Origin: Bacteroidales bacterium
GTDB taxonomy: Bacteria > Bacteroidota > Bacteroidia > Bacteroidales > GCA-2748055
NCBI GenBank assembly: GCA_023138875.1
Contig: JAGLOO010000015.1
Location: 1 to 64,000, forward strand
Direction of reading: 5' to 3'
DNA length: 64,000 bases
Positions 1-64,000 of the stretch are shown in pieces. Each line of letters opens with the position of its first letter. Within the stretch, counting starts at the first letter, position 1. The position numbers and the translations under genes are program-made. Below the pieces are notes generated by a model. It searched no databases, was not told the DNA's origin, and saw nothing but the letters and a program-made list of their open reading frames with translations.

Positions 1-2
1 CC

Positions 3-1088
3 TATTACTACAAAGAATATCCCGGATGGGCCAAGCAGTGGAACGCAAAAAAGCTTGCTGACAATTATAAAGATACATCGTGGGAGTTATTGCATGATGT
101 TTCAACTTATGTGTTCGGCAAGGATGATGATCGTCCTTTCGAAGTAGATATGTTTGGTCTGGGCACAACATTCCCGCATCCTGTAAAGGGAGATTCAAAG
201 TATTTTTACGCATCACTGATAGCCACTCCATTTGGGGATGAACTGACATCGGACTTTGCTAAGACGCTGATTAAAGAAGAAAAGTTAGGACAGGGCAAAC
301 AGACCGACTTTATGGCGATCAGTTTTTCCGTAACTGATTATATCGGTCACCTGTTCGGACCATCAAGTCTTGAGGCTGAAGACAACGTCTTGAGGGTTGA
401 TCGTTTATTGGCAGATTTGTTCCGGTTCATTGACGATCAGGTTGGACTCGACCAGACCCTGATCATTGTTTCTGCTGATCACGGAATGAGTGAAGCTCCG
501 GAATACATGCAGACCCTGGGATTTGAGGTGGGCCGCCTGACTTCCGAAACGATCGTCCAGGGTACCATAAAGGATGCCCTGGTGGCCCGGCTTGGAGTGC
601 CCGGAGATGTGATTAGGCTTTATGAACACCCCTATGTCTATCTGAACGAAGAGGAAATCAAGAGAACCAAATACAGCGTTGCTGAAATTGAAGCGGCAGT
701 GGCAGAAGATATTATCAATATCCCCGGCATAATAGGAGCCATGACCCGAACTGATCTGCTGAAAGGGTCTTTTGCCCCAACAGCGGTGAACATAAAGATT
801 CTCAATAACTTTCACCCCAAGCGATCCGGCCATATTCATGTGATAGCAGACCAGTTCTGGTACTTCTACTACGAGATGGAAACGACCACGAATATTGCCG
901 CTATCCATTGTTCGCCCTGGACGTATGACACCTATGTGCCTCTCTTCTTCATGGGTCATGGCATTCCTGCCCGGCAAATTGCGCGGCCTGTTACACCCTA
1001 TGATATCGCTGCAACCATAGCGATCCGTCTTGAAATCAAACCGCCTTCGGGTTCAGTGGGCATACCGCTGGTCGAGGTGCTGAAATAA
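3..1088 (+). CDS. PafA-like alkaline phosphatase, 3' part (5' end outside window)
   Basis: The reading frame is open from the window edge (first full codon at base 3) to the stop, so this is the C-terminal part of a larger protein. Metal-binding motifs of the alkaline phosphatase/phosphodiesterase superfamily are visible: TDYIGHLFGP (Asp and His ligands), SADHGM (Asp-His) and IHCSPWTYDTYVPLFF, which holds the last His ligand. The order and wording match PafA-type calcium-stimulated phosphatases of Bacteroidetes, usually exported monoesterases that release phosphate from organic phosphate. The signal peptide and the nucleophile region are not in the window, so export and activity are inferred. 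A sulfatase of the same superfamily follows 106 bp downstream. Confidence 0.88.
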   Translation, partial: YYYKEYPGWAKQWNAKKLADNYKDTSWELLHDVSTYVFGKDDDRPFEVDMFGLGTTFPHPVKGDSKYFYASLIATPFGDELTSDFAKTLIKEEKLGQGKQTDFMAISFSVTDYIGHLFGPSSLEAEDNVLRVDRLLADLFRFIDDQVGLDQTLIIVSADHGMSEAPEYMQTLGFEVGRLTSETIVQGTIKDALVARLGVPGDVIRLYEHPYVYLNEEEIKRTKYSVAEIEAAVAEDIINIPGIIGAMTRTDLLKGSFAPTAVNIKILNNFHPKRSGHIHVIADQFWYFYYEMETTTNIAAIHCSPWTYDTYVPLFFMGHGIPARQIARPVTPYDIAATIAIRLEIKPPSGSVGIPLVEVLK

Positions 1089-1194
1089 TGAATGGCGCAT
1101 TGTGCCATTAACATGCTAATAGTGAGCTTAATTTTTATTAACTTATGAGTAAGAAACATTGATCATATAACCTTTCAAATCTAAATTTTTTAAC

Positions 1195-2721
1195 ATGAGA
1201 AAACTTTCATTCTTAATTATGATTCTTGCTGTACCATTTTTCATGATGGCGCAGAACAGTGACAAACCCAATATCCTTGTGATTTGGGGGGATGATATTG
1301 GGCAATCCAATATTAGTGCCTATACCATGGGCTTGGTGGGCTATCAAACTCCAAACATCGATCGCATTGCCGATGAGGGCATGATCTTCACCGATTATTA
1401 CGCTGAACAAAGTTGTACTGCCGGTCGTTCAACTTTTATTTTAGGTCAAAGTGTATTACGTACAGGATTAAGTAAAGTTGGTATGCCGGGAGCTAAAGAA
1501 GGTATTGATAAAAAAGACCCAACTATTGCCGAACTATTGAAACCATTAGGTTATACTACCGGGCAATTTGGTAAAAATCACCTGGGTGATGGAGATGAAC
1601 ATCTACCAACCAATCATGGATTTGATGAGTTTTTTGGTAATTTATATCATTTAAATGCGGAAGAAGAACCTGAATTACCGGATTACCCATCTCCAGAGAA
1701 ATATCCTGATTTTGCAAAAAAATTTGGCCCACGTGGTGTTATACATTCAACTGCTGACGGTAAAATTGAAGATACAGGGCCATTGACTAAAAAAAGAATG
1801 GAAACTGTTGATGATGAAACCATTGCTGCCGCCGAAAAATTTATCAGAAATGCTGTAAAATCAGGAAAACCATTTTTTGTATGGTGGAATGGTACCCGTA
1901 TGCACTTTAGAACGCATGTAAAAGCTGAACACAGAGGAATTTCAGGACAGAACGAATATGGAGATGGTATGGTGGAACACGATATGCATGTTGGTAAATT
2001 ATTAGATCTGTTAGATGAATTAGGTATTGCTGATAACACTATTGTGCAATATGGAACTGATAACGGTCCGCATAAAAACACATGGCCTGATGCTGGAATT
2101 AACCCTTTTAGAGGAGAAAAAAATACCAATTGGGAAGGTGGTTGGAGGGTTCCTGCCATGGTACGCTGGCCTGGTCATATCAAAGCCGGTTCCGTTTCCA
2201 ATGAAATCATGTCTGGCTTAGATTGGATGCCTACTTACCTTGCTGCAGCGGGAGATGCAAAAATTAAAGAAAGCTTATTATCAGGTTATAACGGGTTTAA
2301 AGTTCATTTAGATGGTTATAATTTTTTACCCTATTTAACCGGAAAAGCAGAAAAAGGACCACGACAAGAAATCTTTTACTTTTCTGATGATGGCGACTTA
2401 ACCGCAATGCGTTATAACGATTGGAAAGTTATTTTTATGGAGCAAAGGTCCCAGGGAACTTTGCAAGTTTGGGCAGAACCATTTATTACCTTACGAATAC
2501 CTCTTTTATATAATTTAAGAAGAGATCCTTATGAATTTGCAACAATTACATCAAATACTTATTGGGATTGGTATTTAGACCACGTATTTTTATTGTTACC
2601 TGCATCTGAATATGTAGGCGCTTTCATAAAAACATTTATAGATTATCCACCTCGTATGAAAGCTGCAAGTTTTAACTTGGGTGATACAATGGATATGCTT
2701 ATAGCCCCAGGAAATAATTAA
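1195..2721 (+). CDS. Exported arylsulfatase, formylglycine type
   Basis: A 508-residue sulfatase. Residues 1-19 form a signal peptide (hydrophobic core, then MMAQ). Metal ligands lie in WGDDIGQ (Asp33, Asp34). The active-site signature is Cys74-Thr-Ala-Gly-Arg78, a C-x-A-x-R variant of the usual C-x-P-x-R in which Cys is oxidised to formylglycine. Downstream motifs GKNHLGD, NHGFDEFFGN and YGTDNGPHKN (the second metal-binding Asp-Asn) are intact. It should hydrolyse sulfate esters in the periplasm or outside the cell; the substrate cannot be read from sequence. The gene is AT-richer than its neighbours from about 1400 on, which suggests acquisition. No sulfatase-maturing enzyme is recognisable in the window. 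It lies 136 bp before the MoxR operon on the same strand. Confidence 0.93.
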   Translation: MRKLSFLIMILAVPFFMMAQNSDKPNILVIWGDDIGQSNISAYTMGLVGYQTPNIDRIADEGMIFTDYYAEQSCTAGRSTFILGQSVLRTGLSKVGMPGAKEGIDKKDPTIAELLKPLGYTTGQFGKNHLGDGDEHLPTNHGFDEFFGNLYHLNAEEEPELPDYPSPEKYPDFAKKFGPRGVIHSTADGKIEDTGPLTKKRMETVDDETIAAAEKFIRNAVKSGKPFFVWWNGTRMHFRTHVKAEHRGISGQNEYGDGMVEHDMHVGKLLDLLDELGIADNTIVQYGTDNGPHKNTWPDAGINPFRGEKNTNWEGGWRVPAMVRWPGHIKAGSVSNEIMSGLDWMPTYLAAAGDAKIKESLLSGYNGFKVHLDGYNFLPYLTGKAEKGPRQEIFYFSDDGDLTAMRYNDWKVIFMEQRSQGTLQVWAEPFITLRIPLLYNLRRDPYEFATITSNTYWDWYLDHVFLLLPASEYVGAFIKTFIDYPPRMKAASFNLGDTMDMLIAPGNN

Positions 2722-2857
2722 AAAGTATTGTGCTCACCATCGGAAGATTATTTATCCATTTGAGTAAACTGAACAAATAGTCCAGGACAGCTAAGTTTGT
2801 TTCAGAAAATCATTTTTTATAAAAGATTAAAGTTTCAAAAATATAACAATTAGTAAA

Positions 2858-3820
2858 ATGACTCCACACGAATCCATTCTGAAACTCAGGGAACAAATGT
2901 CCTTATCCATTATCGGACAAGAAACATTAATAGACCGCCTGATTTTGGTTTTATTGGCAAATGGCAATATGCTACTGGAAGGCCTTCCCGGATTGGCAAA
3001 AACACGGGCTATTAAATCATTGGCCAGTGAACTCAACTGTGGCTTAAGCCGCATTCAGTTTACTCCCGATTTATTGCCATCGGATATTACCGGTACCGAG
3101 ATCTACCAACCTGAACTGAAAGAAAAATTCATATTTCAAAAAGGTCCCATTTTTAGTAGTCTTATATTGGCTGATGAGATCAACCGTTCTCCGGCAAAAG
3201 TACAATCGGCTTTGCTTGAGGCCATGGAAGAACGCCAGGTTACCGTAGCAGGAAAAACATACAGGATGGAACCATTGTTTATGGTGATGGCTACGCAAAA
3301 TCCCGTGGAACAGGAAGGGACATACCCACTGCCGGAAGCACAAATGGACCGTTTTCTGATGCATGTGACGATTGATTATCCGGATGATAATGCTGAGCTG
3401 GCCATTATGCGCCTGAACAGGGAAGAGCAATCGAAACAGAAAAGCGAAACAAAAAAACTTTCACCACAGGTAATATTTGACGTTCGCGATGAAATAGCTG
3501 AAGTGAAGATTTCAGAAAACATGGAAAAGTATATTGTTGATATTATTTCAGCAACCCGTTATCCGGGTAAATACAATGAAGAAATCGCTAAATGGCTGGA
3601 CTTTGGCGCCAGTCCGCGGGGCAGCATTGCCATAGACCGAAGTTCCCGCACCCACGCCTGGATGGAAGGAAAAGACTTTGTTGCGCCGGATAACATCAGG
3701 GCGGTTGTCCATGATTGTTTGCGTCACAGGCTACTCCTGAGTTATGAAGCCAATGCAGAAGGGATTACCCCGGATCAGGTGATTGATGAAATATTGAAAC
3801 AGGTTGCTGTGGTGGGATGA
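2858..3820 (+). CDS. MoxR family AAA+ ATPase
   Basis: A 320-residue MoxR-type AAA+ ATPase: Walker A GLPGLAKT at residues 42-49, Walker B LADEINR near 104-110, sensor-1 region MATQNPVEQEGT near 144-155, and a C-terminal lid domain. MoxR proteins act as chaperone-like ATPases together with von Willebrand factor A (VWA) proteins encoded beside them; the client here is unknown. It is the first gene of a six-gene unit with overlapping or near-overlapping ends: its stop overlaps the next start as ATGA at 3817. An AT-rich leader without a clear promoter match precedes it. Confidence 0.95.
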   Translation: MTPHESILKLREQMSLSIIGQETLIDRLILVLLANGNMLLEGLPGLAKTRAIKSLASELNCGLSRIQFTPDLLPSDITGTEIYQPELKEKFIFQKGPIFSSLILADEINRSPAKVQSALLEAMEERQVTVAGKTYRMEPLFMVMATQNPVEQEGTYPLPEAQMDRFLMHVTIDYPDDNAELAIMRLNREEQSKQKSETKKLSPQVIFDVRDEIAEVKISENMEKYIVDIISATRYPGKYNEEIAKWLDFGASPRGSIAIDRSSRTHAWMEGKDFVAPDNIRAVVHDCLRHRLLLSYEANAEGITPDQVIDEILKQVAVVG

Positions 3821-4785
3821 GACATTTCATCCGAGATTTTTTAGATATGTCGAAGAAGAATTCCATACTACCAAATAACATTTTCGTCTCCCTTCAGGAC
3901 CTTCTGAGGATGGAGCACTTTGCCCATGGTTTTAGTTTTTTGGCACGCAAACAAAAAGTACGCAGCATACTTGGTGGTAAACATGCTTCCAAACTAAGAG
4001 GACGGGGATTGGATTTTGAGGAAGTAAGAAATTATGTGGCTGGTGATGATATTCGCAACATCGACTGGAAAGTAACTGCCCGTACGCAAAAAACCCATAC
4101 CAGGGTTTATAGCGAGGAGAAAGAGAAACCGGCACTCATCGTCGTTGACCAGACCAAATCCATGTTTTTTGGATCGCAGAAAAGGACAAAATCGGTTGTG
4201 GCTGCTGAACTGGCAGCATTAGCGGCTTTCAGGGTGTTAAAAGAAGGCGACCGTGTGGGTGGTGTTGTTTTTGCCGATAATGGGATAGACATTATATTCC
4301 CAAAACGCGACAGGAAAAACATACTGAGATTCTTGGAAAAAATAGTAGAAAGAAATCATGAACTGGAAAAATCTTCACCAGTTAAATTTGAGGAAGCACT
4401 GAAAGAGGTAACATCAAAAATCCGGAATATTGTGAGTCATGATTTTCTGATCATGATCATCAGTGATTTTCACCGGTATTCCCCGGAAGTGATTAAATAT
4501 ATTTCACGCCTGGCACAACACAATGATGTCATCCTTGCCAAGGTGTTCGATCCGATGGAACGTGATATTCCAACTGCTAAACTAATTGCAGGGGATCGGG
4601 AAAAGCAGATTGTTATGGATGGGGAAGACAAAAGGCTCCGGCAAAAGTTCCGGGAAGGTTTTGAACACGATTATGCCAAATTCGAGACACAAATGAAAAA
4701 GCATCGCATTCCGCTTATGTTGATTGATACCATTACAGCTGTTGATGAGCAATTAAAAGAGATTTATAAGGGTACAAAGAGATGA
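3817..4785 (+). CDS. DUF58 domain protein of the MoxR/Bat operon
   Basis: A 322-residue cytoplasmic protein with the DUF58 signature (RGRGLDFEEVRNYVAGDD, then IDWKVTART) in its first third, followed by a VWA-like fold with VDQTKSM in place of a full MIDAS motif. DUF58 proteins nearly always accompany MoxR ATPases and are thought to be their partners. The start at 3817 overlaps the MoxR stop by four bases. An ATG at 3847 would give a protein 10 residues shorter, and the sequence does not decide between them. The next gene starts four bases after the stop, so translation is probably coupled. Confidence 0.92.
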   Translation: MRHFIRDFLDMSKKNSILPNNIFVSLQDLLRMEHFAHGFSFLARKQKVRSILGGKHASKLRGRGLDFEEVRNYVAGDDIRNIDWKVTARTQKTHTRVYSEEKEKPALIVVDQTKSMFFGSQKRTKSVVAAELAALAAFRVLKEGDRVGGVVFADNGIDIIFPKRDRKNILRFLEKIVERNHELEKSSPVKFEEALKEVTSKIRNIVSHDFLIMIISDFHRYSPEVIKYISRLAQHNDVILAKVFDPMERDIPTAKLIAGDREKQIVMDGEDKRLRQKFREGFEHDYAKFETQMKKHRIPLMLIDTITAVDEQLKEIYKGTKR

Positions 4786-4789
4786 GTAT

Positions 4790-5248
4790 ATGAAAATTGA
4801 TCTGGGGCCACTTTACGAACCTGATGCTGTGCGTTTTTCTTTTGAAACACCAGGCTGGTATCTGTTGGGCTGCTTGCTTTTACTACTCGCTGTTCTGCTC
4901 TTTTTTAAGTGGTTGAAGCGTTATCGGAGAAATGCTTATCGCCGTGAAGCATTAAAAAACCTTGCCATCATTGAAGATAGTTTTTACAATCAAAAGGATG
5001 TTTTATCTCTTAACGATGTTTTGGTTTTATTGAAATTGGTAGCCATCAAAGCCTTTGGGCGGCAACAGGTGGCACAACTTTATGGAAACGACTGGCTTGA
5101 GTTTCTGGAATCAAAGGGAAAAAACACTCCTTTCACTTATTACAAACAGCCTGTAGTAAACACTCTTTATGATACAATTACGGTTGATATAAAGGAAATA
5201 GAGGCGCTCATAGAGCTTTCAAAACAATGGATTAAAACACATGCCTGA
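4790..5248 (+). CDS. DUF4381 family membrane protein
   Basis: A 152-residue protein: a short N-terminal segment (PLYEPDAVRFSFETPGWYLL), one transmembrane helix at about residues 22-43 (a run of Leu and Val ending in FFKW), then a basic helical cytoplasmic domain. Size, topology and position between DUF58 and VWA genes match DUF4381. This component is better known from proteobacterial MoxR/VWA operons than from the classical Bacteroides batA-E set. Its biochemical role is unknown. The stop overlaps the next gene by eight bases. Confidence 0.82.
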   Translation: MKIDLGPLYEPDAVRFSFETPGWYLLGCLLLLLAVLLFFKWLKRYRRNAYRREALKNLAIIEDSFYNQKDVLSLNDVLVLLKLVAIKAFGRQQVAQLYGNDWLEFLESKGKNTPFTYYKQPVVNTLYDTITVDIKEIEALIELSKQWIKTHA

Positions 5249-6248
5249 AAATTTTGAATTAGCGAACATGTGGGTATTTTGGTTGTTGCCTTTGCCCTTG
5301 CTCGTGTATTGGCTGCTTCCGCCCCTCAGGATGAAAAGCTCTTCATTATCTATCCCAAACTTTCAGAAGGCTCAGGCATACACCGGACAACCACCACGCT
5401 CTTCGGCCCTTGTAAAGCGAAGGAACACATTTGTATGGATTGGGCTTATCCTTATATGGGTACTGTTGCTTTCTGCATTATCATCTCCTCAGCTGGTAGG
5501 CAAGCCTGAAATGAAGGTAAAAACTTCGCGCAATTTTCTGATTGTTGCTGACATATCATTCAGCATGGCCCAGAGTGACTGGATGATTGAAGGAGAGAAA
5601 GCCACACGCTGGGAAGCGGTGAAAAAGGTGATGCACGATTTCATTGCCAGAAGGGAAGGCGATCGTATGGGACTGATTTTTTTTGGATCGAGTGCTTATA
5701 TTCAGGCTCCGTTTACTCCCGACCTGGTAACCGTTGAAAATATGCTTGAAGAGGCCGGCGTGGGGATGGCCGGACAGATGACAAACATTGGTAAAGCCAT
5801 TGTAAAAGGCATAGAAATGTTTGCACAGGATACGATCAAAACAAAGATCATGCTCGTACTTTCCGACGGTGTGGATGCAGGCACTGATATTCTTCCTCTT
5901 GATGCTGCTGACCTGGCTGAAAAGGATTCTATCCTTGTTTATACCATTGGTATTGGCGACCCAGACAAGCCTGGATCCGACCTGGATGAAAAAACCCTGG
6001 AGGAAATTGCAGAGATGACAGGTGCCCAATATTTCAGAGCCATAGATGCTGAACGGCTTGAAGAAATATATGAGGAATTGGATAAGTTAGAACCCATTGA
6101 ATATGAAGAGGAAAAGTACAAACCAACAACTTTACTTTACTATTATCCGCTGGGCGCATCAATAGTTCTTGGACTTTTCCTCTCCTTTATATTAAGTAGT
6201 ATTTCAGCAATAAAACGGCTGGTAAACAAAAGGAAAATGCATGGTTGA
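5241..6248 (+). CDS. BatA-like VWA membrane protein
   Basis: A 335-residue protein with two N-terminal transmembrane segments (about 10-28 and 64-82), a periplasmic VWA domain and a C-terminal transmembrane helix near 300-320. The metal-ion-dependent adhesion site is complete: DISFS at 104-108, the Thr in GQMTNIGKA and the Asp in LSDGVDAG. The domain layout is that of BatA/YfbK-type proteins, which form membrane complexes with MoxR partners. The gene overlaps both neighbours by eight bases. The loop sequences give no hint of its ligand. Bat proteins have been linked to aerotolerance and envelope stress in other Bacteroidetes and spirochaetes, which is not evidence of that role here. Confidence 0.9.
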   Translation: MPENFELANMWVFWLLPLPLLVYWLLPPLRMKSSSLSIPNFQKAQAYTGQPPRSSALVKRRNTFVWIGLILIWVLLLSALSSPQLVGKPEMKVKTSRNFLIVADISFSMAQSDWMIEGEKATRWEAVKKVMHDFIARREGDRMGLIFFGSSAYIQAPFTPDLVTVENMLEEAGVGMAGQMTNIGKAIVKGIEMFAQDTIKTKIMLVLSDGVDAGTDILPLDAADLAEKDSILVYTIGIGDPDKPGSDLDEKTLEEIAEMTGAQYFRAIDAERLEEIYEELDKLEPIEYEEEKYKPTTLLYYYPLGASIVLGLFLSFILSSISAIKRLVNKRKMHG

Positions 6249-7962
6249 TGATTTATTAAATACCAGTTGGGAAAATTTCCATTTCCTGCGACCATTGTTC
6301 CTCTGGTTGTTGCTTCCGGCATTTGCAGTTTTTCTTATTGGTTTATCAGGATTACGTGATCAGGTAAAATGGAAGAAGGTAATTGCTCCTCATCTGCGGC
6401 CTTATGTAATTCAAAAGGGTAGCGAGAGTAGAATGAAATGGATGCAATCGGCACTGTTTATTTTTTTATCAATCGCCATAGTTGGCGCTGCCGGGCCCAC
6501 ATGGAAAAAAATTGAGTTGCCCGGAAAAACACTTGAAACGCCTCTGGTAATTGCCCTCGATCTTTCCCAGAGTATGATGGCAAATGACATTCAGCCCAAC
6601 CGGCTGGAGAGGGCTAAATTCAAGATAAATGATTTACTGGACGCTAATCCCCGCGCTCGTACGGCACTTATCGGCTTTGCAGGAACTGCGCACACCATTG
6701 TTCCGCTCACAGGTGACTACAAAATAATCAAGAGCCACCTTGATGGCCTTTCACCCGAAATAATGCCCTATTCCGGCACCAACCTTGAAGCAGCTCTGGT
6801 ACTGACTGATACCCTGGTCAGGGTCACCACTGCTCCGGCCACCCTTTTGCTCATCACCGATGACTTTACCGATGAAATATTTAATCTGCTTCAACGATTT
6901 GTTAACCAGGGAAAAACAAAAGTTGAGATTATGCCGATGAACACTGCCACAGGCGCAAATGTACCTGCTTCCGGAAGCAATAAGCCTATGCGTGATAATC
7001 GGGGCAAAATTGTGCATTCCGCTTTGGATAACAACATACTGAACCAGCTTAATTCGATTGAAAAAATAAATGTAAATATCCTGACACTGGACAAAAGTGA
7101 CATGGAGCTGTTGGCAAAATCCATCAGCGGCAATCTGGAATTCAAAGAAAAGGATGAAGAGAAGGAAGATGACTGGAAGGATAAAGGCCTGTGGTTTGTC
7201 ATTCCTTCTGCCCTTTTTGGATTGATGTGGTTTAGAAAAGGATGGGTGATTTATTCATTGTTGATGATGATCGGTTTTAGTTCCTGCAATAGTAATTTGA
7301 GCTTTAAAGATTTATGGTTTACACAAGATTTCCAGGCACAGAAGTTATATGATCAGGGTGATTTTGAGCAGGCTGCAGAATTATTTACAGATCCCATGCA
7401 CAGGGGGGGCGCCTGCTACAAATCGGGTAATTACAAAGATGCAATAAAGGCTTTTAGCCAGGATACAACAGCCATGGGAGCTTATAACCTGGGACTGGCC
7501 TATTACAAAAACGGAGATTATGTTGCTGCTGAACTGGCATTTGGGAAAGCAGTGGAAATGGATCCTGAAATGGGTAAAGCCCGGGAAAATCAGACTTTGC
7601 TGCAGCACCTGGCAGCCGGTACCGATGAAGTGAATCCTGAAGATGCAGAAGAAAGCGTACCTGCTGAAGAGGCACAAAACATAGAAAACAAAGACATGGA
7701 AGATCTTGGCGGGGGCGGCCAGGAAGCTACGAAAGAGGATATGGAGAAGGAGCGAAAAGAAGAATCTGTTAATACGGATATCAGAAAAGGCAAGGAACTG
7801 GATGAAGTACCCGATAATTTTGAAGCGGGAAAACAGGATGAATCGCAAAAAATCCTGATGCGCAAAGTGGATGATGATCCGGCACTGTTTTTAAAACGAA
7901 AATTTGCCCATCAGGTAAAAACAAAAGGCATTCAACCAGAAAACAGAGGAAATGAATGGTAG
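6241..7962 (+). CDS. VWA-TPR fusion protein (BatB-BatC-like)
   Basis: A 573-residue protein joining functions that are separate BatB and BatC genes in many Bacteroidetes. Residues 1-310 hold two transmembrane segments and a VWA domain with an intact MIDAS (DLSQS at 107-111, Thr in YSGTN, Asp in LITDDF). Two closely spaced hydrophobic segments follow at about 314-347 (GLWFVIPSALFGLMWF and WVIYSLLMMIGFSSC). TPR repeats run from about 355 to 465 and an acidic, Glu/Lys-rich tail ends the protein. The layout matches VWA-TPR proteins of Gammaproteobacteria, including the conserved DLWFTQDFQAQKLYDQGDF linker. The second hydrophobic segment ends in a lipobox-like SSC, perhaps a relic of a separate lipoprotein. 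The gene overlaps its neighbours on both sides. Confidence 0.9.
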   Translation: MVDDLLNTSWENFHFLRPLFLWLLLPAFAVFLIGLSGLRDQVKWKKVIAPHLRPYVIQKGSESRMKWMQSALFIFLSIAIVGAAGPTWKKIELPGKTLETPLVIALDLSQSMMANDIQPNRLERAKFKINDLLDANPRARTALIGFAGTAHTIVPLTGDYKIIKSHLDGLSPEIMPYSGTNLEAALVLTDTLVRVTTAPATLLLITDDFTDEIFNLLQRFVNQGKTKVEIMPMNTATGANVPASGSNKPMRDNRGKIVHSALDNNILNQLNSIEKINVNILTLDKSDMELLAKSISGNLEFKEKDEEKEDDWKDKGLWFVIPSALFGLMWFRKGWVIYSLLMMIGFSSCNSNLSFKDLWFTQDFQAQKLYDQGDFEQAAELFTDPMHRGGACYKSGNYKDAIKAFSQDTTAMGAYNLGLAYYKNGDYVAAELAFGKAVEMDPEMGKARENQTLLQHLAAGTDEVNPEDAEESVPAEEAQNIENKDMEDLGGGGQEATKEDMEKERKEESVNTDIRKGKELDEVPDNFEAGKQDESQKILMRKVDDDPALFLKRKFAHQVKTKGIQPENRGNEW

Positions 7963-9305
7963 GTGACAATTGGAAATATGTTTGGGGATTTCTCCTGCTT
8001 CTATTCTGGCAGGGAGCTTTTGCCCAGGGCCATCTTTTCAGTGATGTGAAACTTAACCAGAGCAGTGTTTATGTCGGTCAGCCGGTCGAGGTAACTGTTT
8101 TAGTTTATACTTCCACCTGGTTTACCAGAGGCCTTGATCCGGGAAATATTAAAGTAAATGGTGCCTTTACGGTATATTTCAGATCGGTAAGTTCATCAAA
8201 GCAAATCAACGGAAAAACATATGCCGGTGTTGAAATGATATTTTATGTAATCCCTTACGATGACGAAGATATCCTCTTCCCATCGTTGGATATAAAGGTT
8301 GAAACCCCGGATGAAGGTGGGTACAAGGGAGTACAACGGGTGATAAAAATCAAGGCAAGAAAGATAATTGTAAAACCTGTACCGCCCGGTTATAACAAAA
8401 CCGAATGGCTCGTTGCCTCAGGAATGACTGTAAAAGAGAGTTGGTCAGGTGATAAAACAAGGGTAAAAGTGGGGGATGTGTTGGAACGCAGCATACACCG
8501 GGAGGTTTCGGGAACTGTTTCCGAACTCATCCCGCCCATAAACTGGGACAGCCTGTCTGGTGTTAGTCTTTACCCGGCAAGGTCAGAAGTCAATAACCAT
8601 AAATCCAGAACGGCCATCAGCGCATCCCGTACTGACGGTATAAGGTATTTGTTTGAAAAAGAGGGAGAAGTAACGATCCCCGAAAAGGTATTGACCTGGT
8701 GGAATCCTGTTCATAATAAACTATACAAGCGTACATTGCAAGGGTTTACCATTGATGTGCTTCCCAATCCTGACCTGGGTATGCTTGAAAGTGTGCGCGA
8801 TTCACTGGCTGTTCAAACAGCCGGACAGGGCGAAACAACAGGTGATAAATCAGCCATCACCATATTGGGAGTCTCCTTAAAATGGTTTATTGCTGGCTTA
8901 TTAGGTCTCGTTGTTATTATTTTTTTACTGATAAATGGGATCAAGCCGATACGAAGGATTATTATAAAGCGCCGGGAGCAATACCGTAATTCGGAGCTTT
9001 ATTATTTCAGGCATTTTAAAAAAGCATCGAAACGCCAGGATCCTGACAAAGCTGTACAGGCACTCTATCGGTGGATAGATCAATTAGATCTGAAAGAACC
9101 TACCCTTCAGTATTTTGCCACCAACTATGGGACTACTAAAATGGTTAGGGAAGTAAAACTGTTAGAACAGCATATAAACTCCAGCATTACCTCAGCCTTT
9201 TCATTTAACTTCAGGGCATGGTCAGGGGCACGAAAGAATTGCTTAAACGGAGAACTGCAAGCAGCGGACAGCAGGCAGACTTTGTGGATAAACCCCCACT
9301 GTTAA
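7956..9305 (+). CDS. BatD-like protein, C-terminus probably frameshifted
   Basis: A 449-residue protein: signal peptide (to GAFAQ), extended beta-rich periplasmic region typical of BatD, one transmembrane helix around residues 309-331, and a cytoplasmic helical tail. It completes the MoxR/VWA operon and starts within the previous gene. The final 25 or so residues look wrong. After AWSG the annotated frame gives low-quality sequence (ARKNCLNGELQAAD). The neighbouring frame gives TKELLKRRTASSGQQADF and runs to a stop at 9319. Adding one G to the GGGG run at 9225-9228 would join the two as AWSGGTKELLKRR. A real recent deletion and an assembly error fit equally well. Confidence 0.85.
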   Translation: MVGDNWKYVWGFLLLLFWQGAFAQGHLFSDVKLNQSSVYVGQPVEVTVLVYTSTWFTRGLDPGNIKVNGAFTVYFRSVSSSKQINGKTYAGVEMIFYVIPYDDEDILFPSLDIKVETPDEGGYKGVQRVIKIKARKIIVKPVPPGYNKTEWLVASGMTVKESWSGDKTRVKVGDVLERSIHREVSGTVSELIPPINWDSLSGVSLYPARSEVNNHKSRTAISASRTDGIRYLFEKEGEVTIPEKVLTWWNPVHNKLYKRTLQGFTIDVLPNPDLGMLESVRDSLAVQTAGQGETTGDKSAITILGVSLKWFIAGLLGLVVIIFLLINGIKPIRRIIIKRREQYRNSELYYFRHFKKASKRQDPDKAVQALYRWIDQLDLKEPTLQYFATNYGTTKMVREVKLLEQHINSSITSAFSFNFRAWSGARKNCLNGELQAADSRQTLWINPHC

Positions 9306-9321
9306 TAGTTGTGTATTAGCC

Positions 9322-10569
9322 CTAGAGCTTCAGAATCCATTTGCATTCATTATCAATATTATAAGAGATAATATCAAGCGGATAATTCGGATAATTATTT
9401 GCAAAGTTCTTTTGTGATATCTTTTTGATGCTTTTGCAATTCAGTTTAGCTTCAAAAGCTAAACCCTTTCCGAATGAAGTGGTAATGACAAAATCAATTT
9501 CTTTATTATCAGTAGTACGCCAGAATTTTATTGAATCTGTATCATATAAATCAGACAAACGATTGAAAACGTAATTTTCTATCAATGCGCCCTGGTCTTC
9601 ACGGGTTTTAAAATCGAAAAAGCGGTTGAGAGCAATATTTCTTAAACCAGAATCCTTGAAATATACCTTGGGCATTTTAATAAGCTCCTTTCTTATATTG
9701 GAGAAGAAGGGTTTTAAAAGCTCGATGTGAAAGCAATTTCGAAGAACATAGAGATATTTTTCAATGGTTTTATTATCAACTCCAATTGTATTCGAGAGCT
9801 CATTATTGTTCACAAGATTTCCGGTTTGTCCGGCTAATAAAATCAAAAGATTATAAAATTTGTCCGGATTGCTAATACCGGATTCATCCACATCTCTTTT
9901 TAAAAAAGAATTCTTTATCTCCTTCAGCAGGTTTATCTTTTCCTCCCTGTTATTTTCCAGGACAACTTCGGGATACCCCCCAAATATCAGATATTCATTG
10001 AGCACCTCCATTATTTCCCTGGAGCTGGAAGAGATATAATCTTCCTGCTGTCTGATGAGATCCAGTTCGCCGGATAAATCACTAAGTCTTTTAAATATCA
10101 AACATTCCTCAAATGAAAGGGTTTGTAATTCAAAGATTCTTTTCCTTCCGGAAAGAGAATCAGTAAACTTCTTGTCGATGTAAAAAGCACTGCTTCCGGT
10201 TGCAACAACTTTTAAATGATCCCGGTAAATGTCGTAGAGATATTTCAGAAAGTTTGATGGATCGGCTGCATATTGAACTTCGTCGATAAACAGAAACAGA
10301 GGCTTGGATTTCGAATCAGAATAGTTTAAGGCTTTTGTAGGACGTGGTGAAAAAGAAAAGATCTCTTCCGGGTGATTATTGATTGCAGAAAGAACGTCCC
10401 TGTCTTCAAAAGTCAGGTACGTTACTGTTTGTCCTTCACTTTTTAACTCCCGGAATAGAGCTTGTAATAATGATGTTTTACCACTTTGACGCGGACCGGT
10501 GATTATTGTATATTCTTTTCTATTCAGGTGGTTATTTATCTCCTGATGTATCTTTCTTTGGATATACAT
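9322..10569 (-). CDS. AAA ATPase with DUF4143 domain
   Basis: A 415-residue P-loop ATPase: Walker A GPRQSGKT at 25-32, Walker B-like LFLFIDEVQ near 105, and a C-terminal DUF4143 region ending in a PD-(D/E)XK-nuclease-like stretch (DFVITTSFGKGLAFEAKLN). This is a large, mobile family with many copies in Bacteroidetes and no clear function; links to toxin-like or defence roles have been proposed but not shown. The gene converges on the bat operon with almost no spacer. Its promoter carries a -7 box and two tandem 32-bp repeats, each with an inner inverted repeat, which suggests specific regulation. Confidence 0.9.
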   Translation of the reverse strand: MYIQRKIHQEINNHLNRKEYTIITGPRQSGKTSLLQALFRELKSEGQTVTYLTFEDRDVLSAINNHPEEIFSFSPRPTKALNYSDSKSKPLFLFIDEVQYAADPSNFLKYLYDIYRDHLKVVATGSSAFYIDKKFTDSLSGRKRIFELQTLSFEECLIFKRLSDLSGELDLIRQQEDYISSSSREIMEVLNEYLIFGGYPEVVLENNREEKINLLKEIKNSFLKRDVDESGISNPDKFYNLLILLAGQTGNLVNNNELSNTIGVDNKTIEKYLYVLRNCFHIELLKPFFSNIRKELIKMPKVYFKDSGLRNIALNRFFDFKTREDQGALIENYVFNRLSDLYDTDSIKFWRTTDNKEIDFVITTSFGKGLAFEAKLNCKSIKKISQKNFANNYPNYPLDIISYNIDNECKWILKL

Positions 10570-10583
10570 ATCTCTGTTTTATA

Positions 10584-10591
10584 CAAAGATA
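10584..10591 (-). promoter_or_regulatory. Candidate -7 box for the AAA/DUF4143 gene
   Basis: Reading the minus strand, TATCTTTG matches the Bacteroidetes -7 consensus TAnnTTTG and lies 14 bases before the start codon, implying a very short leader. No clear -33 TTTG sits at the usual distance; that region is occupied by the first tandem repeat. Confidence 0.5.
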
Positions 10592-10602
10592 ATCGAAAAT
10601 CA

Positions 10603-10666
10603 GATAAAACTGGAGTTTAAATCCAAAAAAACCCGATATAATTGGAATGGAATTCCAAAAATAACC
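10603..10666 (-). promoter_or_regulatory. Two tandem 32-bp operator-like repeats
   Basis: Copies at 10603-10634 and 10635-10666 match at 24 of 32 positions. Each contains an inner dyad (TGGAGTTTAAATCCA and TTGGAATGGAATTCCAA) followed by an A-rich run. A third GATA start follows directly. They cover the -33 region of the minus-strand AAA/DUF4143 promoter, as expected of operator sites. They also lie just after the stop of the efflux operon, so a role in that mRNA's 3' end is possible. The binding protein is unknown. Confidence 0.55.
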
Positions 10667-10671
10667 GATAG

Positions 10672-11856
10672 TTATAGGTACACTTTCATCAAATCTGCCT
10701 CCAGGAGCAGCTGGTCCCTTTTAAATTCAAGCAAGGACCGGACGTTCCGGAAGTACAGATCTGATGAGTACATGTATTCCGAAAGGGAGATCTCCCCAAT
10801 CTCCAGGGCTACCGATAATAACTCTTCATCGTTCACAAGACCAAGGGCCTTTTCCAGCTTTTCCGCCTGATTTTTCAGGCTTTCCAATTGGTCAAGTTTC
10901 TGTAATACTTCTTTCTGCTGATGGCTTTCAAACCTGTTGGCATCAGCTTCGGCGAAGATCACCTCCGATTTCGCGTGTTTTATCCTATTGGTATTTTCCC
11001 ATAGGGGAACAGAAAGTCCGACCTGAAATCCTTTGAATTTTTGATCCAGAATCGATTCAGAATAATAACCTGCTGATAATTTTGGCAGGTTTTTACTGAC
11101 TGCCAGGTTCTTTTGCTGCTCTTTTAGTTCTGATTCGAGGTTATAAAGCTGCCATTCGGGGCTGTTGTGATAATCCTGTAAAACGGAATCGGGGATAAGC
11201 TTGGCGGAAGGGGGGAAAATCGTTTCGGTAATCTCAATGGCCAATCCACCACTGATTTCATTCAGCGCTACCTGGTTGCTCCTGATCTTAGCCTTGATTT
11301 TTTCATACTCATTTTGCAATGCTATGGTTTGCAGATTTGACTGGCTGAATGAGAGTTGACCCTCTTCACCGGCGATCAATTTCTGCCGGTAGTGATCGAC
11401 CATTTTTTCTGAGTTCCTGAGCCGTCCTGATAACAGCTGCTCCTGTTTGTTAAGGTATATTCTCTCTATCCAGAGCTGCCTGGCCATAAGCAATATTTCC
11501 TGTCTTGTGACAGTGTACATCAACTCAGCCTTGACTGTTTTTACCTGCCTGAGCCGGGACATATGTACGTATGCTGTGGGAAAATCAATTTGTTGGCTTA
11601 CACTGAAATCTATTCTGTTTTCTGTTACCGAAGGATTTCCAAACAGGTATCCGAACTCTACCTGGGGATCAGGGGGTGTATTCCCGGTACCTGCATCCAT
11701 GATCGCTACCTGGTATAATTCACGGGCAGCCAGTAGCGACTTGTTATGCTCAAGTACGGTTTTCATCAAACTATCCGATCCGGGGAAGTTTTGCGGTGCC
11801 TGGGCACCAGACGATACTATTGCCCCGAACAAAAGGGCAATAGTTATTTTATACAT
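10672..11856 (-). CDS. TolC-family outer membrane protein of efflux system A
   Basis: I place the start at the ATG at 11856, giving about 394 residues with a clean signal peptide (MYKITIALLFGAIVSSGAQA). That ATG directly abuts the TAG stop of the upstream pump gene, which implies coupled translation. ATGs at 11880 and 11895 would overlap the pump gene. The mature protein is long, helical and periodic, like CusC/CzcC-type outer membrane factors (EFGYLFGNPSVTENRIDF, then QIDFPTAY). It should form the outer-membrane exit duct of the RND pump and is the last gene of the minus-strand operon from 16955. Confidence 0.88.
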   Translation of the reverse strand: MYKITIALLFGAIVSSGAQAPQNFPGSDSLMKTVLEHNKSLLAARELYQVAIMDAGTGNTPPDPQVEFGYLFGNPSVTENRIDFSVSQQIDFPTAYVHMSRLRQVKTVKAELMYTVTRQEILLMARQLWIERIYLNKQEQLLSGRLRNSEKMVDHYRQKLIAGEEGQLSFSQSNLQTIALQNEYEKIKAKIRSNQVALNEISGGLAIEITETIFPPSAKLIPDSVLQDYHNSPEWQLYNLESELKEQQKNLAVSKNLPKLSAGYYSESILDQKFKGFQVGLSVPLWENTNRIKHAKSEVIFAEADANRFESHQQKEVLQKLDQLESLKNQAEKLEKALGLVNDEELLSVALEIGEISLSEYMYSSDLYFRNVRSLLEFKRDQLLLEADLMKVYL

Positions 11857-11857
11857 A

Positions 11858-14800
11858 CTACTGATGTGTGTCCGGTTCATCTTTTTTCTTTTCAAGTATA
11901 TAATAGACCGATGGGATTACGATAAGATTAAGAAGGGTTGAGGTAACCAGGCCTCCAAGGATTACGATGGCCATGGGGCTCTGGATTTCATTGCCTGGTT
12001 TATCACTTCCCAGTGCAAGTGGTATCAGGGCCAACGCAGAGGCCAGGGCTGTCATTAATATGGGATTGAGGCGGTCAGCAGAACCATGAATGATGGTATC
12101 TTTCAGGCTCCACCCGTCCTGCCTGAGGTGCCGGTACCGGGATACCAGCAGAATTCCATTCCGTGTGGCAATTCCAAAAAGCGTAATAAATCCGATGATG
12201 GACGGGATACTCAGGATCTGGGATGACAGCTTAATGGCAACCACCCCACCAATCAGGGCAAGTGGTAAATTGATCAGGATGACCCCTGCCAGCTTCGCGC
12301 TTTTAAACTCCTGGTACAGGATTACAAAGATCACCAGGATGGCAAGAAGCGAGGTGACAAGCAAGGTAACAGAGGCACGTTTTGCACTTTCAAACTGTCC
12401 TCCATATTCAATTCTGTATCCCTCGGGAAGATCAATGCTTTCGGTGATGGTCTGCTGGATTTCACTTACTACACTCCCCAGGTCACGACCCGAGGTATTG
12501 GCGGAGATTACAAGTTTGCGTTGAACGTTTTCCCGGTTGATGGTATTTGGACCGCTAACCGAAACTACATCAGCCACAAAACTCAGAGGAATTTTTTGAC
12601 CGTTGTAAGTGTCGATGAGGGTATTACGAATGGCATCCGTGCTATTTCGGAAAGGTTTATCATAACGAACGATCAGATCGAAATTGAGGTTGTCATCATA
12701 GACCTCTGCAACCTTTTTACCGGCGATGGCTGTTTCAACAAAATGTGTGAACTCATTTTGAGGGATCCCGTAACGAGCCAGCAACTCTCTTCTTGGCCGG
12801 ATCTGAAGCTGTGGTATTTCCACCAGTTGCTCCACATTCAGATCAACCAATCCGGGAATGTCAGTGATCGATCCTTTTATATCGTTTGCCAGACGATACA
12901 TGGTTCCCAGGTCGGTTCCGAATAATTTTATGGCAATACTTGCCCTGGTTCCCGAAAGCATATGATCAATGCGGTGACCAAGAGGCTGACCAATATTGAT
13001 ATTGATACCCTGGATACCCCCAAGCCGCTCCCTGACGTCTTCCATAAATGCTTCATTACTCCTTTCGGATAATTCGTAGGGCACATCTATTTCAGAGGTA
13101 TTCGATCCACCATGGCTATGTTCATTCAATTCTGCTCTTCCTGTACGACGGCTCACATATTTTACCTCCGGGATCTCCAGAAGCTCATTATCGATATGAC
13201 CGGTAATCTGGTTGCTCTGCTCCAGCGATACACCCGGTAGGGTTATGGTTGTCAGGGTCAGTGTGCCTTCATTGAATTGAGGTAAAAACGAATTTCCAAA
13301 CCTGAAAAACATCACAAGCGTTACCACAAGCATTCCTGTTGATATGATAATTACCGGGAGACGAAATTTCAGCACCAACACCAGAGAGTTCTTATACCAT
13401 GCATTCAGTTTCTGGACCAGCCTGTTACCTCCTCTTTCATCCCTGGCGAGCTGTTTTTTTGTGGTAAGCATGTAGCTTGAAAGAACAGGTGTGAGGGTGA
13501 GGGCAATGAGAAGTGATGCAAGCAAGGAGACTATGAAAGTGATACCAAGAGGTTTTAACAATCTGCCCTCCATCCCTGCAAGAAAGAAAAGCGGGACGAA
13601 TGCCACAATAATAATGATGGTCGCCTGTACAATGGATGACCTTATTTCTACAGAAGCCTGGTATATCACTTGAAGCGTACCCTGCTGCTCATCCTTCGGT
13701 TTTCGATCATTCTGTTTCAATCGTTTCAGCACATTTTCCACATCTATGATCGCGTCATCCACTAGGGCTCCGATGGCAATGGCCATACCCCCCAGCGACA
13801 TGGTGTTTATAGTTAACCCAAAGAGTCTGAGTGTGATAAATGAGAGCAATAGTGATAAGGGGATGGCGATCAGGGAGATCACGGTGGTTCTTACATTAAG
13901 AAGAAAAAGGAATAGTATAATCGCTACAAACAAGCCTCCTTCTATCAACACACGAAACACATTGCTAACGGCTGTGTTTATGAAATCGGCCTGTTTGAAT
14001 ATCCCGGAGTTAACCTGAACATCACCAGGCAAAGAAGGAACCAGGTCAAACAGTGCTTTGTCCACATCCCCGGTCAACGAAAGGGTATTGATATTGGGTT
14101 GTTTCAGTATGGTTAATATAACCGCGGGTTCCGTATCAAGAAAAGCATCGCCAATTTTATCGGGGTGACCAATTTTTACATCAGCCACATCAGCGATTTT
14201 CACCGGTTTTTCATTCCTGATCTTTATGACCGAGGATCCAATGTCTTGCGGGTCCTTTGAACGCCCGGTAGCCCTGACAATATACTCCTGGCCATATTGA
14301 TTAATAAAGCCGCCTGAAGCATTGCTGTTGGTGTTTTCCGCCGCATCGGTCAGCTCATCCAGAGACACATCGTGGTACTTCATTTTGTAGGGATCAGCAA
14401 GGATCTGATATTGTTTCGCCAGACCACCCATTACCACCACCTGGGAAACCCCGGTTACTGAAAGGAGGCGCTGCCTGACCTGTTTATCAGCCAGGGTTCG
14501 TAAATCGAACAGGGAAAGTGAATCTGAGGTCAGGGAAACCAGCATAATTTCACCCATGATAGAGGTCTGAGGTGCAAGAATGGGAGCTTCAATCCCCTTC
14601 GGAAGCAGGGCTGTAATGGTAGGGAGTTTTTCACTTACAACTTGCCTGGCCCTGTAGATATCAGTATTCCAGTTGAATTCTACCCAGACAATGGAAAAAC
14701 CATAGGTTGAACTTGAGCGCACCCGTCGAACATCCGTCGCTCCATTTAATGAAGATTCAATGGGAAAAGTCACAAGCATTTCAACCTCTTCTGCGGCCAT

Positions 14801-14965
14801 CCCATGCGCATCAGTCAAAACAACCACCGTGGGTGCCGTAAGATCAGGAAACACATCAATCTCCATCTCCTTTACCGTAAACAATCCGCCCACCAGCAAC
14901 ATCAGCGAGAGGAAGATGATGAACATCCTGTTGTTCAGGGAATATTGTATAATTCTATTCAGCAT
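11858..14965 (-). CDS. Heavy-metal RND efflux pump (CusA/CzcA family), system A
   Basis: A 1035-residue inner-membrane proton/metal antiporter of the HME-RND family: an N-terminal helix with DVFPDLTAP, two large periplasmic loops and a central helix with GALVDDAIIDVEN. The positions of the three copper-binding methionines of E. coli CusA are not conserved: the aligned segments read TLTLTTITLPG, SNTSEIDVPYEL and HRIDHMLSGTRAS, the last with a shifted Met. The central helix also lacks the DFG-type motif of Co/Zn/Cd pumps. The substrate is therefore probably not Cu/Ag by the CusA route and remains open. It sits between its adaptor and TolC genes in one operon. Confidence 0.93.
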   Translation of the reverse strand: MLNRIIQYSLNNRMFIIFLSLMLLVGGLFTVKEMEIDVFPDLTAPTVVVLTDAHGMAAEEVEMLVTFPIESSLNGATDVRRVRSSSTYGFSIVWVEFNWNTDIYRARQVVSEKLPTITALLPKGIEAPILAPQTSIMGEIMLVSLTSDSLSLFDLRTLADKQVRQRLLSVTGVSQVVVMGGLAKQYQILADPYKMKYHDVSLDELTDAAENTNSNASGGFINQYGQEYIVRATGRSKDPQDIGSSVIKIRNEKPVKIADVADVKIGHPDKIGDAFLDTEPAVILTILKQPNINTLSLTGDVDKALFDLVPSLPGDVQVNSGIFKQADFINTAVSNVFRVLIEGGLFVAIILFLFLLNVRTTVISLIAIPLSLLLSFITLRLFGLTINTMSLGGMAIAIGALVDDAIIDVENVLKRLKQNDRKPKDEQQGTLQVIYQASVEIRSSIVQATIIIIVAFVPLFFLAGMEGRLLKPLGITFIVSLLASLLIALTLTPVLSSYMLTTKKQLARDERGGNRLVQKLNAWYKNSLVLVLKFRLPVIIISTGMLVVTLVMFFRFGNSFLPQFNEGTLTLTTITLPGVSLEQSNQITGHIDNELLEIPEVKYVSRRTGRAELNEHSHGGSNTSEIDVPYELSERSNEAFMEDVRERLGGIQGININIGQPLGHRIDHMLSGTRASIAIKLFGTDLGTMYRLANDIKGSITDIPGLVDLNVEQLVEIPQLQIRPRRELLARYGIPQNEFTHFVETAIAGKKVAEVYDDNLNFDLIVRYDKPFRNSTDAIRNTLIDTYNGQKIPLSFVADVVSVSGPNTINRENVQRKLVISANTSGRDLGSVVSEIQQTITESIDLPEGYRIEYGGQFESAKRASVTLLVTSLLAILVIFVILYQEFKSAKLAGVILINLPLALIGGVVAIKLSSQILSIPSIIGFITLFGIATRNGILLVSRYRHLRQDGWSLKDTIIHGSADRLNPILMTALASALALIPLALGSDKPGNEIQSPMAIVILGGLVTSTLLNLIVIPSVYYILEKKKDEPDTHQ

Positions 14966-14976
14966 AATCTCAGGTT

Positions 14977-16482
14977 TTAATGAGCATGACCATGACCGGC
15001 AACATTCGTAACTGTTGAGGCCGCTTTTAAGAGCATCATCCCTTCAGTTACAATTCGTTCCCCGGGATTCAATCCCTCAATAATTTCAACACTTCTGCCG
15101 TCATTTTCTCCTGGTGTTACCGGCCGCCTGGTATAACTTTCTCCGGTTATCTGCACGTAGAGATAGTGGGTGCCCTGTTCTTCTGAAACAGCACTAACCG
15201 ATACTGTCAGACTGTTGGTTTTACTGGTTGTCTTCAGGAAAAACTCAACAAAAGCTCCCTCCAGCAGACTGCCATCATTCTTTACTTCAAAATAGACGGG
15301 CATATAGTGATCGTTCTCGGCAACAGAAGATCCTTTAGCCAGTAATCTTCCGTTCAGATCTTCAATGGAGTAGGTTTGGTCCGTATAAGCCGGGCGGAAA
15401 TTGGCCGTCTCAATTTCCTTCAACAGATAGTAGAATTGTTGAGGAACATCTGCCCGGAGCAAGAGGACTTTGTTGGAAGAAATGGTTACCAGGAGTTGAC
15501 CGGTTTCTACATACTGACCTTCAGAAACATTCAATTCATGGATGTAGCCGGAAACCGGAGCGGTCACTTTCAATCCTTCTTTAGTCACATTGGCAGCCAG
15601 GGTGTAAAAGCGAAGACTGTCGGCCGTATATGTGAATTTTGATTCTATGAACTGACGCTCTGATATAACCTTTTTTGTATACAGGTCCCGATGCCTCTCA
15701 TACTCACTTTTGCTTTTGGTGAAACTGTTCAATAATTCCTGGTACTGAAGTTCAATATTGTTTTCGGTCAGTGTGTTGCTGGTAAGGGTAAATAGAAGTT
15801 GTCCCATCTTTACCCCGGATCCCTGCACAAGGTTTCTATCGTTGAATACAACAATACCTCCGCTGTTTGCAGACACATTTTTTTTCTCTCCGGGCATTGC
15901 CATGATCTCGCCGCTGGTGGATATGACTGAAGAGAAAGGAACCGGCTGAACCTCTTTTACCATAAAGGCACTCTTCCAGGCTTGCTTTTTGAGAAATACG
16001 ATTTCGCCCTCAGCACCAACATCCTCTGCGTGATCGTGACCTTCACCATCGTGCTCATGCATTTCCTGGTGGTTTTTGTAAACATGAACATGGTCTGTCA
16101 CCGACTCTGTGATCGAACCCGATTGCAATGTATACGTCACCTGAAATTCACCGGCATGCACGGGTACAAATGACACATGAAATATGCCAGGCCTTTCCGG
16201 CTCGTTGGATACTGCAGATACCCCGTCGATAATGATTGTTAAAGATCCAGCCAGGCAGGGTTCATAAGTTTGAAGTTGTGTAACGTGCACTAAAAATCCA
16301 GACTCCTTACCCTGTTCAAGCGGTTCATGCTCGATAAAAAACTCTGTATTATCCGTAAAAAGTGTTGATTGGAATGCAGCATCCTCATGTGATGATTCCT
16401 CATCATTATGTGAATCTGTTTCGTGATTGTGCCCGCATGCGCTGGCAATTACCATTATTATGGCTATTACTAATTTGTACAT
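14977..16482 (-). CDS. RND periplasmic adaptor, His-rich lipoprotein, system A
   Basis: I place the start at the ATG at 16482 (about 501 residues), because it begins a lipoprotein signal (MYKLVIAIIMVIASAC) with Cys16 as acylation site; an ATG at 16539 would add an unusual 19-residue prefix. After the Cys come His/Asp-rich stretches (HNHETDSHNDEESSHED, then NHQEMHEHDGEGHDHAED), an immunoglobulin-like N-terminal region, the barrel-sandwich/lipoyl and coiled-coil domains of CusB/CzcB adaptors, and a GHGHAH tail. The His-rich parts suggest periplasmic metal capture and delivery to the pump. It lies 11 bases before the pump gene. Confidence 0.88.
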   Translation of the reverse strand: MYKLVIAIIMVIASACGHNHETDSHNDEESSHEDAAFQSTLFTDNTEFFIEHEPLEQGKESGFLVHVTQLQTYEPCLAGSLTIIIDGVSAVSNEPERPGIFHVSFVPVHAGEFQVTYTLQSGSITESVTDHVHVYKNHQEMHEHDGEGHDHAEDVGAEGEIVFLKKQAWKSAFMVKEVQPVPFSSVISTSGEIMAMPGEKKNVSANSGGIVVFNDRNLVQGSGVKMGQLLFTLTSNTLTENNIELQYQELLNSFTKSKSEYERHRDLYTKKVISERQFIESKFTYTADSLRFYTLAANVTKEGLKVTAPVSGYIHELNVSEGQYVETGQLLVTISSNKVLLLRADVPQQFYYLLKEIETANFRPAYTDQTYSIEDLNGRLLAKGSSVAENDHYMPVYFEVKNDGSLLEGAFVEFFLKTTSKTNSLTVSVSAVSEEQGTHYLYVQITGESYTRRPVTPGENDGRSVEIIEGLNPGERIVTEGMMLLKAASTVTNVAGHGHAH

Positions 16483-16513
16483 GATGCTATTGCTTTGAAA
16501 TGATATTATTTCC

Positions 16514-16536
16514 AAGTGTAGCAAATTGCTATACTT
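16514..16536. promoter_or_regulatory. 23-bp near-perfect palindrome before the adaptor gene
   Basis: AAGTGTAGCAA and TTGCTATACTT flank a central A and pair with one mismatch. It lies in the 83-bp gap between the His-rich protein gene and the adaptor start I chose. Possible roles are an internal operator or an mRNA stem that sets the ratio of the two products. The palindrome falls inside the coding region if the 16539 start is used. Confidence 0.4.
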
Positions 16537-16565
16537 CAACTTAATAAAAGAATGAAAAACGGAGT

Positions 16566-16955
16566 TTAAATGAATGCAGGAGGTGCCCTTAAGGAAATGG
16601 CACCGTAGCAGGCGGCCGATTCATCTGGTATTTTTAAACGGACATACCTGTAGGACTCAACATCAGCTGATGGCACCAGATCAGTCTTTGACACGGAAAT
16701 CGTCCGGATAAGGATCACCCCGGGTTTTTTCTGAATATCGAGATGGTTGATTTTAAAAAAGTCTACATTGTTAAAGGCATGACAGTGAAAAGGATGATCA
16801 TCTGAATCATGGTGGTCCTCATGCTCAATGGGGCAATCCGTATTTATTGCCCCAGGAAGAATTTCAGCATGATGGTGATGCGGGACAAGGTTATGTCCAA
16901 GTAAAATTGTGAAACAAAGTAGAAGAATTAGAGATATGTGTTTTTTTGCGCTCAT
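16566..16955 (-). CDS. Small exported His-rich protein, first gene of efflux operon A
   Basis: A 129-residue protein with an N-terminal hydrophobic segment (residues 6-20). Two metal-binding-like clusters follow: VPHHHHAEIL, and CPIEHEDHHDSDDHPFHCHAF with two Cys and many His. I do not recognise a named family with certainty; small proteins of this kind are common beside Bacteroidetes metal-efflux genes. It probably binds metal in the periplasm and may buffer it or pass it to the adaptor. It is the promoter-proximal gene of the operon running to 10672. The C-terminal 60 residues have no motif I can name. Confidence 0.7.
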   Translation of the reverse strand: MSAKKHISLILLLCFTILLGHNLVPHHHHAEILPGAINTDCPIEHEDHHDSDDHPFHCHAFNNVDFFKINHLDIQKKPGVILIRTISVSKTDLVPSADVESYRYVRLKIPDESAACYGAISLRAPPAFI

Positions 16956-16977
16956 CGCTATGCTTAGAGATGCAATG

Positions 16978-16985
16978 CAAAAATA
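16978..16985 (-). promoter_or_regulatory. Candidate -7 box for efflux operon A
   Basis: On the minus strand TATTTTTG fits TAnnTTTG, 22 bases before the ATG of the His-rich protein. A GTTTCAAC sequence lies at roughly the -33 distance but is not a good TTTG match. This is the only likely promoter seen for the four genes from 16955 to 10672. Confidence 0.5.
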
Positions 16986-17027
16986 GATAAAAAATACATA
17001 GTTGAAACAGCCTTCTATATTGGAAAT

Positions 17028-17501
17028 CTATAAATCAAATTCTCCAATAACAGGAATGCTTTCCAGAATACTGAGCCTGATCACACTAAGGAAATAGTTC
17101 TCGAGCTGATAAAACTGGGCCGCTGCCTGAGAGCCGGATGTTTTTTTGACTTTTTGATAATAATTATCGATTAACTTATCCAATGCCTTCTTTTGTGTTT
17201 GCGTGCTTTTTATGATCTCATCCATTTTTTCATCCGAAAGACTACTATAGTTTTCTGCATACTTATTCAGAAGGTCAATTCGTTTTTTGCCAAGGACTTT
17301 TCTTTCGTCTTCGTACTGGTCATAAAGAGACCAGAAAGAATCTTTTGATTCGCCCTCAAGCTTCATAAAATCTGATACAATGGCCTTTTTTTCACTTCCA
17401 AAGATGGCCTGGAAAAAATCAATTTCCTCACTATTGGTTTGTCCAGATACGCCTGATAAAGCAATAAACAGGACTGCAGCAGTAATAAAAACATTCTTCA
17501 T
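17028..17501 (-). CDS. Small exported helical protein, unknown function
   Basis: A 157-residue protein with a signal peptide (to SGVSGQ) and an almost wholly helical, charged mature part (SFWSLYDQYEDERKVLG, then YSSLSDEKMDEIIKSTQ). Size, helicity and place beside metal-efflux genes recall periplasmic Spy/CpxP-like proteins, but the LTxxQ motif of that family is not evident, so I leave it unnamed. It is on the same strand as efflux operon A and upstream of its promoter, so it is probably transcribed separately. The 72 bases between them carry the operon A promoter. Confidence 0.7.
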   Translation of the reverse strand: MKNVFITAAVLFIALSGVSGQTNSEEIDFFQAIFGSEKKAIVSDFMKLEGESKDSFWSLYDQYEDERKVLGKKRIDLLNKYAENYSSLSDEKMDEIIKSTQTQKKALDKLIDNYYQKVKKTSGSQAAAQFYQLENYFLSVIRLSILESIPVIGEFDL

Positions 17502-17687
17502 GATAAATAAAGTTTTGTTGGATTACTAATTGTTGGTTAAATAGCTTTCTCCTTAATCTTAACAGAGTTCTCTCCGCTTTTGTTCATCATCATTGTTTAG
17601 TTAAGGTATCTAACAGATCAACAAACAGTTTTTCTGTTAGTGTTAGAGCGGATAAAACTAGATTGCAAGGCATTAGCATAGTTTCTT

Positions 17688-17695
17688 TATCTTCG
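17688..17695 (+). promoter_or_regulatory. Candidate -7 box for the AI-2E permease gene
   Basis: TATCTTCG is one base from TAnnTTTG and lies 20 bases before the ATG at 17716. A TTGC at 17663-17666 is close to -33 spacing (22-base gap). Upstream, 17502-17660 holds nothing else I can identify. Confidence 0.4.
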
Positions 17696-17715
17696 TAATA
17701 TTTAAAATATTCGCT

Positions 17716-18789
17716 ATGGCCAGCAAGCTTAACCCATCGGACAAACAGGAGAACAATTATGTAAATATTGCGATCGACCTTGTTTTGAAGGTAGGAGCAC
17801 TGTTCCTCGTTGTTTTTCTTTGTTTTAAGATAATCAATCCATTCATTAGTATTCTTCTCTGGGGTCTTATTATTGCAATAATCCTTTTCCCCCTTTTTCA
17901 GAGGCTGAACCATTGGCTTGGAGAAAGAATAAAGCTTTCATCCCTGATTATCATGGTTATAGGACTCTCACTGCTTGTTTTACCGAGCGTATGGCTTGTA
18001 AACCAGCTGGTGGATGGTGTAAAAATTCTGGCAGATAGTTTTCAGGAAGGCAATCTGACAATCCCTGTTCCTCCTGAATCTGTTTCAGATTGGCCGCTCA
18101 TTGGTCAGTGGCTTTATGGTCATTGGTTAGGATTGTCTGAAGACTTTGGAGAATCGGTGAAGGGATTCATGCCTCAGATAACAGCCTGGGGGGAAAAATT
18201 ACTGAGCGCTCTTGCCAATACCGGCCTCGGAATACTGCAGTTTGCCGTGTCAATCATTATTGCAGGTATTTTCCTGATATTTTTCGAGAAGGGGTCTAAT
18301 TCAGGCAGGAAGATATTTCAAAAGGTTGTTGGCGATCGGGGGGAAGAGTTTCTAAATGTTTCTCTGGTGACAATTCGCAATGTGGCTGCCGGAGTACTTG
18401 GTGTTGCCATTATTCAGTCGACTTTGATAGGTGTTGGATTATTCTTTGCAAATATACCCCTTGCTGCGGTCTGGATCATAGTAGTGCTTGTTATGTCCAT
18501 AGCGCAAATACCGGTACTATTGTTCAATATACCATTGATCATATATCTTTTTGCATTTTTGGATCCACTACCCGCAGTATTATGGTCGGTCTATTTTATT
18601 ATCATGGGGCTGATTGATAACATTCTTAAACCCATTATCATGGGAAAAGGATCAGATGTTCCCATGCTGGTTATTTTCTTGGGCGCTATTGGTGGATTTA
18701 TGGCCTTCGGATTCATAGGATTATTCCTGGGCGCAATCATACTCTCTCTTGCCTATAAACTTTATGTGACATGGGTATCTTATGAATGA
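17716..18789 (+). CDS. AI-2E family transporter
   Basis: A 357-residue polytopic membrane protein of the AI-2E/PerM family. It has two N-terminal helices, a soluble amphipathic segment around residues 100-165 and a cluster of C-terminal helices that includes the conserved stretch VYFIIMGLIDNILKPIIMGK, then GAIGGFMAFGFIGLFLGA. Members have been linked to autoinducer-2 export, Na+/H+ antiport or lipid movement, so the substrate cannot be assigned. The stop overlaps the start of the next gene by eight bases, which indicates a two-gene operon. It interrupts the two metal-efflux systems without an obvious functional link. Confidence 0.9.
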   Translation: MASKLNPSDKQENNYVNIAIDLVLKVGALFLVVFLCFKIINPFISILLWGLIIAIILFPLFQRLNHWLGERIKLSSLIIMVIGLSLLVLPSVWLVNQLVDGVKILADSFQEGNLTIPVPPESVSDWPLIGQWLYGHWLGLSEDFGESVKGFMPQITAWGEKLLSALANTGLGILQFAVSIIIAGIFLIFFEKGSNSGRKIFQKVVGDRGEEFLNVSLVTIRNVAAGVLGVAIIQSTLIGVGLFFANIPLAAVWIIVVLVMSIAQIPVLLFNIPLIIYLFAFLDPLPAVLWSVYFIIMGLIDNILKPIIMGKGSDVPMLVIFLGAIGGFMAFGFIGLFLGAIILSLAYKLYVTWVSYE

Positions 18790-19573
18790 AATAATGAAGC
18801 TAATATTTCTATCGGATACAAAGGCCAGGCAAAATTTTCAGTCGGAGCATGGACTCTCCTTTTATATTGAAGGGGATCAAAAAAAGATCCTCTTCGATAC
18901 AGGAGCTTCAAATGTATTTCTGAAGAACGCTGAAAAGCTAGGGCTGGACCTGGATTCCGTTGACATGGTTGTTTTGAGTCATGGACACTTTGACCATGGG
19001 GATGGTTTACAATTTATAGATCAAAAAACATTGATTTGCCATCCCGGGTGCTTTGTCAAACGATACCGCAAACATGGATCCGGAAACATAGGTCTGGCCC
19101 TATCAAAATCGGAAATACAAAGCAAGTTTGATCTTTCTTTATCCAAAGAATCCTTGCAACTGTCACAGCATCTGTTTTTTCTTGGTGAAATACCCAGGAT
19201 CAATGACTTCGAAGCCAGAAAAACAAAATTTATTCTGGAAGGCGGAGAAGAAGATTTTATATTGGATGATTCCGGATTGGCATGCATTACCGAACGTGGA
19301 CTGGTGGTGATTTCAGGGTGTGCTCATTCGGGAATTTGTAATATGATCGAACATGCAAAAAAAGTTACAGGTATCAGACAAGTTGAAGCCGTCATCGGTG
19401 GATTTCATTTAAAAATCCTGGATAATCAAACACATAAGACCATTAAATATTTGAAAGAAACGGGAGCTTCAAAGGTATTTCCCTCTCACTGTACCATGGA
19501 TCCGGCGTTGAGTCTTTTTTATGATGAGTTCGGACGGAATGAAGTAATTGCAGGGACTGAAATCTTTTTTTAG
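18782..19573 (+). CDS. Metallo-beta-lactamase-fold hydrolase
   Basis: A 263-residue MBL-fold protein with the metal-binding motif HGHFDH (His67, His69, Asp71, His72), further ligands in CAHSG and GGFHL, and a C-terminal FPSHCT. The pattern resembles the group containing archaeal dihydropterin-phosphate synthase-like enzymes (COG1237), but the substrate is not predictable. An in-frame ATG at residue 5 (18794) is an alternative start. It is translationally coupled to the AI-2E permease. It could hydrolyse a small molecule handled by that permease, which is only inferred from the overlap. Confidence 0.88.
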   Translation: MNEIMKLIFLSDTKARQNFQSEHGLSFYIEGDQKKILFDTGASNVFLKNAEKLGLDLDSVDMVVLSHGHFDHGDGLQFIDQKTLICHPGCFVKRYRKHGSGNIGLALSKSEIQSKFDLSLSKESLQLSQHLFFLGEIPRINDFEARKTKFILEGGEEDFILDDSGLACITERGLVVISGCAHSGICNMIEHAKKVTGIRQVEAVIGGFHLKILDNQTHKTIKYLKETGASKVFPSHCTMDPALSLFYDEFGRNEVIAGTEIFF

Positions 19574-19647
19574 CCCTGTCCCATCCAGCCCGTCTTGGCC
19601 ATTTTGAATCCTGCGAGGAGAGTCAATACAACAATTTTAAAGTAGAA

Positions 19648-19669
19648 TTGTTAACCAAATGGTTTACAA
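19648..19669 (+). promoter_or_regulatory. 22-bp inverted repeat before the HMA-AraC gene
   Basis: TTGTTAACCA and TGGTTTACAA flank AA and match as an inverted repeat with one mismatch, 27 bases before the regulator's ATG. It is a plausible operator, perhaps for autoregulation. The half-site TTGTAAAC resembles the TGTAACA repeats found downstream of the same gene. Confidence 0.5.
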
Positions 19670-19696
19670 TCTGATAAAGAGTTATATTCTGTTTTT

Positions 19697-20269
19697 ATGT
19701 CTTCTACAAACCTGCATATAAAACACATGGTTTGCAACAGGTGCATTAAAGTTGTAAATGAAGAGCTCACAGGCCAGGGTTATACAGTAAAATCAATTGA
19801 ACTGGGAGAGGTTGTGCTGAAGGAACAGGTTGATGAGCCGGGAATGGATAGAATCAGGCAGGTATTGTCCCATAATGGATTTGAGCTGATCGATGACAAG
19901 AAAAGCCGGATTATCAACAGGATCAAAACCCTGATCATTGAATACATACATCATGACAGGGAAAACCCTGACCGTTTCAATCTGTCTGATTTACTGGCCC
20001 GGGAAATCAATCACGATTATTCCTATCTAAGCCATCTGTTTTCCTCTGTTGAGGGCATAACCATTGAAAAATATCTGATCCGGCAGAAAGTGGAAAAAGT
20101 AAAAGAGTTGCTGGTGTATGATCAACTAACACTGAATGAGATTGCATACCAGCTGGATTATAGCAGTGTACAGCATCTATCCAACCAGTTCAAGAAGATC
20201 ACAGGATTATCTCCATCTCACTTTCGAAACATCAAGCAGATAAAAAGAAAACCACTGGATCGGGTGTAG
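19697..20269 (+). CDS. HMA-like/AraC fusion transcription regulator
   Basis: A 190-residue regulator. Residues 1-75 resemble a heavy-metal-associated (HMA) domain, with the metal-binding pair in MVCNRC (Cys13, Cys16) and an alternating strand-helix pattern. Residues about 90-185 are an AraC-type double helix-turn-helix (DYSYLSHLFSSVEG, then LNEIAYQLDYSSVQHLSNQF and ITGLSPSHFR). Direct metal sensing through the Cys pair is the natural inference. Its position just before a HYC_CC_PP protein and a Cus-type efflux operon makes those genes likely targets. It is short for an AraC protein because it lacks the usual sugar-binding domain. Confidence 0.88.
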   Translation: MSSTNLHIKHMVCNRCIKVVNEELTGQGYTVKSIELGEVVLKEQVDEPGMDRIRQVLSHNGFELIDDKKSRIINRIKTLIIEYIHHDRENPDRFNLSDLLAREINHDYSYLSHLFSSVEGITIEKYLIRQKVEKVKELLVYDQLTLNEIAYQLDYSSVQHLSNQFKKITGLSPSHFRNIKQIKRKPLDRV

Positions 20270-20281
20270 TTCCAAAAACTT

Positions 20282-20309
20282 TGTAACACTTTTCTGAAAT
20301 TGTGTAACA
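20282..20309 (+). promoter_or_regulatory. Direct repeats TGTAACA at 21-bp spacing
   Basis: TGTAACA occurs at 20282-20288 and 20303-20309, exactly two helical turns apart, between the AraC-type gene and the HYC_CC_PP gene. AraC proteins typically bind such same-face direct repeats upstream of the promoter they activate. The start codon of the next gene follows about 50 bases later. The repeats also overlap a weak inverted repeat (TTGTAACAC/GTGTAACAA), so an attenuator-like stem was considered. Confidence 0.5.
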
Positions 20310-20359
20310 ATTATTTACTAAATATGTTTTTAATTTGCAGTAGATAAGGGAATTAAGAA

Positions 20360-20782
20360 ATGATCCGTAAAATTTTCCATATGGTGCTGGCCATATTGGT
20401 TCTCATGTTAACCACAGGATGGACCATTAATGTGCATTATTGCCACGACGAACTGGTGGATGTTGGGGTCAATGCTCCGGCTAAAAGTTGTTGTGATGGT
20501 CCGTCCGGCGATTCTGCCTGTCAGTCCGGTTCCATGATCGGTCAAAAAAATCATTGCGAGTATGAAACATTTAGTGTGGAATCCACCGATCAATTTTTCA
20601 TTTCCTCGTTCTCGTTTGAATTCAATGACAATCATCAGATTGATTTAACTCATCACTATCAAACAATAGATGAATTCCCGGGTACACTTATAAGCAGTAT
20701 CATTTACAAATTTCCCGGTAATAAAATACCTCCTTCTAAGAAGAAAGACATCCTTTCCAGAATCCAGTCTTATATTATTTGA
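20360..20782 (+). CDS. HYC_CC_PP family small exported protein
   Basis: A 140-residue protein with an N-terminal hydrophobic segment and the three features for which this Bacteroidetes family is named: HYC (residues 26-28), CC (44-45) and PP near the C-terminus (KIPPSKKKD). Additional Cys and His residues (SACQSGSM, NHCEYE) suggest metal binding or disulfides in the periplasm. Function is unknown, but such genes often lie beside copper/silver efflux genes, as here. It is probably controlled by the HMA-AraC regulator upstream. The following 153 bases before the pump gene hold no gene that I can see. Confidence 0.82.
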   Translation: MIRKIFHMVLAILVLMLTTGWTINVHYCHDELVDVGVNAPAKSCCDGPSGDSACQSGSMIGQKNHCEYETFSVESTDQFFISSFSFEFNDNHQIDLTHHYQTIDEFPGTLISSIIYKFPGNKIPPSKKKDILSRIQSYII

Positions 20783-20935
20783 GCGCCCTCCCGGGCAGTC
20801 CATAATGCAGTCAGCTTAATGACATACCATACCCGTCATTGATGCAGTGGCTTGGCATATCAATTCCTTTTATCCTTCCAGTTTAGATGCCCGGTCGTGT
20901 AATTGGAGAGAATCAAATAATTAAACATATTTCGC

Positions 20936-23900
20936 ATGATTAACAAATTCATAAAATTCTTCCTGGAAAACAGGCTGTTGACCCTCCTGCTGCTCTTTAT
21001 ATTCGTAGGATGGGGTATCATTACAGCGCCATTTGACTGGCAAACAGGACTATTCCCGCGCGACCCGGTACCTGTAGATGCCATTCCCGATATCGGTGAA
21101 AATCAACAGATCGTATATACAGAGTGGCAGGGCCGGTCACCCCAGGATATTGAAGATCAAATTTCATATCCCCTGACCACCTCTTTACTGGGTATACCGG
21201 GCGTGAAAACCATCAGGAGCAACTCCATATTCGGCGTATCCAGTATCTATATCATCTTTGAAGAGGATGTAGAATTCTACTGGAGCCGGACGCGCATACT
21301 GGAAAAATTAAACTCTCTGCCAAACGGAACACTTCCTGAAGATGTAACACCAGCCCTGGGTCCCGACGCAACGGCCCTGGGACAGGTCTACTGGTATACC
21401 CTTGAGGGAAGGGATAAGGAAGGAAGGCCGGCAGGAGGCTGGGATCCGCATGAGTTGCGCACCATTCAGGATTTTCAGGTGCGTTACTCATTAACCGCAG
21501 CGGAAGGTGTTTCTGAGGTGGCTTCCATTGGCGGATTTATAAAAGAATACCAGGTGGACATCGATCCCAATGCCATGAAGGCCCATGGGCTGAATGTATC
21601 TCAGATCATGGCAGCGGTCAAAAACAGCAACCTGGACATCGGGGCACGTACCATTGAATTTAACCGTGTCGAATACCTGGTGCGCGTCCTGGGGTATATA
21701 AAGAATCTTGAAGACCTCGAAAAAAGTGTGGTTGCTGTCAGGAACAATGTCCCCATCCGGCTGAAAGATGTAGCCAGAATAAATTATGGTCCGGCAACCC
21801 GTCGCGGGGGTTTGGACAAAGGTGGTTCTGAGGCGGTAGGAGGCGTGGTGGTGGCCCGTTACGGCGCCAATCCGCTGCACACTATTGACAATGTAAAAGC
21901 CAAAATAGAGGAAATTGCTCCCGGCCTTCCTTCAAAAATCCTGGAAGACGGCACCGTTTCCAAGGTGACAATCGTTCCGTTTTACGATCGGACAGGATTG
22001 ATCAAAGAGACATTAGGTACACTGGAAGCAGCCATATCACTGGAATTGCTTATCAGCATCCTTGTTGTTATCGTGCTGGTACTTAACCTCAGGGCTTCAT
22101 TTTTGATTTCAAGCCTGTTGCCCGTTGGGGTGCTGATCGCGTTTATTGCCATGCGTCGATTCGGGGTCGATGCAAATATTGTTGCACTTTCAGGAATTGC
22201 TATTTCCATTGGTGTAATGGTGGATGTGGGGGTGGTTTTCACCGAAAACATCATCCGGCATCTGGAAATGCCGGATAATATTGCTGCCCGGGGAAAAAAA
22301 TTGCTTCATGTGGTGTACAATGCCACAACGGAAGTGGCAGGAGCGGTTATAACCGCTCTAACAACAACCATTGTCAGCTTTTTGCCCGTTTTTGCCTTGG
22401 AGGCTGCAGAAGGCAAATTGTTTAAACCCCTGGCCTTTACCAAGACCTTTGCCATGCTTGCGGCTCTGTTAATTGGCCTGATCATTATTCCAACCCTTGC
22501 TCACATGGTTTTTTCAATCCGCTTTGGCAAGAACAGGTATAAGAAAATTTTGAATCTGGTGCTGGCCGTAGCCGGGCTGGTTATCTCTTTTGCAACAGGA
22601 TATTATGTGGCACTTGTACTTACAGCTTATGGTCTGAATACCTTCCTGACCGATAAATGGCCCAGGTCAAAAAAGTCCTGGGTGAATAATATCAATATTG
22701 CCATTACAGTGGTGATCATTGTTTTCTTTCTTACAAAAGCATGGATGCCGCTGGGTGCCCAAAACTCATTATTTGCAAATTTCTTATTTGTTATCGCCAT
22801 TGTAGCTGTTGTTTTGGGGATCCTCTCCAGGGTGGTGGCCTTTTATCCGAAGATTTTGAAATGGGCATTAAACAACAAGTGGAAATTCTTGATAACTCCC
22901 GTTTTAATTGTACTGTTTGGGTTCACAGCCTGGCAGGGATTCAATAGTATCTTTGGATTTATGCCCGAATTTGTGAAGAAAACAGGGATTTATGAAGGCC
23001 TTGAAGCTTCCCTGCCGGGCATGGGGAAAGAGTTTATGCCTTCACTTGATGAAGGTTCATTCCTGCTCATGCCCACTACCATGCCGCACTCTGGGATCCA
23101 GGAAAACCTGGAGGTGATCAGAATTCTGGATAAGCGGGTAAATGCTATTCCTGAGGTAGAGAATGTAGTAGGTAAATGGGGGCGAGTAAATTCGGCTCTC
23201 GACCCGGCCCCTACATCCATGTATGAAAACGTGATCAACTACAGACCAGAGTACATCCTCAATGAGAAGGGTCACCGCAAGCGTTTTAAAGTGAATAAGG
23301 ATGGTGCTTTTGAATTGAAAGGCAGAAGCATTTACAATCCAAACCAGGAGGATTTCCGGCTTATTGAAGAAGAAAATCTCATTGAAGATAAAAATGGTAA
23401 ATACTTCCGTCAATGGCGGGATGAGATAAAATCGCCCAATGATATCTGGGACGAGATCATAAAGCAGGCCTCGATACCTGGTTTGACTTCTGCTCCCAAA
23501 TTACAACCCATAGCTACAAGGCTGGTCATGCTTCAAACGGGCATGCGTGCTCCCATGGGAATAAAGGTGTTTGGCCCCGATCCGGAGACCATTGAAAAAG
23601 TGGGGCTTGAACTCGAACAACACCTGAAGCAGGTGGAAGGTGTTTCACCCATGTCGGTATTTGCCGACCGTGTGGTGGGGAAACCCTATCTTGAAATGGA
23701 GATCGACAGAGATGCTATTGCACGTTATGGACTGAGTGTTCTGAATCTGCAAAATGTTTTAAGCGGGGCTGTTGGTGGAATAAAACTTACCACAACTGTA
23801 GAAGGCCGCAAACGCTTTCCAGTACGAATGAGGTATGCCCGTGAATTCAGGGATAATCCCGAGGATTTGAAAAAAATACTCGTCCCGACTCCCTCCGGAG

Positions 23901-24742
23901 CCCAAATACCTCTGGGCGAATTAGTGACAATTAATTATGTGCGTGGACCGCAATTAATCAGAAGTGAAAACACTTTTCTGGTGGCTTATGTCATTTTTGA
24001 TAAAAAAGAAGGATATGCTGAAGTGGATGTGGTTGAAAATGCCCAGGATTATCTGAACGGACTGATGGAATCGGGCGATTTTGAACTGCCCGGGGGAGTT
24101 AGTTATGTATTTACCGGAAATTATGAAAATCAGATCCGCGCCACCAGGCGACTCATGATCGTTGTTCCTATATCACTGATCATCATCTTCCTGGTCCTCT
24201 ATTTCCAGTTCAGGTCTGTTACCTCTACCTCCCTGATCTTTACCGGTATTATCGTTGCCATATCAGGCGGATTTGTGATGCTATGGCTTTACGGACAGCC
24301 CTGGTTCCTGAATGGAAGCCTGGCTGGAATTGGTCTGAGGGACCTGTTCCAGGTCCATACGATAAATCTTAGTGTGGCTGTCTGGGTTGGCTTTATTGCC
24401 CTGTTTGGGGTGGCCACCGATGACGGAGTGCTTATAAGCACCTACATCAAACAATTAATGGATAAGAATAAACCTGAATCGGTAAAAGAGATCCGTGCGG
24501 TTATTCTTGAAGCTGGCTCAAAGCGGGTGCGCCCGGCAATGATGACTACAGCCACGACTATCATTGCATTACTCCCGGTGCTTACTTCTACCGGAAAGGG
24601 TTCCGATATTATGGTTCCAATGGCTATTCCGCTGTTTGGCGGAATGACCATCGAAGTATTGACCATGTTTATGGTTCCGGTACTGTACAGTATGTGGCAG
24701 GAAGGCAGGATTAAACGGGAATTGAAAACACAAAACGCATAA
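20936..24742 (+). CDS. Cu/Ag RND efflux pump CusA-like, system B
   Basis: A 1268-residue HME-RND pump, about 230 residues longer than E. coli CusA. All three substrate-binding Met positions of CusA appear conserved: FLLMPTTMPHSG, APTSMYENVINY and RLVMLQTGMRAPMG. This supports Cu(I)/Ag(I) export. The extra length comes from an insert with additional hydrophobic segments at about residues 540-660 and from a charged periplasmic insert near 770-830. The central helix reads GVMVDVGVVFTEN, diverging from the CusA motif VDAAIVMIEN. It begins an operon with TolC and adaptor genes at gaps of 4 and 2 bases. Confidence 0.93.
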   Translation: MINKFIKFFLENRLLTLLLLFIFVGWGIITAPFDWQTGLFPRDPVPVDAIPDIGENQQIVYTEWQGRSPQDIEDQISYPLTTSLLGIPGVKTIRSNSIFGVSSIYIIFEEDVEFYWSRTRILEKLNSLPNGTLPEDVTPALGPDATALGQVYWYTLEGRDKEGRPAGGWDPHELRTIQDFQVRYSLTAAEGVSEVASIGGFIKEYQVDIDPNAMKAHGLNVSQIMAAVKNSNLDIGARTIEFNRVEYLVRVLGYIKNLEDLEKSVVAVRNNVPIRLKDVARINYGPATRRGGLDKGGSEAVGGVVVARYGANPLHTIDNVKAKIEEIAPGLPSKILEDGTVSKVTIVPFYDRTGLIKETLGTLEAAISLELLISILVVIVLVLNLRASFLISSLLPVGVLIAFIAMRRFGVDANIVALSGIAISIGVMVDVGVVFTENIIRHLEMPDNIAARGKKLLHVVYNATTEVAGAVITALTTTIVSFLPVFALEAAEGKLFKPLAFTKTFAMLAALLIGLIIIPTLAHMVFSIRFGKNRYKKILNLVLAVAGLVISFATGYYVALVLTAYGLNTFLTDKWPRSKKSWVNNINIAITVVIIVFFLTKAWMPLGAQNSLFANFLFVIAIVAVVLGILSRVVAFYPKILKWALNNKWKFLITPVLIVLFGFTAWQGFNSIFGFMPEFVKKTGIYEGLEASLPGMGKEFMPSLDEGSFLLMPTTMPHSGIQENLEVIRILDKRVNAIPEVENVVGKWGRVNSALDPAPTSMYENVINYRPEYILNEKGHRKRFKVNKDGAFELKGRSIYNPNQEDFRLIEEENLIEDKNGKYFRQWRDEIKSPNDIWDEIIKQASIPGLTSAPKLQPIATRLVMLQTGMRAPMGIKVFGPDPETIEKVGLELEQHLKQVEGVSPMSVFADRVVGKPYLEMEIDRDAIARYGLSVLNLQNVLSGAVGGIKLTTTVEGRKRFPVRMRYAREFRDNPEDLKKILVPTPSGAQIPLGELVTINYVRGPQLIRSENTFLVAYVIFDKKEGYAEVDVVENAQDYLNGLMESGDFELPGGVSYVFTGNYENQIRATRRLMIVVPISLIIIFLVLYFQFRSVTSTSLIFTGIIVAISGGFVMLWLYGQPWFLNGSLAGIGLRDLFQVHTINLSVAVWVGFIALFGVATDDGVLISTYIKQLMDKNKPESVKEIRAVILEAGSKRVRPAMMTTATTIIALLPVLTSTGKGSDIMVPMAIPLFGGMTIEVLTMFMVPVLYSMWQEGRIKRELKTQNA

Positions 24743-24746
24743 GATC

Positions 24747-25979
24747 ATGAAAAAACACAGAATGATAACCGGATTGTTCTTCTTGCTGATTTCTTCAATG
24801 GTTTCAGCTCAGGAAGACCTGGAGAGCTATCTGCAGACTGCGGCAGAAAACAATCCGGGGCTGAAGGCAAAGTTTAATGATTACATGGCTGCGCTGGAAG
24901 TAGCTCCACAGCTAAAAGCCCTGCCTGATCTGCAGGTAGCCTTTGCTTATTTTATAAGTCCGGTGGAAACCCGGGTTGGGCCACAGCAGTTCAAGGCTTC
25001 AGCTTCTCAAATGTTTCCCTGGTTTGGAACATTGAAATCGACAGAGAATGTGGCCATTCAGTCGGCCAAAGCAAAGTATGAGATCTTCCTGGAAGCAAAA
25101 TCGAAATTATTTAACGAGGTCAGGTCTACCTATTTCAATATCTATTTCAACAGTAGAGCCATTGAAATAACCAGGGAGAATCTTACCATCCTGGGTACAT
25201 TTCAGAAACTGGCCAACATTAAGGTAGAAGCCGGAAAGGTGTCTGCTGTTGATCAGTACCGGATCGAAATGGAGATTGGTGACCTTGAGAATCAACTGGC
25301 CCTGTTGATTGATAAACAATATGTTCTGGAGGTCATGTTTAATAATCTTCTGAATATTGACGCGGACCTGAAGGTTCAAACACCTGGCATCCTCTGGACC
25401 AATGATATAGCTCTTGGTAAAGAACAGGTATTGGACTCCATCAGGTCCAATAACCACCAGATCCTGGCTCTTTCACTGCAGCAGGAGGCACTCAGTTATA
25501 GAGAGGAGTTGTCCCGCCGACAGGGCAAACCTGATTTTTTAGTAGGGCTTGACTATACCTTTATCGGGCAGGGAACAAATAACCTGGCAGGTAACGATGC
25601 TTTTATTTTCCCCAGGATTGGTATCACCATCCCTCTCTATCGGAACAAGTATAAAGCCATGGTGAACGAGATGGTATATCTTCAGGAAGCCAAGGATTTC
25701 GAGAAAACCGACAAAGTAAACCTCCTGGAAACAATATTGGAAAATGCATGGAAAGACTATCGGTATGGTGACAGAAGAATCCAATTATATATTTCACAAC
25801 TGGAGCTTGCCGGTCAATCTTTGAAATTGCTTGAAACAGAATACGCAACAGGCAAGAATATCTTTGAAGAAATTATCAGAATGGAACGCAAGGTGCTCAA
25901 TTACGGGCTTGAACTGGAAAAAGCAAGATCTGATAAACAAGCCGCCATTTCATTTATCAACTATTTAATGGGAAATTAA
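24747..25979 (+). CDS. TolC-family outer membrane protein, system B
   Basis: A 410-residue outer-membrane factor with a signal peptide (to MVSAQ) and two long helical halves (ENNPGLKAKFNDYMAALE, then ASASQMFPWFGTLK, and later FPRIGITIPLYRNKYKAM). It resembles CusC-type channels that complete tripartite metal efflux. The gene starts four bases after the pump stop and ends two bases before the adaptor start, so the three form one transcript. Length is normal for the family and no truncation is visible. Confidence 0.9.
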   Translation: MKKHRMITGLFFLLISSMVSAQEDLESYLQTAAENNPGLKAKFNDYMAALEVAPQLKALPDLQVAFAYFISPVETRVGPQQFKASASQMFPWFGTLKSTENVAIQSAKAKYEIFLEAKSKLFNEVRSTYFNIYFNSRAIEITRENLTILGTFQKLANIKVEAGKVSAVDQYRIEMEIGDLENQLALLIDKQYVLEVMFNNLLNIDADLKVQTPGILWTNDIALGKEQVLDSIRSNNHQILALSLQQEALSYREELSRRQGKPDFLVGLDYTFIGQGTNNLAGNDAFIFPRIGITIPLYRNKYKAMVNEMVYLQEAKDFEKTDKVNLLETILENAWKDYRYGDRRIQLYISQLELAGQSLKLLETEYATGKNIFEEIIRMERKVLNYGLELEKARSDKQAAISFINYLMGN

Positions 25980-25981
25980 TC

Positions 25982-27325
25982 ATGAAGAATATAATCAGAA
26001 ACATAATAGAGAATTACAAATTAATCATTGGTGTACTGTTCACAGGACTATTTTTAGGGTGGTTGTTTTTCCACCCGTCAGATAACACTCTTCTGCATGA
26101 GAATCATATTGAGGGTCATGAGGATCATGACCATTCAGCTGAGCAGGCCACAATATGGACATGCTCCATGCATCCACAGATCAAACTGGACAAGCCTGGT
26201 CAATGCTCCATATGTGCAATGGATCTCATTCCGTTAACATCCATGCAGTCAGCAGGAAATGATGTTGACCCAAACGAAATTGTCATAACAGAATCAGCTG
26301 CAAAACTGGCGGATATTCAAACCCTGGTGGTTTCCAGGGGGACACCCCAAAAATCGGTCTATCTGCAAGGAAAAGTACATACTGATGAAAGAAACATTGC
26401 AGTGCTCACTGCACGGTTCGGGGGTCGGATTGAAAAGTTATTTGTGAATTTCACCGGTCAGAATGTGCGAAAAGGTGAGAAGTTAGCAACGTTATATTCC
26501 CCCGATCTGATCACCGCCCAGCGGGAGCTTCTCGAAGCTATTTCATTTAAAGAGAGTCGTCCTTCCCTCTACATGGCAGCAAAAGCAAAACTTAAACTGT
26601 GGGATCTTACAGATGATCAAATTGCAGCCATCGAAAATACTGGCGAACCTCAGCATTACTTCGATGTATTGTCGCCTATTTCGGGAACCGTCATGGTCCG
26701 GCATGTGGCCCTGGGCGACTATATTAAGGAGGGCTCTGCATTATTTCAGGTAACCGATCTGACGAAAGTCTGGGTAATGTTCGATGCCTATGAAAGTGAT
26801 TTGTCATGGATCAAAAAAGGTGACCATGTTGGATTAACCATACAATCACTTCCCGGTAAATCATTTGAAAGTAAGGTTACATACATAGACCCGTTTATAG
26901 ACCCAAAAACAAGGGTTGCAAAGGTAAGGATCGAATTGGCCAATCCCGGATTAAAATTAAAACCAGAAATGTTTGCTAGCGGAGTATTGCACTCTGATAT
27001 AGCTGAATCCTCCGATCAATTGCTTATTCCAAAATCCTCCATTCTCTGGACTGGGAAAAGGGCTGTGGTTTATGTGAGCGTTCCTGACAGGAAATCGCCT
27101 TCATTTCTATATCGTGAAATTACATTAGGTCCGGAAGCGGGGAACTACTATGTGGTAGCAGACGGATTAATTGAAGGCGAAAAAATTGCTGTAAACGGTG
27201 TCTTTAAAATTGACGCAGCTGCTCAGTTGGAAGGAAAACCAAGCATGATGAATCCCGGAGGCGGAGAAGTCTCTCTGGGGCACAACCATGGCGCCATGGG
27301 TACAGAAACCGGAGAAGACCATTGA
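25982..27325 (+). CDS. CusB-like periplasmic adaptor with HMBD domain, system B
   Basis: A 447-residue membrane-fusion protein: N-terminal anchor (about residues 15-34), a His-rich stretch (HIEGHEDHDHS), a heavy-metal-binding domain with CSMHPQI and PGQCSICAMDL, then lipoyl, coiled-coil (ERNIAVLTARFGGRIEKLF) and beta-barrel domains, and a short HNHGAMGTETGEDH tail. The HMBD Cys/Met motif is typical of Cu/Ag adaptors and agrees with the Met triad of the pump. It should take metal from the periplasm and pass it to the pump-channel complex. No separate CusF gene is visible; the HMBD may replace it. Confidence 0.92.
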   Translation: MKNIIRNIIENYKLIIGVLFTGLFLGWLFFHPSDNTLLHENHIEGHEDHDHSAEQATIWTCSMHPQIKLDKPGQCSICAMDLIPLTSMQSAGNDVDPNEIVITESAAKLADIQTLVVSRGTPQKSVYLQGKVHTDERNIAVLTARFGGRIEKLFVNFTGQNVRKGEKLATLYSPDLITAQRELLEAISFKESRPSLYMAAKAKLKLWDLTDDQIAAIENTGEPQHYFDVLSPISGTVMVRHVALGDYIKEGSALFQVTDLTKVWVMFDAYESDLSWIKKGDHVGLTIQSLPGKSFESKVTYIDPFIDPKTRVAKVRIELANPGLKLKPEMFASGVLHSDIAESSDQLLIPKSSILWTGKRAVVYVSVPDRKSPSFLYREITLGPEAGNYYVVADGLIEGEKIAVNGVFKIDAAAQLEGKPSMMNPGGGEVSLGHNHGAMGTETGEDH

Positions 27326-27446
27326 AGTGTTATTAAGTGATCTGGAAGCCCTTTTTATGTGCTGTAGGGTTTTCCCTGCAAAAGGGGTGTGCTTTTTGTA
27401 AAGAAAGTTGTAATTTGTTGTTGTAATTTTCATTTTTCATACACCC

Positions 27447-28193
27447 ATGACCACATATCAGTATCAAAAGAAGTGTTTTAAGGAGTATAAGGAGAGTATA
27501 AAATTTCCCGAACAGACTTCCTACCTGTATGGAAATCCGGTGAATACTGTGGTTCCTATGGAAGCGGCCATTGGCAAGGTTATGGTGATCGGGTCCTATC
27601 CTGCAGCAAAATTATATTTTGTCAACAGTATACCCGATGTACCTCTTTACGACTGCAATGCACCCTTCTCAGCAGAGCCGTACTTTGATGGATCGAGAAT
27701 AAGGAGCTCAGTTACCGGGCAGGAACTTTCTGAGCTAATACTGGAAACGATTGGAGTGAGTAGAGAACATTGCTGGCTTACCAGCCTGGTGAAGGTATTT
27801 CTGTTTGATGAGGATCATGTGAAGAAATATAATAGATTGGGTAAGACAGATACCCAGGAGAACAGATCGAAATTCATGGAGTATGCCAACAAAAGTCTTA
27901 AGTGGATCCGTCAGGAGATCGAAATAGCCAATCCGTATGTAATCATCCTTCTGGGAATCGAGGTTATTGCCAGCCTGCTCCTTGTATCCGAAGAAGAAGC
28001 AAGAACATATATGACAGGTAAGGTATTTGAAAAAAAGATTATCTGGAAGAACAGTAATTTCATCTGTTTACCCTCACCTGGTCTATTGATGGAAAGATCG
28101 GCCAGGAATCCCTGGCCGCGGAGCTTTGCACTAAAGATCGGACCAACGGCCCTGAAGGAGGTTGAAAGATTAAAGTCCTTACCCAGTATTTGA
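27447..28193 (+). CDS. Uracil-DNA glycosylase superfamily-like protein
   Basis: A 248-residue protein that looks like a distant uracil-DNA glycosylase fold member: VMVIGSYPAAKLYF in the position of the first catalytic motif, PFSAEPYFDGSR with a following SGQEL-like VTGQELSELI, HCWLTSLVKVFLF, a NPYVIILLGIEVI strand and LPSPG where the catalytic HPS loop would be. The water-activating Asp/Asn is not obvious and the His of HPS is absent, so excision activity is doubtful. It could be a repair enzyme with unusual specificity or a repurposed fold. The 3' end overlaps a decayed gene on the other strand. Confidence 0.62.
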   Translation: MTTYQYQKKCFKEYKESIKFPEQTSYLYGNPVNTVVPMEAAIGKVMVIGSYPAAKLYFVNSIPDVPLYDCNAPFSAEPYFDGSRIRSSVTGQELSELILETIGVSREHCWLTSLVKVFLFDEDHVKKYNRLGKTDTQENRSKFMEYANKSLKWIRQEIEIANPYVIILLGIEVIASLLLVSEEEARTYMTGKVFEKKIIWKNSNFICLPSPGLLMERSARNPWPRSFALKIGPTALKEVERLKSLPSI

Positions 28194-28380
28194 TTTCGTG
28201 TTGTCCGGTATTTTATGATTGGTCATGTATTCGCGGATCCTGTTGGCATGATCAACATCATTTCCGTTAAGCTTCTGAAATACAGATGATACTTGAGACT
28301 CTGTCCTGATCTTCAGGAAAACGTCTGTAAAAAAGCATATACAAGTCTGAAACATTCAATTCAAGCAAAATTGCTTCATC
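28179..28380 (-). pseudogene. Remnant of a ferritin-like (rubrerythrin-type) gene
   Basis: No intact gene is present, but reading the minus strand gives ILLELNVSDLYMLFYRRF followed by PEDQD in one frame. Then, after a frame change near 28280, VFQKLNGNDVDHANRIR and EYMTNHKIPD follow up to a TAA at 28179. These look like the first and last helices of a ferritin-like protein of the rubrerythrin type. The roughly 90 residues expected between them, with the metal-binding ExxH helix, are missing. It therefore looks like a gene that lost its middle by deletion and then gained a frameshift. I recognise the family by pattern only. Confidence 0.55.
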
Positions 28381-28427
28381 ACAACAGGGCTATAAAGGTT
28401 TTGCGCCCGAAATGTATAAAAAAGAAT

Positions 28428-28560
28428 CTAATCCCCGTTCCCGATCAAAATAAAGGAGCCCGGTAATATGGATGGTCATATTTTTTCAACGTTTCAATCT
28501 GTGCCGTTCTCAACGCTTTATGTCCGGCCCTTTTTTTAAATTGCTGTTTGATTTGAGAAG
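28428..28560 (-). pseudogene. Remnant of a CHAT-domain protein C-terminus
   Basis: On the minus strand the sequence encodes GHKALRTAQIETLKKY then DHPYYRA, followed after a one-base frame change by SFILIGNGD and a stop (TAG, complement of 28428-28430). This is the usual ending of CHAT caspase-like domains, where a KALRxAQ helix is followed by HPYYWAxFxLIG. Only about 45 codons remain. The rest would lie where the AT-rich radical SAM gene now starts, so insertion of that gene may have removed it. No complete start or active-site region is present. Confidence 0.6.
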
Positions 28561-28574
28561 GATAAAAAACAAAT

Positions 28575-29450
28575 ATGTTTAAAGAAACTACAGCAAAAAC
28601 AATATTATATTATCACGAACAACAATTTGCAACAAATTGGGATGCTAATATTTATCGTGGCTGTGGACATAATTGTAAGTATTGCTTTGCTCAGTATTCC
28701 CACAAGTATTTAGAAACCACCGATTTTTTCAATGATATATTTGTAAAATCTAATGCTCCTGAATTATTATATAAAGAATTAGGCAAAAAAGAGTGGGACA
28801 AATCCCCTGTAAATGTTTGCGGAATATCTGATTGTTACCAACCTGCAGAAGCGGAATATGAAATTATGCCAAAGGTTATAAAATCGTTTATTGCAAAAAG
28901 AAATCCTTTAGTAATTGGCACAAAATCAATATTAATTCTTCGGGATATAGATTTAATAAAAGAGCTCAACAACATTGCTGAGGTTTCCATTATTATTTCA
29001 GTTTCGACATTAGATGAAGCAAAAAGAAAGTTAATAGAACCTGATGCATCACCAACAATCGAAAGATTAAAAATGTTAAAGAGATTTAAAGAAATTGGTT
29101 GTAAAACATCTGTTTTATTTATGCCGATAATCCCTTATATTTCTGATGACCAAGAAAATCTTGATGAAGTATTTCGAATTACAAAAGAATTTAATCTTGG
29201 TTCAATAAATGCCTGGTCATTACATTTGCGTGGTAATACTAAAAAAGTTTTTTATGATTTCCTGGAAACAAATTTTGCAAATTTATTACCAGAATACAGA
29301 AAACTGTATAAAAAAGGAAACGTTTCGAAAGAGTATAGTATAAATCTTCAGAAAAGAGTTAAAGCATTAAGGGATAAATATCAATTACATTCAGTGTATA
29401 AGTCTACAAGACCAGTAAATAAAGAAATACAATTGTCATTATTTAATTGA
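28575..29450 (+). CDS. Radical SAM protein, SplB-like
   Basis: A 291-residue radical SAM enzyme with the cluster motif Cys30-x3-Cys34-x2-Cys37 (RGCGHNCKYCFAQ). It resembles the COG1533/spore-photoproduct-lyase-like family, whose typical members cleave or modify nucleic-acid lesions or are uncharacterised. The C-terminal part (YKSTRPVNKEIQLSLFN) has no known motif. Base composition is strikingly AT-rich compared with every other gene in the window, with A/T-ending codons throughout. The gene sits beside two decayed genes. Both points suggest recent acquisition. The DNA substrate is not predictable. Confidence 0.85.
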   Translation: MFKETTAKTILYYHEQQFATNWDANIYRGCGHNCKYCFAQYSHKYLETTDFFNDIFVKSNAPELLYKELGKKEWDKSPVNVCGISDCYQPAEAEYEIMPKVIKSFIAKRNPLVIGTKSILILRDIDLIKELNNIAEVSIIISVSTLDEAKRKLIEPDASPTIERLKMLKRFKEIGCKTSVLFMPIIPYISDDQENLDEVFRITKEFNLGSINAWSLHLRGNTKKVFYDFLETNFANLLPEYRKLYKKGNVSKEYSINLQKRVKALRDKYQLHSVYKSTRPVNKEIQLSLFN

Positions 29451-29451
29451 A

Positions 29452-30771
29452 TCAGATCCCGCTGAAGTCGATATTGTCAAACACCAGCGAGGGGGTTCTC
29501 CAGGCTGATCCTTCATATACATCACTACCTACAGCAACCAGGTCTTTCCAGAATTGGTTGAAGTTCCCGGTTATGTTCATTTCGGAAACAGGTTGAGTCA
29601 GCTTGCCATTTTCTACGAGGAAACCTTCGATCCCATAGGAAAAATCGCCGGTAGAGCCATTGCTGTTGCCACCGTTGAACCCGGTTACAAAAATAGCCTT
29701 GTCCATAGAAGCAATCAATTCCTGGAGATCCTTATCGCCCGGTTTAAACACCAGGTTGGTGGTATCACCGGAAGTGGGTTCCATGTCCAGTTTCTTTCCA
29801 TAGTAGGTGTCGATGTAATAGCTCTTCAAAACACCCTGTTCAATGATGGCCCTTTTTTTTGTGGCAAGACCTTCCCTGTCGAACAGCCTGGATCCACGTC
29901 CGGATACAATGAATGGATCGTCCACAATGGTTAACAGGTCAGAACCTATTTTCTCACCAGCCATATCGATCAGGAAGGAATTTTTCTGCTGGATAGACCT
30001 GCCGTTCAATGCTGAGATGAGGGGCTGGATGGTTCTTCCTGCAAGCCTGTTCTCAACGATCATGGGCATCTTTCCGGAGTTGATCTTCTCCTGGCCCAGC
30101 TTATCAAGGGCCCTTTTCAGCGCCTGTTCTCCAATACCTTCCTTGATCAGCTGGTTGTGAAAGATAGATGTCTCATACCAGAAGGATTGTGGCCGGGCGT
30201 CGCCACTTTTCACCGAAACGGATGCAACCAGTGAATAATAGGAGTTTTCAGTGTCTCCTTCAAAACCGTTGCTGGTGACCATCACATTTCCGCTCGTGCC
30301 ATCACTATAGGTGGCAGTGATGGAAATGATCCTCTCATCCTTTCCAAGCACCTCTTTTTCAACATTAAACGCATGGTTAATTTTCTGTTGAGGATCGATG
30401 GATTCAAAGGCTTCATCCATGGTTTTCAGATCTTCACCACCTCCTTTGTAATATAGTTCAGGATCGGGAAGGGACCGGAACTCATCTTCGGAAAGGTATT
30501 TTGTACCGGCGATGGCCTCTTCAATGAATCTGCCCAGTTCTTTTTTGTTATTCAGCCTGTTGGTGGAGTGACTGGAATATTTATTATCCACATATAGACT
30601 GATCCTCATGTTGTTGCGGTTGGCTTCCTCCAGCTTATCGATTTTCTCATCCCTCACTTCAACCCGGCTGCTGTTATTATTTGAAATTGAAACACTGGCC
30701 TGCTGGGCTCCGTTATCAAGGGCATGTTGCATGGCCCATCTTGCTATATTATATTTTTCGTCTTTGGTCAT
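29452..30771 (-). CDS. TldE/PmbA-like metalloprotease subunit
   Basis: A 439-residue member of the TldD/PmbA family that lacks the HExxxH zinc motif of TldD, as TldE (PmbA) proteins do. Recognisable parts are the N-terminal alpha/beta region, FLIDMAGEKIGSDLLTIVDD near the middle and GDFSYGIEGFLVENG near the end. TldD/TldE heterodimers degrade or process peptides, such as unfolded peptides and microcin or gyrase-related substrates in E. coli. The gene starts 18 bases after the partner TldD gene's stop on the same strand. It shows no signal peptide, unlike its partner, which is puzzling if they form one complex. Confidence 0.88.
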   Translation of the reverse strand: MTKDEKYNIARWAMQHALDNGAQQASVSISNNNSSRVEVRDEKIDKLEEANRNNMRISLYVDNKYSSHSTNRLNNKKELGRFIEEAIAGTKYLSEDEFRSLPDPELYYKGGGEDLKTMDEAFESIDPQQKINHAFNVEKEVLGKDERIISITATYSDGTSGNVMVTSNGFEGDTENSYYSLVASVSVKSGDARPQSFWYETSIFHNQLIKEGIGEQALKRALDKLGQEKINSGKMPMIVENRLAGRTIQPLISALNGRSIQQKNSFLIDMAGEKIGSDLLTIVDDPFIVSGRGSRLFDREGLATKKRAIIEQGVLKSYYIDTYYGKKLDMEPTSGDTTNLVFKPGDKDLQELIASMDKAIFVTGFNGGNSNGSTGDFSYGIEGFLVENGKLTQPVSEMNITGNFNQFWKDLVAVGSDVYEGSAWRTPSLVFDNIDFSGI

Positions 30772-30789
30772 GATGTAAAATTTTCAAGA

Positions 30790-32316
30790 TTATGCACTTA
30801 TTCCTCCAACGGTAAGTTTCTTAACCAGGACGGTGGGAAGACCCATGGTCACGGGAACAGATTGTCCTCCTTTACCACACATCCATGTTCCGTTGTCGGT
30901 TTTATAATCACCGGCAGCCATGGTGATATCTGCAAGAGCCTGTGGTCCGTTGCCAATGATATTGATGTCCTTGATGGGCTGTGTAAGCTCTCCTTTTTCG
31001 ATCAGATAGCCCGATTTTACGAAAAAGGTAAAATCTCCGGCACCTATGTTCACCTGGCCGTTGCTGAAATTGTCTACATACACTCCATAGTCAACACTTG
31101 AAATAATGTCCTCACGGGAATGGGGTCCGGATTCCATATAGGTGCAACGCATCCTTGGCAATGGCACATGCCTGAAAGATTCTCTGCGGCCGTTCCCGGT
31201 CGGATCAACACCATAGAAATTGGAACTGATGCGGTCGTGAATATAACTATCCAGAACACCGTCTTTAACCAGGTAGATCTTCTTCACATCATTTCCTTCG
31301 TCGTCAATGTTGATGGAGCCCCGGTTGTTCTCCAGCGTTCCGTCTTCAATGATATTGATGAAATCCTTTGCTATACTTTTACCCAATTTATCACTGAAGA
31401 TGGAAGTTTTTTTCCTGTTAAAATCGGCCTCAAAAGCATGGCCCATGGCCTCGTGCAGGAGTATTCCGGATCCACCGGCACCAAGTACCACGGGCATTTC
31501 ACCGGCTAATGGTTTGGTGGCACCGAAAAGAATATTCGTCCTGTCAATGGCTTCTTGTGCAATTTCATCCACCAGGTCGTCACTCAACCACTCAAAGCCC
31601 TTCCTGAATGAGCGTGCACTCGATCCGTTCTCAATCTGACCGTCTTGCTCCATGACACATCTTACCCGGAAACTGGCCAGGGGACGGTAGTCATAGGTGA
31701 ACATACCCTCTGAATTGTAAAACATCACGTAAGCGGTTTCATCAGCGAGGGAGGCATTTACCTTTGTAACCTTCTCATCCATCTCAAAGACCCTGTCGTT
31801 GATCTTCTGAACATAAGGGATCTTATCCTCAACCGAAACATTTTCCCATTTTTGCGAAATCTTATAATAGTTCGGCGGGATTTTTTCAAGGCTCTCACCC
31901 TGGTTAAAAGTCATGGGATCGCTGGCAATATTGGCAGCGGTTTTGGCCACTTTCAGCATATCTTGCTGACTGATATTCTCTGTATAGGCAAATCCTGTCT
32001 GATCTCCCTTTAATACCCGGACCCCCATTCCATAATCCACATTGGAATAAGCCCTGTTCACCTTACCATCTTCAAGGGCAAGTGTGTTGGATATTTTATG
32101 CTCGAAGAAGAGGTCGGCATAATCCCCTCCTTTGGCCATGGCTGCTGAAATCACTTTCTGCAGCATCTGCGGAGTTACCTCAAAATGGTCGAGAAAGCTT
32201 TTCAAATCAGGTGAAAGTTGAATGTTCCGGCATGAATGCAACAAGGGGGGCAAAATCATGGTTCCTGCCACAGTTACACCGCCTGTTTTTATAAAACTGC
32301 GTCTGGTTTGAATCAT
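30790..32316 (-). CDS. tldD: TldD-like metalloprotease with twin-arginine signal
   Basis: A 508-residue TldD homologue with an intact zinc motif, HEAMGH (His288, Glu289, His293). Unlike the cytoplasmic TldD of E. coli, it begins with a twin-arginine signal (TRRSFIKTGG, a hydrophobic region, then PPLLHSC). The Cys could be a lipidation site, although the lipobox LLHSC is atypical. Export would place it in the periplasm, so its substrates may differ from E. coli's. Its partner gene follows 18 bases later. The gene diverges from the lipoprotein gene at 32486, sharing a 169-bp promoter region. Confidence 0.88.
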   Translation of the reverse strand: MIQTRRSFIKTGGVTVAGTMILPPLLHSCRNIQLSPDLKSFLDHFEVTPQMLQKVISAAMAKGGDYADLFFEHKISNTLALEDGKVNRAYSNVDYGMGVRVLKGDQTGFAYTENISQQDMLKVAKTAANIASDPMTFNQGESLEKIPPNYYKISQKWENVSVEDKIPYVQKINDRVFEMDEKVTKVNASLADETAYVMFYNSEGMFTYDYRPLASFRVRCVMEQDGQIENGSSARSFRKGFEWLSDDLVDEIAQEAIDRTNILFGATKPLAGEMPVVLGAGGSGILLHEAMGHAFEADFNRKKTSIFSDKLGKSIAKDFINIIEDGTLENNRGSINIDDEGNDVKKIYLVKDGVLDSYIHDRISSNFYGVDPTGNGRRESFRHVPLPRMRCTYMESGPHSREDIISSVDYGVYVDNFSNGQVNIGAGDFTFFVKSGYLIEKGELTQPIKDINIIGNGPQALADITMAAGDYKTDNGTWMCGKGGQSVPVTMGLPTVLVKKLTVGGISA

Positions 32317-32458
32317 CTTTTATCTGTTTTGGATGTAACATATAACTTTTAGCTTATAAGGCAGTCAATGTACAATTTTTCAATGGAATAGGAAATATGC
32401 TACAGAGCCTGTGAAACGGAGTTTAACATATTTTATACTACTTTTATTTATCTTTGAT

Positions 32459-32466
32459 ATGAAATC
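32459..32466 (+). promoter_or_regulatory. Candidate -7 box for the DUF1080 operon
   Basis: TATCTTTG matches TAnnTTTG exactly and lies 19 bases before the ATG at 32486. No TTTG is found at the standard -33 distance. It would drive the three genes to 35866. Confidence 0.5.
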
Positions 32467-32485
32467 CTAACCAAAACCCATCATT

Positions 32486-33922
32486 ATGAAATTCATAAAA
32501 CTACTACCATTGGTACTTGGAGCGTTTGTTTTGTTCGGGTGCAACTCCAATGACTGGATTACCCTGTTTGACGGAGAGACCCTGGAGGGCTGGAAAGCTT
32601 CTGAAAACATTGATTCCTGGAAGATTGAAGACGGGGCTATTGTAACGGCCGGAACCCGTTCCCATCTCTTTTATGACGGGGAGGCAATGGACCATATTTT
32701 TAAGAATTTTGAATTTATGGTGGATGTAATGACCAAACCCGGAGCCAATTCGGGGATCTATATCCATACCGAATACCAGGAAGAGGGATGGCCTGCAAAA
32801 GGGTATGAATGCCAGGTAATCAATTCCAATCCACCAACTGATCCCGGAGGTTATGTGGAACATAAAATGACAGGCAGTATTTATGCCATTCGAAATGTTT
32901 GGAAATCTCCGGTTCCTGATCATGAATGGTTCAATTATCGTATTGTGGTGCAGGGCAAGACCATCAGAACCTACATCAATGATGAGCTGATTGCTGAATA
33001 CACCGAACCGGACGAGATCTACAGGAGCGGAAATATGCAGGAAAGGGTTTTATCCTCAGGCACATTTGCTTTTCAGTGCCATGATCCGGGCAGCGTGGTT
33101 TCCTATAAAAACATCAAAGTGAAACCATTGCCGGACGACCTTCCCACACCGGGAACCCCGCTGGATGACCTGGCATTTGAAGAGCTGCTCATCGACCTGG
33201 CCGGCCAAAATTTTCCGCTGATCGATCTGCACATTCATTTAAAGGGAGGACTCACAGAGGAAGCCGCCCTGGCAACTGCGCGAAAATATGGTTACACCTA
33301 TGGTTTTGCTGTGAATTGCGGACTGAAGATGGGATTTGAAACCGAAGAGGACCTGAATCAATATGTGGATGCCTATAAGCAATCTCCGCTTACATGGTTT
33401 GCCATGCAGGCAGAGGGACGGGAATGGCTGGACCTGTTTTCGAAGGAATCCATTTCCCGGTTTGACTATGTCTTCACCGATGCCATGACATGGACCAATG
33501 ACAGTGGGAAACGCATGCGTCTGTGGATAAAAGAAGAAACCGAGGTGGGAGATCCGCAGGATTTTATGGACCAGTTGGTGGATCGGATAGAAACCATCCT
33601 GGGCAATGAGCCCATCGACATTTATGTGAATCCCACCTTCCTGCCGGATGAGATCAATGACAGGTATGATGAACTCTGGACCGAACAGCGCATGGACCGG
33701 GTGATAAAGGCACTTGTAGATAACCAAGTAGCTTTTGAAATCAACAACCGGCTAATGATGCCCAGCCCGTCCTTTATTAATAGGGCAAAAGATGCCGGAG
33801 TAAAGTTCACCTTCGGGACCAATAATGGCGGGGCAGACGACCTCGGGCGAATGGATTATGCCATCGCAATGATCTCCGAGTGCGGCCTGACACCCGGAGA
33901 TATGTGGATGCCGGGGAAATAA
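32486..33922 (+). CDS. Lipoprotein fusing a DUF1080 domain to a PHP/amidohydrolase-like domain
   Basis: A 478-residue lipoprotein: signal peptide with lipobox LFGC (Cys19); a DUF1080 (3-keto-disaccharide hydrolase, concanavalin-like) domain at about 24-215 with WITLFDGETLEGW and ANSGIYIH; then a domain at about 235-478 that begins LIDLHIHLKGG and continues with KFTFGTNNG. The His-x-His pattern and Asp/Glu-rich spacing recall PHP or amidohydrolase-like metal hydrolases. DUF1080 enzymes are associated with hydrolysis of 3-keto-glycosides, so the fusion could couple two steps at the outer membrane. The next gene, an aldo/keto reductase, starts 36 bases later. The order of domains is the odd feature. 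Confidence 0.82.
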   Translation: MKFIKLLPLVLGAFVLFGCNSNDWITLFDGETLEGWKASENIDSWKIEDGAIVTAGTRSHLFYDGEAMDHIFKNFEFMVDVMTKPGANSGIYIHTEYQEEGWPAKGYECQVINSNPPTDPGGYVEHKMTGSIYAIRNVWKSPVPDHEWFNYRIVVQGKTIRTYINDELIAEYTEPDEIYRSGNMQERVLSSGTFAFQCHDPGSVVSYKNIKVKPLPDDLPTPGTPLDDLAFEELLIDLAGQNFPLIDLHIHLKGGLTEEAALATARKYGYTYGFAVNCGLKMGFETEEDLNQYVDAYKQSPLTWFAMQAEGREWLDLFSKESISRFDYVFTDAMTWTNDSGKRMRLWIKEETEVGDPQDFMDQLVDRIETILGNEPIDIYVNPTFLPDEINDRYDELWTEQRMDRVIKALVDNQVAFEINNRLMMPSPSFINRAKDAGVKFTFGTNNGGADDLGRMDYAIAMISECGLTPGDMWMPGK

Positions 33923-33958
33923 AATTATTACAGTAACTTACTGGCAAAACAAATAAGC

Positions 33959-34876
33959 ATGAAAAAGTTTGATCGTGACCGAAGGAAGTTCCTGGGAGCG
34001 CTTTCACTTGGAACAGCCCACCTCCTGTTTGAAAATCCATTATATGCTGTAGCGAACAGATTCTCGTCACCTGATCCCTTTCAGACTATAGCCTTGGGCA
34101 AGTCCGGGCTGAAAACAACATTGTTAGGTGTTGGAACGGGTGTTAGCGGAGGGAACCGGAGTTCTTTTCTTGCCAAGCAGGATGCCTCCAAAAGTGTGGC
34201 CACACTCAGGCATGCTTATGACAGGGGATTCCGTATGTTTGATTGTGCTGATTTATACGGAACCCATGGTCTGGTGGCTGAGGCGCTGAAAGGCATGGAC
34301 CGGGAAAAGCTTACTCTTTCCTCAAAAATTTGGACCCGCAAAGGAGGTATCCCTGAACCTGAACGGCCCGATGCTGATATTGTGATTGACCGTTTCCGCA
34401 AGGAACTGAATACCGATTATATCGACTTGGTACAGTTCCACTGTATGGCGGATTCGGACTGGACTGATTATATGAAGAAGCAGATGGATATCATGGATGA
34501 CCTGAAATCAAAGGGCATTATACGGGCCCATGGGGTTTCGATCCATTCACTGGATGCCATGAAGGCAGCCCTTGCAGATCCATGGGTGGATGTGATCCAT
34601 GCGAGGATCAATCCCTATGCTATAGCTATGGATAAGCCCGATCCCCAGGAGGTCGTGGAAGTGATCCACCAGTTGCATGCTTCAGGGAAGGGTGTGATAG
34701 GAATGAAGCTTCTTGGAAACGGGGAACTTAAAAATGAGAGTGACAAGATTGATCATTCAATCCGGTTTGTACTTGGTCTGGGCAGTGTGGATATGATGAT
34801 CGTAGGATTTGAGAATGAAGCACAGATCGATAACTGCATCGACAGGGTTGGGTTCGCGTTGAAGGAAATGATCTGA
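33959..34876 (+). CDS. Tat-exported aldo/keto reductase
   Basis: A 305-residue aldo/keto reductase with the tetrad residues visible: Asp and Tyr in FDCADLYGTHG, Lys in LSSKIWT and His in LVQFHCM. The N-terminus reads RDRRKFLGALSLGTAHLLF, a twin-arginine signal, so the enzyme should be folded with its nucleotide cofactor in the cytoplasm and then exported. It follows the DUF1080 gene and precedes an outer-membrane-type gene, separated by 36 and 9 bases. A periplasmic reductase acting on keto-sugars released by the lipoprotein is a reasonable but unproved role. Confidence 0.9.
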   Translation: MKKFDRDRRKFLGALSLGTAHLLFENPLYAVANRFSSPDPFQTIALGKSGLKTTLLGVGTGVSGGNRSSFLAKQDASKSVATLRHAYDRGFRMFDCADLYGTHGLVAEALKGMDREKLTLSSKIWTRKGGIPEPERPDADIVIDRFRKELNTDYIDLVQFHCMADSDWTDYMKKQMDIMDDLKSKGIIRAHGVSIHSLDAMKAALADPWVDVIHARINPYAIAMDKPDPQEVVEVIHQLHASGKGVIGMKLLGNGELKNESDKIDHSIRFVLGLGSVDMMIVGFENEAQIDNCIDRVGFALKEMI

Positions 34877-34885
34877 TTTAATCAG

Positions 34886-35866
34886 GTGGTGAGAAGATTC
34901 ATTGCTTATATCGGTCTGGTGTTTTTTGCATCCCTGTACAGTACTGCACAAACCCCGGAGTTTTACCTGGGATTTGACCAGATTCTGGATAACCGGGAGT
35001 ATTTTACCCCCTATGCCAAACACCAGACCATCTTCGGGGCACGCATTAATGCCGGTGCCTCTTTTTCACTTGATTCGGTCCATTCGGTGCATGCCGGCAT
35101 CAACTATATGTACGAGTTTGGAGGGGAATTGCTGGGAGTTGAACCGCAAATTGACCTCTATTACAGATACAAGACGGAAAACCTGCAGATCTATTTTGGA
35201 TCGTTCCCACGCAGGGACCTGATGAACTATCCCCTTTTTCTTTTAACGGATTCCCTGGATTACTACCGTCCCAATATAGAAGGAGCTTCCATTCGTTATA
35301 GCTGGGATTGGGGAACGGTGCATGGATGGGTAGACTGGACCGGAAGGGCATCGGAAGATACCCGGGAATCTATACTTGCAGGGATCGATGCAACCTTCCG
35401 GGCAGGGTTGTTCTATTTCTCACCCACCTTGACCCGGTACCACCTGGCCCGCAGTGAGGCAGCAGATGATCATAACCACATCAGGGACGATGGGGCCATC
35501 ATGCTGCTTGCAGGGATCGATTTGTCTGATCGCATACCCCTGGACCTGTTTAATTTTGCATCCGGACTGGCCACCACCTACGAGCGGACCATGCCCTCAG
35601 ATTACCTGCTGTTCAACGGTTGGTTTTCGCAGCTGGATATGAAAAGATCCATCTTCGGGATTAAAGGGATCTACTACCTGGGAGATTCATCTCCACTTTT
35701 GTATGGCGAGCCACTTTACAGTTCGGGCAATTATGGCAGGTTGGATTTTTTTGTGGATCCGTTCAAAAATCCCAGAATATCATCCAAATTTGGATGGAAC
35801 CTTCATTTCCTTCCGGGAGAAGGAATTTTGCATTCCCAGCAGATCCTGATCCACATCAGCTTGTAG
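34886..35866 (+). CDS. Exported beta-rich protein, probable outer-membrane barrel
   Basis: A 326-residue protein starting at GTG (34886; a second GTG follows at once, and no ATG lies upstream before an in-frame stop). It has a signal peptide (FASLYSTAQ) and then alternating hydrophobic and aromatic strands, for example IDLYYRYKTENLQIYFGS and YFSPTLTRYHLARSE. It ends in a hydrophobic C-terminal strand (SQQILIHISL), as outer-membrane barrels do. I do not recognise a family. It is the third gene of the DUF1080/reductase operon and may serve as a porin or anchor. Confidence 0.65.
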   Translation: MVRRFIAYIGLVFFASLYSTAQTPEFYLGFDQILDNREYFTPYAKHQTIFGARINAGASFSLDSVHSVHAGINYMYEFGGELLGVEPQIDLYYRYKTENLQIYFGSFPRRDLMNYPLFLLTDSLDYYRPNIEGASIRYSWDWGTVHGWVDWTGRASEDTRESILAGIDATFRAGLFYFSPTLTRYHLARSEAADDHNHIRDDGAIMLLAGIDLSDRIPLDLFNFASGLATTYERTMPSDYLLFNGWFSQLDMKRSIFGIKGIYYLGDSSPLLYGEPLYSSGNYGRLDFFVDPFKNPRISSKFGWNLHFLPGEGILHSQQILIHISL

Positions 35867-35882
35867 CATTCCACTTTCAAAT

Positions 35883-37340
35883 TTATACTTGTTGCGAAGC
35901 GGCCTTCCGCAGGATGTTAAAAGCAGTCATGTAGCCGCTGAAAATGGCGCCGGAGAATCCTCCCCCGAATTTGCCCCAGGCAGATGCGATATGGATATTT
36001 TTCGGAAGGACGGAAAGGTAACCGGTAGGTTTCCCGGGATTCTGGGCAAATCCGTAAACAGCACCTTCCGGATTCAGTGTAAATCTTTTTACGCTCAATG
36101 AAGTGGCCACTTCCACATACTCTACCGCATCCCTGAAACCGGGAATAATCTTATCACAGCGGTCGGTGATGATGTCTTCCACATCAGCTTTCATTCGGTT
36201 GTACTCATCACGGCTCATCCCTTCCCAATCCGAAGGGTAATCCACGCAGCAAACGGCTCCCACACCTTTGCCTTCAGGTGCCAGTGCCGAATCCACCTGG
36301 CTGTAATCCACAAATGTGAAACTGCGGGTACTGAATTCGCTGTGGTTATTTTTCAGGATGTCGGCCTGTGACCGAACCGAAGGATCGTAGATAAATGTTG
36401 AGTAGTGCTTGTTGCCAACCTCTTTCAGGGGCTTGTTAAATCCGTAATACACAGTAAGGAGTGAAGCTCCGATTTTGTTTTGCCGGATCTGCTCCGACAG
36501 CGCTTTGCCATCTGATTTTGAAAGGAGGGAAGTGGCCAGGGTTGGGATGGCTGCATTGACAATGATTTCCCCTGCCCGATCAGAATATGTGCCCGGATCT
36601 TTTCCCTTTACATCTTTGTAGGTTACGCCCACCGGAGTCTTTCCATCGTAATCAATCCCTGTAACCATGCTTTTCAGCTTCACAACCCCACTATTTTCCT
36701 GAATGATATCCATCAGTGCATTGGAAAGCATCTGGGATCCGCCTTTGATGAAGTTGGCCCGGCCTCCGTAATAGCTTCCCTGGGCAGTCAGGTAATAGAG
36801 CAAGGAAAGGGTATAGGGATCGTCGTGGAAATAACCCAGGTTGCCCAGCAATACCAGTTTCAGGTCTTCATTGGTTATGATCTCATCCAGGAACTGTCCC
36901 ACGCTTTTTTCCGGATCATCCCCGTACTCGCTGATGATCTTTCGGGCATTGAGCACATGGTGAAAGTAATCATCAATGCCCTGTTCCTGATCGGGGAAAG
37001 CATTCTTAAGGATTTGTTTTGCCTCTTCCGGATTGTGAGGGATTACCAGATCAAACCTTTCATTGAGAAACCTGTAAAACTCGGGTACTTCCAGGAACTC
37101 TACCCTGTCAAAGATCCCAAGGTCACGAAAGATCTTTGTTTTAAGATCCCGGGGATGCAGGCCATCCATCTCGTGAAGACCCACTTCCATGGTAAAATCC
37201 CTGCGCTTAAATGTGGTGGCACATCCCCCGGGCCGGTCGTGTTGTTCTAATAACAAGACTTTCTTTCCCTCTTTTGCCAGTTTTGCTCCGGAGGTGAGTC
37301 CGCCCAGACCGGCTCCAATGATAATAATATCGTATGTCAT
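35883..37340 (-). CDS. CrtI/RetSat-like FAD-dependent oxidoreductase
   Basis: A 485-residue NAD(P)/FAD oxidoreductase with the dinucleotide motif GAGLGG near residues 8-13, LLLEQHDRPGG, the middle region and the C-terminal GKPTGYLSVLPKNIHIASAW-type FAD site. It belongs to the carotenoid desaturase/retinol saturase group, which acts on lipophilic polyenes. It is the last gene of a three-gene operon with an acyl-CoA ligase and a GNAT-like gene, starting 15 bases after the latter. The context suggests reduction or isomerisation of an acyl chain, but no carotenoid genes are in the window. Confidence 0.86.
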   Translation of the reverse strand: MTYDIIIIGAGLGGLTSGAKLAKEGKKVLLLEQHDRPGGCATTFKRRDFTMEVGLHEMDGLHPRDLKTKIFRDLGIFDRVEFLEVPEFYRFLNERFDLVIPHNPEEAKQILKNAFPDQEQGIDDYFHHVLNARKIISEYGDDPEKSVGQFLDEIITNEDLKLVLLGNLGYFHDDPYTLSLLYYLTAQGSYYGGRANFIKGGSQMLSNALMDIIQENSGVVKLKSMVTGIDYDGKTPVGVTYKDVKGKDPGTYSDRAGEIIVNAAIPTLATSLLSKSDGKALSEQIRQNKIGASLLTVYYGFNKPLKEVGNKHYSTFIYDPSVRSQADILKNNHSEFSTRSFTFVDYSQVDSALAPEGKGVGAVCCVDYPSDWEGMSRDEYNRMKADVEDIITDRCDKIIPGFRDAVEYVEVATSLSVKRFTLNPEGAVYGFAQNPGKPTGYLSVLPKNIHIASAWGKFGGGFSGAIFSGYMTAFNILRKAASQQV

Positions 37341-37355
37341 AGGTATAAATGCGGT

Positions 37356-38537
37356 TTATTCATCACCATCCCCCGGAATGGGGTACCTTTTAAATTCTGC
37401 ATTCCGGTCAAACAGGTACCTGTAGGTAATGTAATGCTTGGCCGATACGCTCCCGACGGACATGAATATCTTTCGCATTTTGGGATTGAAATCCCCCACC
37501 CAGGAGAATTCAATCTCCCTGTAATGAGGTTTTGTTTTAAACGCCTTTACCAGGTTCAGTATGATCCCGGCCTCAACTCCCCGGCCCTGGAAAGCTGGGA
37601 TCACTCCCATGAGAACTCCCCTGGCCCTGGTCATGGTTTTCCGTTTCTTCAGGTATAGGAATTTGATCATTGCCGCAGGTGTGAGCCTTCCGTTGAGGTG
37701 CTTCAGGATCATGTTCACATCCGGATACATCAGGTAGATGGCGATGGGTTTTCCTTTGTTATAAGCGATCCATATAAATTCTTCATCAATAATTGCCTTT
37801 GCCTTCTTGATGGATTTCTTGATATAAGTCACCTCAAGGGGTTCAAAGTTCTCTTTGAATGATGCCCAGGCCTCGTTGAATACCTGCACGAAATCTTTTA
37901 CGAACTGATCGGCCTTCTTCCAGTCAAAGTGCCTGAATTCATATTCGGGTTTTTGGGCGATCCATTCCGCAATACGTTTAAATCGCGGGGGAAGGTCCTC
38001 CTGCACATTCAGATGAAAACCTTCCTGTTTATAATATGTTTTAAACCCGTATGAATCGAATAACTCCTGATAATAGGGGTGGTTGTAAGTGATCTCATAG
38101 GAAGGATGGGTGAAACCCTCCACCAGCAACCCCCAGTACTTATCAGTTTCACCAAAGTTAATGGGGCCGTCCATGGCTTCCATTCCCCGCTCTTTCAGCC
38201 ATTCTTTTGCTGTATCAAACAACAAATGGGCCGCTTCGCGATCGTTGATACATTCAAAAAAACCCATGCCTCCTGTAGGTTGGTCCTGTTTGGATGCAGT
38301 ATTGCGGTCGATAAAAGCGGCTACCCTTCCGATCAGTTGATTTTGCTGGTTATATAACATCCACCTGGTGGCTTCACCATGCTTGAAATAGATGTTCTTA
38401 CCAGGATCAAAGATGGATTCGATCTCTTTGTCAAGCGGACAAACCCAGGTATTATCATTGTGATAGATGATCCTGGGGACTTTTAGGAATGCTTTTTTCG
38501 ATTTTTTGTCAGATACTTCTTCAATTCTCATTGTCAA
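37356..38537 (-). CDS. GNAT-like acyltransferase, unknown substrate
   Basis: A 393-residue protein conserved in pattern with GNAT-fold proteins of Bacteroidetes. The C-terminal half contains the acyl-CoA phosphate loop GVIPAFQGRGVEAG (QxxGxG type) and a preceding strand (TRARGVLM). The N-terminal half has WVCPLDKEIE and GPINFGETDKYWGLLVEGF and is less diagnostic. It lies between an acyl-CoA synthetase (32-base gap) and a FAD oxidoreductase (15-base gap), which points to transfer of an activated fatty acyl group to an amine. That is an inference from the operon, not from the active site. Confidence 0.75.
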   Translation of the reverse strand: MTMRIEEVSDKKSKKAFLKVPRIIYHNDNTWVCPLDKEIESIFDPGKNIYFKHGEATRWMLYNQQNQLIGRVAAFIDRNTASKQDQPTGGMGFFECINDREAAHLLFDTAKEWLKERGMEAMDGPINFGETDKYWGLLVEGFTHPSYEITYNHPYYQELFDSYGFKTYYKQEGFHLNVQEDLPPRFKRIAEWIAQKPEYEFRHFDWKKADQFVKDFVQVFNEAWASFKENFEPLEVTYIKKSIKKAKAIIDEEFIWIAYNKGKPIAIYLMYPDVNMILKHLNGRLTPAAMIKFLYLKKRKTMTRARGVLMGVIPAFQGRGVEAGIILNLVKAFKTKPHYREIEFSWVGDFNPKMRKIFMSVGSVSAKHYITYRYLFDRNAEFKRYPIPGDGDE

Positions 38538-38569
38538 CAGGGAAGTTGAACGGCCTATCAGGATTATAT

Positions 38570-40339
38570 TTAATAGATGGATTCCAGCAGATCTGTATAC
38601 TTGGATTCCACCGCTTTCCGCTTTAATTTCAGGCTGGCAGATAACTCACCTGAGACGGGCGACCATTCATCGGGTACGATCCGGAAGCGGTTGATCCGTT
38701 CCCAATCCGAAAGGCTTTTGTTGATCTTAGATATCTCGTCCTTAAATAAAGAAATCACCTCGGAGTGACCGATCATTTTATCGTTTCCCTGGTCTGTAGC
38801 CAGGTTTTTCGCAACACACCACTCCTTCAGGTATTTGAAATCGGGAACCAGAAGCGCACTGGCGTATTTCTGATGCTCTCCAACCACCATGACCTGGTCG
38901 ATAAATGATGATTCTTTGACCCGGTTCTCAATGGGCTGGGGAGCAACAAATTTGCCACTGGATAATTTGAAAATCTCCTTTTTACGGTCGGTAATCTTTA
39001 AGAACTTGCCATCTTCCATGTGCCCTACATCACCGGTATGGAACCAGCCATCCTCATCGAATACACTTTTTGTCAGAGCTTCATCCTTATAATAACCCAG
39101 CATCACATTGTGTCCCTTGCAAAGGACCTCTCCATCATCTGCTATTTTTAGCTCTACCCCATCAATGAGGGCTCCCACGGTGCCCAGTCTGCAGAGGGAT
39201 TTATCCGTGCGGTTGATGGTGATAACAGGGGAGGTTTCAGTAAGGCCATACATGTTGATGATCTTCAGACCGCTTGCCCAGAAGATCCTTTCGAGCCTGG
39301 GCTGCAGGCTTGCTCCTCCGCATCCTACCAGTTTTGCTTCTCCTCCCAGGGCTTCCCTCCATTTGCTGAATATCAGTTTGTCGGCGATCTTCAGTTTCCT
39401 GTAGTAGAACCAGCTTTTTTGTCCGAAAGGTTCATAGCGAAGTCCCAGCTTTACAGCCCAGAAAAAGATCTTCTTTTTTATACCTGTCAGGCTGCGCCCT
39501 TTGGCAATGACATTGTCGTAGATCTTTTCCATGATCCTTGGCACTGCATCAAAACCGGTGGCTTTTATTTCCCTCAGGTTAATGGCGATGGTTCCCATAT
39601 TTTCCGCGTAATAGATACATGCGCCGGAATATTGCGTCTGGTAGTTGCCCATCCTGCCTCCCACATGGCAAACCGGTATTATGGCCAAATACCTGTCCTC
39701 AGAAGTGAGTTGAAACACTTCTGCCGCCGCCATGGCATTTCTGATCAGGTTCCCATGTGAAAGCATCACTCCCTTGGAAGTGCCCGTGGTCCCGGAAGTA
39801 TAGATCAATGAAACTATGTCATTCGGGACGATCTCATTTTTTATAGCAGTAATTTCCTTTCTGATATCATCACTTGCATTCTTGCCTTTTTCAACTACCT
39901 CCATCCAGCTGGATGCACCTTTAATATCGTCGAACGTGAAGATATGCTCTATATGCTTTACAGTTTTTGAAACCGGGAAGATGGTATCGTAAAGTTTCTG
40001 GTCGGAAACGATCACCATTTTGGCATCGGAATGCTCCATGATATACCTGTACTCCTCACCGTTCATGGATGTGAATACCGGAACGTGCACCACCCCTGCC
40101 ATGGACATTCCCATGTCCACGAAATTCCACTGGGGCCGGTTGTTTGTGATGGTAATGATCTTGTCACCTTTCTTAAAACCTAGCTCCAGGAGTCCGAATG
40201 CAAAGTGGTGGGCGATCTCATTGTACTGTTCCGATGTGTAGGAGATCCAATGGCCATCAATTTTTTCAGCAAGGACATTTTGTCCCGGGAACGACTTAGT
40301 AAGGCGCTCAAGCAGGTCGAAAGTGCGGGTTGGGATCAT
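38570..40339 (-). CDS. Long-chain acyl-CoA synthetase
   Basis: A 589-residue AMP-forming ligase with the P-loop SLIYTSGTTGTSKGVMLSHG, the adenylate motif MYGLTETSP and the acyl-binding/AMP site DGWFHTGDVGHM. The pattern is that of bacterial FAA1/FadD15-type enzymes that activate long-chain fatty acids to acyl-CoA. It is the first gene of the operon running to 35883, which supports a lipid-modifying pathway. The 125-bp gap upstream carries two small hairpins but no convincing promoter. Confidence 0.93.
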   Translation of the reverse strand: MIPTRTFDLLERLTKSFPGQNVLAEKIDGHWISYTSEQYNEIAHHFAFGLLELGFKKGDKIITITNNRPQWNFVDMGMSMAGVVHVPVFTSMNGEEYRYIMEHSDAKMVIVSDQKLYDTIFPVSKTVKHIEHIFTFDDIKGASSWMEVVEKGKNASDDIRKEITAIKNEIVPNDIVSLIYTSGTTGTSKGVMLSHGNLIRNAMAAAEVFQLTSEDRYLAIIPVCHVGGRMGNYQTQYSGACIYYAENMGTIAINLREIKATGFDAVPRIMEKIYDNVIAKGRSLTGIKKKIFFWAVKLGLRYEPFGQKSWFYYRKLKIADKLIFSKWREALGGEAKLVGCGGASLQPRLERIFWASGLKIINMYGLTETSPVITINRTDKSLCRLGTVGALIDGVELKIADDGEVLCKGHNVMLGYYKDEALTKSVFDEDGWFHTGDVGHMEDGKFLKITDRKKEIFKLSSGKFVAPQPIENRVKESSFIDQVMVVGEHQKYASALLVPDFKYLKEWCVAKNLATDQGNDKMIGHSEVISLFKDEISKINKSLSDWERINRFRIVPDEWSPVSGELSASLKLKRKAVESKYTDLLESIY

Positions 40340-40464
40340 GGTTCAGGATTTGGGTTTCCTGCAAGATAATCAAACTATTTTAAATGGAATCTGAATGCTA
40401 TTCAGAGGGTATCTACCAGCCAATAATGGCTGATAAATGGTTTATCTGTGAAGGATAAAAGGTG

Positions 40465-41868
40465 TTAATAATAGCTGGAACCATCCCAGCAGTGGGTGCA
40501 AAGCTTTTCTTTAGGAAGCCCGATGGCTTCTACAAGGTCATCCAGATGCTGGTATATCAATGAGTCAATACCAAGGTTTTTGGCGATTTGTTCTACCATG
40601 GCCCGGTACTTATCCGAAGTTGGATCGGCATATTCATCAAGGTCTTTATCTTCACCTTTCAGCTGTTTGATGGCTTTTCGTGTTGCAAGCTCAAGGATGG
40701 ATCTTGACTGGGAAAAATTCAGATAATTGCAGGGATATATAAGGGGTGGACAGGCAATTCGCATATGGATCTCACTGGCACCGGCCTGACGAAGATCGAT
40801 GGTGTTGTCTTTTAACTGGGTTCCCCTGACAATGGAATCATCGCAGAATACCATCCGTTTTCCTTTAATCACCTCCCCGTTAGGGATCAGTTTCATTTTT
40901 GCTACCAGTTCACGCATCTCCTGGTTCTGGGGCATGAAACTCCTGGGCCAGGTGGGAGTATACTTGGAATAGGCTCTTTTATAGGGAAGGCCATTTGCGT
41001 TGCCGTATCCTATGGCATGGCCAATCCCCGAGTCGGGAATGCCGCATACAAAATCTGCTTTCACGGTATCTCTTTTTGCCAGTGCGGCTCCGCAACGGTA
41101 CCTCACTTCATCCACATTAATCCCTTCATAGTAGGAAGGAGGATAACCATAATATACCCAGAGGAAAGCACAAATCTGCATTTTTTCTCCTGCTGGTTTC
41201 AGGATGTTGTATCCATCGGCTGTGATCTCAACGATTTCACCCGGACCCAGGTAATATTCGATTTCATAGCCTGTGTTAGGGAATGCGGATGTTTCTGAAG
41301 CCACTGCATAGGATCCTTCCTTTTTACCAATAATCACAGGCGTTCTTCCCAGCTTATCCCTGGCCGCAATGAACCTGTTAGAAGTCAAAATAAGCATGCT
41401 GCATGAACCTTTTACCTGGTTATAGACATTTTCAATGCCGGATACAAAGACATCTTCTTCACAGATCAGGTTGGCCACCACTTCAGTGGGATTGACATTC
41501 CCCTGGAAGTTTTCGGTAAAGTGCTTTCTTTTTTTGAGAAAAGATTGTTCCAGGTCAGCAATATTCACGATGCGGCTTACAGAGGTGATGGCAAACCTGC
41601 CCATATGAGAATTGAAGAGGATCGGTTGCGGGTCCGTATCACTGATGACACCCATACCGCTGAACCCATTGAATTGCTCCAGGTCCGATTCGAATTTGCT
41701 TCTGAAGTAACCGTTCTCCAGGCTGTGGATAGATCTTCTGAAACCCTCCTCGTTGTTGTAAAAAACCATCCCGGCTCTCTTGGTGCCCAGGTGAGAATGG
41801 TAATCGGTTCCGTAGAACACATCATATACGCAATCTTGCCTGGAGATTGCACCGAAAAAACCGCTCAT
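40465..41868 (-). CDS. PurF-like amidophosphoribosyltransferase with Ser in place of the catalytic Cys
   Basis: A 467-residue PurF homologue: Ntn-hydrolase glutaminase domain (1-230) and phosphoribosyltransferase domain with the PRPP loop VFCDDSIVRGTQ. Normal PurF begins with Cys after Met removal, which attacks glutamine. Here the ATG is followed by AGC (Met-Ser-Gly-Phe-Phe-Gly), so the nucleophile is absent. The four Cys positions that bind a 4Fe-4S cluster in Bacillus PurF appear to be kept (QICAFLW, YPCNYL, LCTHC). The protein may use free ammonia, or may be a regulatory or redox-sensing paralogue. No other purine genes surround it. Confidence 0.9.
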   Translation of the reverse strand: MSGFFGAISRQDCVYDVFYGTDYHSHLGTKRAGMVFYNNEEGFRRSIHSLENGYFRSKFESDLEQFNGFSGMGVISDTDPQPILFNSHMGRFAITSVSRIVNIADLEQSFLKKRKHFTENFQGNVNPTEVVANLICEEDVFVSGIENVYNQVKGSCSMLILTSNRFIAARDKLGRTPVIIGKKEGSYAVASETSAFPNTGYEIEYYLGPGEIVEITADGYNILKPAGEKMQICAFLWVYYGYPPSYYEGINVDEVRYRCGAALAKRDTVKADFVCGIPDSGIGHAIGYGNANGLPYKRAYSKYTPTWPRSFMPQNQEMRELVAKMKLIPNGEVIKGKRMVFCDDSIVRGTQLKDNTIDLRQAGASEIHMRIACPPLIYPCNYLNFSQSRSILELATRKAIKQLKGEDKDLDEYADPTSDKYRAMVEQIAKNLGIDSLIYQHLDDLVEAIGLPKEKLCTHCWDGSSYY

Positions 41869-42039
41869 AAATGAAAATAGTTTTAATTAATGGGTCTGAC
41901 TAAAACTATAAATAATTAATGAGAAGTGGTTCCCAAATGGAACTGAATTAATCCCGGAATACGAAGTATAGAATTGATATGAATAATTAACCCGGATCAG
42001 GAGCCGGTTTCAGAATTATAAGCTTGTTCGCCATACGTG

Positions 42040-42297
42040 TTATAAGAGGAGGTGTTGTTTTTCATGTTTTTGCCACCCAGCCTGCGATTCATACTTCACA
42101 AAATACCAGAGGCCATCTTCATCAGCCTGTGATTCGTAATCCACGAAATAGACCTTCAGATCGGCCTGCGATTCATATTCAACAACAAACACCTTGATGT
42201 CTGCCTGGGACTCGTACTTTACTTTAAACACTTTTTGTGCAGATATCCCTGGAGCTATTATCAGCAGGCACAGCGATATGAAATGTTTCAGATTCAT
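42040..42297 (-). CDS. Small secreted YESQA-repeat protein (DUF6150-like)
   Basis: An 85-residue protein: signal peptide (to GISAQ) followed by four copies of a unit of about 11-16 residues centred on YESQA (VKYESQADIKVF, VEYESQADLKVY, VDYESQADEDGLW, VKYESQAGW). The units alternate short strands and a conserved turn, as expected for a small beta-repeat protein. It matches what I know of the DUF6150 family of Bacteroidetes, whose function is unknown. It is secreted or periplasmic. A GTTAGAA/TCTAAC palindrome lies just before its start codon. Confidence 0.75.
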   Translation of the reverse strand: MNLKHFISLCLLIIAPGISAQKVFKVKYESQADIKVFVVEYESQADLKVYFVDYESQADEDGLWYFVKYESQAGWQKHEKQHLLL

Positions 42298-42307
42298 GAT
42301 GTTGTTG

Positions 42308-42320
42308 GTTAGAATCTAAC
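42308..42320. repeat. GTTAGA-A-TCTAAC palindrome before the YESQA gene
   Basis: A perfect 13-bp palindrome 11 bases upstream of the minus-strand start. The same GTTAGAA/TTCTAAC word forms triple repeats before ribE and gldA (57258-57282, 60707-60731). Confidence 0.5.
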
Positions 42321-42332
42321 TAATCACAAAAA

Positions 42333-42797
42333 TCAATCCAAATTTTCAGGATTAGCCGGAAGGTTGGATTTCTTTTTTTTCCGGAATGAGGAGGGGATCA
42401 GATTAAATCCTTTGACGCCAAATCTCTTTGCCAGAAGTTCCAGACCCAGGAGTGAGACAACGCCTCCGGGGAGGATGACAAGGGTGGCAAATATGGAAAA
42501 CCGTCCAACATCCTTGAGTTGCTCGATAGCGGCCTTTACTTCTTCCTCAGAGGGGGGATCGGTGCGGTCATTCAGATTCAGTTTTGCCTCCAGTATTTTA
42601 AAAAATGAACGGGCCATCTGTTCTGTTTCTTCAGCTTCCTGGCCCACTGCTTTCACACCCTTGGAGATCAAGTCATTGGTTTTGGCAGCATACTTTTTTG
42701 CAAAGCGGTGGCTGCGTGAATCTATCACAGGCAGTTGCAAGGCGGCCTGTTTTAGCTTCTTGAGTTTATTTAATATGGTAGATTGCTTTTGCATCAT
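42333..42797 (-). CDS. Short LETM1-like protein
   Basis: A 154-residue protein with a charged helical N-terminus and a C-terminal segment FATLVILPGGVVSLLGLELL, then LIPSSFRKKKK. This resembles the membrane-facing part of LETM1-type proteins (LPGG, LLPSSF). Bacterial LETM1-related proteins are poorly studied; a link with ion homeostasis is known for the mitochondrial family only. It is probably attached to the inner membrane by the hydrophobic segment. It lies on the opposite strand from gpmI, with 93 bases between the two starts. Confidence 0.6.
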   Translation of the reverse strand: MMQKQSTILNKLKKLKQAALQLPVIDSRSHRFAKKYAAKTNDLISKGVKAVGQEAEETEQMARSFFKILEAKLNLNDRTDPPSEEEVKAAIEQLKDVGRFSIFATLVILPGGVVSLLGLELLAKRFGVKGFNLIPSSFRKKKKSNLPANPENLD

Positions 42798-42853
42798 CGG
42801 GATCTTCTACGGGCAACCGGCATATAAAGATAAGTGAAGAAAATAAAATCAGT

Positions 42854-42861
42854 TATCTTTG
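42854..42861 (+). promoter_or_regulatory. Candidate -7 box for gpmI
   Basis: TATCTTTG matches the Bacteroidetes -7 consensus and lies 29 bases before the gpmI start. No good -33 element precedes it. Confidence 0.5.
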
Positions 42862-42890
42862 TGCGCTTTTGAACGGATAATAAACAAGAT

Positions 42891-44411
42891 ATGAGCACCA
42901 GGAAAACATTATTAATGATCCTCGACGGATGGGGAATAGGCAAAGGAGACAAATCGGATGTGATAAGTCAGGTTCCTATACCAAACATGGACAGGCTTGA
43001 AAAGGAATTTCCGACCTCCCGGCTTTTTGCCTCGGGTGAAGATGTGGGCTTGCCTGCCGGACAGATGGGTAATTCGGAAGTGGGTCACCTCAATATTGGT
43101 GCAGGACGCATTGTTTACCAGGACCTGGTGAAGATTAACATGGCCATCAGGGACAATTCAATTACTGAAAATGAAACCCTGGTGGAAGCATTATCTTATG
43201 CCCGTGACCTTGGGAAGCAGGTACACTTCATGGGACTGTTATCTGATGGCGGGGTACATTCCCAGGATAAACATCTGTATAAGTTGTGTGACATGACCGG
43301 TGAATATGGCATTAAGGATGTATTTATCCATGGTTTTGGCGATGGACGAGACACAGATCCACGCAGTGGTAAGGAATATATGGAGAATCTCCTGGCACAC
43401 CTGGATTCTTCCAATGGGAAAGTAGCCTCATTCATCGGTCGTTACTATGCTATGGACAGGGACAAAAGGTGGGAAAGGATCAGGCAGGCCTATGACTTGC
43501 TTGTAAATGGCAAGGGGAAAGCTACAACAGACATGGTTGCAGCCATCCAGGAGTCTTATAATGAAGGGATCACCGACGAGTTCGTAAATCCCATTGTGAT
43601 GGTAGACGAAAAGAAACAGCCTGTGGGAACCATCAAGGAAGGCGATGTGATCATCTTTTTTAATTTCCGGAATGACCGTGCCCGCGAATTGACCATCGTG
43701 CTTACCCAGCAGGATATGCCTGAGTTTGACATGCAAACCATTCCGTTGCGTTACTGCACCATGACTCCCTATGATGCCTCCTTTGAAGGGCTTCATGTGA
43801 TCTATGACAAAGACAATGTGAACAATACCATAGGTCAGGTGGTGTCTGATGCGGGTCTGAGCCAGTTAAGGATTGCAGAAACCGAGAAATATGCCCATGT
43901 GACATTCTTTTTCTCTGGCGGAAGGGAAAAAGTATTTGAAAATGAAAACCGTATCCTTATCTCATCACCCAAAGTGGCCACCTACGATCTTCAGCCTGAG
44001 ATGAGCGCTTACTCAGTCAGGGATGCTGTGATCGAGGCCATCAGAGACGACCAGCCTGATTTCATTTGCCTTAATTTTGCGAATGGGGATATGGTTGGAC
44101 ATACTGGAGTTTATGAAGCCATTGAGAAAGCTGTAATGGTGGTGGATGATTGTGTGGGGGAGGTGGTCAATGCTGCCCGGGAAAACAGTTATGATGTGTT
44201 AATCATTGCAGACCACGGGAATGCGGATAATGCTCTCAACAATGATGGCTCTCCCAACACGGCCCATTCACTGAACCCGGTTCCCTGTATACTGGTAACC
44301 AGTGATTATCAAAAAATTGATGAAGGAATCCTTGCAGATGTAGCGCCAACCCTTCTGCACATTATGGGTATTGAAAGGCCGGAAGAGATGACCGGGAAGG
44401 TGCTGGTTTAA
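42891..44411 (+). CDS. gpmI: Cofactor-independent phosphoglycerate mutase
   Basis: A 506-residue iPGM. It has the metal/phosphoserine motifs LILDGWG near the start, [14 protein letters not shown] with the catalytic Ser, [22 protein letters not shown] and IADHGNADN. It interconverts 2- and 3-phosphoglycerate in glycolysis and gluconeogenesis using two Mn ions. Length is normal for the family. It is monocistronic: the next gene converges with a seven-base gap. This belongs to the same alkaline-phosphatase superfamily as the genes at the window start, but the role is unrelated. Confidence 0.97.
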
Positions 44412-44418
44412 GAACCTG

Positions 44419-45294
44419 TTATTGAATAATTTCCTTTCGTATCTGTAGGATCATCTGACAGATATTATCAAGGGTTTCGGGTTCATAGGTGATCTCCGAA
44501 ACCGAAGCATGAAACATCCTCTCTTCCTGATTCATTTGAAAACCATCCTGTGAATACCGGATCTCCACCTGTTCATAGGCCTCTTTCAGTTTAATCAAAG
44601 GATGCATGTATCGTCTGACCACCAGAGATTCCTGGTAATTCCCAAGCAAGCATACCAGGCTTGTCAAAGCATATTTCTGCTGCAGGATCCTGTCGCCCAT
44701 TTCAAGGATTGTCTTTTCCTGGTAGATATTCACACCGATGTACATGGTTTCCAGCCAACCTCCGAGGAGTGACAGAGAGGCAAGCGATTCCTGGTTATTT
44801 TCCTTGAAATAACTATCCACTTCCCTGTATAGCTGGTTAATCAGCTCTGTCAGAGAATCGGGTTCACTGACAAACTGTTCCAGGTCGGCAGCCGATTTCT
44901 CAAAGATCTCACCGGGAAGGCCAAGTTTATCGGCAAGGAGTTCTATATGTTTATAGTTCTCGGCCGATTCAAATACCCTGCCAAAAATCTTGCAATAGCT
45001 CAGGTCCACGCCAAGGGCTCCTATAAGCAGGGCCATCTGTCCGGGATTTTCATACAGAGGGATCCGGTCAAGAGGCATAAGTAACTCCGGATTGAAAAAG
45101 GTGCCTGTCTCTTCAAAAATCCGGGAAATATCGGTGGGAAGAGTGAGGGAATAAATCACTTCAGAGGCATTACCCTTAACTGAAGGCTCATTGGAACCGG
45201 TAAAAACATCTCCTGAATTGCTAATGGAATTGGGATGGTTGCAAGCATTAAACAGAAGAAGAAGGGACACCATCCAAAAAGCATATCTGAACAT
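44419..45294 (-). CDS. Lipoprotein of unknown function
   Basis: A 291-residue protein with a lipoprotein-type signal (FWMVSLLLLFNAC) followed by a low-charge linker and a long helical domain (ESAENYKHIELLADKLGL, LSLLGGWLETMYIGVNIY). Helix spacing suggests a soluble alpha bundle. I do not recognise a family; it resembles the many helical lipoproteins of Bacteroidetes. It converges on gpmI and may be cotranscribed with the kinase-like gene upstream, 43 bases away. Confidence 0.72.
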   Translation of the reverse strand: MFRYAFWMVSLLLLFNACNHPNSISNSGDVFTGSNEPSVKGNASEVIYSLTLPTDISRIFEETGTFFNPELLMPLDRIPLYENPGQMALLIGALGVDLSYCKIFGRVFESAENYKHIELLADKLGLPGEIFEKSAADLEQFVSEPDSLTELINQLYREVDSYFKENNQESLASLSLLGGWLETMYIGVNIYQEKTILEMGDRILQQKYALTSLVCLLGNYQESLVVRRYMHPLIKLKEAYEQVEIRYSQDGFQMNQEERMFHASVSEITYEPETLDNICQMILQIRKEIIQ

Positions 45295-45337
45295 CCGTAA
45301 GGTTTTAGGGTTTTATGGTCTAAAAATAGTAAAATTT

Positions 45338-46030
45338 TCAAATCATAGAACGCGTTCTTAAAGCACCTACTATGATGTCAAGAATTTCCCGAACTTCCAG
45401 TGTCATGCAGTTCAGTTTTATGTCAAACCTTGTATAGTCATTTCCTTTTCCCTGGTAATAATCCCGGAAATGAGACCTTTTTTTATCAATGCTCTGGGCA
45501 TAGTTTCGAGCATGATCAATGGTGAAATCATGCTTTTCTGCTACACGCAGGGCCCGCCACTCCAGCGGGGCTTCCAGGAAAAGGTGAAGGGACTTGGGAA
45601 TGTCCCTGGTAATGGCCACACCTCCCCTTCCAACGATAATGGCATTGCCCTCGTTGGCAAATTTTCGAATGACCTTGGCGATAGTGGTCCTGATCTTAAG
45701 GTCTGATTTATAGTAATCTTTGGAATGTGCCAGCAACAAATCTTCCAGAACGCCCCTGCTTTTGTAGTTAAATACGTGCTCGATCTGGATTGAATCGACC
45801 TCAAGTTCACGGGCTGATTCCAACATAATCTCCTTGCTGATCCAGCGCCAGGGATGCTCTTTGGCTTTGACTTTTTTCAGTGTATTAAGACGCTCTGTGA
45901 GGCTGGAGGCAATCTTTTTTGCCGGACAACCCACTTCCCTGGATATGGTCAAAACCGGACCGGGATAAATATTCCTGGCAGGTTCTTCTTTATACCAGTC
46001 ATCCAGATATTTTGATAGATCTACTTTCAT
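45338..46030 (-). CDS. Cytidylate kinase-like protein
   Basis: A P-loop kinase-like protein (AAA_26/cytidylate-kinase-2 type) of about 231 residues. I chose the ATG at 46030 because it follows TAAATTGAG-like promoter sequence and gives the normal N-terminus; a GTG at 46114 would add 28 poorly conserved residues. Motifs include LTISREVGCPAKKIA (glycine-rich loop in place of a classical P-loop) and IIVGRGGVAITRD. Members are linked to nucleotide metabolism but many are uncharacterised. It lies upstream of a helical lipoprotein gene and divergent to mdh. Confidence 0.78.
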   Translation of the reverse strand: MKVDLSKYLDDWYKEEPARNIYPGPVLTISREVGCPAKKIASSLTERLNTLKKVKAKEHPWRWISKEIMLESARELEVDSIQIEHVFNYKSRGVLEDLLLAHSKDYYKSDLKIRTTIAKVIRKFANEGNAIIVGRGGVAITRDIPKSLHLFLEAPLEWRALRVAEKHDFTIDHARNYAQSIDKKRSHFRDYYQGKGNDYTRFDIKLNCMTLEVREILDIIVGALRTRSMI

Positions 46031-46224
46031 ATTCGTTTCATCAACCGGGAGGGAGGTTAGGTTCAAGCTCAATTTAACATATTTAGGCCGCAATATCAAA
46101 TTATCACTCCCCACATGCTATATAACAACCCATGTCGCTATCCAGAATTTATTACATTTACTATACCCTATATATGATTAAACCTATTTCTATTATTCCA
46201 TGTTAACCTAAAAACCTTTGAGTT

Positions 46225-47169
46225 ATGAATAAGATTACAGTAATTGGTGCCGGAAATGTGGGTGCCACGTGCGCTAATGTTATTGCCCATAAGGACCTTG
46301 CAGCTGAGTTGGTACTTCTCGATGTGAAGGAAGGCCTGGCCGAAGGTAAAGCCCTGGATATATGGCAAACCTCTTCTATACAACACTTCAATACCCGGGT
46401 TACTGGTTCCACCAATGATTACCTGAAAACCAAGGGTTCCGGAATTATTGTGATCACCTCCGGCATTCCCCGCAAGCCGGGCATGTCGCGGGACGACCTC
46501 ATTAAAACCAATGCCAGTATTGTTAAAGAGGTCACTGAAAAAGCCATCAAGTATTCTCCGGATGCGATTATTATCGTGGTTTCTAATCCGCTTGATGTGA
46601 TGACCTATGCCGCCTTCCTGGCGGCCAATAAAGAACCACATAAGGTATTTGGTATGGCGGGTATCCTGGATACGGGGCGGTATAAGGCTTTTCTCGCCAA
46701 TGCCCTGGATGTATCTCCCTATGATATCCATGCCATGTTGCTTGGAGGACATGGTGACACCATGGTACCCTTACCCAGGTATACCTCTGTGAGTGGGATT
46801 CCTGTGACTGAGCTGCTTGGACCGGATGTCATCAATAGGATTGTTGAACGAACACGCAAGGGTGGTGGTGAATTGGTCAGCCTGATGGGAACATCGGCCT
46901 GGTATGCTCCGGGAGCAGCAGTTTCCCAGATGGTAGAGGCCATTGTGGATGACCAGAACAGGATCTTTCCGGTATGTGCTTACCTGAATGGAGAATATGG
47001 TTTGAAAAAGATCTACCTGGGAGTGCCTGTGAAGCTGGGAAAGAATGGAGTAGAGGGGATCATTGAGATCAGTCTGGATGCCGAGGAACGGAAGTTGCTC
47101 AGCTCCTCGGCCGAGAGTGTGAAAAAGGTAATGAAAGTACTGGATGACCTGAAATTGTTCGTGGACTAA
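46225..47169 (+). CDS. mdh: Malate dehydrogenase
   Basis: A 314-residue LDH-like malate dehydrogenase: NAD loop GAGNVGATCA (residues 7-16), LLDVKEG for NAD preference, substrate Arg in IPRKPGMSRDD and catalytic His in GGHGDTMVPL. It reversibly oxidises malate to oxaloacetate in the TCA cycle. It is followed by a strong intrinsic terminator at 47208-47248. The start is supported by a normal N-terminal strand immediately before the NAD loop. It diverges from the kinase-like gene. Confidence 0.97.
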   Translation: MNKITVIGAGNVGATCANVIAHKDLAAELVLLDVKEGLAEGKALDIWQTSSIQHFNTRVTGSTNDYLKTKGSGIIVITSGIPRKPGMSRDDLIKTNASIVKEVTEKAIKYSPDAIIIVVSNPLDVMTYAAFLAANKEPHKVFGMAGILDTGRYKAFLANALDVSPYDIHAMLLGGHGDTMVPLPRYTSVSGIPVTELLGPDVINRIVERTRKGGGELVSLMGTSAWYAPGAAVSQMVEAIVDDQNRIFPVCAYLNGEYGLKKIYLGVPVKLGKNGVEGIIEISLDAEERKLLSSSAESVKKVMKVLDDLKLFVD

Positions 47170-47207
47170 TACATAATACACAGGTTGTCAAACACATAAG
47201 GTTATTT

Positions 47208-47248
47208 AATTACGTAATTGGTTCCAGGATCAATTACGTAATTTTTTT
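47208..47248 (+). terminator. Intrinsic terminator after mdh
   Basis: A 13-bp perfect stem (AATTACGTAATTG with CAATTACGTAATT) encloses a 10-base loop and runs into seven T residues at 47242-47248. It separates mdh from secDF. Confidence 0.9.
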
Positions 47249-47281
47249 ATCTGTACCCTCCGAAGTGCAAAAAAATAGTGC

Positions 47282-47289
47282 TATATTTG
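47282..47289 (+). promoter_or_regulatory. Candidate -7 box for secDF
   Basis: TATATTTG matches TAnnTTTG and lies about 50 bases before the secDF ATG, just downstream of the mdh terminator. Confidence 0.5.
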
Positions 47290-47339
47290 CGGCCTATTCA
47301 AAAAAGACAATCAAGTAACTATTAATAAACAAGTTAAAA

Positions 47340-50300
47340 ATGCAAAATAAAGGTGCTATCAGGTTCTTTACGATTGTTCTGGCGATCGTCAGCGTTTACC
47401 AGCTTTTATTCACTGTTTTCGCACTGAAAATAGAAAAGGATGCCAGGAACCATGCGAACGGCGATGTTCGTATTGAGCGGTCGTATCTGGACTCCATGAA
47501 AGGAGAGGTGGTATACAACGTACTTTTTAGAAAGTATACTTACCAGGAGTGTAAAGAGAGAGAAATCAACCTGGGTCTCGACCTCAAGGGTGGAATGAAT
47601 GTGATCCTGGAAATCGCAGTCGAAGATATTATCCGTTCACTTGCTGCTCCACAATACCTGACCGATCCGGTATTTACTGAGACCATGTCGCTTGCAAAAC
47701 AGAAAAAGGCCAACAGTCAGAGTGATTTTGTGAATCTTTTTGCTGATGCATTCGAAGAGTTAAATCCCGGAGCACAGCTGGCACAGTTTTTTATGACACC
47801 CGAAACACGGGGCCAGATTGATTTTAACACCACCAATCATGATGTGGTTACTTTCCTGAAGGAAGAAGCTGACGATGCCATTGATAATTCTTACAATGTA
47901 CTGAGGAATCGAATCGACCGGTTCGGTGTTGTTCAGCTGAATATCCAGAAACTTGAACGGCAGGGCAGGATCCTGATTGAGTTACCTGGCGTGAAAGAGC
48001 CTGAAAGGGTTACAAAGTTGCTTACCGGAACCGCGAATCTTGAGTTCTGGACCACCTACCAGAGCGCAGAAGTTTGGAGGTACCTGGAAGAAGCCAACAA
48101 TACCCTGGCAGGTATATTACGGATGGAAGATGTGCTGGAGGAGAGCTCCAGTGCAACCGAACAGCCAGAAACCGAAACAACCGAAGAACCAACCGGGGAG
48201 TCCCTGCTTGATATTCCCGAGGAGGAACTGTTGCTGGATACAGCAGGCTTTGACCTGCTCACTGACCTGGATTCAACCCAGATATTTGATGACCAGGAAG
48301 CACAGTTTTATCGGGAGAATCCATTGATTGCAGTACTTACCCCTTACCTGGATAACCAGCGGAATTTTATCCCCGGATCAACAGTGGGTGTGGTTTTGCT
48401 CAAGGATACGGCCAAGGTGAATGCATATCTTTTTATTCCCCAGATCAGGCAGTTGTTTCCTTCCGACCTGAAATTTGCATGGCATTTCCAGCCTGATGGG
48501 GATGATCAACAGTTTGTCAGGCTCCACGCGTTGAAATCGACCCGCAATAACCTGCCTGCTATGGATGGTAAATATGTGACCGATGCAAGGGTGGGCACAG
48601 ATCCATATACGGGTGAGTTCAATGTGAGCATGAACATGAATTCTGAAGGAGCCAAGAAATGGGCCAACCTGACAAGGGAAAATGTGGGACAATCCATTGC
48701 CATTGTACTGGATGAAATGGTATATTCTGCTCCCAATGTAAGTGAAGAGATCAGGGGTGGAAGTTCTTCCATCACCGGAGGCTTTTCACAGGCTGAAGCG
48801 GATGACCTTGCCAATATCCTCAAATCAGGAAAAATGCCCGCACGTGCCCGCATCGAATCCAGCGAAGTAATTGGCCCCTCTCTTGGAGCCAAATCGGTGA
48901 AAGACGGATTTAACTCCTTCCTCATTGCGTTTGTGGTGGTGCTGGCTTACATGATCTTTTATTATAGCCGGAGGGCTGGTCTGGTTGCAGACATTGCCTT
49001 GGTGGCGAACATGTTCTTCCTTATCGGTGTGCTGGCTTCACTCCAGGCAGTCCTTACACTGCCGGGTATTGCGGGTATTATACTTACCATAGGTATGTCT
49101 GTGGATGCCAATGTGCTTATATATGAACGCATCAGGGAAGAATTGAATGCCGGAAAGAATCTGAAGGCTGCTATCAAGGATGGCTACAGGAATGCATACT
49201 CCGCCATATTCGATGCCCAGATTACCACATTCCTTACGGGATTGATCCTGTTCTTTTTCGGGACTGGCCCCATCAAAGGTTTTGCCACGACCCTGGTTAT
49301 CGGGATCCTGACTTCACTTTTCACTGCCATTATCCTGACAAGAATGATGTACGAGCGGATGCTTACCAAAGGCAGGGATATTACCTTTGATACCAGGATT
49401 ACCAGGAATGCCTTCAAGAACATGAACATCGATTTCATGAAGAAAAGGAGGGTGTTTTATGTCATTTCAGGTGTAATAATCCTGCTTGGAGCGGTTTCAC
49501 TGGCTACAAAAGGACTAAACCTTGGTGTGGACTTTACAGGTGGCCGGAATTACGTAGTCTCCTTTAAACAGGAGGTGGAAACCGAGGATGTGCAGAATAA
49601 CCTGGAAGTTGCTTTCGGAGAAGCTCCTATGGTGATTACCTATGGAACAAAAAATACGGTGAGGATTACCACCAAGTATCTGATTGACGATGATCGTCCT
49701 GAAGTAGATTCCATCATCGTGGCACAGATGTTTACCGGCCTTCAACCTTACCTGGATGATGATGTAACACTGGATGAATTTCTGAACGGACAGGAATATA
49801 TCCTCAGTTCCCACAAGGTGGGACCAACCATAGCCGATGATATTAAAAGGACAGCTGTGCTCGTGATCTTTGCATCCCTGGTCATCATCTTCCTGTATAT
49901 CCTTATGCGGTTCCGCAACTGGCAGTTTGGTCTGGGTGCACTTGCCGCCCTGCTGCATGATGTATTGATTGTCGTTGGGCTATTCTCCGTATTCCACGGG
50001 ATAATGCCCTTCTCCCTGGAGCTGGACCAATCTTTTATAGCGGCCATACTGATGGTGGTCGGTTATTCCATCAACGACACCGTGGTCGTGTTTGACCGGA
50101 TCAGGGAATTCGTGGGACTTCAGAAAAGGCGTGAACGCAGGGAGATCTTCAATACTGCGCTGAACAGTACCCTGAGCCGTACCTTCAGTACCTCGCTCAG
50201 TACCTTCTTTGTATTGCTGGCCATTTTCATTTTCGGCGGTGATGTGATCAGGGGCTTCGCTTTTGCATTGCTGCTGGGTGTGATAGTGGGTACCTACTCT

Positions 50301-50387
50301 TCGCTGTTCATTGCAACCCCGGTGGTGTATGATACCATCAAGAAAGAAGAAACCATCCGTGTCTTAAAGGGAATGGTAAGAAAATAG
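47340..50387 (+). CDS. secDF: SecDF protein-export subunit (fused)
   Basis: A 1015-residue fusion of SecD and SecF, as usual in Bacteroidetes. The SecD half starts with an N-terminal helix, has LGLDLKGGMNVILEI near residue 80 and contains a periplasmic P1 region with an acidic Glu/Thr-rich insert around 265-310. The SecF half (about 700 on) has LGVDFTGGRNYVVSF and GYSINDTVVVFDRIRE. The motor uses proton motive force to assist SecYEG translocation. Its 3' end precedes a terminator that lies inside the convergent response-regulator gene. Confidence 0.96.
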   Translation: MQNKGAIRFFTIVLAIVSVYQLLFTVFALKIEKDARNHANGDVRIERSYLDSMKGEVVYNVLFRKYTYQECKEREINLGLDLKGGMNVILEIAVEDIIRSLAAPQYLTDPVFTETMSLAKQKKANSQSDFVNLFADAFEELNPGAQLAQFFMTPETRGQIDFNTTNHDVVTFLKEEADDAIDNSYNVLRNRIDRFGVVQLNIQKLERQGRILIELPGVKEPERVTKLLTGTANLEFWTTYQSAEVWRYLEEANNTLAGILRMEDVLEESSSATEQPETETTEEPTGESLLDIPEEELLLDTAGFDLLTDLDSTQIFDDQEAQFYRENPLIAVLTPYLDNQRNFIPGSTVGVVLLKDTAKVNAYLFIPQIRQLFPSDLKFAWHFQPDGDDQQFVRLHALKSTRNNLPAMDGKYVTDARVGTDPYTGEFNVSMNMNSEGAKKWANLTRENVGQSIAIVLDEMVYSAPNVSEEIRGGSSSITGGFSQAEADDLANILKSGKMPARARIESSEVIGPSLGAKSVKDGFNSFLIAFVVVLAYMIFYYSRRAGLVADIALVANMFFLIGVLASLQAVLTLPGIAGIILTIGMSVDANVLIYERIREELNAGKNLKAAIKDGYRNAYSAIFDAQITTFLTGLILFFFGTGPIKGFATTLVIGILTSLFTAIILTRMMYERMLTKGRDITFDTRITRNAFKNMNIDFMKKRRVFYVISGVIILLGAVSLATKGLNLGVDFTGGRNYVVSFKQEVETEDVQNNLEVAFGEAPMVITYGTKNTVRITTKYLIDDDRPEVDSIIVAQMFTGLQPYLDDDVTLDEFLNGQEYILSSHKVGPTIADDIKRTAVLVIFASLVIIFLYILMRFRNWQFGLGALAALLHDVLIVVGLFSVFHGIMPFSLELDQSFIAAILMVVGYSINDTVVVFDRIREFVGLQKRRERREIFNTALNSTLSRTFSTSLSTFFVLLAIFIFGGDVIRGFAFALLLGVIVGTYSSLFIATPVVYDTIKKEETIRVLKGMVRK

Positions 50388-50400
50388 CGGTCCAACAGAC

Positions 50401-51084
50401 TTATTCAGGGGTGTGGGAAGCAACCTTTAAAATGAATCCCACACCCCTTTTTGTTTCCAGGGAGATGGTGGGTTCCGATTGAAGATACTTCCTCAGTCTT
50501 GAAATGAATACATCCATGGAGCGGCCCAGGAAATAGTCGTTCTTACCCCAGAGATCTTTCAGGATCTGCTCCCGCTTCAGCACGGTATTCTGATTTTCAA
50601 TCAGGTACCTGAGCAATTCAGATTCCCTCGGGGTCAGGTTAAAACTGTTTTCCCCATCCTCAACAACCAGTTCATTGAACCTGATATGGAGGCATCCAAG
50701 CCTTGTGGAGGCCAGGTCCTTTTTTCCGGACCGCTTCAGGATGTTATGTAGTCGCAGAACCAGTTCTTCGGCCTCAAAGGGTTTGGTAATGTAGTCATCA
50801 GCCCCGATCTTCAGTCCTCTCAGCCGGTCTTCTTTCTGGTTTTTAGCAGTCAGAAAAACAATGGGCATTTCCTGGTCCAGGGCACGGATCTCTCCAGCCA
50901 GCGTGTACCCATCCATTACAGGCATCATCACATCAAGGATACAGAGGTCGATGTGATGGTTATTAAATACCTCCAACCCATGTTTTCCATGGTTGGCAGT
51001 GTAGACCCTGAATCCCGATAACTCCAGGTATTGGGCCAGAACCTTTTGAAGATCGATATCGTCTTCAACCAATAATAAGTCCAT
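50401..51084 (-). CDS. OmpR-family response regulator
   Basis: I use the ATG at 51084 (228 residues), which places MDLLLVEDD at the start of the receiver domain; an upstream start at 51156 would prepend 24 unrelated residues. Phosphoacceptor Asp51 is in CILDVMMPVMDGY and the Lys in DYITKPFE; the C-terminal winged helix follows (LTPRESELLRYL, RLRKYLQSE). It overlaps the histidine kinase gene by 20 bases and is cotranscribed with it. TTAAC repeats at 52459-52485 are candidate binding sites. The last codons contain the terminator that serves secDF. Confidence 0.93.
   Translation of the reverse strand: MDLLLVEDDIDLQKVLAQYLELSGFRVYTANHGKHGLEVFNNHHIDLCILDVMMPVMDGYTLAGEIRALDQEMPIVFLTAKNQKEDRLRGLKIGADDYITKPFEAEELVLRLHNILKRSGKKDLASTRLGCLHIRFNELVVEDGENSFNLTPRESELLRYLIENQNTVLKREQILKDLWGKNDYFLGRSMDVFISRLRKYLQSEPTISLETKRGVGFILKVASHTPE
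50407..50452 (+). terminator. Intrinsic terminator of secDF inside the response-regulator gene
   Basis: AGGGGTGTGGGA at 50407-50418 pairs perfectly with TCCCACACCCCT at 50437-50448 (12 bp, 18-base loop), followed by T residues to 50452. It lies 20 bases beyond the secDF stop and within the last codons of the convergent gene. Confidence 0.82.
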
Positions 51085-52417
51085 TTTCGATCGGTATTTT
51101 AATATTAAACTGTGCGCCTTTTCCAGGATTGCTATGGACGGTGATTGTTCCCTCATGGGCTTCCACGATCTGTTTTACATAAAAGAGCCCCAATCCAAGG
51201 CCTTTGATCACCCTTTGCTTTGATTCCTGTCCCCGGTAAAACTTTTCAAAAATATGTTTCAGCTCCTCCTTCTTTATCCCGGGACCATTGTCTGTTACCG
51301 AAATAGATAAAAATCCGGTTTTATCGTTCACATTTACAGTGATCCTGCATGGACTCCTGCCATATTTCACTGCATTGGAGAGCAGGTTATTGATCACAGT
51401 CGACATGTGAACCCGGTCCAGCAAAAGTGTTTCAACCTGTATCTCTACCTGCAGGTCAAGGACCGGCGATGCATTGCCCTGCTCAAGGCTAAAAGCATCC
51501 ACCAGTTCCCGGATCCATCCTTCTATATGGATATGCTCCGGCTTGAGTTTTACCTGGTCCTTTTCCCAGATATTGATATCCAGGATGCGGTCGATCAGTT
51601 CCGACAGGTGCCGGTTCTGTCTTTTGATCAGTTTGGATAGCTCCTCCACTTTCTCCTCCTGCTGTATGATGGAACGGTTGCCCAGTGAGCTGGAAGCCAC
51701 TGATATGGTGGAGAGCGGGGTTTTCAATTCGTGGGTCATGTTGTTGATGAAATCGGTTTTCATATCCGACAACCGCTTTTGCAGCAACATGTTCCTCAGG
51801 GTGATATAAAAGACCGTGAACACCAGGAGCAGAGTAAGGATGGCTAGTGCCAGGATTAACCACATTTCATTGAGAATAAGCCTGGACCGGTTTGTGAAGT
51901 TGATATATATATCGTATGAAATGCGAAAGAAATTGCGTTCATGATTGTAGGAACCAGCCAGCAGTGCCTCATCAGGGGCAACTGGCAAAGGAATAGTGTC
52001 GGGATACACCTGTTGCTCAAATCCCATATCCAGCAGGAAGAGTTCGTTTATCTGCAAATAGTAAGTGAACACCGGATCTTCTCCGGCTTTGCGAATGTGG
52101 TCTCTGAGAAAGATTTCGGGATCCCGATAGTTCATAAGGATTTCCTGGAAAGATTGTGCGGGGGATCTATCAAGTGTATCCGGATCGGAAAAGAGATAAT
52201 CCACCGCCAGGTTATCCAGTACGTAAAGCACCGAATCAAGACCAAATTTGAAATCCTGATTATTGAAGGCGATCATTCCATCTTTCACCAGTCCGCCAAA
52301 TTTGGTATCAAACTGATCCTTTTTGGTCCGGTAGGTTTCAGTAATAAATATGTATTGTACAGCAATAAGCACCAGCAGTGCCAGGGCAGATAACCATATG
52401 AGGAATTGGCTTTTCAT
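51065..52417 (-). CDS. Sensor histidine kinase
   Basis: I use the ATG at 52417 (450 residues); a GTG nine bases upstream is an alternative. Two membrane helices (about 3-24 and 183-205) flank a periplasmic sensor domain of about 160 residues without recognisable motifs. H-box NNMTHELKTPLST (His about 229), N-box NNLLSNAVKYG and G-boxes DNGPGI and GLGLGLFYVKQ are intact, so autophosphorylation should work. No HAMP domain is evident. The pair resembles the Bacteroides RprX/RprY system. The signal is unknown. Confidence 0.92.
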   Translation of the reverse strand: MKSQFLIWLSALALLVLIAVQYIFITETYRTKKDQFDTKFGGLVKDGMIAFNNQDFKFGLDSVLYVLDNLAVDYLFSDPDTLDRSPAQSFQEILMNYRDPEIFLRDHIRKAGEDPVFTYYLQINELFLLDMGFEQQVYPDTIPLPVAPDEALLAGSYNHERNFFRISYDIYINFTNRSRLILNEMWLILALAILTLLLVFTVFYITLRNMLLQKRLSDMKTDFINNMTHELKTPLSTISVASSSLGNRSIIQQEEKVEELSKLIKRQNRHLSELIDRILDINIWEKDQVKLKPEHIHIEGWIRELVDAFSLEQGNASPVLDLQVEIQVETLLLDRVHMSTVINNLLSNAVKYGRSPCRITVNVNDKTGFLSISVTDNGPGIKKEELKHIFEKFYRGQESKQRVIKGLGLGLFYVKQIVEAHEGTITVHSNPGKGAQFNIKIPIENGLIIG

Positions 52418-52458
52418 CCGGATCACTTCTGAAGCTAAGATAATACCTTTCTATACCG

Positions 52459-52485
52459 TTAACCAACCATTAACACTGCATTAAC
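52459..52485. promoter_or_regulatory. Three TTAAC repeats at 11-bp spacing
   Basis: TTAAC occurs at 52459-52463, 52470-52474 and 52481-52485, each 11 bp apart, in the divergent region between the kinase gene and the secreted coiled-coil gene at 52553. Direct repeats at this spacing are typical sites for OmpR-family regulators, so the regulator encoded next door is the obvious candidate. They lie upstream of a possible -7 box (TATTTTTA at 52508-52515) for the plus-strand gene. Confidence 0.55.
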
Positions 52486-52552
52486 TATGTTGCACGGTTG
52501 ATCGCCCTATTTTTACTGAAGACAATTATCGTTGAACTAAAATCATACGAAT

Positions 52553-53188
52553 ATGAATACCATAAAGTCATACAGGTATCTACTTCTGACATTATTGCTT
52601 CTCCTGGCCGGTTCTGTTGTAATGGCGCAGGATGAGGAGGGTGAACGGGAGAGGCAGAAAGCGATGCAGGCAAAGGAGATGAAAATGAGAAAAGAGATGC
52701 TGGAAGAGCAGAAGGAGAAAATGGAAGACATGGAACGGCAGCATGCCGACCAGGTCAGGATTATAGAGCGTCAGGCGCATGAATCTTCCAGGGCCAGGTC
52801 CCCGGTACGGAGCAGTAGAGCTTATCCGGAAGGAAATTACTTATTAGGACCCTATGGTCAGGGGAACCAATCACAGTTAACCCTCAGAAAAACTTTCAGG
52901 GAAACCACAAGCACCTCCAAAGGGGAGTTTGAGGTGGAACCGGATATTCGCCACTTCAGGTGCATGATCAGCGGTTCTGTAAGGTCCGGTGAGATCTTTA
53001 TTGGGATTGAATATCCCAATGGAAAAACATTCAAGGAACTGGTCATCAACAGCTCGGCCGACATTAATTTCAGCCAGTCCGTTTCAATCAAGGAAGGAGA
53101 AGAAAAGAAATATACCGGTACCTGGAACTATGTGATCAAAGCAGATAAAGCCGAAGGCAATTACATGGTGCAGATTCAAACGAATTAA
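52553..53188 (+). CDS. Secreted coiled-coil protein, unknown function
   Basis: A 211-residue protein with a signal peptide (SVVMAQ), a strongly charged coiled-coil region (EMKMRKEMLEEQKEKMEDME) around residues 35-80, and a C-terminal beta-rich domain (residues 110-210: SGSVRSGEIFIGIEYPNGK, then YVIKADKAEGNYMVQI). I do not recognise a family. It faces away from the two-component genes, with TTAAC repeats between them, and may be their main target. A terminator follows at 53223. Confidence 0.65.
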   Translation: MNTIKSYRYLLLTLLLLLAGSVVMAQDEEGERERQKAMQAKEMKMRKEMLEEQKEKMEDMERQHADQVRIIERQAHESSRARSPVRSSRAYPEGNYLLGPYGQGNQSQLTLRKTFRETTSTSKGEFEVEPDIRHFRCMISGSVRSGEIFIGIEYPNGKTFKELVINSSADINFSQSVSIKEGEEKKYTGTWNYVIKADKAEGNYMVQIQTN

Positions 53189-53222
53189 AGCTCCCCATTT
53201 CCTTATAACCAAAAGCATTCAA

Positions 53223-53255
53223 GGCCACCTCCAGTCTAACGGGGTGGCCATTTTT
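53223..53255 (+). terminator. Intrinsic terminator after the coiled-coil gene
   Basis: GGCCACC at 53223-53229 pairs with GGTGGCC at 53243-53249, extended by CC/GG across a one-base bulge, and is followed by ATTTTT. It separates the coiled-coil gene from tatA. Confidence 0.8.
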
Positions 53256-53268
53256 ATGAGGGAATTGT

Positions 53269-53276
53269 TATCTTTG
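53269..53276 (+). promoter_or_regulatory. Candidate -7 box for tatA
   Basis: TATCTTTG matches TAnnTTTG and lies 17 bases before the tatA ATG. The -33 region is taken up by the preceding terminator. Confidence 0.55.
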
Positions 53277-53293
53277 CGTAAATCAAAGCAAGG

Positions 53294-53599
53294 ATGTTTG
53301 GGATATTGTTATTTATCAGCGGGCAGGAAATTATATTTGCTTTATTGATTGCATTGCTGCTTTTTGGCTCCAAGGAGATACCCAAGCTTGCCAGAACCTT
53401 TGGCAAGGGTATGAAAGAATTCAAAAAAGCCACGGATGATATCAAGAGGGAATTTGAAAACAGCACTCCCGAGGTCATGGATGACTTTAAAGAGATTAAA
53501 GATAATCTTACTAAAGAAGCCAATGTGATCAAAAAGAATCTCACCAAGGATGCTGATGATATTGTGAAGGGTGTGAAGAAAAACCTGGACGTCGATTAA
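53294..53599 (+). CDS. tatA: Twin-arginine translocase subunit TatA/TatB
   Basis: A 101-residue protein with one N-terminal helix, the FGSKEIPKLARTFGKGMKEF hinge and amphipathic helix typical of TatA/TatB, and a lysine-rich charged tail. It forms part of the Tat pore for folded proteins. Two Tat-type signals occur in this window (TldD, 30790-32316; aldo/keto reductase, 33959-34876). No tatC is in the window. The next gene starts 18 bases later on the same strand. Confidence 0.9.
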   Translation: MFGILLFISGQEIIFALLIALLLFGSKEIPKLARTFGKGMKEFKKATDDIKREFENSTPEVMDDFKEIKDNLTKEANVIKKNLTKDADDIVKGVKKNLDVD

Positions 53600-53617
53600 G
53601 CCCCTGCTCCAGTACCC

Positions 53618-54553
53618 ATGGTAAAGGTTTACCTTTTATTGCTCACCGGACTCCTGCTGCTATTTGTCAGCGGGAAATATCTGGTAGAAAGCAGTGTGGC
53701 CATTTCACGCCTGCTGCGGATCCCCACCATGATCATCGGATTGACAGTGGTTGCGTTCGGTACTTCAGCTCCCGAACTATTGGTCAGTCTTCAGGCAGCC
53801 TTCAGGGGGTTCCCCGAGATCGCCATGGGCAATGTGGTGGGAAGCAACATCTCCAATATCTTACTGGTGCTGGCCATCACAGCCATTATTTTCCCTATTC
53901 CTGTACCTGAGAAATCTGTGAAACGTGACTGGCCTGTGATGATGTTTGTCTCGCTCCTGTTGTTTGCTTTTACTCTGAATGGATGGCTGACACGCCTGGA
54001 GGGGATCATGCTTGTGGCTCTTCTTATGGCCTATATCGTGTATACAGTTATTCAGGCCAGGGGCATGAAGGAAACTACAGAGATCAAATCGGAGCAGAGT
54101 TCTATGCGCTGGTGGGTAGCTGGAGGAATGTTTTTAGTTTCATGTGCAGGCCTGGCTTTCGGAGCACATCTTCTGGTGAGTAATGCAGCAGTCATTGCTG
54201 AAGACCTGGGCATTTCCAAACGGGTGATATCCATCACCATAATAGCTGTGGGGACCAGTATTCCCGAACTGGCTACGAGTGTAATTGCTGCCATGAAGAA
54301 AGAAACTGATATTTCGATAGGGAATATCATTGGTTCCAATATCATGAACATCATTTCAGTGCTTGGATTTACAAGCATTGTTGGACCTATCCAGGTGGAT
54401 CGTGAGATCGCACGGTTCGATATTCCCTGGATGCTTGCAACCTCTCTGTTGTTGTTGCTACTTATGCTACCTGCAGTCCGTTCGCGAATTACCAGGTGGG
54501 AAGGGATCCTTATGATTTCTATCTATCTGTTGTATATTTACCTGATATTTTAA
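53618..54553 (+). CDS. Calcium/sodium antiporter (CaCA family)
   Basis: A 311-residue membrane exchanger with two inverted alpha repeats: GNVVGSNISNILLVL and GNIIGSNIMNIISVLG, plus TSAPELLVSL and TSIPELATSV before them. Ten hydrophobic segments are plausible. It resembles YrbG-type Na+/Ca2+ exchangers. It lies between tatA and an ABC ATPase gene, with a seven-base gap to the latter, so the three may be cotranscribed. Ion specificity is inferred from the family. Confidence 0.94.
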   Translation: MVKVYLLLLTGLLLLFVSGKYLVESSVAISRLLRIPTMIIGLTVVAFGTSAPELLVSLQAAFRGFPEIAMGNVVGSNISNILLVLAITAIIFPIPVPEKSVKRDWPVMMFVSLLLFAFTLNGWLTRLEGIMLVALLMAYIVYTVIQARGMKETTEIKSEQSSMRWWVAGGMFLVSCAGLAFGAHLLVSNAAVIAEDLGISKRVISITIIAVGTSIPELATSVIAAMKKETDISIGNIIGSNIMNIISVLGFTSIVGPIQVDREIARFDIPWMLATSLLLLLLMLPAVRSRITRWEGILMISIYLLYIYLIF

Positions 54554-54559
54554 GGGAAA

Positions 54560-55207
54560 ATGATTAAGGCAGAACAAATCACCAAATCTTTTGGGAACCT
54601 GCAAGTATTAAAAGGGATCAGCCTTGAGATTACTGCTGGTGAAGTGGTTTCTATAGTGGGTGCTTCGGGAGCGGGCAAGACTACCTTGCTTCAGATCCTG
54701 GGAACCCTCAGTAAACAGGACCAGGGAAGTGTAACCATCAATGGCATCAGGACGGATCTCCTTATGAATAACCAGCTTGCCCGCTTCAGGAATCAGAACA
54801 TTGGTTTTGTTTTCCAGTTCCACCAGCTTTTGCCCGAGTTCAATGCCCTTGAAAATGTGTGCATACCGGGTTTTATTGCGCATAAACCCAGAAGGCAGGT
54901 GGAAGAAAGGGCAGAAGAGTTGCTGAATTTCCTGGGATTGTCGGACAGACTGGATCACAAACCGGCGGAATTATCGGGTGGTGAACTACAGCGGGTAGCT
55001 GTAGCCAGGGCGCTGGTCAATGATCCTGAAGTGATCCTTGCTGACGAGCCTTCGGGTAACCTGGATACGGAGAATAAGCAGGAATTGCATAAACTATTTA
55101 TCACCCTGAGGGACCGGTTTAAAAAGACCCTGGTCATTGTTACCCATGACAGGGAACTCGCTGGGATGGCAGACAGGATTATCACCATAAAGGATGGTCG
55201 CGTGTAA
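54560..55207 (+). CDS. LolD-like ABC transporter ATPase
   Basis: A 215-residue ABC ATPase: Walker [10 protein letters not shown] near residue 34, Q-loop FQFHQLLP, signature [10 protein letters not shown] and Walker [13 protein letters not shown]. The SGNLD form is characteristic of the LolD/MacB/FtsE group that energises lipoprotein release or efflux. The permease gene is not adjacent on either side, so the partner must be encoded elsewhere. Length and N-terminus are normal. It converges on the saccharopine-dehydrogenase-like gene. Confidence 0.88.
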
Positions 55208-55229
55208 GAGTAAATTGGTCCGGGCTCTT

Positions 55230-56564
55230 TTAAGAAATTCTGACCTCCTCCTCCACAAATTTGATCTGGTAGTCTTCCAGTTCCTTTAAAACCGGATTAT
55301 AGATTTGGGGGTGAATGGGCAGCTGCACCCCCGTTTTATTGAATGAGCCTTCAAGGATTCTTCTGGCCGTCATGGCCAGGGGCAGTCCCACGGTTACTGA
55401 CATGGCTGTATGCCTTGTATCCTGTCCGATAAAAACCATGGTGGAGTACCTCTTTGTATGGATCCCCTCCTTCATATAATCGAACTGGTGCTGCATAACG
55501 ATCATGTCCTTGTCTCCGGGGTCCAGTTCCCACTTCTCTTCAAGGATCTTTTGCAGAACCCGGGCTGGTGTAAGTCCGGGAATTCCGATCTTTCGATCAT
55601 CAAATATACCCAGCCACTGAAGCCGTTTCATCATGCTGGAGTCTTCACTGAATCCCAGGTAGCGGGCCAGTTTCGTTTCAACCGGAATATCGATCTGGTA
55701 CGCCATGAAACGGTTGATGAATTCACGGTAGGTCATGTTTTCAGTATCTTCCATGACATAGGTATCGTCGGTGGCCCCGAGCTGGACAAAGATGTCCCAT
55801 GCTTCACAGAAACCCGGTCGGCGAATGGTTCCCCTGAACATGGTCTGGAGGTTATGAAGGCCATATGTATCTCTGTAGGTGAGCGAGTCCCGGTTTCCAT
55901 ACACCTCGAATGCTCCAAGTTCGGGCACCTGAATGGTCTCTGTTCGCTGGAACACTTTATGATATGGAATGTATTTAAATTTTCCGTTGTGCAGGAACCG
56001 GGCACCTTCTTTACCGGCGAGTACGACATTCCTTGGATTCCAGGTAAACTTGTATTGCCAGGGATTGTTCTCAAAACCGGGGGCAACCAGGCCGCCGGTA
56101 CTGGATTCAAATGCCAGTAGTTCTCCGCCTTCCTCCTCGATCCTCTGGATCATTTGTATGGCCGACATGTGATCGATGCCGGGATCCACCCCGCATTCAC
56201 TCATCAGGATTATCCCCTTTTTCCTTGCAGCGCTGTCCAGGGCCCTGATGGAAGGGGAAAGGTATGATGCGGTAACCATGTTTATACCGATCTCCACACA
56301 GGATTCGGCTACCAGGTGGTGCATCCTGGCTGGCAGCAAACTGATTACAATATGGGCATTTTCGATTTCTCTTCTTCGCTGGTCAATGTTGTGCACATCA
56401 AACGAAAAGGCCTCCCCATTGGGATGATCCTTTACCTTTTCCCGGGCATTTTCAAGATTGATGTCGCCCACACGTACTTTCCAGTGGTTGCCGGAATAAT
56501 CCAGGAAATACCTGATAAGAGAAGTAGAAGAGAGCCCTGCGCCCAGGATAAGGATGGTCTGCAT
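55230..56564 (-). CDS. Saccharopine dehydrogenase-like protein
   Basis: A 444-residue NAD(P)-linked oxidoreductase: dinucleotide motif LGAGLSSTSLIRYFL at the N-terminus, MSECGVDPGIDHMSA near residue 120 and a C-terminal domain with DTRHTAMSVTVGLPLA. The family includes saccharopine dehydrogenases of lysine metabolism, but bacterial members often act on other amino-acid adducts. It lies downstream of ribE by 84 bases with the same orientation. There is no pathway context in the window to fix its substrate. Confidence 0.87.
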   Translation of the reverse strand: MQTILILGAGLSSTSLIRYFLDYSGNHWKVRVGDINLENAREKVKDHPNGEAFSFDVHNIDQRRREIENAHIVISLLPARMHHLVAESCVEIGINMVTASYLSPSIRALDSAARKKGIILMSECGVDPGIDHMSAIQMIQRIEEEGGELLAFESSTGGLVAPGFENNPWQYKFTWNPRNVVLAGKEGARFLHNGKFKYIPYHKVFQRTETIQVPELGAFEVYGNRDSLTYRDTYGLHNLQTMFRGTIRRPGFCEAWDIFVQLGATDDTYVMEDTENMTYREFINRFMAYQIDIPVETKLARYLGFSEDSSMMKRLQWLGIFDDRKIGIPGLTPARVLQKILEEKWELDPGDKDMIVMQHQFDYMKEGIHTKRYSTMVFIGQDTRHTAMSVTVGLPLAMTARRILEGSFNKTGVQLPIHPQIYNPVLKELEDYQIKFVEEEVRIS

Positions 56565-56648
56565 CTGTTTTGGTTTGGGGATTAAATATACAAAACCCCA
56601 ATGGCTCTCCTGAGTGTTGGGTTTGTACTATAAAACATATTGCCCTTC

Positions 56649-57248
56649 CTATTTTCTCAGTTGGCTTTTCAGGATCTTTGCAATGTATTTTCCGATGATA
56701 TCAAATTCGATGTTCACCACACTTCCTTTCCGGATTTGATGGAAATTGGTTACCTCGTAGGTGAACGGAATGATGGCCACCTGGAACGATTTTTCCTGCG
56801 AATTCACGACTGTCAGACTCACACCATTCACAGATGCGGAACCCTTTTCAACGGTAATATGCTCTTCACCCGCTGGCTCGTACTCAAAGGTGAAGTACCA
56901 GCTGCCTTCTGCTTCCTCCACTTTCGTACAGGTTGCAGTAAGATCAACATGTCCCTGTACCATATGACCATCCAGTCTGGCATCCAGTCGGGTACTGCGT
57001 TCAAGGTTTACTTTATCACCGATCTGTAACAATCCCAGGTTCGTTTTTAAAAGGGTTTCTTTGATGGCGGTCACCGTATAGGTATCTTCCTTTATATCGA
57101 CCACGGTGAGACAAACGCCATTGTGTGAAATACTCTGGTCGATTCGGAGTTCATCGGTAAATGAACATTGCATGGTGATGTGCAGGTTCTCCTGGTCTTT
57201 TACCAGCTGGACCACTGCTGCGGCTTCTTCTACAATCCCTGAAAACAT
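56649..57248 (-). CDS. ribE: Riboflavin synthase alpha chain
   Basis: A 199-residue protein starting MFSGIVEEAA, the conserved N-terminal motif, with two similar lumazine-binding halves; SHNGVCLTV and HMVQGHVD in the first and SVNGVSLTV in the second. It dismutates two molecules of 6,7-dimethyl-8-ribityllumazine to riboflavin. The C-terminal helix (FDIIGKYIAKIL) used for trimer assembly is present. It starts 35 bases downstream of the metK stop, and the gap carries three GTTAGAA words, so it may be cotranscribed with metK. No FMN riboswitch is seen. Confidence 0.95.
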   Translation of the reverse strand: MFSGIVEEAAAVVQLVKDQENLHITMQCSFTDELRIDQSISHNGVCLTVVDIKEDTYTVTAIKETLLKTNLGLLQIGDKVNLERSTRLDARLDGHMVQGHVDLTATCTKVEEAEGSWYFTFEYEPAGEEHITVEKGSASVNGVSLTVVNSQEKSFQVAIIPFTYEVTNFHQIRKGSVVNIEFDIIGKYIAKILKSQLRK

Positions 57249-57257
57249 AGAAAAAAT

Positions 57258-57282
57258 GTTAGAATGTTAGAAAATGTTAGAA
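57258..57282. repeat. Three GTTAGAA words between metK and ribE
   Basis: GTTAGAA occurs at 57258, 57266 and 57276 in a 35-bp spacer; on the minus strand this reads TTCTAAC three times just before the ribE start. A near-identical cluster precedes gldA. Confidence 0.6.
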
Positions 57283-57283
57283 A

Positions 57284-58540
57284 TTAGAGCGTAAAGGTTT
57301 TTTTGAAGGTGTCGACCAGATCGAGTTTTTCCCAGGTGAAGAGTTCCACTTCAAGAGTAAGGGGTTCCCAGTAAGGGGAACGGAATACTTTTGTTACGGT
57401 CTGGGGTGTACGGCCCATGTGTCCGTATGAAGCAGTTTCCGTGTATATGGGATTTCTCAGTTTCAGTTGATTCTCAATGGCCGCAGGCCGCAGGTCATAT
57501 ACCTCCTCGATCTTCATAGCAATTTCACTATCCGAGAAGGCTACATTTGATTTTCCATAAGTGTTGACAAATACCCCGATGGGTTTCACAACACCGATGG
57601 CATATGAAAGCTGGACCAGAATTTCATCTGCAACTCCTGCAGCCACAAGGTTTTTGGCAATGTGTCTGGCAGCGTAGGCTGCTGAGCGGTCGACCTTTGA
57701 GGGATCCTTTCCTGAGAAGGCGCCTCCACCATGCGCCCCTTTTCCCCCGTAGGTATCTACAATGATCTTGCGTCCTGTGAGACCTGTGTCACCATGGGGA
57801 CCACCGATCACAAACTTACCAGTGGGATTTACATGCAGGATAATGCCTTCATCGAACAGTGCCTGGAGGCGTTCGGGCAGCTGGCTGATAACCCTGGGGA
57901 TTAAAATGTCCTTCACATCGGATCGGATCTTATCCAGCATCCGCACATCATCGTCGTCAAATTCATCATGCTGGGTGGAAATTACAATGGTATGTATCCT
58001 GAGGGGCTTTCCGTCATCGCTGTATTCAATGGTTACCTGGGATTTTGAGTCGGGCCGAAGGTAAGTCATCACTTTTTTCTCCCTGCGAATGGCTGCCAGT
58101 TCAATAAGCAGCTTGTGGCTCAGATCAAGGGGGAGTGGCATGTAATTATCTGTTTCATTGGTTGCGTAACCAAACATCATGCCCTGGTCACCGGCACCTT
58201 GCTCCATGGGATCACCCCGTACAACACCCCGGTTGATATCGGGTGACTGCTCATGAATGAGGGTCATTACCCCGCAGGAATTGCATTCAAACTGGTAGGC
58301 ACTTTCTGTATATCCGATTTTACAGATTACTTCCCGGGCCACCTTTTGTACATCGATATATGTGGTCGTATGTACTTCTCCGGCCAGTACCACCTGTCCG
58401 GTCGTTACAAGTGTTTCACACGCTACTTTGGATTGGGGGTCGAAAGCAAGAAATTCGTCCAGAAGGGCATCTGAAATCTGGTCTGCAATCTTATCGGGAT
58501 GTCCTTCAGAGACTGATTCTGACGTAAATAGATAAGCCAT
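57284..58540 (-). CDS. metK: S-adenosylmethionine synthetase
   Basis: A 418-residue MetK with [16 protein letters not shown] near the start, [12 protein letters not shown], and the P-loop-like [16 protein letters not shown]. It makes S-adenosylmethionine from ATP and Met. The metal and phosphate ligands are conserved and length is normal for Bacteroidetes enzymes. Expression is probably under feedback control: a SAM-II aptamer lies in the 5' leader (58603-58651) behind a well-formed promoter. Downstream, ribE follows after 35 bases. Confidence 0.97.
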
Positions 58541-58602
58541 GGATATAATTGTATTTTATTAAACAAATATCGGGGAGGAGCTGACTGATCGTCGTTGAAG
58601 AA

Positions 58603-58651
58603 CCTGGTTTAGCATTTTTTTCGTGGTTGCAATCAGTCAAATCTCTCCACA
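58603..58651 (-). promoter_or_regulatory. SAM-II (SAM-alpha) riboswitch in the metK leader
   Basis: On the minus strand a GTGG/CCAC stem encloses GAGATTTGACTGATTGCAA, and a tail AAAAAAATGCTAAACCAGG follows. Stem position, GATTTGAC, TTGCA and GCTAAA match the SAM-II consensus. The loop CTG can pair with the tail CAG to form the pseudoknot. It lies about 62 bases before the metK ATG. SAM binding should lower metK expression. Downstream, ATCAGTCA (minus strand) is the exact complement of the loop TGACTGAT, an alternative pairing that may form the switch. Confidence 0.9.
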
Positions 58652-58660
58652 TTGGTCGGA

Positions 58661-58691
58661 CAAAGGAAACAATTTTCGGGCTTGTGACAAA
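58661..58691 (-). promoter_or_regulatory. metK promoter
   Basis: On the minus strand TTTG (complement of 58688-58691) is followed by exactly 19 bases and TTCCTTTG (complement of 58661-58668), matching the Bacteroidetes -33/-7 pattern with one change. Transcription would start just before the SAM-II aptamer. The -33 T run is the same run that ends the terminator of the TPR gene upstream. Confidence 0.7.
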
Positions 58692-58719
58692 AAAAAGCAG
58701 CGTGAAAAACGCTGCTTTT
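58689..58719 (-). terminator. Intrinsic terminator of the TPR gene
   Basis: On the minus strand AAAAGCAGCG and CGCTGCTTTT pair perfectly (10 bp) around a 7-base loop, followed by T residues to 58689. The stop codon of the TPR gene lies 24 bases upstream. Confidence 0.9.
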
Positions 58720-58742
58720 GATATACAGTTAGTTTATAAAGA

Positions 58743-59723
58743 TCAATTGCATCCCGGAATGGATCCCATCTTCTTCTCAGCCCTGGTCAGGAAAGGCTCC
58801 TCGATCACGTTTTTAAAGGCTTCACAAGCCTTGTCGTATTCCACAGAATTCTGGTAAGCCTGACCCAGTTCAAAGTTGATCGCTGAGATCCAGACTGGTT
58901 CTGATTCGTACTGAAGCGCTTTCAAAGCATAATCCACGGCTGCATCATAATCAATCACCTTGTTCCTGACCAGTGCCAGGTGATACAGTGCCCTTGAATT
59001 TTCAGGATTGGCTGCCAGTGCATTCTCGCTGGCTTCGATCACATACGTATAGTCATTATCCTCGGGATCAACCATCTCCAGTTCTTCAGTGATGAATTTA
59101 TTATAATAGGAATCGACCACACCATTGATCTTACTAATGGTCTTGGTATCATTTTTAGCCATGGCTCCTTCTTTGGCCAGTTTAAACTCCTCCAACATCA
59201 TTTCTGTTTCATCCTGTTCCAGGAAAACCATTCCTTTCCCCTGGTGTGCCTGGTAAAGGCTTTCCTTCAAAGCCAGCGCTTTATCGAAATTGGCATGTGC
59301 ATCATCAAATGCTTTATTTTTCCAGGCCCGGTTACCTTCCCTAACGTAGAGAGGAGGCAGATAATTCATGGCCTTTGCTTTGATTTCTTCATTGTTGCCA
59401 TACAATGTGGCAGTTTCTACCGTTGTTTCCAGGTAGGGGATGGCATTGTCATACTGCTTTCGCTTCATAAAAACAGTAGCCTGCCGGTAGTAGGCAGAGG
59501 GGATCAATTTCTCAGCTTGAGTCCTCATGTCTGTGGCAGAATCGCCAACTGCTTCTGCCAACACCAATACCTGGCTAAAATGTTCAACGGAAACTTCATA
59601 CTCCTGGTTGTTGAGCTTCTCAACACCTATGTTGAACTCATTAATCACGTCTGTGAGGGTTTGGGCAGACAGTGAACCTGCCAGCAGAATACCTCCAAGA
59701 ATTGCTAATACTCGTAATTTCAT
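58743..59723 (-). CDS. Exported TPR protein
   Basis: A 326-residue protein with a signal peptide (LLAGSLSAQ) and TPR-like repeats over most of its length (YRQATVFMKRKQYDNAIPYL, NRAWKNKAFDDAHANFDKAL, YHLALVRNKVIDYDAAVDYA). Such proteins serve as periplasmic scaffolds. No enzymatic motif is present and I cannot name its partner. It is transcribed from its own upstream region and ends in a strong terminator. It is downstream of gldA by 57 bases on the same strand, so partial read-through is possible. Confidence 0.83.
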   Translation of the reverse strand: MKLRVLAILGGILLAGSLSAQTLTDVINEFNIGVEKLNNQEYEVSVEHFSQVLVLAEAVGDSATDMRTQAEKLIPSAYYRQATVFMKRKQYDNAIPYLETTVETATLYGNNEEIKAKAMNYLPPLYVREGNRAWKNKAFDDAHANFDKALALKESLYQAHQGKGMVFLEQDETEMMLEEFKLAKEGAMAKNDTKTISKINGVVDSYYNKFITEELEMVDPEDNDYTYVIEASENALAANPENSRALYHLALVRNKVIDYDAAVDYALKALQYESEPVWISAINFELGQAYQNSVEYDKACEAFKNVIEEPFLTRAEKKMGSIPGCN

Positions 59724-59780
59724 AGGGTAATCATTTGGTTAAAAAATGGATCGGTAAATATATAAATAATAATCAATTAG

Positions 59781-60698
59781 TTAATGGTTGGTAATATCCC
59801 GGAAGACCTCTTCAAGGCTCTTTTCCTTCAGAGAAAGTGAAAGTATGGTAAGACTCTGATTAACAGCAAAATTAAATATATCTCTCCTCACATCACGGGA
59901 TTCATGGGTTTCCAGCAGGAACTGATTACCCTCCAGGATTCTGACATGTTCGATGAAAGGAAGCTTATCCCAGACACGAGGATCTGTCTTACCTTCAATC
60001 TCGATGAGGATGGTCTGGATCTGACCTGCCCCCTTTTCTTTCAATATGCCGGTATCTTCATCGGCAACGATCCGGCCCTTGTTGATGATGATCACCCTGT
60101 CGCAGATGGCTTCAACTTCCTGTAAAATGTGGGTGGACAGGAGAACGGTCTTTTCTTTCCCGATGGTGGAGATCAGGTTACGGATCTCAACGAGCTGGTT
60201 TGGATCCAATCCGGATGTGGGTTCATCCAGGATCAGGATTTCCGGATCATGGATCAGGGCCTGGGCCAATCCTACCCTCTGTCTGTATCCCTTGGAGAGG
60301 GCCCCGATTTTTTTATGTACCTCGGATTCAAGTCCGGTCATCTGAATAACCCGGCCGAGCCGGTCCCTTGCATCTGTACCGGTTATGCGATAAAGTCCGG
60401 CTACATAGTTGAGGTATTCGCGGATGTACATTTCCAGATAAAGAGGGTTGTGTTCGGGAAGGTAACCGATGATCTTTCTGATCTCTTTCTGGTGTGCGAT
60501 GGCAGGTAATTTATTGATTATGACCTCTCCATGATCGGGGGGCAGGGTACCCGTGACAATTTTCATGGTGGTTGACTTGCCTGCACCATTGGGCCCAATA
60601 AAGCCTGCGATCTCTCCGGAATTGACCTTAAAAGTAATGTTGTCCACTGCAAGCTGAGAACCATAACGTTTGGTAATATCCCTTACTTGAATAGACAT
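59781..60698 (-). CDS. gldA: GldA-like ABC transporter ATPase
   Basis: A 305-residue ABC ATPase: Walker A GPNGAGKSTT, signature LSKGYRQRVG, Walker B ILILDEPTSGLDPNQ and a C-terminal extension (about residues 220-305). It matches the GldA component of the gliding-associated ABC transporter of Bacteroidetes, with GldF/GldG as expected partners; these are not in the window, so motility cannot be inferred. Three GTTAGAA-type words lie immediately upstream of the start codon. Confidence 0.88.
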   Translation of the reverse strand: MSIQVRDITKRYGSQLAVDNITFKVNSGEIAGFIGPNGAGKSTTMKIVTGTLPPDHGEVIINKLPAIAHQKEIRKIIGYLPEHNPLYLEMYIREYLNYVAGLYRITGTDARDRLGRVIQMTGLESEVHKKIGALSKGYRQRVGLAQALIHDPEILILDEPTSGLDPNQLVEIRNLISTIGKEKTVLLSTHILQEVEAICDRVIIINKGRIVADEDTGILKEKGAGQIQTILIEIEGKTDPRVWDKLPFIEHVRILEGNQFLLETHESRDVRRDIFNFAVNQSLTILSLSLKEKSLEEVFRDITNH

Positions 60699-60706
60699 AA
60701 AGAAGA

Positions 60707-60731
60707 GTTAGAATGGTTAGAAATGTTAGGA
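60707..60731. repeat. GTTAGAA-type repeats before gldA
   Basis: GTTAGAA at 60707 and 60716 and GTTAGGA at 60725 have 9-bp spacing and end 9-33 bases before the minus-strand gldA start. The same word is repeated before ribE and, as a palindrome, before the YESQA gene. Confidence 0.6.
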
Positions 60732-60748
60732 AAAAGGATTAGGCTTAA

Positions 60749-61591
60749 CTAGCCATACATGAACTGGCCCACTTTGGCAAAATTAGATTTGGGATTTACA
60801 CACATTACCGGGATCTTCTCACTGTTGGAAAGCAGGTACTGTTCCTTGGCGCCAAAAATATAGTCCAAGGTAGTGATGTGTTTGGTGGTGGTGATCAGGA
60901 TCAGGTCTGCATTGATCCGTTTGGAGAACGAGAGGATCTCCTTCTGGAAATTACCGGACCTTTGAGCAGTGTGTATCTCGTAATCAATGTTGTTCTGTAT
61001 CAGGAAACGAATGGCAAAGTTCAAATTGACATTCACCTTTTTCTGCAGATCCTTATCTGCAATCGGGGCCTTATAGAGGTGTATTTTTGAATTAAGATAT
61101 TTTCCAAGAAAAATAGCCCATTGCAGTTTCTCTTTATTTTCCGATTTAAAATCGATGGGGAAAACGATATCTGTATATCTGTCTTTCTCGGGTGGTTCAT
61201 CCTGTACGACTATAAAAGGGACCGTTGAACCGGCAATGACCTTCAGTGCCCAGCTACCGAATAACTTCTGACCTCCTTTCATCCCGTGGGTCCCCATCAC
61301 CACGAAATTGACATTGTTCTCCTCTTTGGAGGCATATTCTGCTATTTCATTAAATATTTTACCATGATGTACGTAGTAGCCTACATCCTCTCCCAGGTCC
61401 TTTTTAATCTCCTCTACTACATTTTCTATCTTTTTCCTGGCCGCTTCTTCTTCCGGTTGATTATTCACAATGTGAAACAATACAATATTGTATTTCACAA
61501 TGTGTGACATCTTTAGGGCATGTCTTAATGCGCTGTAGGATACAGCAGAAAAATCCCAGGTGACCATGATGGATTTCCTCTCTTGCTCCAT
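60749..61591 (-). CDS. Universal stress protein, tandem UspA domains
   Basis: A 280-residue protein with two UspA-like domains. The first retains the nucleotide-binding glycine motif (GTHGMKGG, then LFGSWALKVIAGSTVPF), while the second (about residues 150-280) is degenerate, with ITTTKHITTLDYIFGAKE. USPs bind ATP and are induced by stress or anaerobic growth. The arrangement with one intact and one eroded site is common in the tandem family. It diverges from asnS, with 112 bases between. Confidence 0.88.
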   Translation of the reverse strand: MEQERKSIMVTWDFSAVSYSALRHALKMSHIVKYNIVLFHIVNNQPEEEAARKKIENVVEEIKKDLGEDVGYYVHHGKIFNEIAEYASKEENNVNFVVMGTHGMKGGQKLFGSWALKVIAGSTVPFIVVQDEPPEKDRYTDIVFPIDFKSENKEKLQWAIFLGKYLNSKIHLYKAPIADKDLQKKVNVNLNFAIRFLIQNNIDYEIHTAQRSGNFQKEILSFSKRINADLILITTTKHITTLDYIFGAKEQYLLSNSEKIPVMCVNPKSNFAKVGQFMYG

Positions 61592-61672
61592 GGTATCAGT
61601 TTTTGATCTTATGGTAAAACTAATTGATTCTTTTTAGATTAAAAAGTTAACGAATAGAAAATGATAAAATTG

Positions 61673-61680
61673 TATTTTTG
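61673..61680 (+). promoter_or_regulatory. Candidate -7 box for asnS
   Basis: TATTTTTG fits TAnnTTTG and is 23 bases before the asnS ATG. The -33 position (GTTAAC region) is weak. Confidence 0.55.
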
Positions 61681-61703
61681 TAGCCTGAAATAAACAAAAG
61701 GAT

Positions 61704-63092
61704 ATGAAGAGATCGACAGTTAAAGAGTTACTTGCTTTCACGGAGATTAACAGTGATGTATTGTTGAAAGGATGGGTAAGAACAAGAAGAGGAAACAACC
61801 AGGTGGCTTTTATCGCAATAAATGATGGAACAATTATTCACAGTATCCAGGTGGTGGCTGATCTGCAATCCTTTCCTGAAGAGTTAATGAAAAGGGTGAC
61901 CACAGGTTCGAGTATCAGTGTTACAGGGAAGCTGGTGGAATCGATGGGCAAGGGTCAGAATGTGGAGATACAGGCGGCAGAGATCAGGATCCTTGGGGAT
62001 TCGGATCCTGAAGTATACCCGTTGCAAAAAAAGGGGCACTCTTTTGAGTTCTTAAGGGAAAATGCACACCTGCGCTTCAGAACCAACACGTTCGGTGCTG
62101 TATTCAGGATCAGGCATGCCCTCGCATATGCCATACATAAGTATTATAACGACCGTGGGTTTTATTGCCTGCATACGCCCATCATTACTGCTTCCGATGC
62201 GGAAGGAGCGGGGGCCATGTTCAAAGTAACGACGTTTGACCTGGACGGAATTCCAAGAAATAAGGAGGGTGATGTTGATTTTACCGAAGATTTTTTTGGC
62301 CGGCCCACCAATCTGACCGTTTCCGGTCAACTTGAGGGGGAACTGGGAGCCCTGGCGCTTTCTTCCATCTATACCTTTGGTCCGACCTTCCGGGCAGAGA
62401 ATTCAAATACTCCCAGGCATGTGGCCGAGTTCTGGATGATCGAACCCGAGATGGCGTTCTGCGATATCACTGACAACATGGACCTGGCCGAGGATTTCCT
62501 GAAATACCTGATCAGGTATACACTGGACCATTGCCAGGACGATCTTGAGTTTTTGAATAAGATGGTAGATAAGGGATTACTGGAGAGGCTCAGGTTTGTG
62601 ATGGAACACCCGTTCGAAAGAAAGACCTATTCGGAGGCTGTTGAAATACTGATGAAAGCTGATCGGAAATTTGAATTTCAGGTAGAATGGGGTCTAGACC
62701 TGCAGGCTGAGCATGAACGTTATCTGGTAGAGCAGCATTTCAAGCGTCCGGTCATCCTTACAGATTATCCCAGGGAGATCAAAGCATTTTATATGAAGCA
62801 GAATGATGACGGGAAAACTGTCAGGGCCATGGATGTACTATTTCCGCTGATTGGTGAGATTATTGGGGGTTCCCAGAGGGAAGAGGAGCTGGATAAACTG
62901 CAAAACCGGATGAGAGAGATGAAAATTCCTGAAGATGAATTGTGGTGGTATCTGGAAACTCGTAAATTTGGAACAGTGGAGCATAGCGGATTTGGATTGG
63001 GATTTGAACGATTAATTATGTTTATTACAGGAATGAGCAATATCAGGGATGTAATTCCATTTCCGCGCACACCGAAAAGCGCAGAGTTTTAG
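61704..63092 (+). CDS. asnS: Asparaginyl-tRNA synthetase
   Basis: A 462-residue class II synthetase: an N-terminal OB-fold anticodon domain ([20 protein letters not shown]), motif 2 [20 protein letters not shown] and motif 3 [16 protein letters not shown]. The sequence and length are those of bacterial AsnRS. It charges tRNA-Asn. The gene is followed by rpoN after 10 bases, so the two are likely cotranscribed. No tRNA gene is seen in the window. Confidence 0.97.
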
Positions 63093-63102
63093 AATATAGG
63101 TT

Positions 63103-64000
63103 ATGCTTAAACAGAGGCTTCAGCACAAACTACTACAAAAACTGTCTCCGCAGCAGATCCAGATGATCAAGCTGCTGGAGATCCCTGCCATTCAGCTGGA
63201 GCAGCGAATCAAAAAGGAAATGGAAGAGAATCCTGTTCTTGAAGAAGGAAATGAGGAGAACCCGTTCGAGGAACAGGAAGAATCTGGCGAGGAACAATCC
63301 GGAGAGCAGCAGGATGAATTTTCCCTTGAGGATTATATGCAGGATGATGAAATTCCCAGTTACCGGTTGAATACCCAGAACTATTCAGCGGATGATAAGA
63401 GGGAGGAGATCCCCTTTACGCTGGGGAGTTCTTTCAGGGAGCAGTTGAAGAGCCAGCTGGGATTGAGGAAACTGACTGAAGAACAGGAAATCCTTGCTGA
63501 ATACATCCTTGGAAATATAGACGATGATGGTTACCTGAGAAGGGAGTTAGAATCCATTGCGGATGACCTGGCTTTTTCAGTAGGCATGGAAGCTTCTTAT
63601 GAGGCCCTTCATGAGGTTATGATGATTATACAGGAATTCGATCCTGCCGGGGTTGGCGCAAGAAACCTTCAGGAATGCCTGCTGCTTCAGATTTCCAGGA
63701 AAGATTTGGAGCATCCTGTAACCGGATTGGCCCACCGAATCCTGAAGAACCATTTTGAGGAGTTTACCAACAAGCATTATGACAAGATCACCCAGAGGCT
63801 TGGAATTACCGAGAAGGAGTTAAAGGAAGCCCTGGAGGAGATCCTCCGGCTTAATCCAAAGCCGGGCGGAGCCATGGGGGATTCCCAGGGGAAGTCCTTT
63901 CACCATATAGTCCCCGATTTTATGCTTGAAGAGAATGAAGGATCGCTTCAGCTCTATCTCAATTCAAACAATGTACCTGAATTGAGGGTCAGTAGAACCT
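63103..64000 (+). CDS. rpoN: RNA polymerase sigma-54 factor, 5' part (continues beyond window)
   Basis: Open reading frame from ATG at 63103 to the end of the window (299 full codons). The N-terminus is the activator-interacting region (KQRLQHKLLQKLSPQQIQMI, KLLEIPAIQLEQRI, EMEENPVLEE), followed by an acidic linker and the core-binding domain (EILAEYILGNIDDDGYLRRE). It directs transcription needing enhancer-binding activators. Its DNA-binding RpoN box lies outside. Ten bases separate it from asnS. Confidence 0.93.
   Translation, partial: MLKQRLQHKLLQKLSPQQIQMIKLLEIPAIQLEQRIKKEMEENPVLEEGNEENPFEEQEESGEEQSGEQQDEFSLEDYMQDDEIPSYRLNTQNYSADDKREEIPFTLGSSFREQLKSQLGLRKLTEEQEILAEYILGNIDDDGYLRRELESIADDLAFSVGMEASYEALHEVMMIIQEFDPAGVGARNLQECLLLQISRKDLEHPVTGLAHRILKNHFEEFTNKHYDKITQRLGITEKELKEALEEILRLNPKPGGAMGDSQGKSFHHIVPDFMLEENEGSLQLYLNSNNVPELRVSRT

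Follow-up and report, generated by a model that had tools for sequence, protein, structure and literature searches.

Our findings depict a family of glutaminase-less purine-synthesis enzymes that is widespread in bacteria. PurF catalyzes the glutamine-dependent committed step of purine synthesis in textbook accounts. The family member encoded in the window (the whole stretch of 64,000 nucleotides analyzed here) is a PurF-like protein lacking the glutaminase Cys, and it is likely to act as an ammonia-dependent PRPP aminotransferase (phosphoribosylamine synthase) whose glutaminase has been permanently lost. This reading draws on genomes in which the Cys-less protein is the sole PurF type, on purL neighbors, on a conserved PRPP site, on family-wide loss of the glutaminase site, and on the use of NH3 by Escherichia coli Cys1 mutants; a rewritten flexible loop and a purL adjacency confined to a minority of loci and absent from the window count against it. 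Some genomes have a glutaminase-dead form as the only PurF-type protein found, which is evidence from nature that this step can proceed in the absence of glutamine use.

The Cys-less gene and its start

The gene (40465..41868, minus strand) specifies a 467-aa product that combines a degenerate class-II glutaminase domain with a phosphoribosyltransferase domain. Its best matches are PurF proteins, among them Bacillus subtilis PurF (1ao0; E value of 2.2e-52, aligned over residues 3-401), and the PurF equivalog model TIGR01134 scores it at 212.1 bits, below the 350-bit cut-off. The ATG start codon (41866-41868, minus strand) is followed by AGC (41863..41865, minus strand), which sets Ser in the place of the glutaminase Cys1 within an N terminus reading MSGFFGAIS. 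The earlier note on this DNA, which described this replacement, was exact in ORF, strand, and coordinates.

The start call is sound, since only six codons (LKLFSF), none of them for Cys, separate the ATG from an in-frame stop upstream in the window and since all 165 members of the family set described below, the window's included, have their ATG in the same column. These observations rule out a wrong start in the window, an eventuality that the earlier note had itself raised. A Cys occurs somewhere in the open frame 5' of the ATG in 36/165 members, the window's not among them, so an upstream start is possible for some single members.

Loss of the glutaminase site

At each of 332 loci, the protein that best matched that of the window was taken, and the 165 distinct full-length sequences so obtained, including the window's own, form the family set; L085 (387 aa), the broken or partial L120 and L129, L123 (running off the contig end), and identical duplicates were left out. 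Residue 2 is Ser in 81 members, Gly in 81, Ala in 3, and Cys in none. It is Gly (19) or Ser (18), and never Cys, in 37 further Desulfobacterota members, none of which is identical to any of the 165. The conserved feature is the absence of Cys, not Ser as such, Gly being equally common. On the suggested check of Ser2 conservation, Ser itself varies, and close homologues, far from strictly retaining Cys, lack it in 165/165 cases. Among the carriers with names are Bacteroides luti, Alkaliflexus imshenetskii, Tangfeifania diversioriginum, and Desulfobacterales MAGs, and the window's close named relatives belong to Bacteroidales.

The remainder of the glutaminase site was compared in an alignment of the 165 family members with 10 canonical PurF proteins and 10 proteins of the 633-aa type introduced below. 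The canonical Arg of HRGQE is replaced by Leu/Met and that of GHVRY by Ser in 165/165 members; the oxyanion Asn of HNGN has become Val/Ile/Ala, also in 165/165, and the Gly next to it is kept in 19. Five of the 165 have Asp in the column of the canonical Asp (SD.E), in a poorly aligned stretch where placement is uncertain. We take these canonical glutamine-site residues to be those named Arg26, Arg73, Asn101, and Asp127. New conserved residues (SHLGT, ISDT) are found in the former glutamine pocket. The features that assign a protein to glutamine-using PurF (EC 2.4.2.14), i.e., the N-terminal Cys, the glutamine-site residues, and, for the window protein, a score above the TIGR01134 cut-off, are absent; if such a protein is annotated as an amidophosphoribosyltransferase, the name claims a glutamine activity unsupported by these sequences. 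Ser2 was also considered as an Ntn nucleophile, an idea that was dropped in view of the equal frequency of Gly and the loss of the oxyanion Asn.

A FastTree phylogeny of the 165 family members and 37 canonical PurF proteins separates the two sets (support of 0.88 for the family) and places six changes of residue 2. Three Cys-bearing PurF relatives of 35-37% identity (L383-L385, Desulfobacterota sample), left out of the tree, have in common with the Cys-less family a CV.D motif and a Gln after the PRPP loop; they may be its nearest Cys-bearing kin.

PRPP loop, Fe-S positions, and fold

The PRPP loop and the four Fe-S Cys positions remain, as the earlier note had rightly seen. The PRPP-binding loop spans residues 343-351, DDSIVRGTQ (40816..40842, minus strand), and its core DSI.RGT is present in 165/165 members, the variation around it amounting to Glu for D343 in six and Ile for V347 in one. 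The four Cys that mark the Fe-S PurF subtype are Cys233 (41170..41172), Cys380 (40729..40731), and the pair in C457-T-H-C460 (40489..40500), all on the minus strand and all invariant in 165/165 members. The same four are found in 10/10 canonical PurF proteins aligned. The Cys-less protein is predicted to bind a 4Fe-4S cluster.

Residues 302-311, KYTPTWPRSF (40936..40965, minus strand), stand where canonical PurF has KN.Y..RTFI, the PurF flexible loop. K302, T304, T306, W307, R309, S310, and F311 of this altered loop are found in 165/165 members; a divergent subgroup from Desulfobacterota shows variation at T306-P308 and F311. An AlphaFold2 model built with 45 family sequences (pLDDT of 88.9, pTM of 0.88) predicts the two-domain PurF fold, with pLDDT below 50 at residues 305-311, i.e., in the rewritten loop. 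When this predicted model was compared with the PDB by Foldseek, the top 17 matches were all PurF (1ao0 with an E value of 2e-37 and TM scores of 0.83/0.85). The protein has the predicted whole-length fold, the PRPP loop, and the four Fe-S Cys in common with the B. subtilis Fe-S PurF (1ao0, 1gph; TIGR01134); it differs in its rewritten flexible loop and in the loss of Cys1, of the two Arg, and of the oxyanion Asn.

Comparison with six relatives gave a pN/pS of 0.10-0.14 for residues 1-230 and of 0.08-0.12 for residues 231-467, with dS often saturated. The values for the first segment argue that the degenerate glutaminase domain is not decaying, and strong selection together with the new conserved residues suggests that this N-terminal domain does more than decay. 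A lone mutation or a pseudogene was ruled out by the low pN/pS and by the absence of Cys in 165/165 members.

Spread across bacteria

Within a single family of the order, 66/101 genomes carry the Cys-less gene. Even sampling of the phylum (296 genomes) gave it at 60% identity or more in only three, G000, G078, and G230, and in the phylum of genome G593 it was detected at 48% identity or more in 59/297 genomes, 37 of which were read. Among six Desulfobacterota genomes with the Cys-less gene, four have a canonical PurF above the cut-off, G592 has an N-terminal piece of one, and G595 has neither; the four suggest that the gene is mostly an extra in Desulfobacterota. One copy from the Desulfobacterota sample (L377, genome G724) is 73% identical to the window protein, an identity hinting at transfer or contamination.

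Genomes with and without a Cys-bearing PurF

The presence of a normal PurF elsewhere in the window's genome, a point that had been put forward as a check, was borne out in the form of a Cys-bearing PurF-like protein of 633 aa (L003, C87:72645-74543) with the motifs HKCGIALIRL, RNRGQDGAG, and DDSIVRGTT. Besides this protein, the TIGR01134 search of the genome returned the Cys-less gene, a 613-aa frame matched in its glutaminase part only, presumably GlmS, and a 533-aa frame that we take to be AsnB. The 633-aa protein shares the PRPP loop DDSIVRGT with the Cys-less protein and differs from it in that its type keeps the glutaminase Cys, both Arg, the Asn, and the Asp (10/10 aligned), whereas three of the four Fe-S Cys are missing from it (10/10 aligned). 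The 633-aa type also has Asn-Phe in place of Asn-Gly at the oxyanion site, and L003 has about 15 extra residues past the Cys and scores far below the PurF cut-off with TIGR01134.

Each of the 198 genomes of the order was screened for the Cys-less gene (E ≤ 1e-90), the 633-aa type (E ≤ 1e-60), purD (E ≤ 1e-40), and canonical PurF (model cut-off), with 57, 169, 191, and 9 genomes positive, respectively. A Cys-bearing PurF accompanies the Cys-less gene in 45 of its 57 genomes (633-aa type in 42, canonical in 3). The other 12 have the Cys-less gene and purD without a 633-aa or canonical PurF, and 11 of them are at least 93% complete (G296, 99%; G298, 98%; G375, 100%; G395, 99%; G402, 99%; G406, 98%; G414, 99%; G418, 93%; G420, 99%; G436, 99%; G478, 100%; G480, 81%).

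A PurF-model search at E ≤ 0.01, covering these 12 sole-PurF genomes and 4 others, revealed no Cys-bearing PurF in the 12. Apart from the Cys-less protein, it matched there only frames of GlmS type (so named for the region and length of the match), proteins of AsnB type, PRPP synthetases, and a single 54-aa stretch at chance level; in the control genomes G300, G323, and G416, which carry the 633-aa type, the same search detected it at 72-91 bits. In G375 and G478, frames of 626-627 aa raised the possibility of a hidden 633-aa PurF, which was rejected because both are of asparagine-synthase type and have no PRPP loop. A 555-aa frame of G406 and weak matches in G420 (C6) and G436 likewise turned out, from their sequences, to be asparagine-synthase-type proteins or PRPP synthetases. 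Matches to purH were found in 17/17 genomes tested, including all 12 sole-PurF ones, and exceeded the cut-off in six. Those of purM type were also found in 17/17, above the cut-off in two only and below it in 10/12 sole-PurF genomes (32 bits in G480; 49 bits in the window's genome).

Among 165 genomes with purD that are at least 90% complete and at most 5% contaminated, the Cys-less gene is present in 11/12 genomes without both Cys-type PurFs versus 37/153 having one, with a Fisher p of 4.8e-6 that is too small because the genomes are related and it is uncorrected for kinship. The 11 sole-PurF genomes in this test are spread over nine families, and opposite single types occur in the same genus (Cys-less only in G298, 633-aa only in G416). 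Absence calls for PurF can fail, as indicated by G328 (95% complete), which has purD and purH with neither a PurF type nor the Cys-less gene found. G339 (93% complete) yielded no purD and none of the three PurF types, and no PurF type was found in six further genomes of the order that are less than 90% complete.

Proposed function

In the mechanism that we favor, the phosphoribosyltransferase half would take free NH3 and PRPP to form 5-phosphoribosylamine. In the window's genome, the Cys-less protein would be an ammonia isozyme beside the glutamine-using 633-aa PurF, an arrangement comparable to that of AsnA and AsnB; the 12 sole-PurF genomes would have no other entry to the purine pathway. 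Sequence features, genome distribution, and gene linkage are observed directly; we infer catalysis, ammonia as the nitrogen source, and the division of labor in the window's genome. Cells of the 12 sole-PurF genomes probably start purine synthesis directly from ammonia, because no PurF-type protein other than the Cys-less one was found in this dozen of related genomes.

Replacement of Cys1 by Ala or Ser in E. coli PurF abolishes the use of glutamine and leaves that of ammonia, as stated in section 6 of PMC3261824, citing Mei and Zalkin 1989. The same section, printed in 2011, itself proposes that crenarchaeal PurF' is an ammonia-dependent PRPP aminotransferase. By this published description, PurF' is likewise a PurF paralogue without the N-terminal Cys and otherwise PurF-like, often with Ala or Val in that place (PMC3261824), whereas the bacterial family has Ser or Gly. 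Each crenarchaeon studied there has one normal PurF and one PurF', whereas the bacterial form stands as the sole PurF type in 12 genomes. The sole-PurF genomes are therefore new evidence in relation to that section, and they make the archaeal proposal directly testable by complementation. Mlab_0150 of Methanocorpusculum has Ser for Cys, as here, but is described in section 6 of PMC3261824 as a copy that arose from the local PurF relatively recently and not as a separate family. Our search of titles and abstract openings, with thin coverage of subscription papers, returned nothing on the bacterial Cys-less family.

Gene neighbors and alternative readings

Neighbors were surveyed at 127 distinct loci of at least 6 kb, and the counts are descriptive. 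purL is adjacent to the Cys-less gene in 7/127 loci, the window not being one of them. In five loci from four families (L279, L282, L286, L288, and L328), purL directly precedes the Cys-less gene on the same strand, with gaps of 13-109 bp; all five were confirmed by NF003672 at 1462-1503 bits, and one of these belongs to the sole-PurF genome G436; tail-to-tail arrangements occur in L314 (confirmed) and L117 (by clustering only). carB is upstream of the Cys-less gene in L150, from the sole-PurF genome G402, and adjoins it on the same strand, with gaps of 39-252 bp, in 9/41 Desulfobacterota loci, four of the nine confirmed (the carB-adjacent loci are L373-L376, L379, L386, L390, L391, and L138). 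A glutamate-synthase-domain gene lies within five genes upstream in 5/41 Desulfobacterota loci (one confirmed). In close relatives, carAB was not found beside the Cys-less gene, carB adjacency being confined to G402 and Desulfobacterota, and most loci, the window included, have none of the purL, carB, and glutamate-synthase-domain neighbors.

The recurrence of ammonia-channelling synthetases among these neighbors, purL in 7/127 loci and carB in 9/41 plus L150, raises a different source for the ammonia. Phosphoribosylamine would still be made, with ammonia handed over within a complex by the glutaminase of another protein, for instance a PurL or CarA domain. We regard such docking as rather unlikely, given that neighbors vary by lineage and that most loci have neither purL nor carB. 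In the same vein, Cys-less enzymes encoded beside purL or carB might dock on the glutaminases of those very synthetases and provide lineages without a glutamine-using PurF with a trans-channelled first step, an idea that we hold to be doubtful. The protein might instead phosphoribosylate an acceptor other than ammonia, the phosphoribosylamine of the sole-PurF genomes coming from elsewhere. The residues newly conserved in the flexible loop (KYTPTWPRSF) and in the old glutamine pocket (SHLGT, ISDT) would suit a new substrate, but purine entry is what the purL neighbors and the pattern of replacement suggest, and no other PurF-like transferase was found in the 12 sole-PurF genomes, which makes this reading unlikely.

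The earlier note had proposed either an ammonia-using enzyme or a regulatory one sensing oxygen or redox state. The first part is favored indirectly by the sole-PurF genomes, the purL neighbors, the conserved PRPP site, the lost glutaminase site, and the published NH3 use of E. coli Cys1 mutants; the second gains no support. A pseudoenzyme that senses oxygen or redox state through its Fe-S cluster would accord with the invariant Fe-S Cys and with the co-occurrence of a Cys-bearing PurF in 45/57 genomes of the order, yet canonical PurF has the same four Cys (10/10), the core of the PRPP loop is intact, and 12 genomes have the Cys-less form as the sole PurF-type protein found. A pure sensor role is disfavored in particular because genomes with purD and purH show no other PurF-type protein, and we judge it very improbable. 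An artifact in the form of a wrong start, a sequencing error, or a decaying duplicate, from any of which a single-residue difference can come about, has a negligible chance of explaining 165 of 165 sequences that agree on the start and on the absence of Cys, with no Cys ahead of the start in the window's frame and a pN/pS of about 0.1. Ammonia-dependent phosphoribosylamine synthesis thus stays our preferred reading.

No conserved general operon was apparent among the 127 loci, the commonest neighbor cluster occurring in 20/127 and the window's own neighbors in 4-7. The gene adjoining the Cys-less gene in the window (42040-42297, minus strand) encodes an 85-aa protein with four near-repeats of YESQAD that matches DUF6150 at 48.5 bits, and in 4/127 loci its cluster occurs no more than two genes away from the Cys-less gene.
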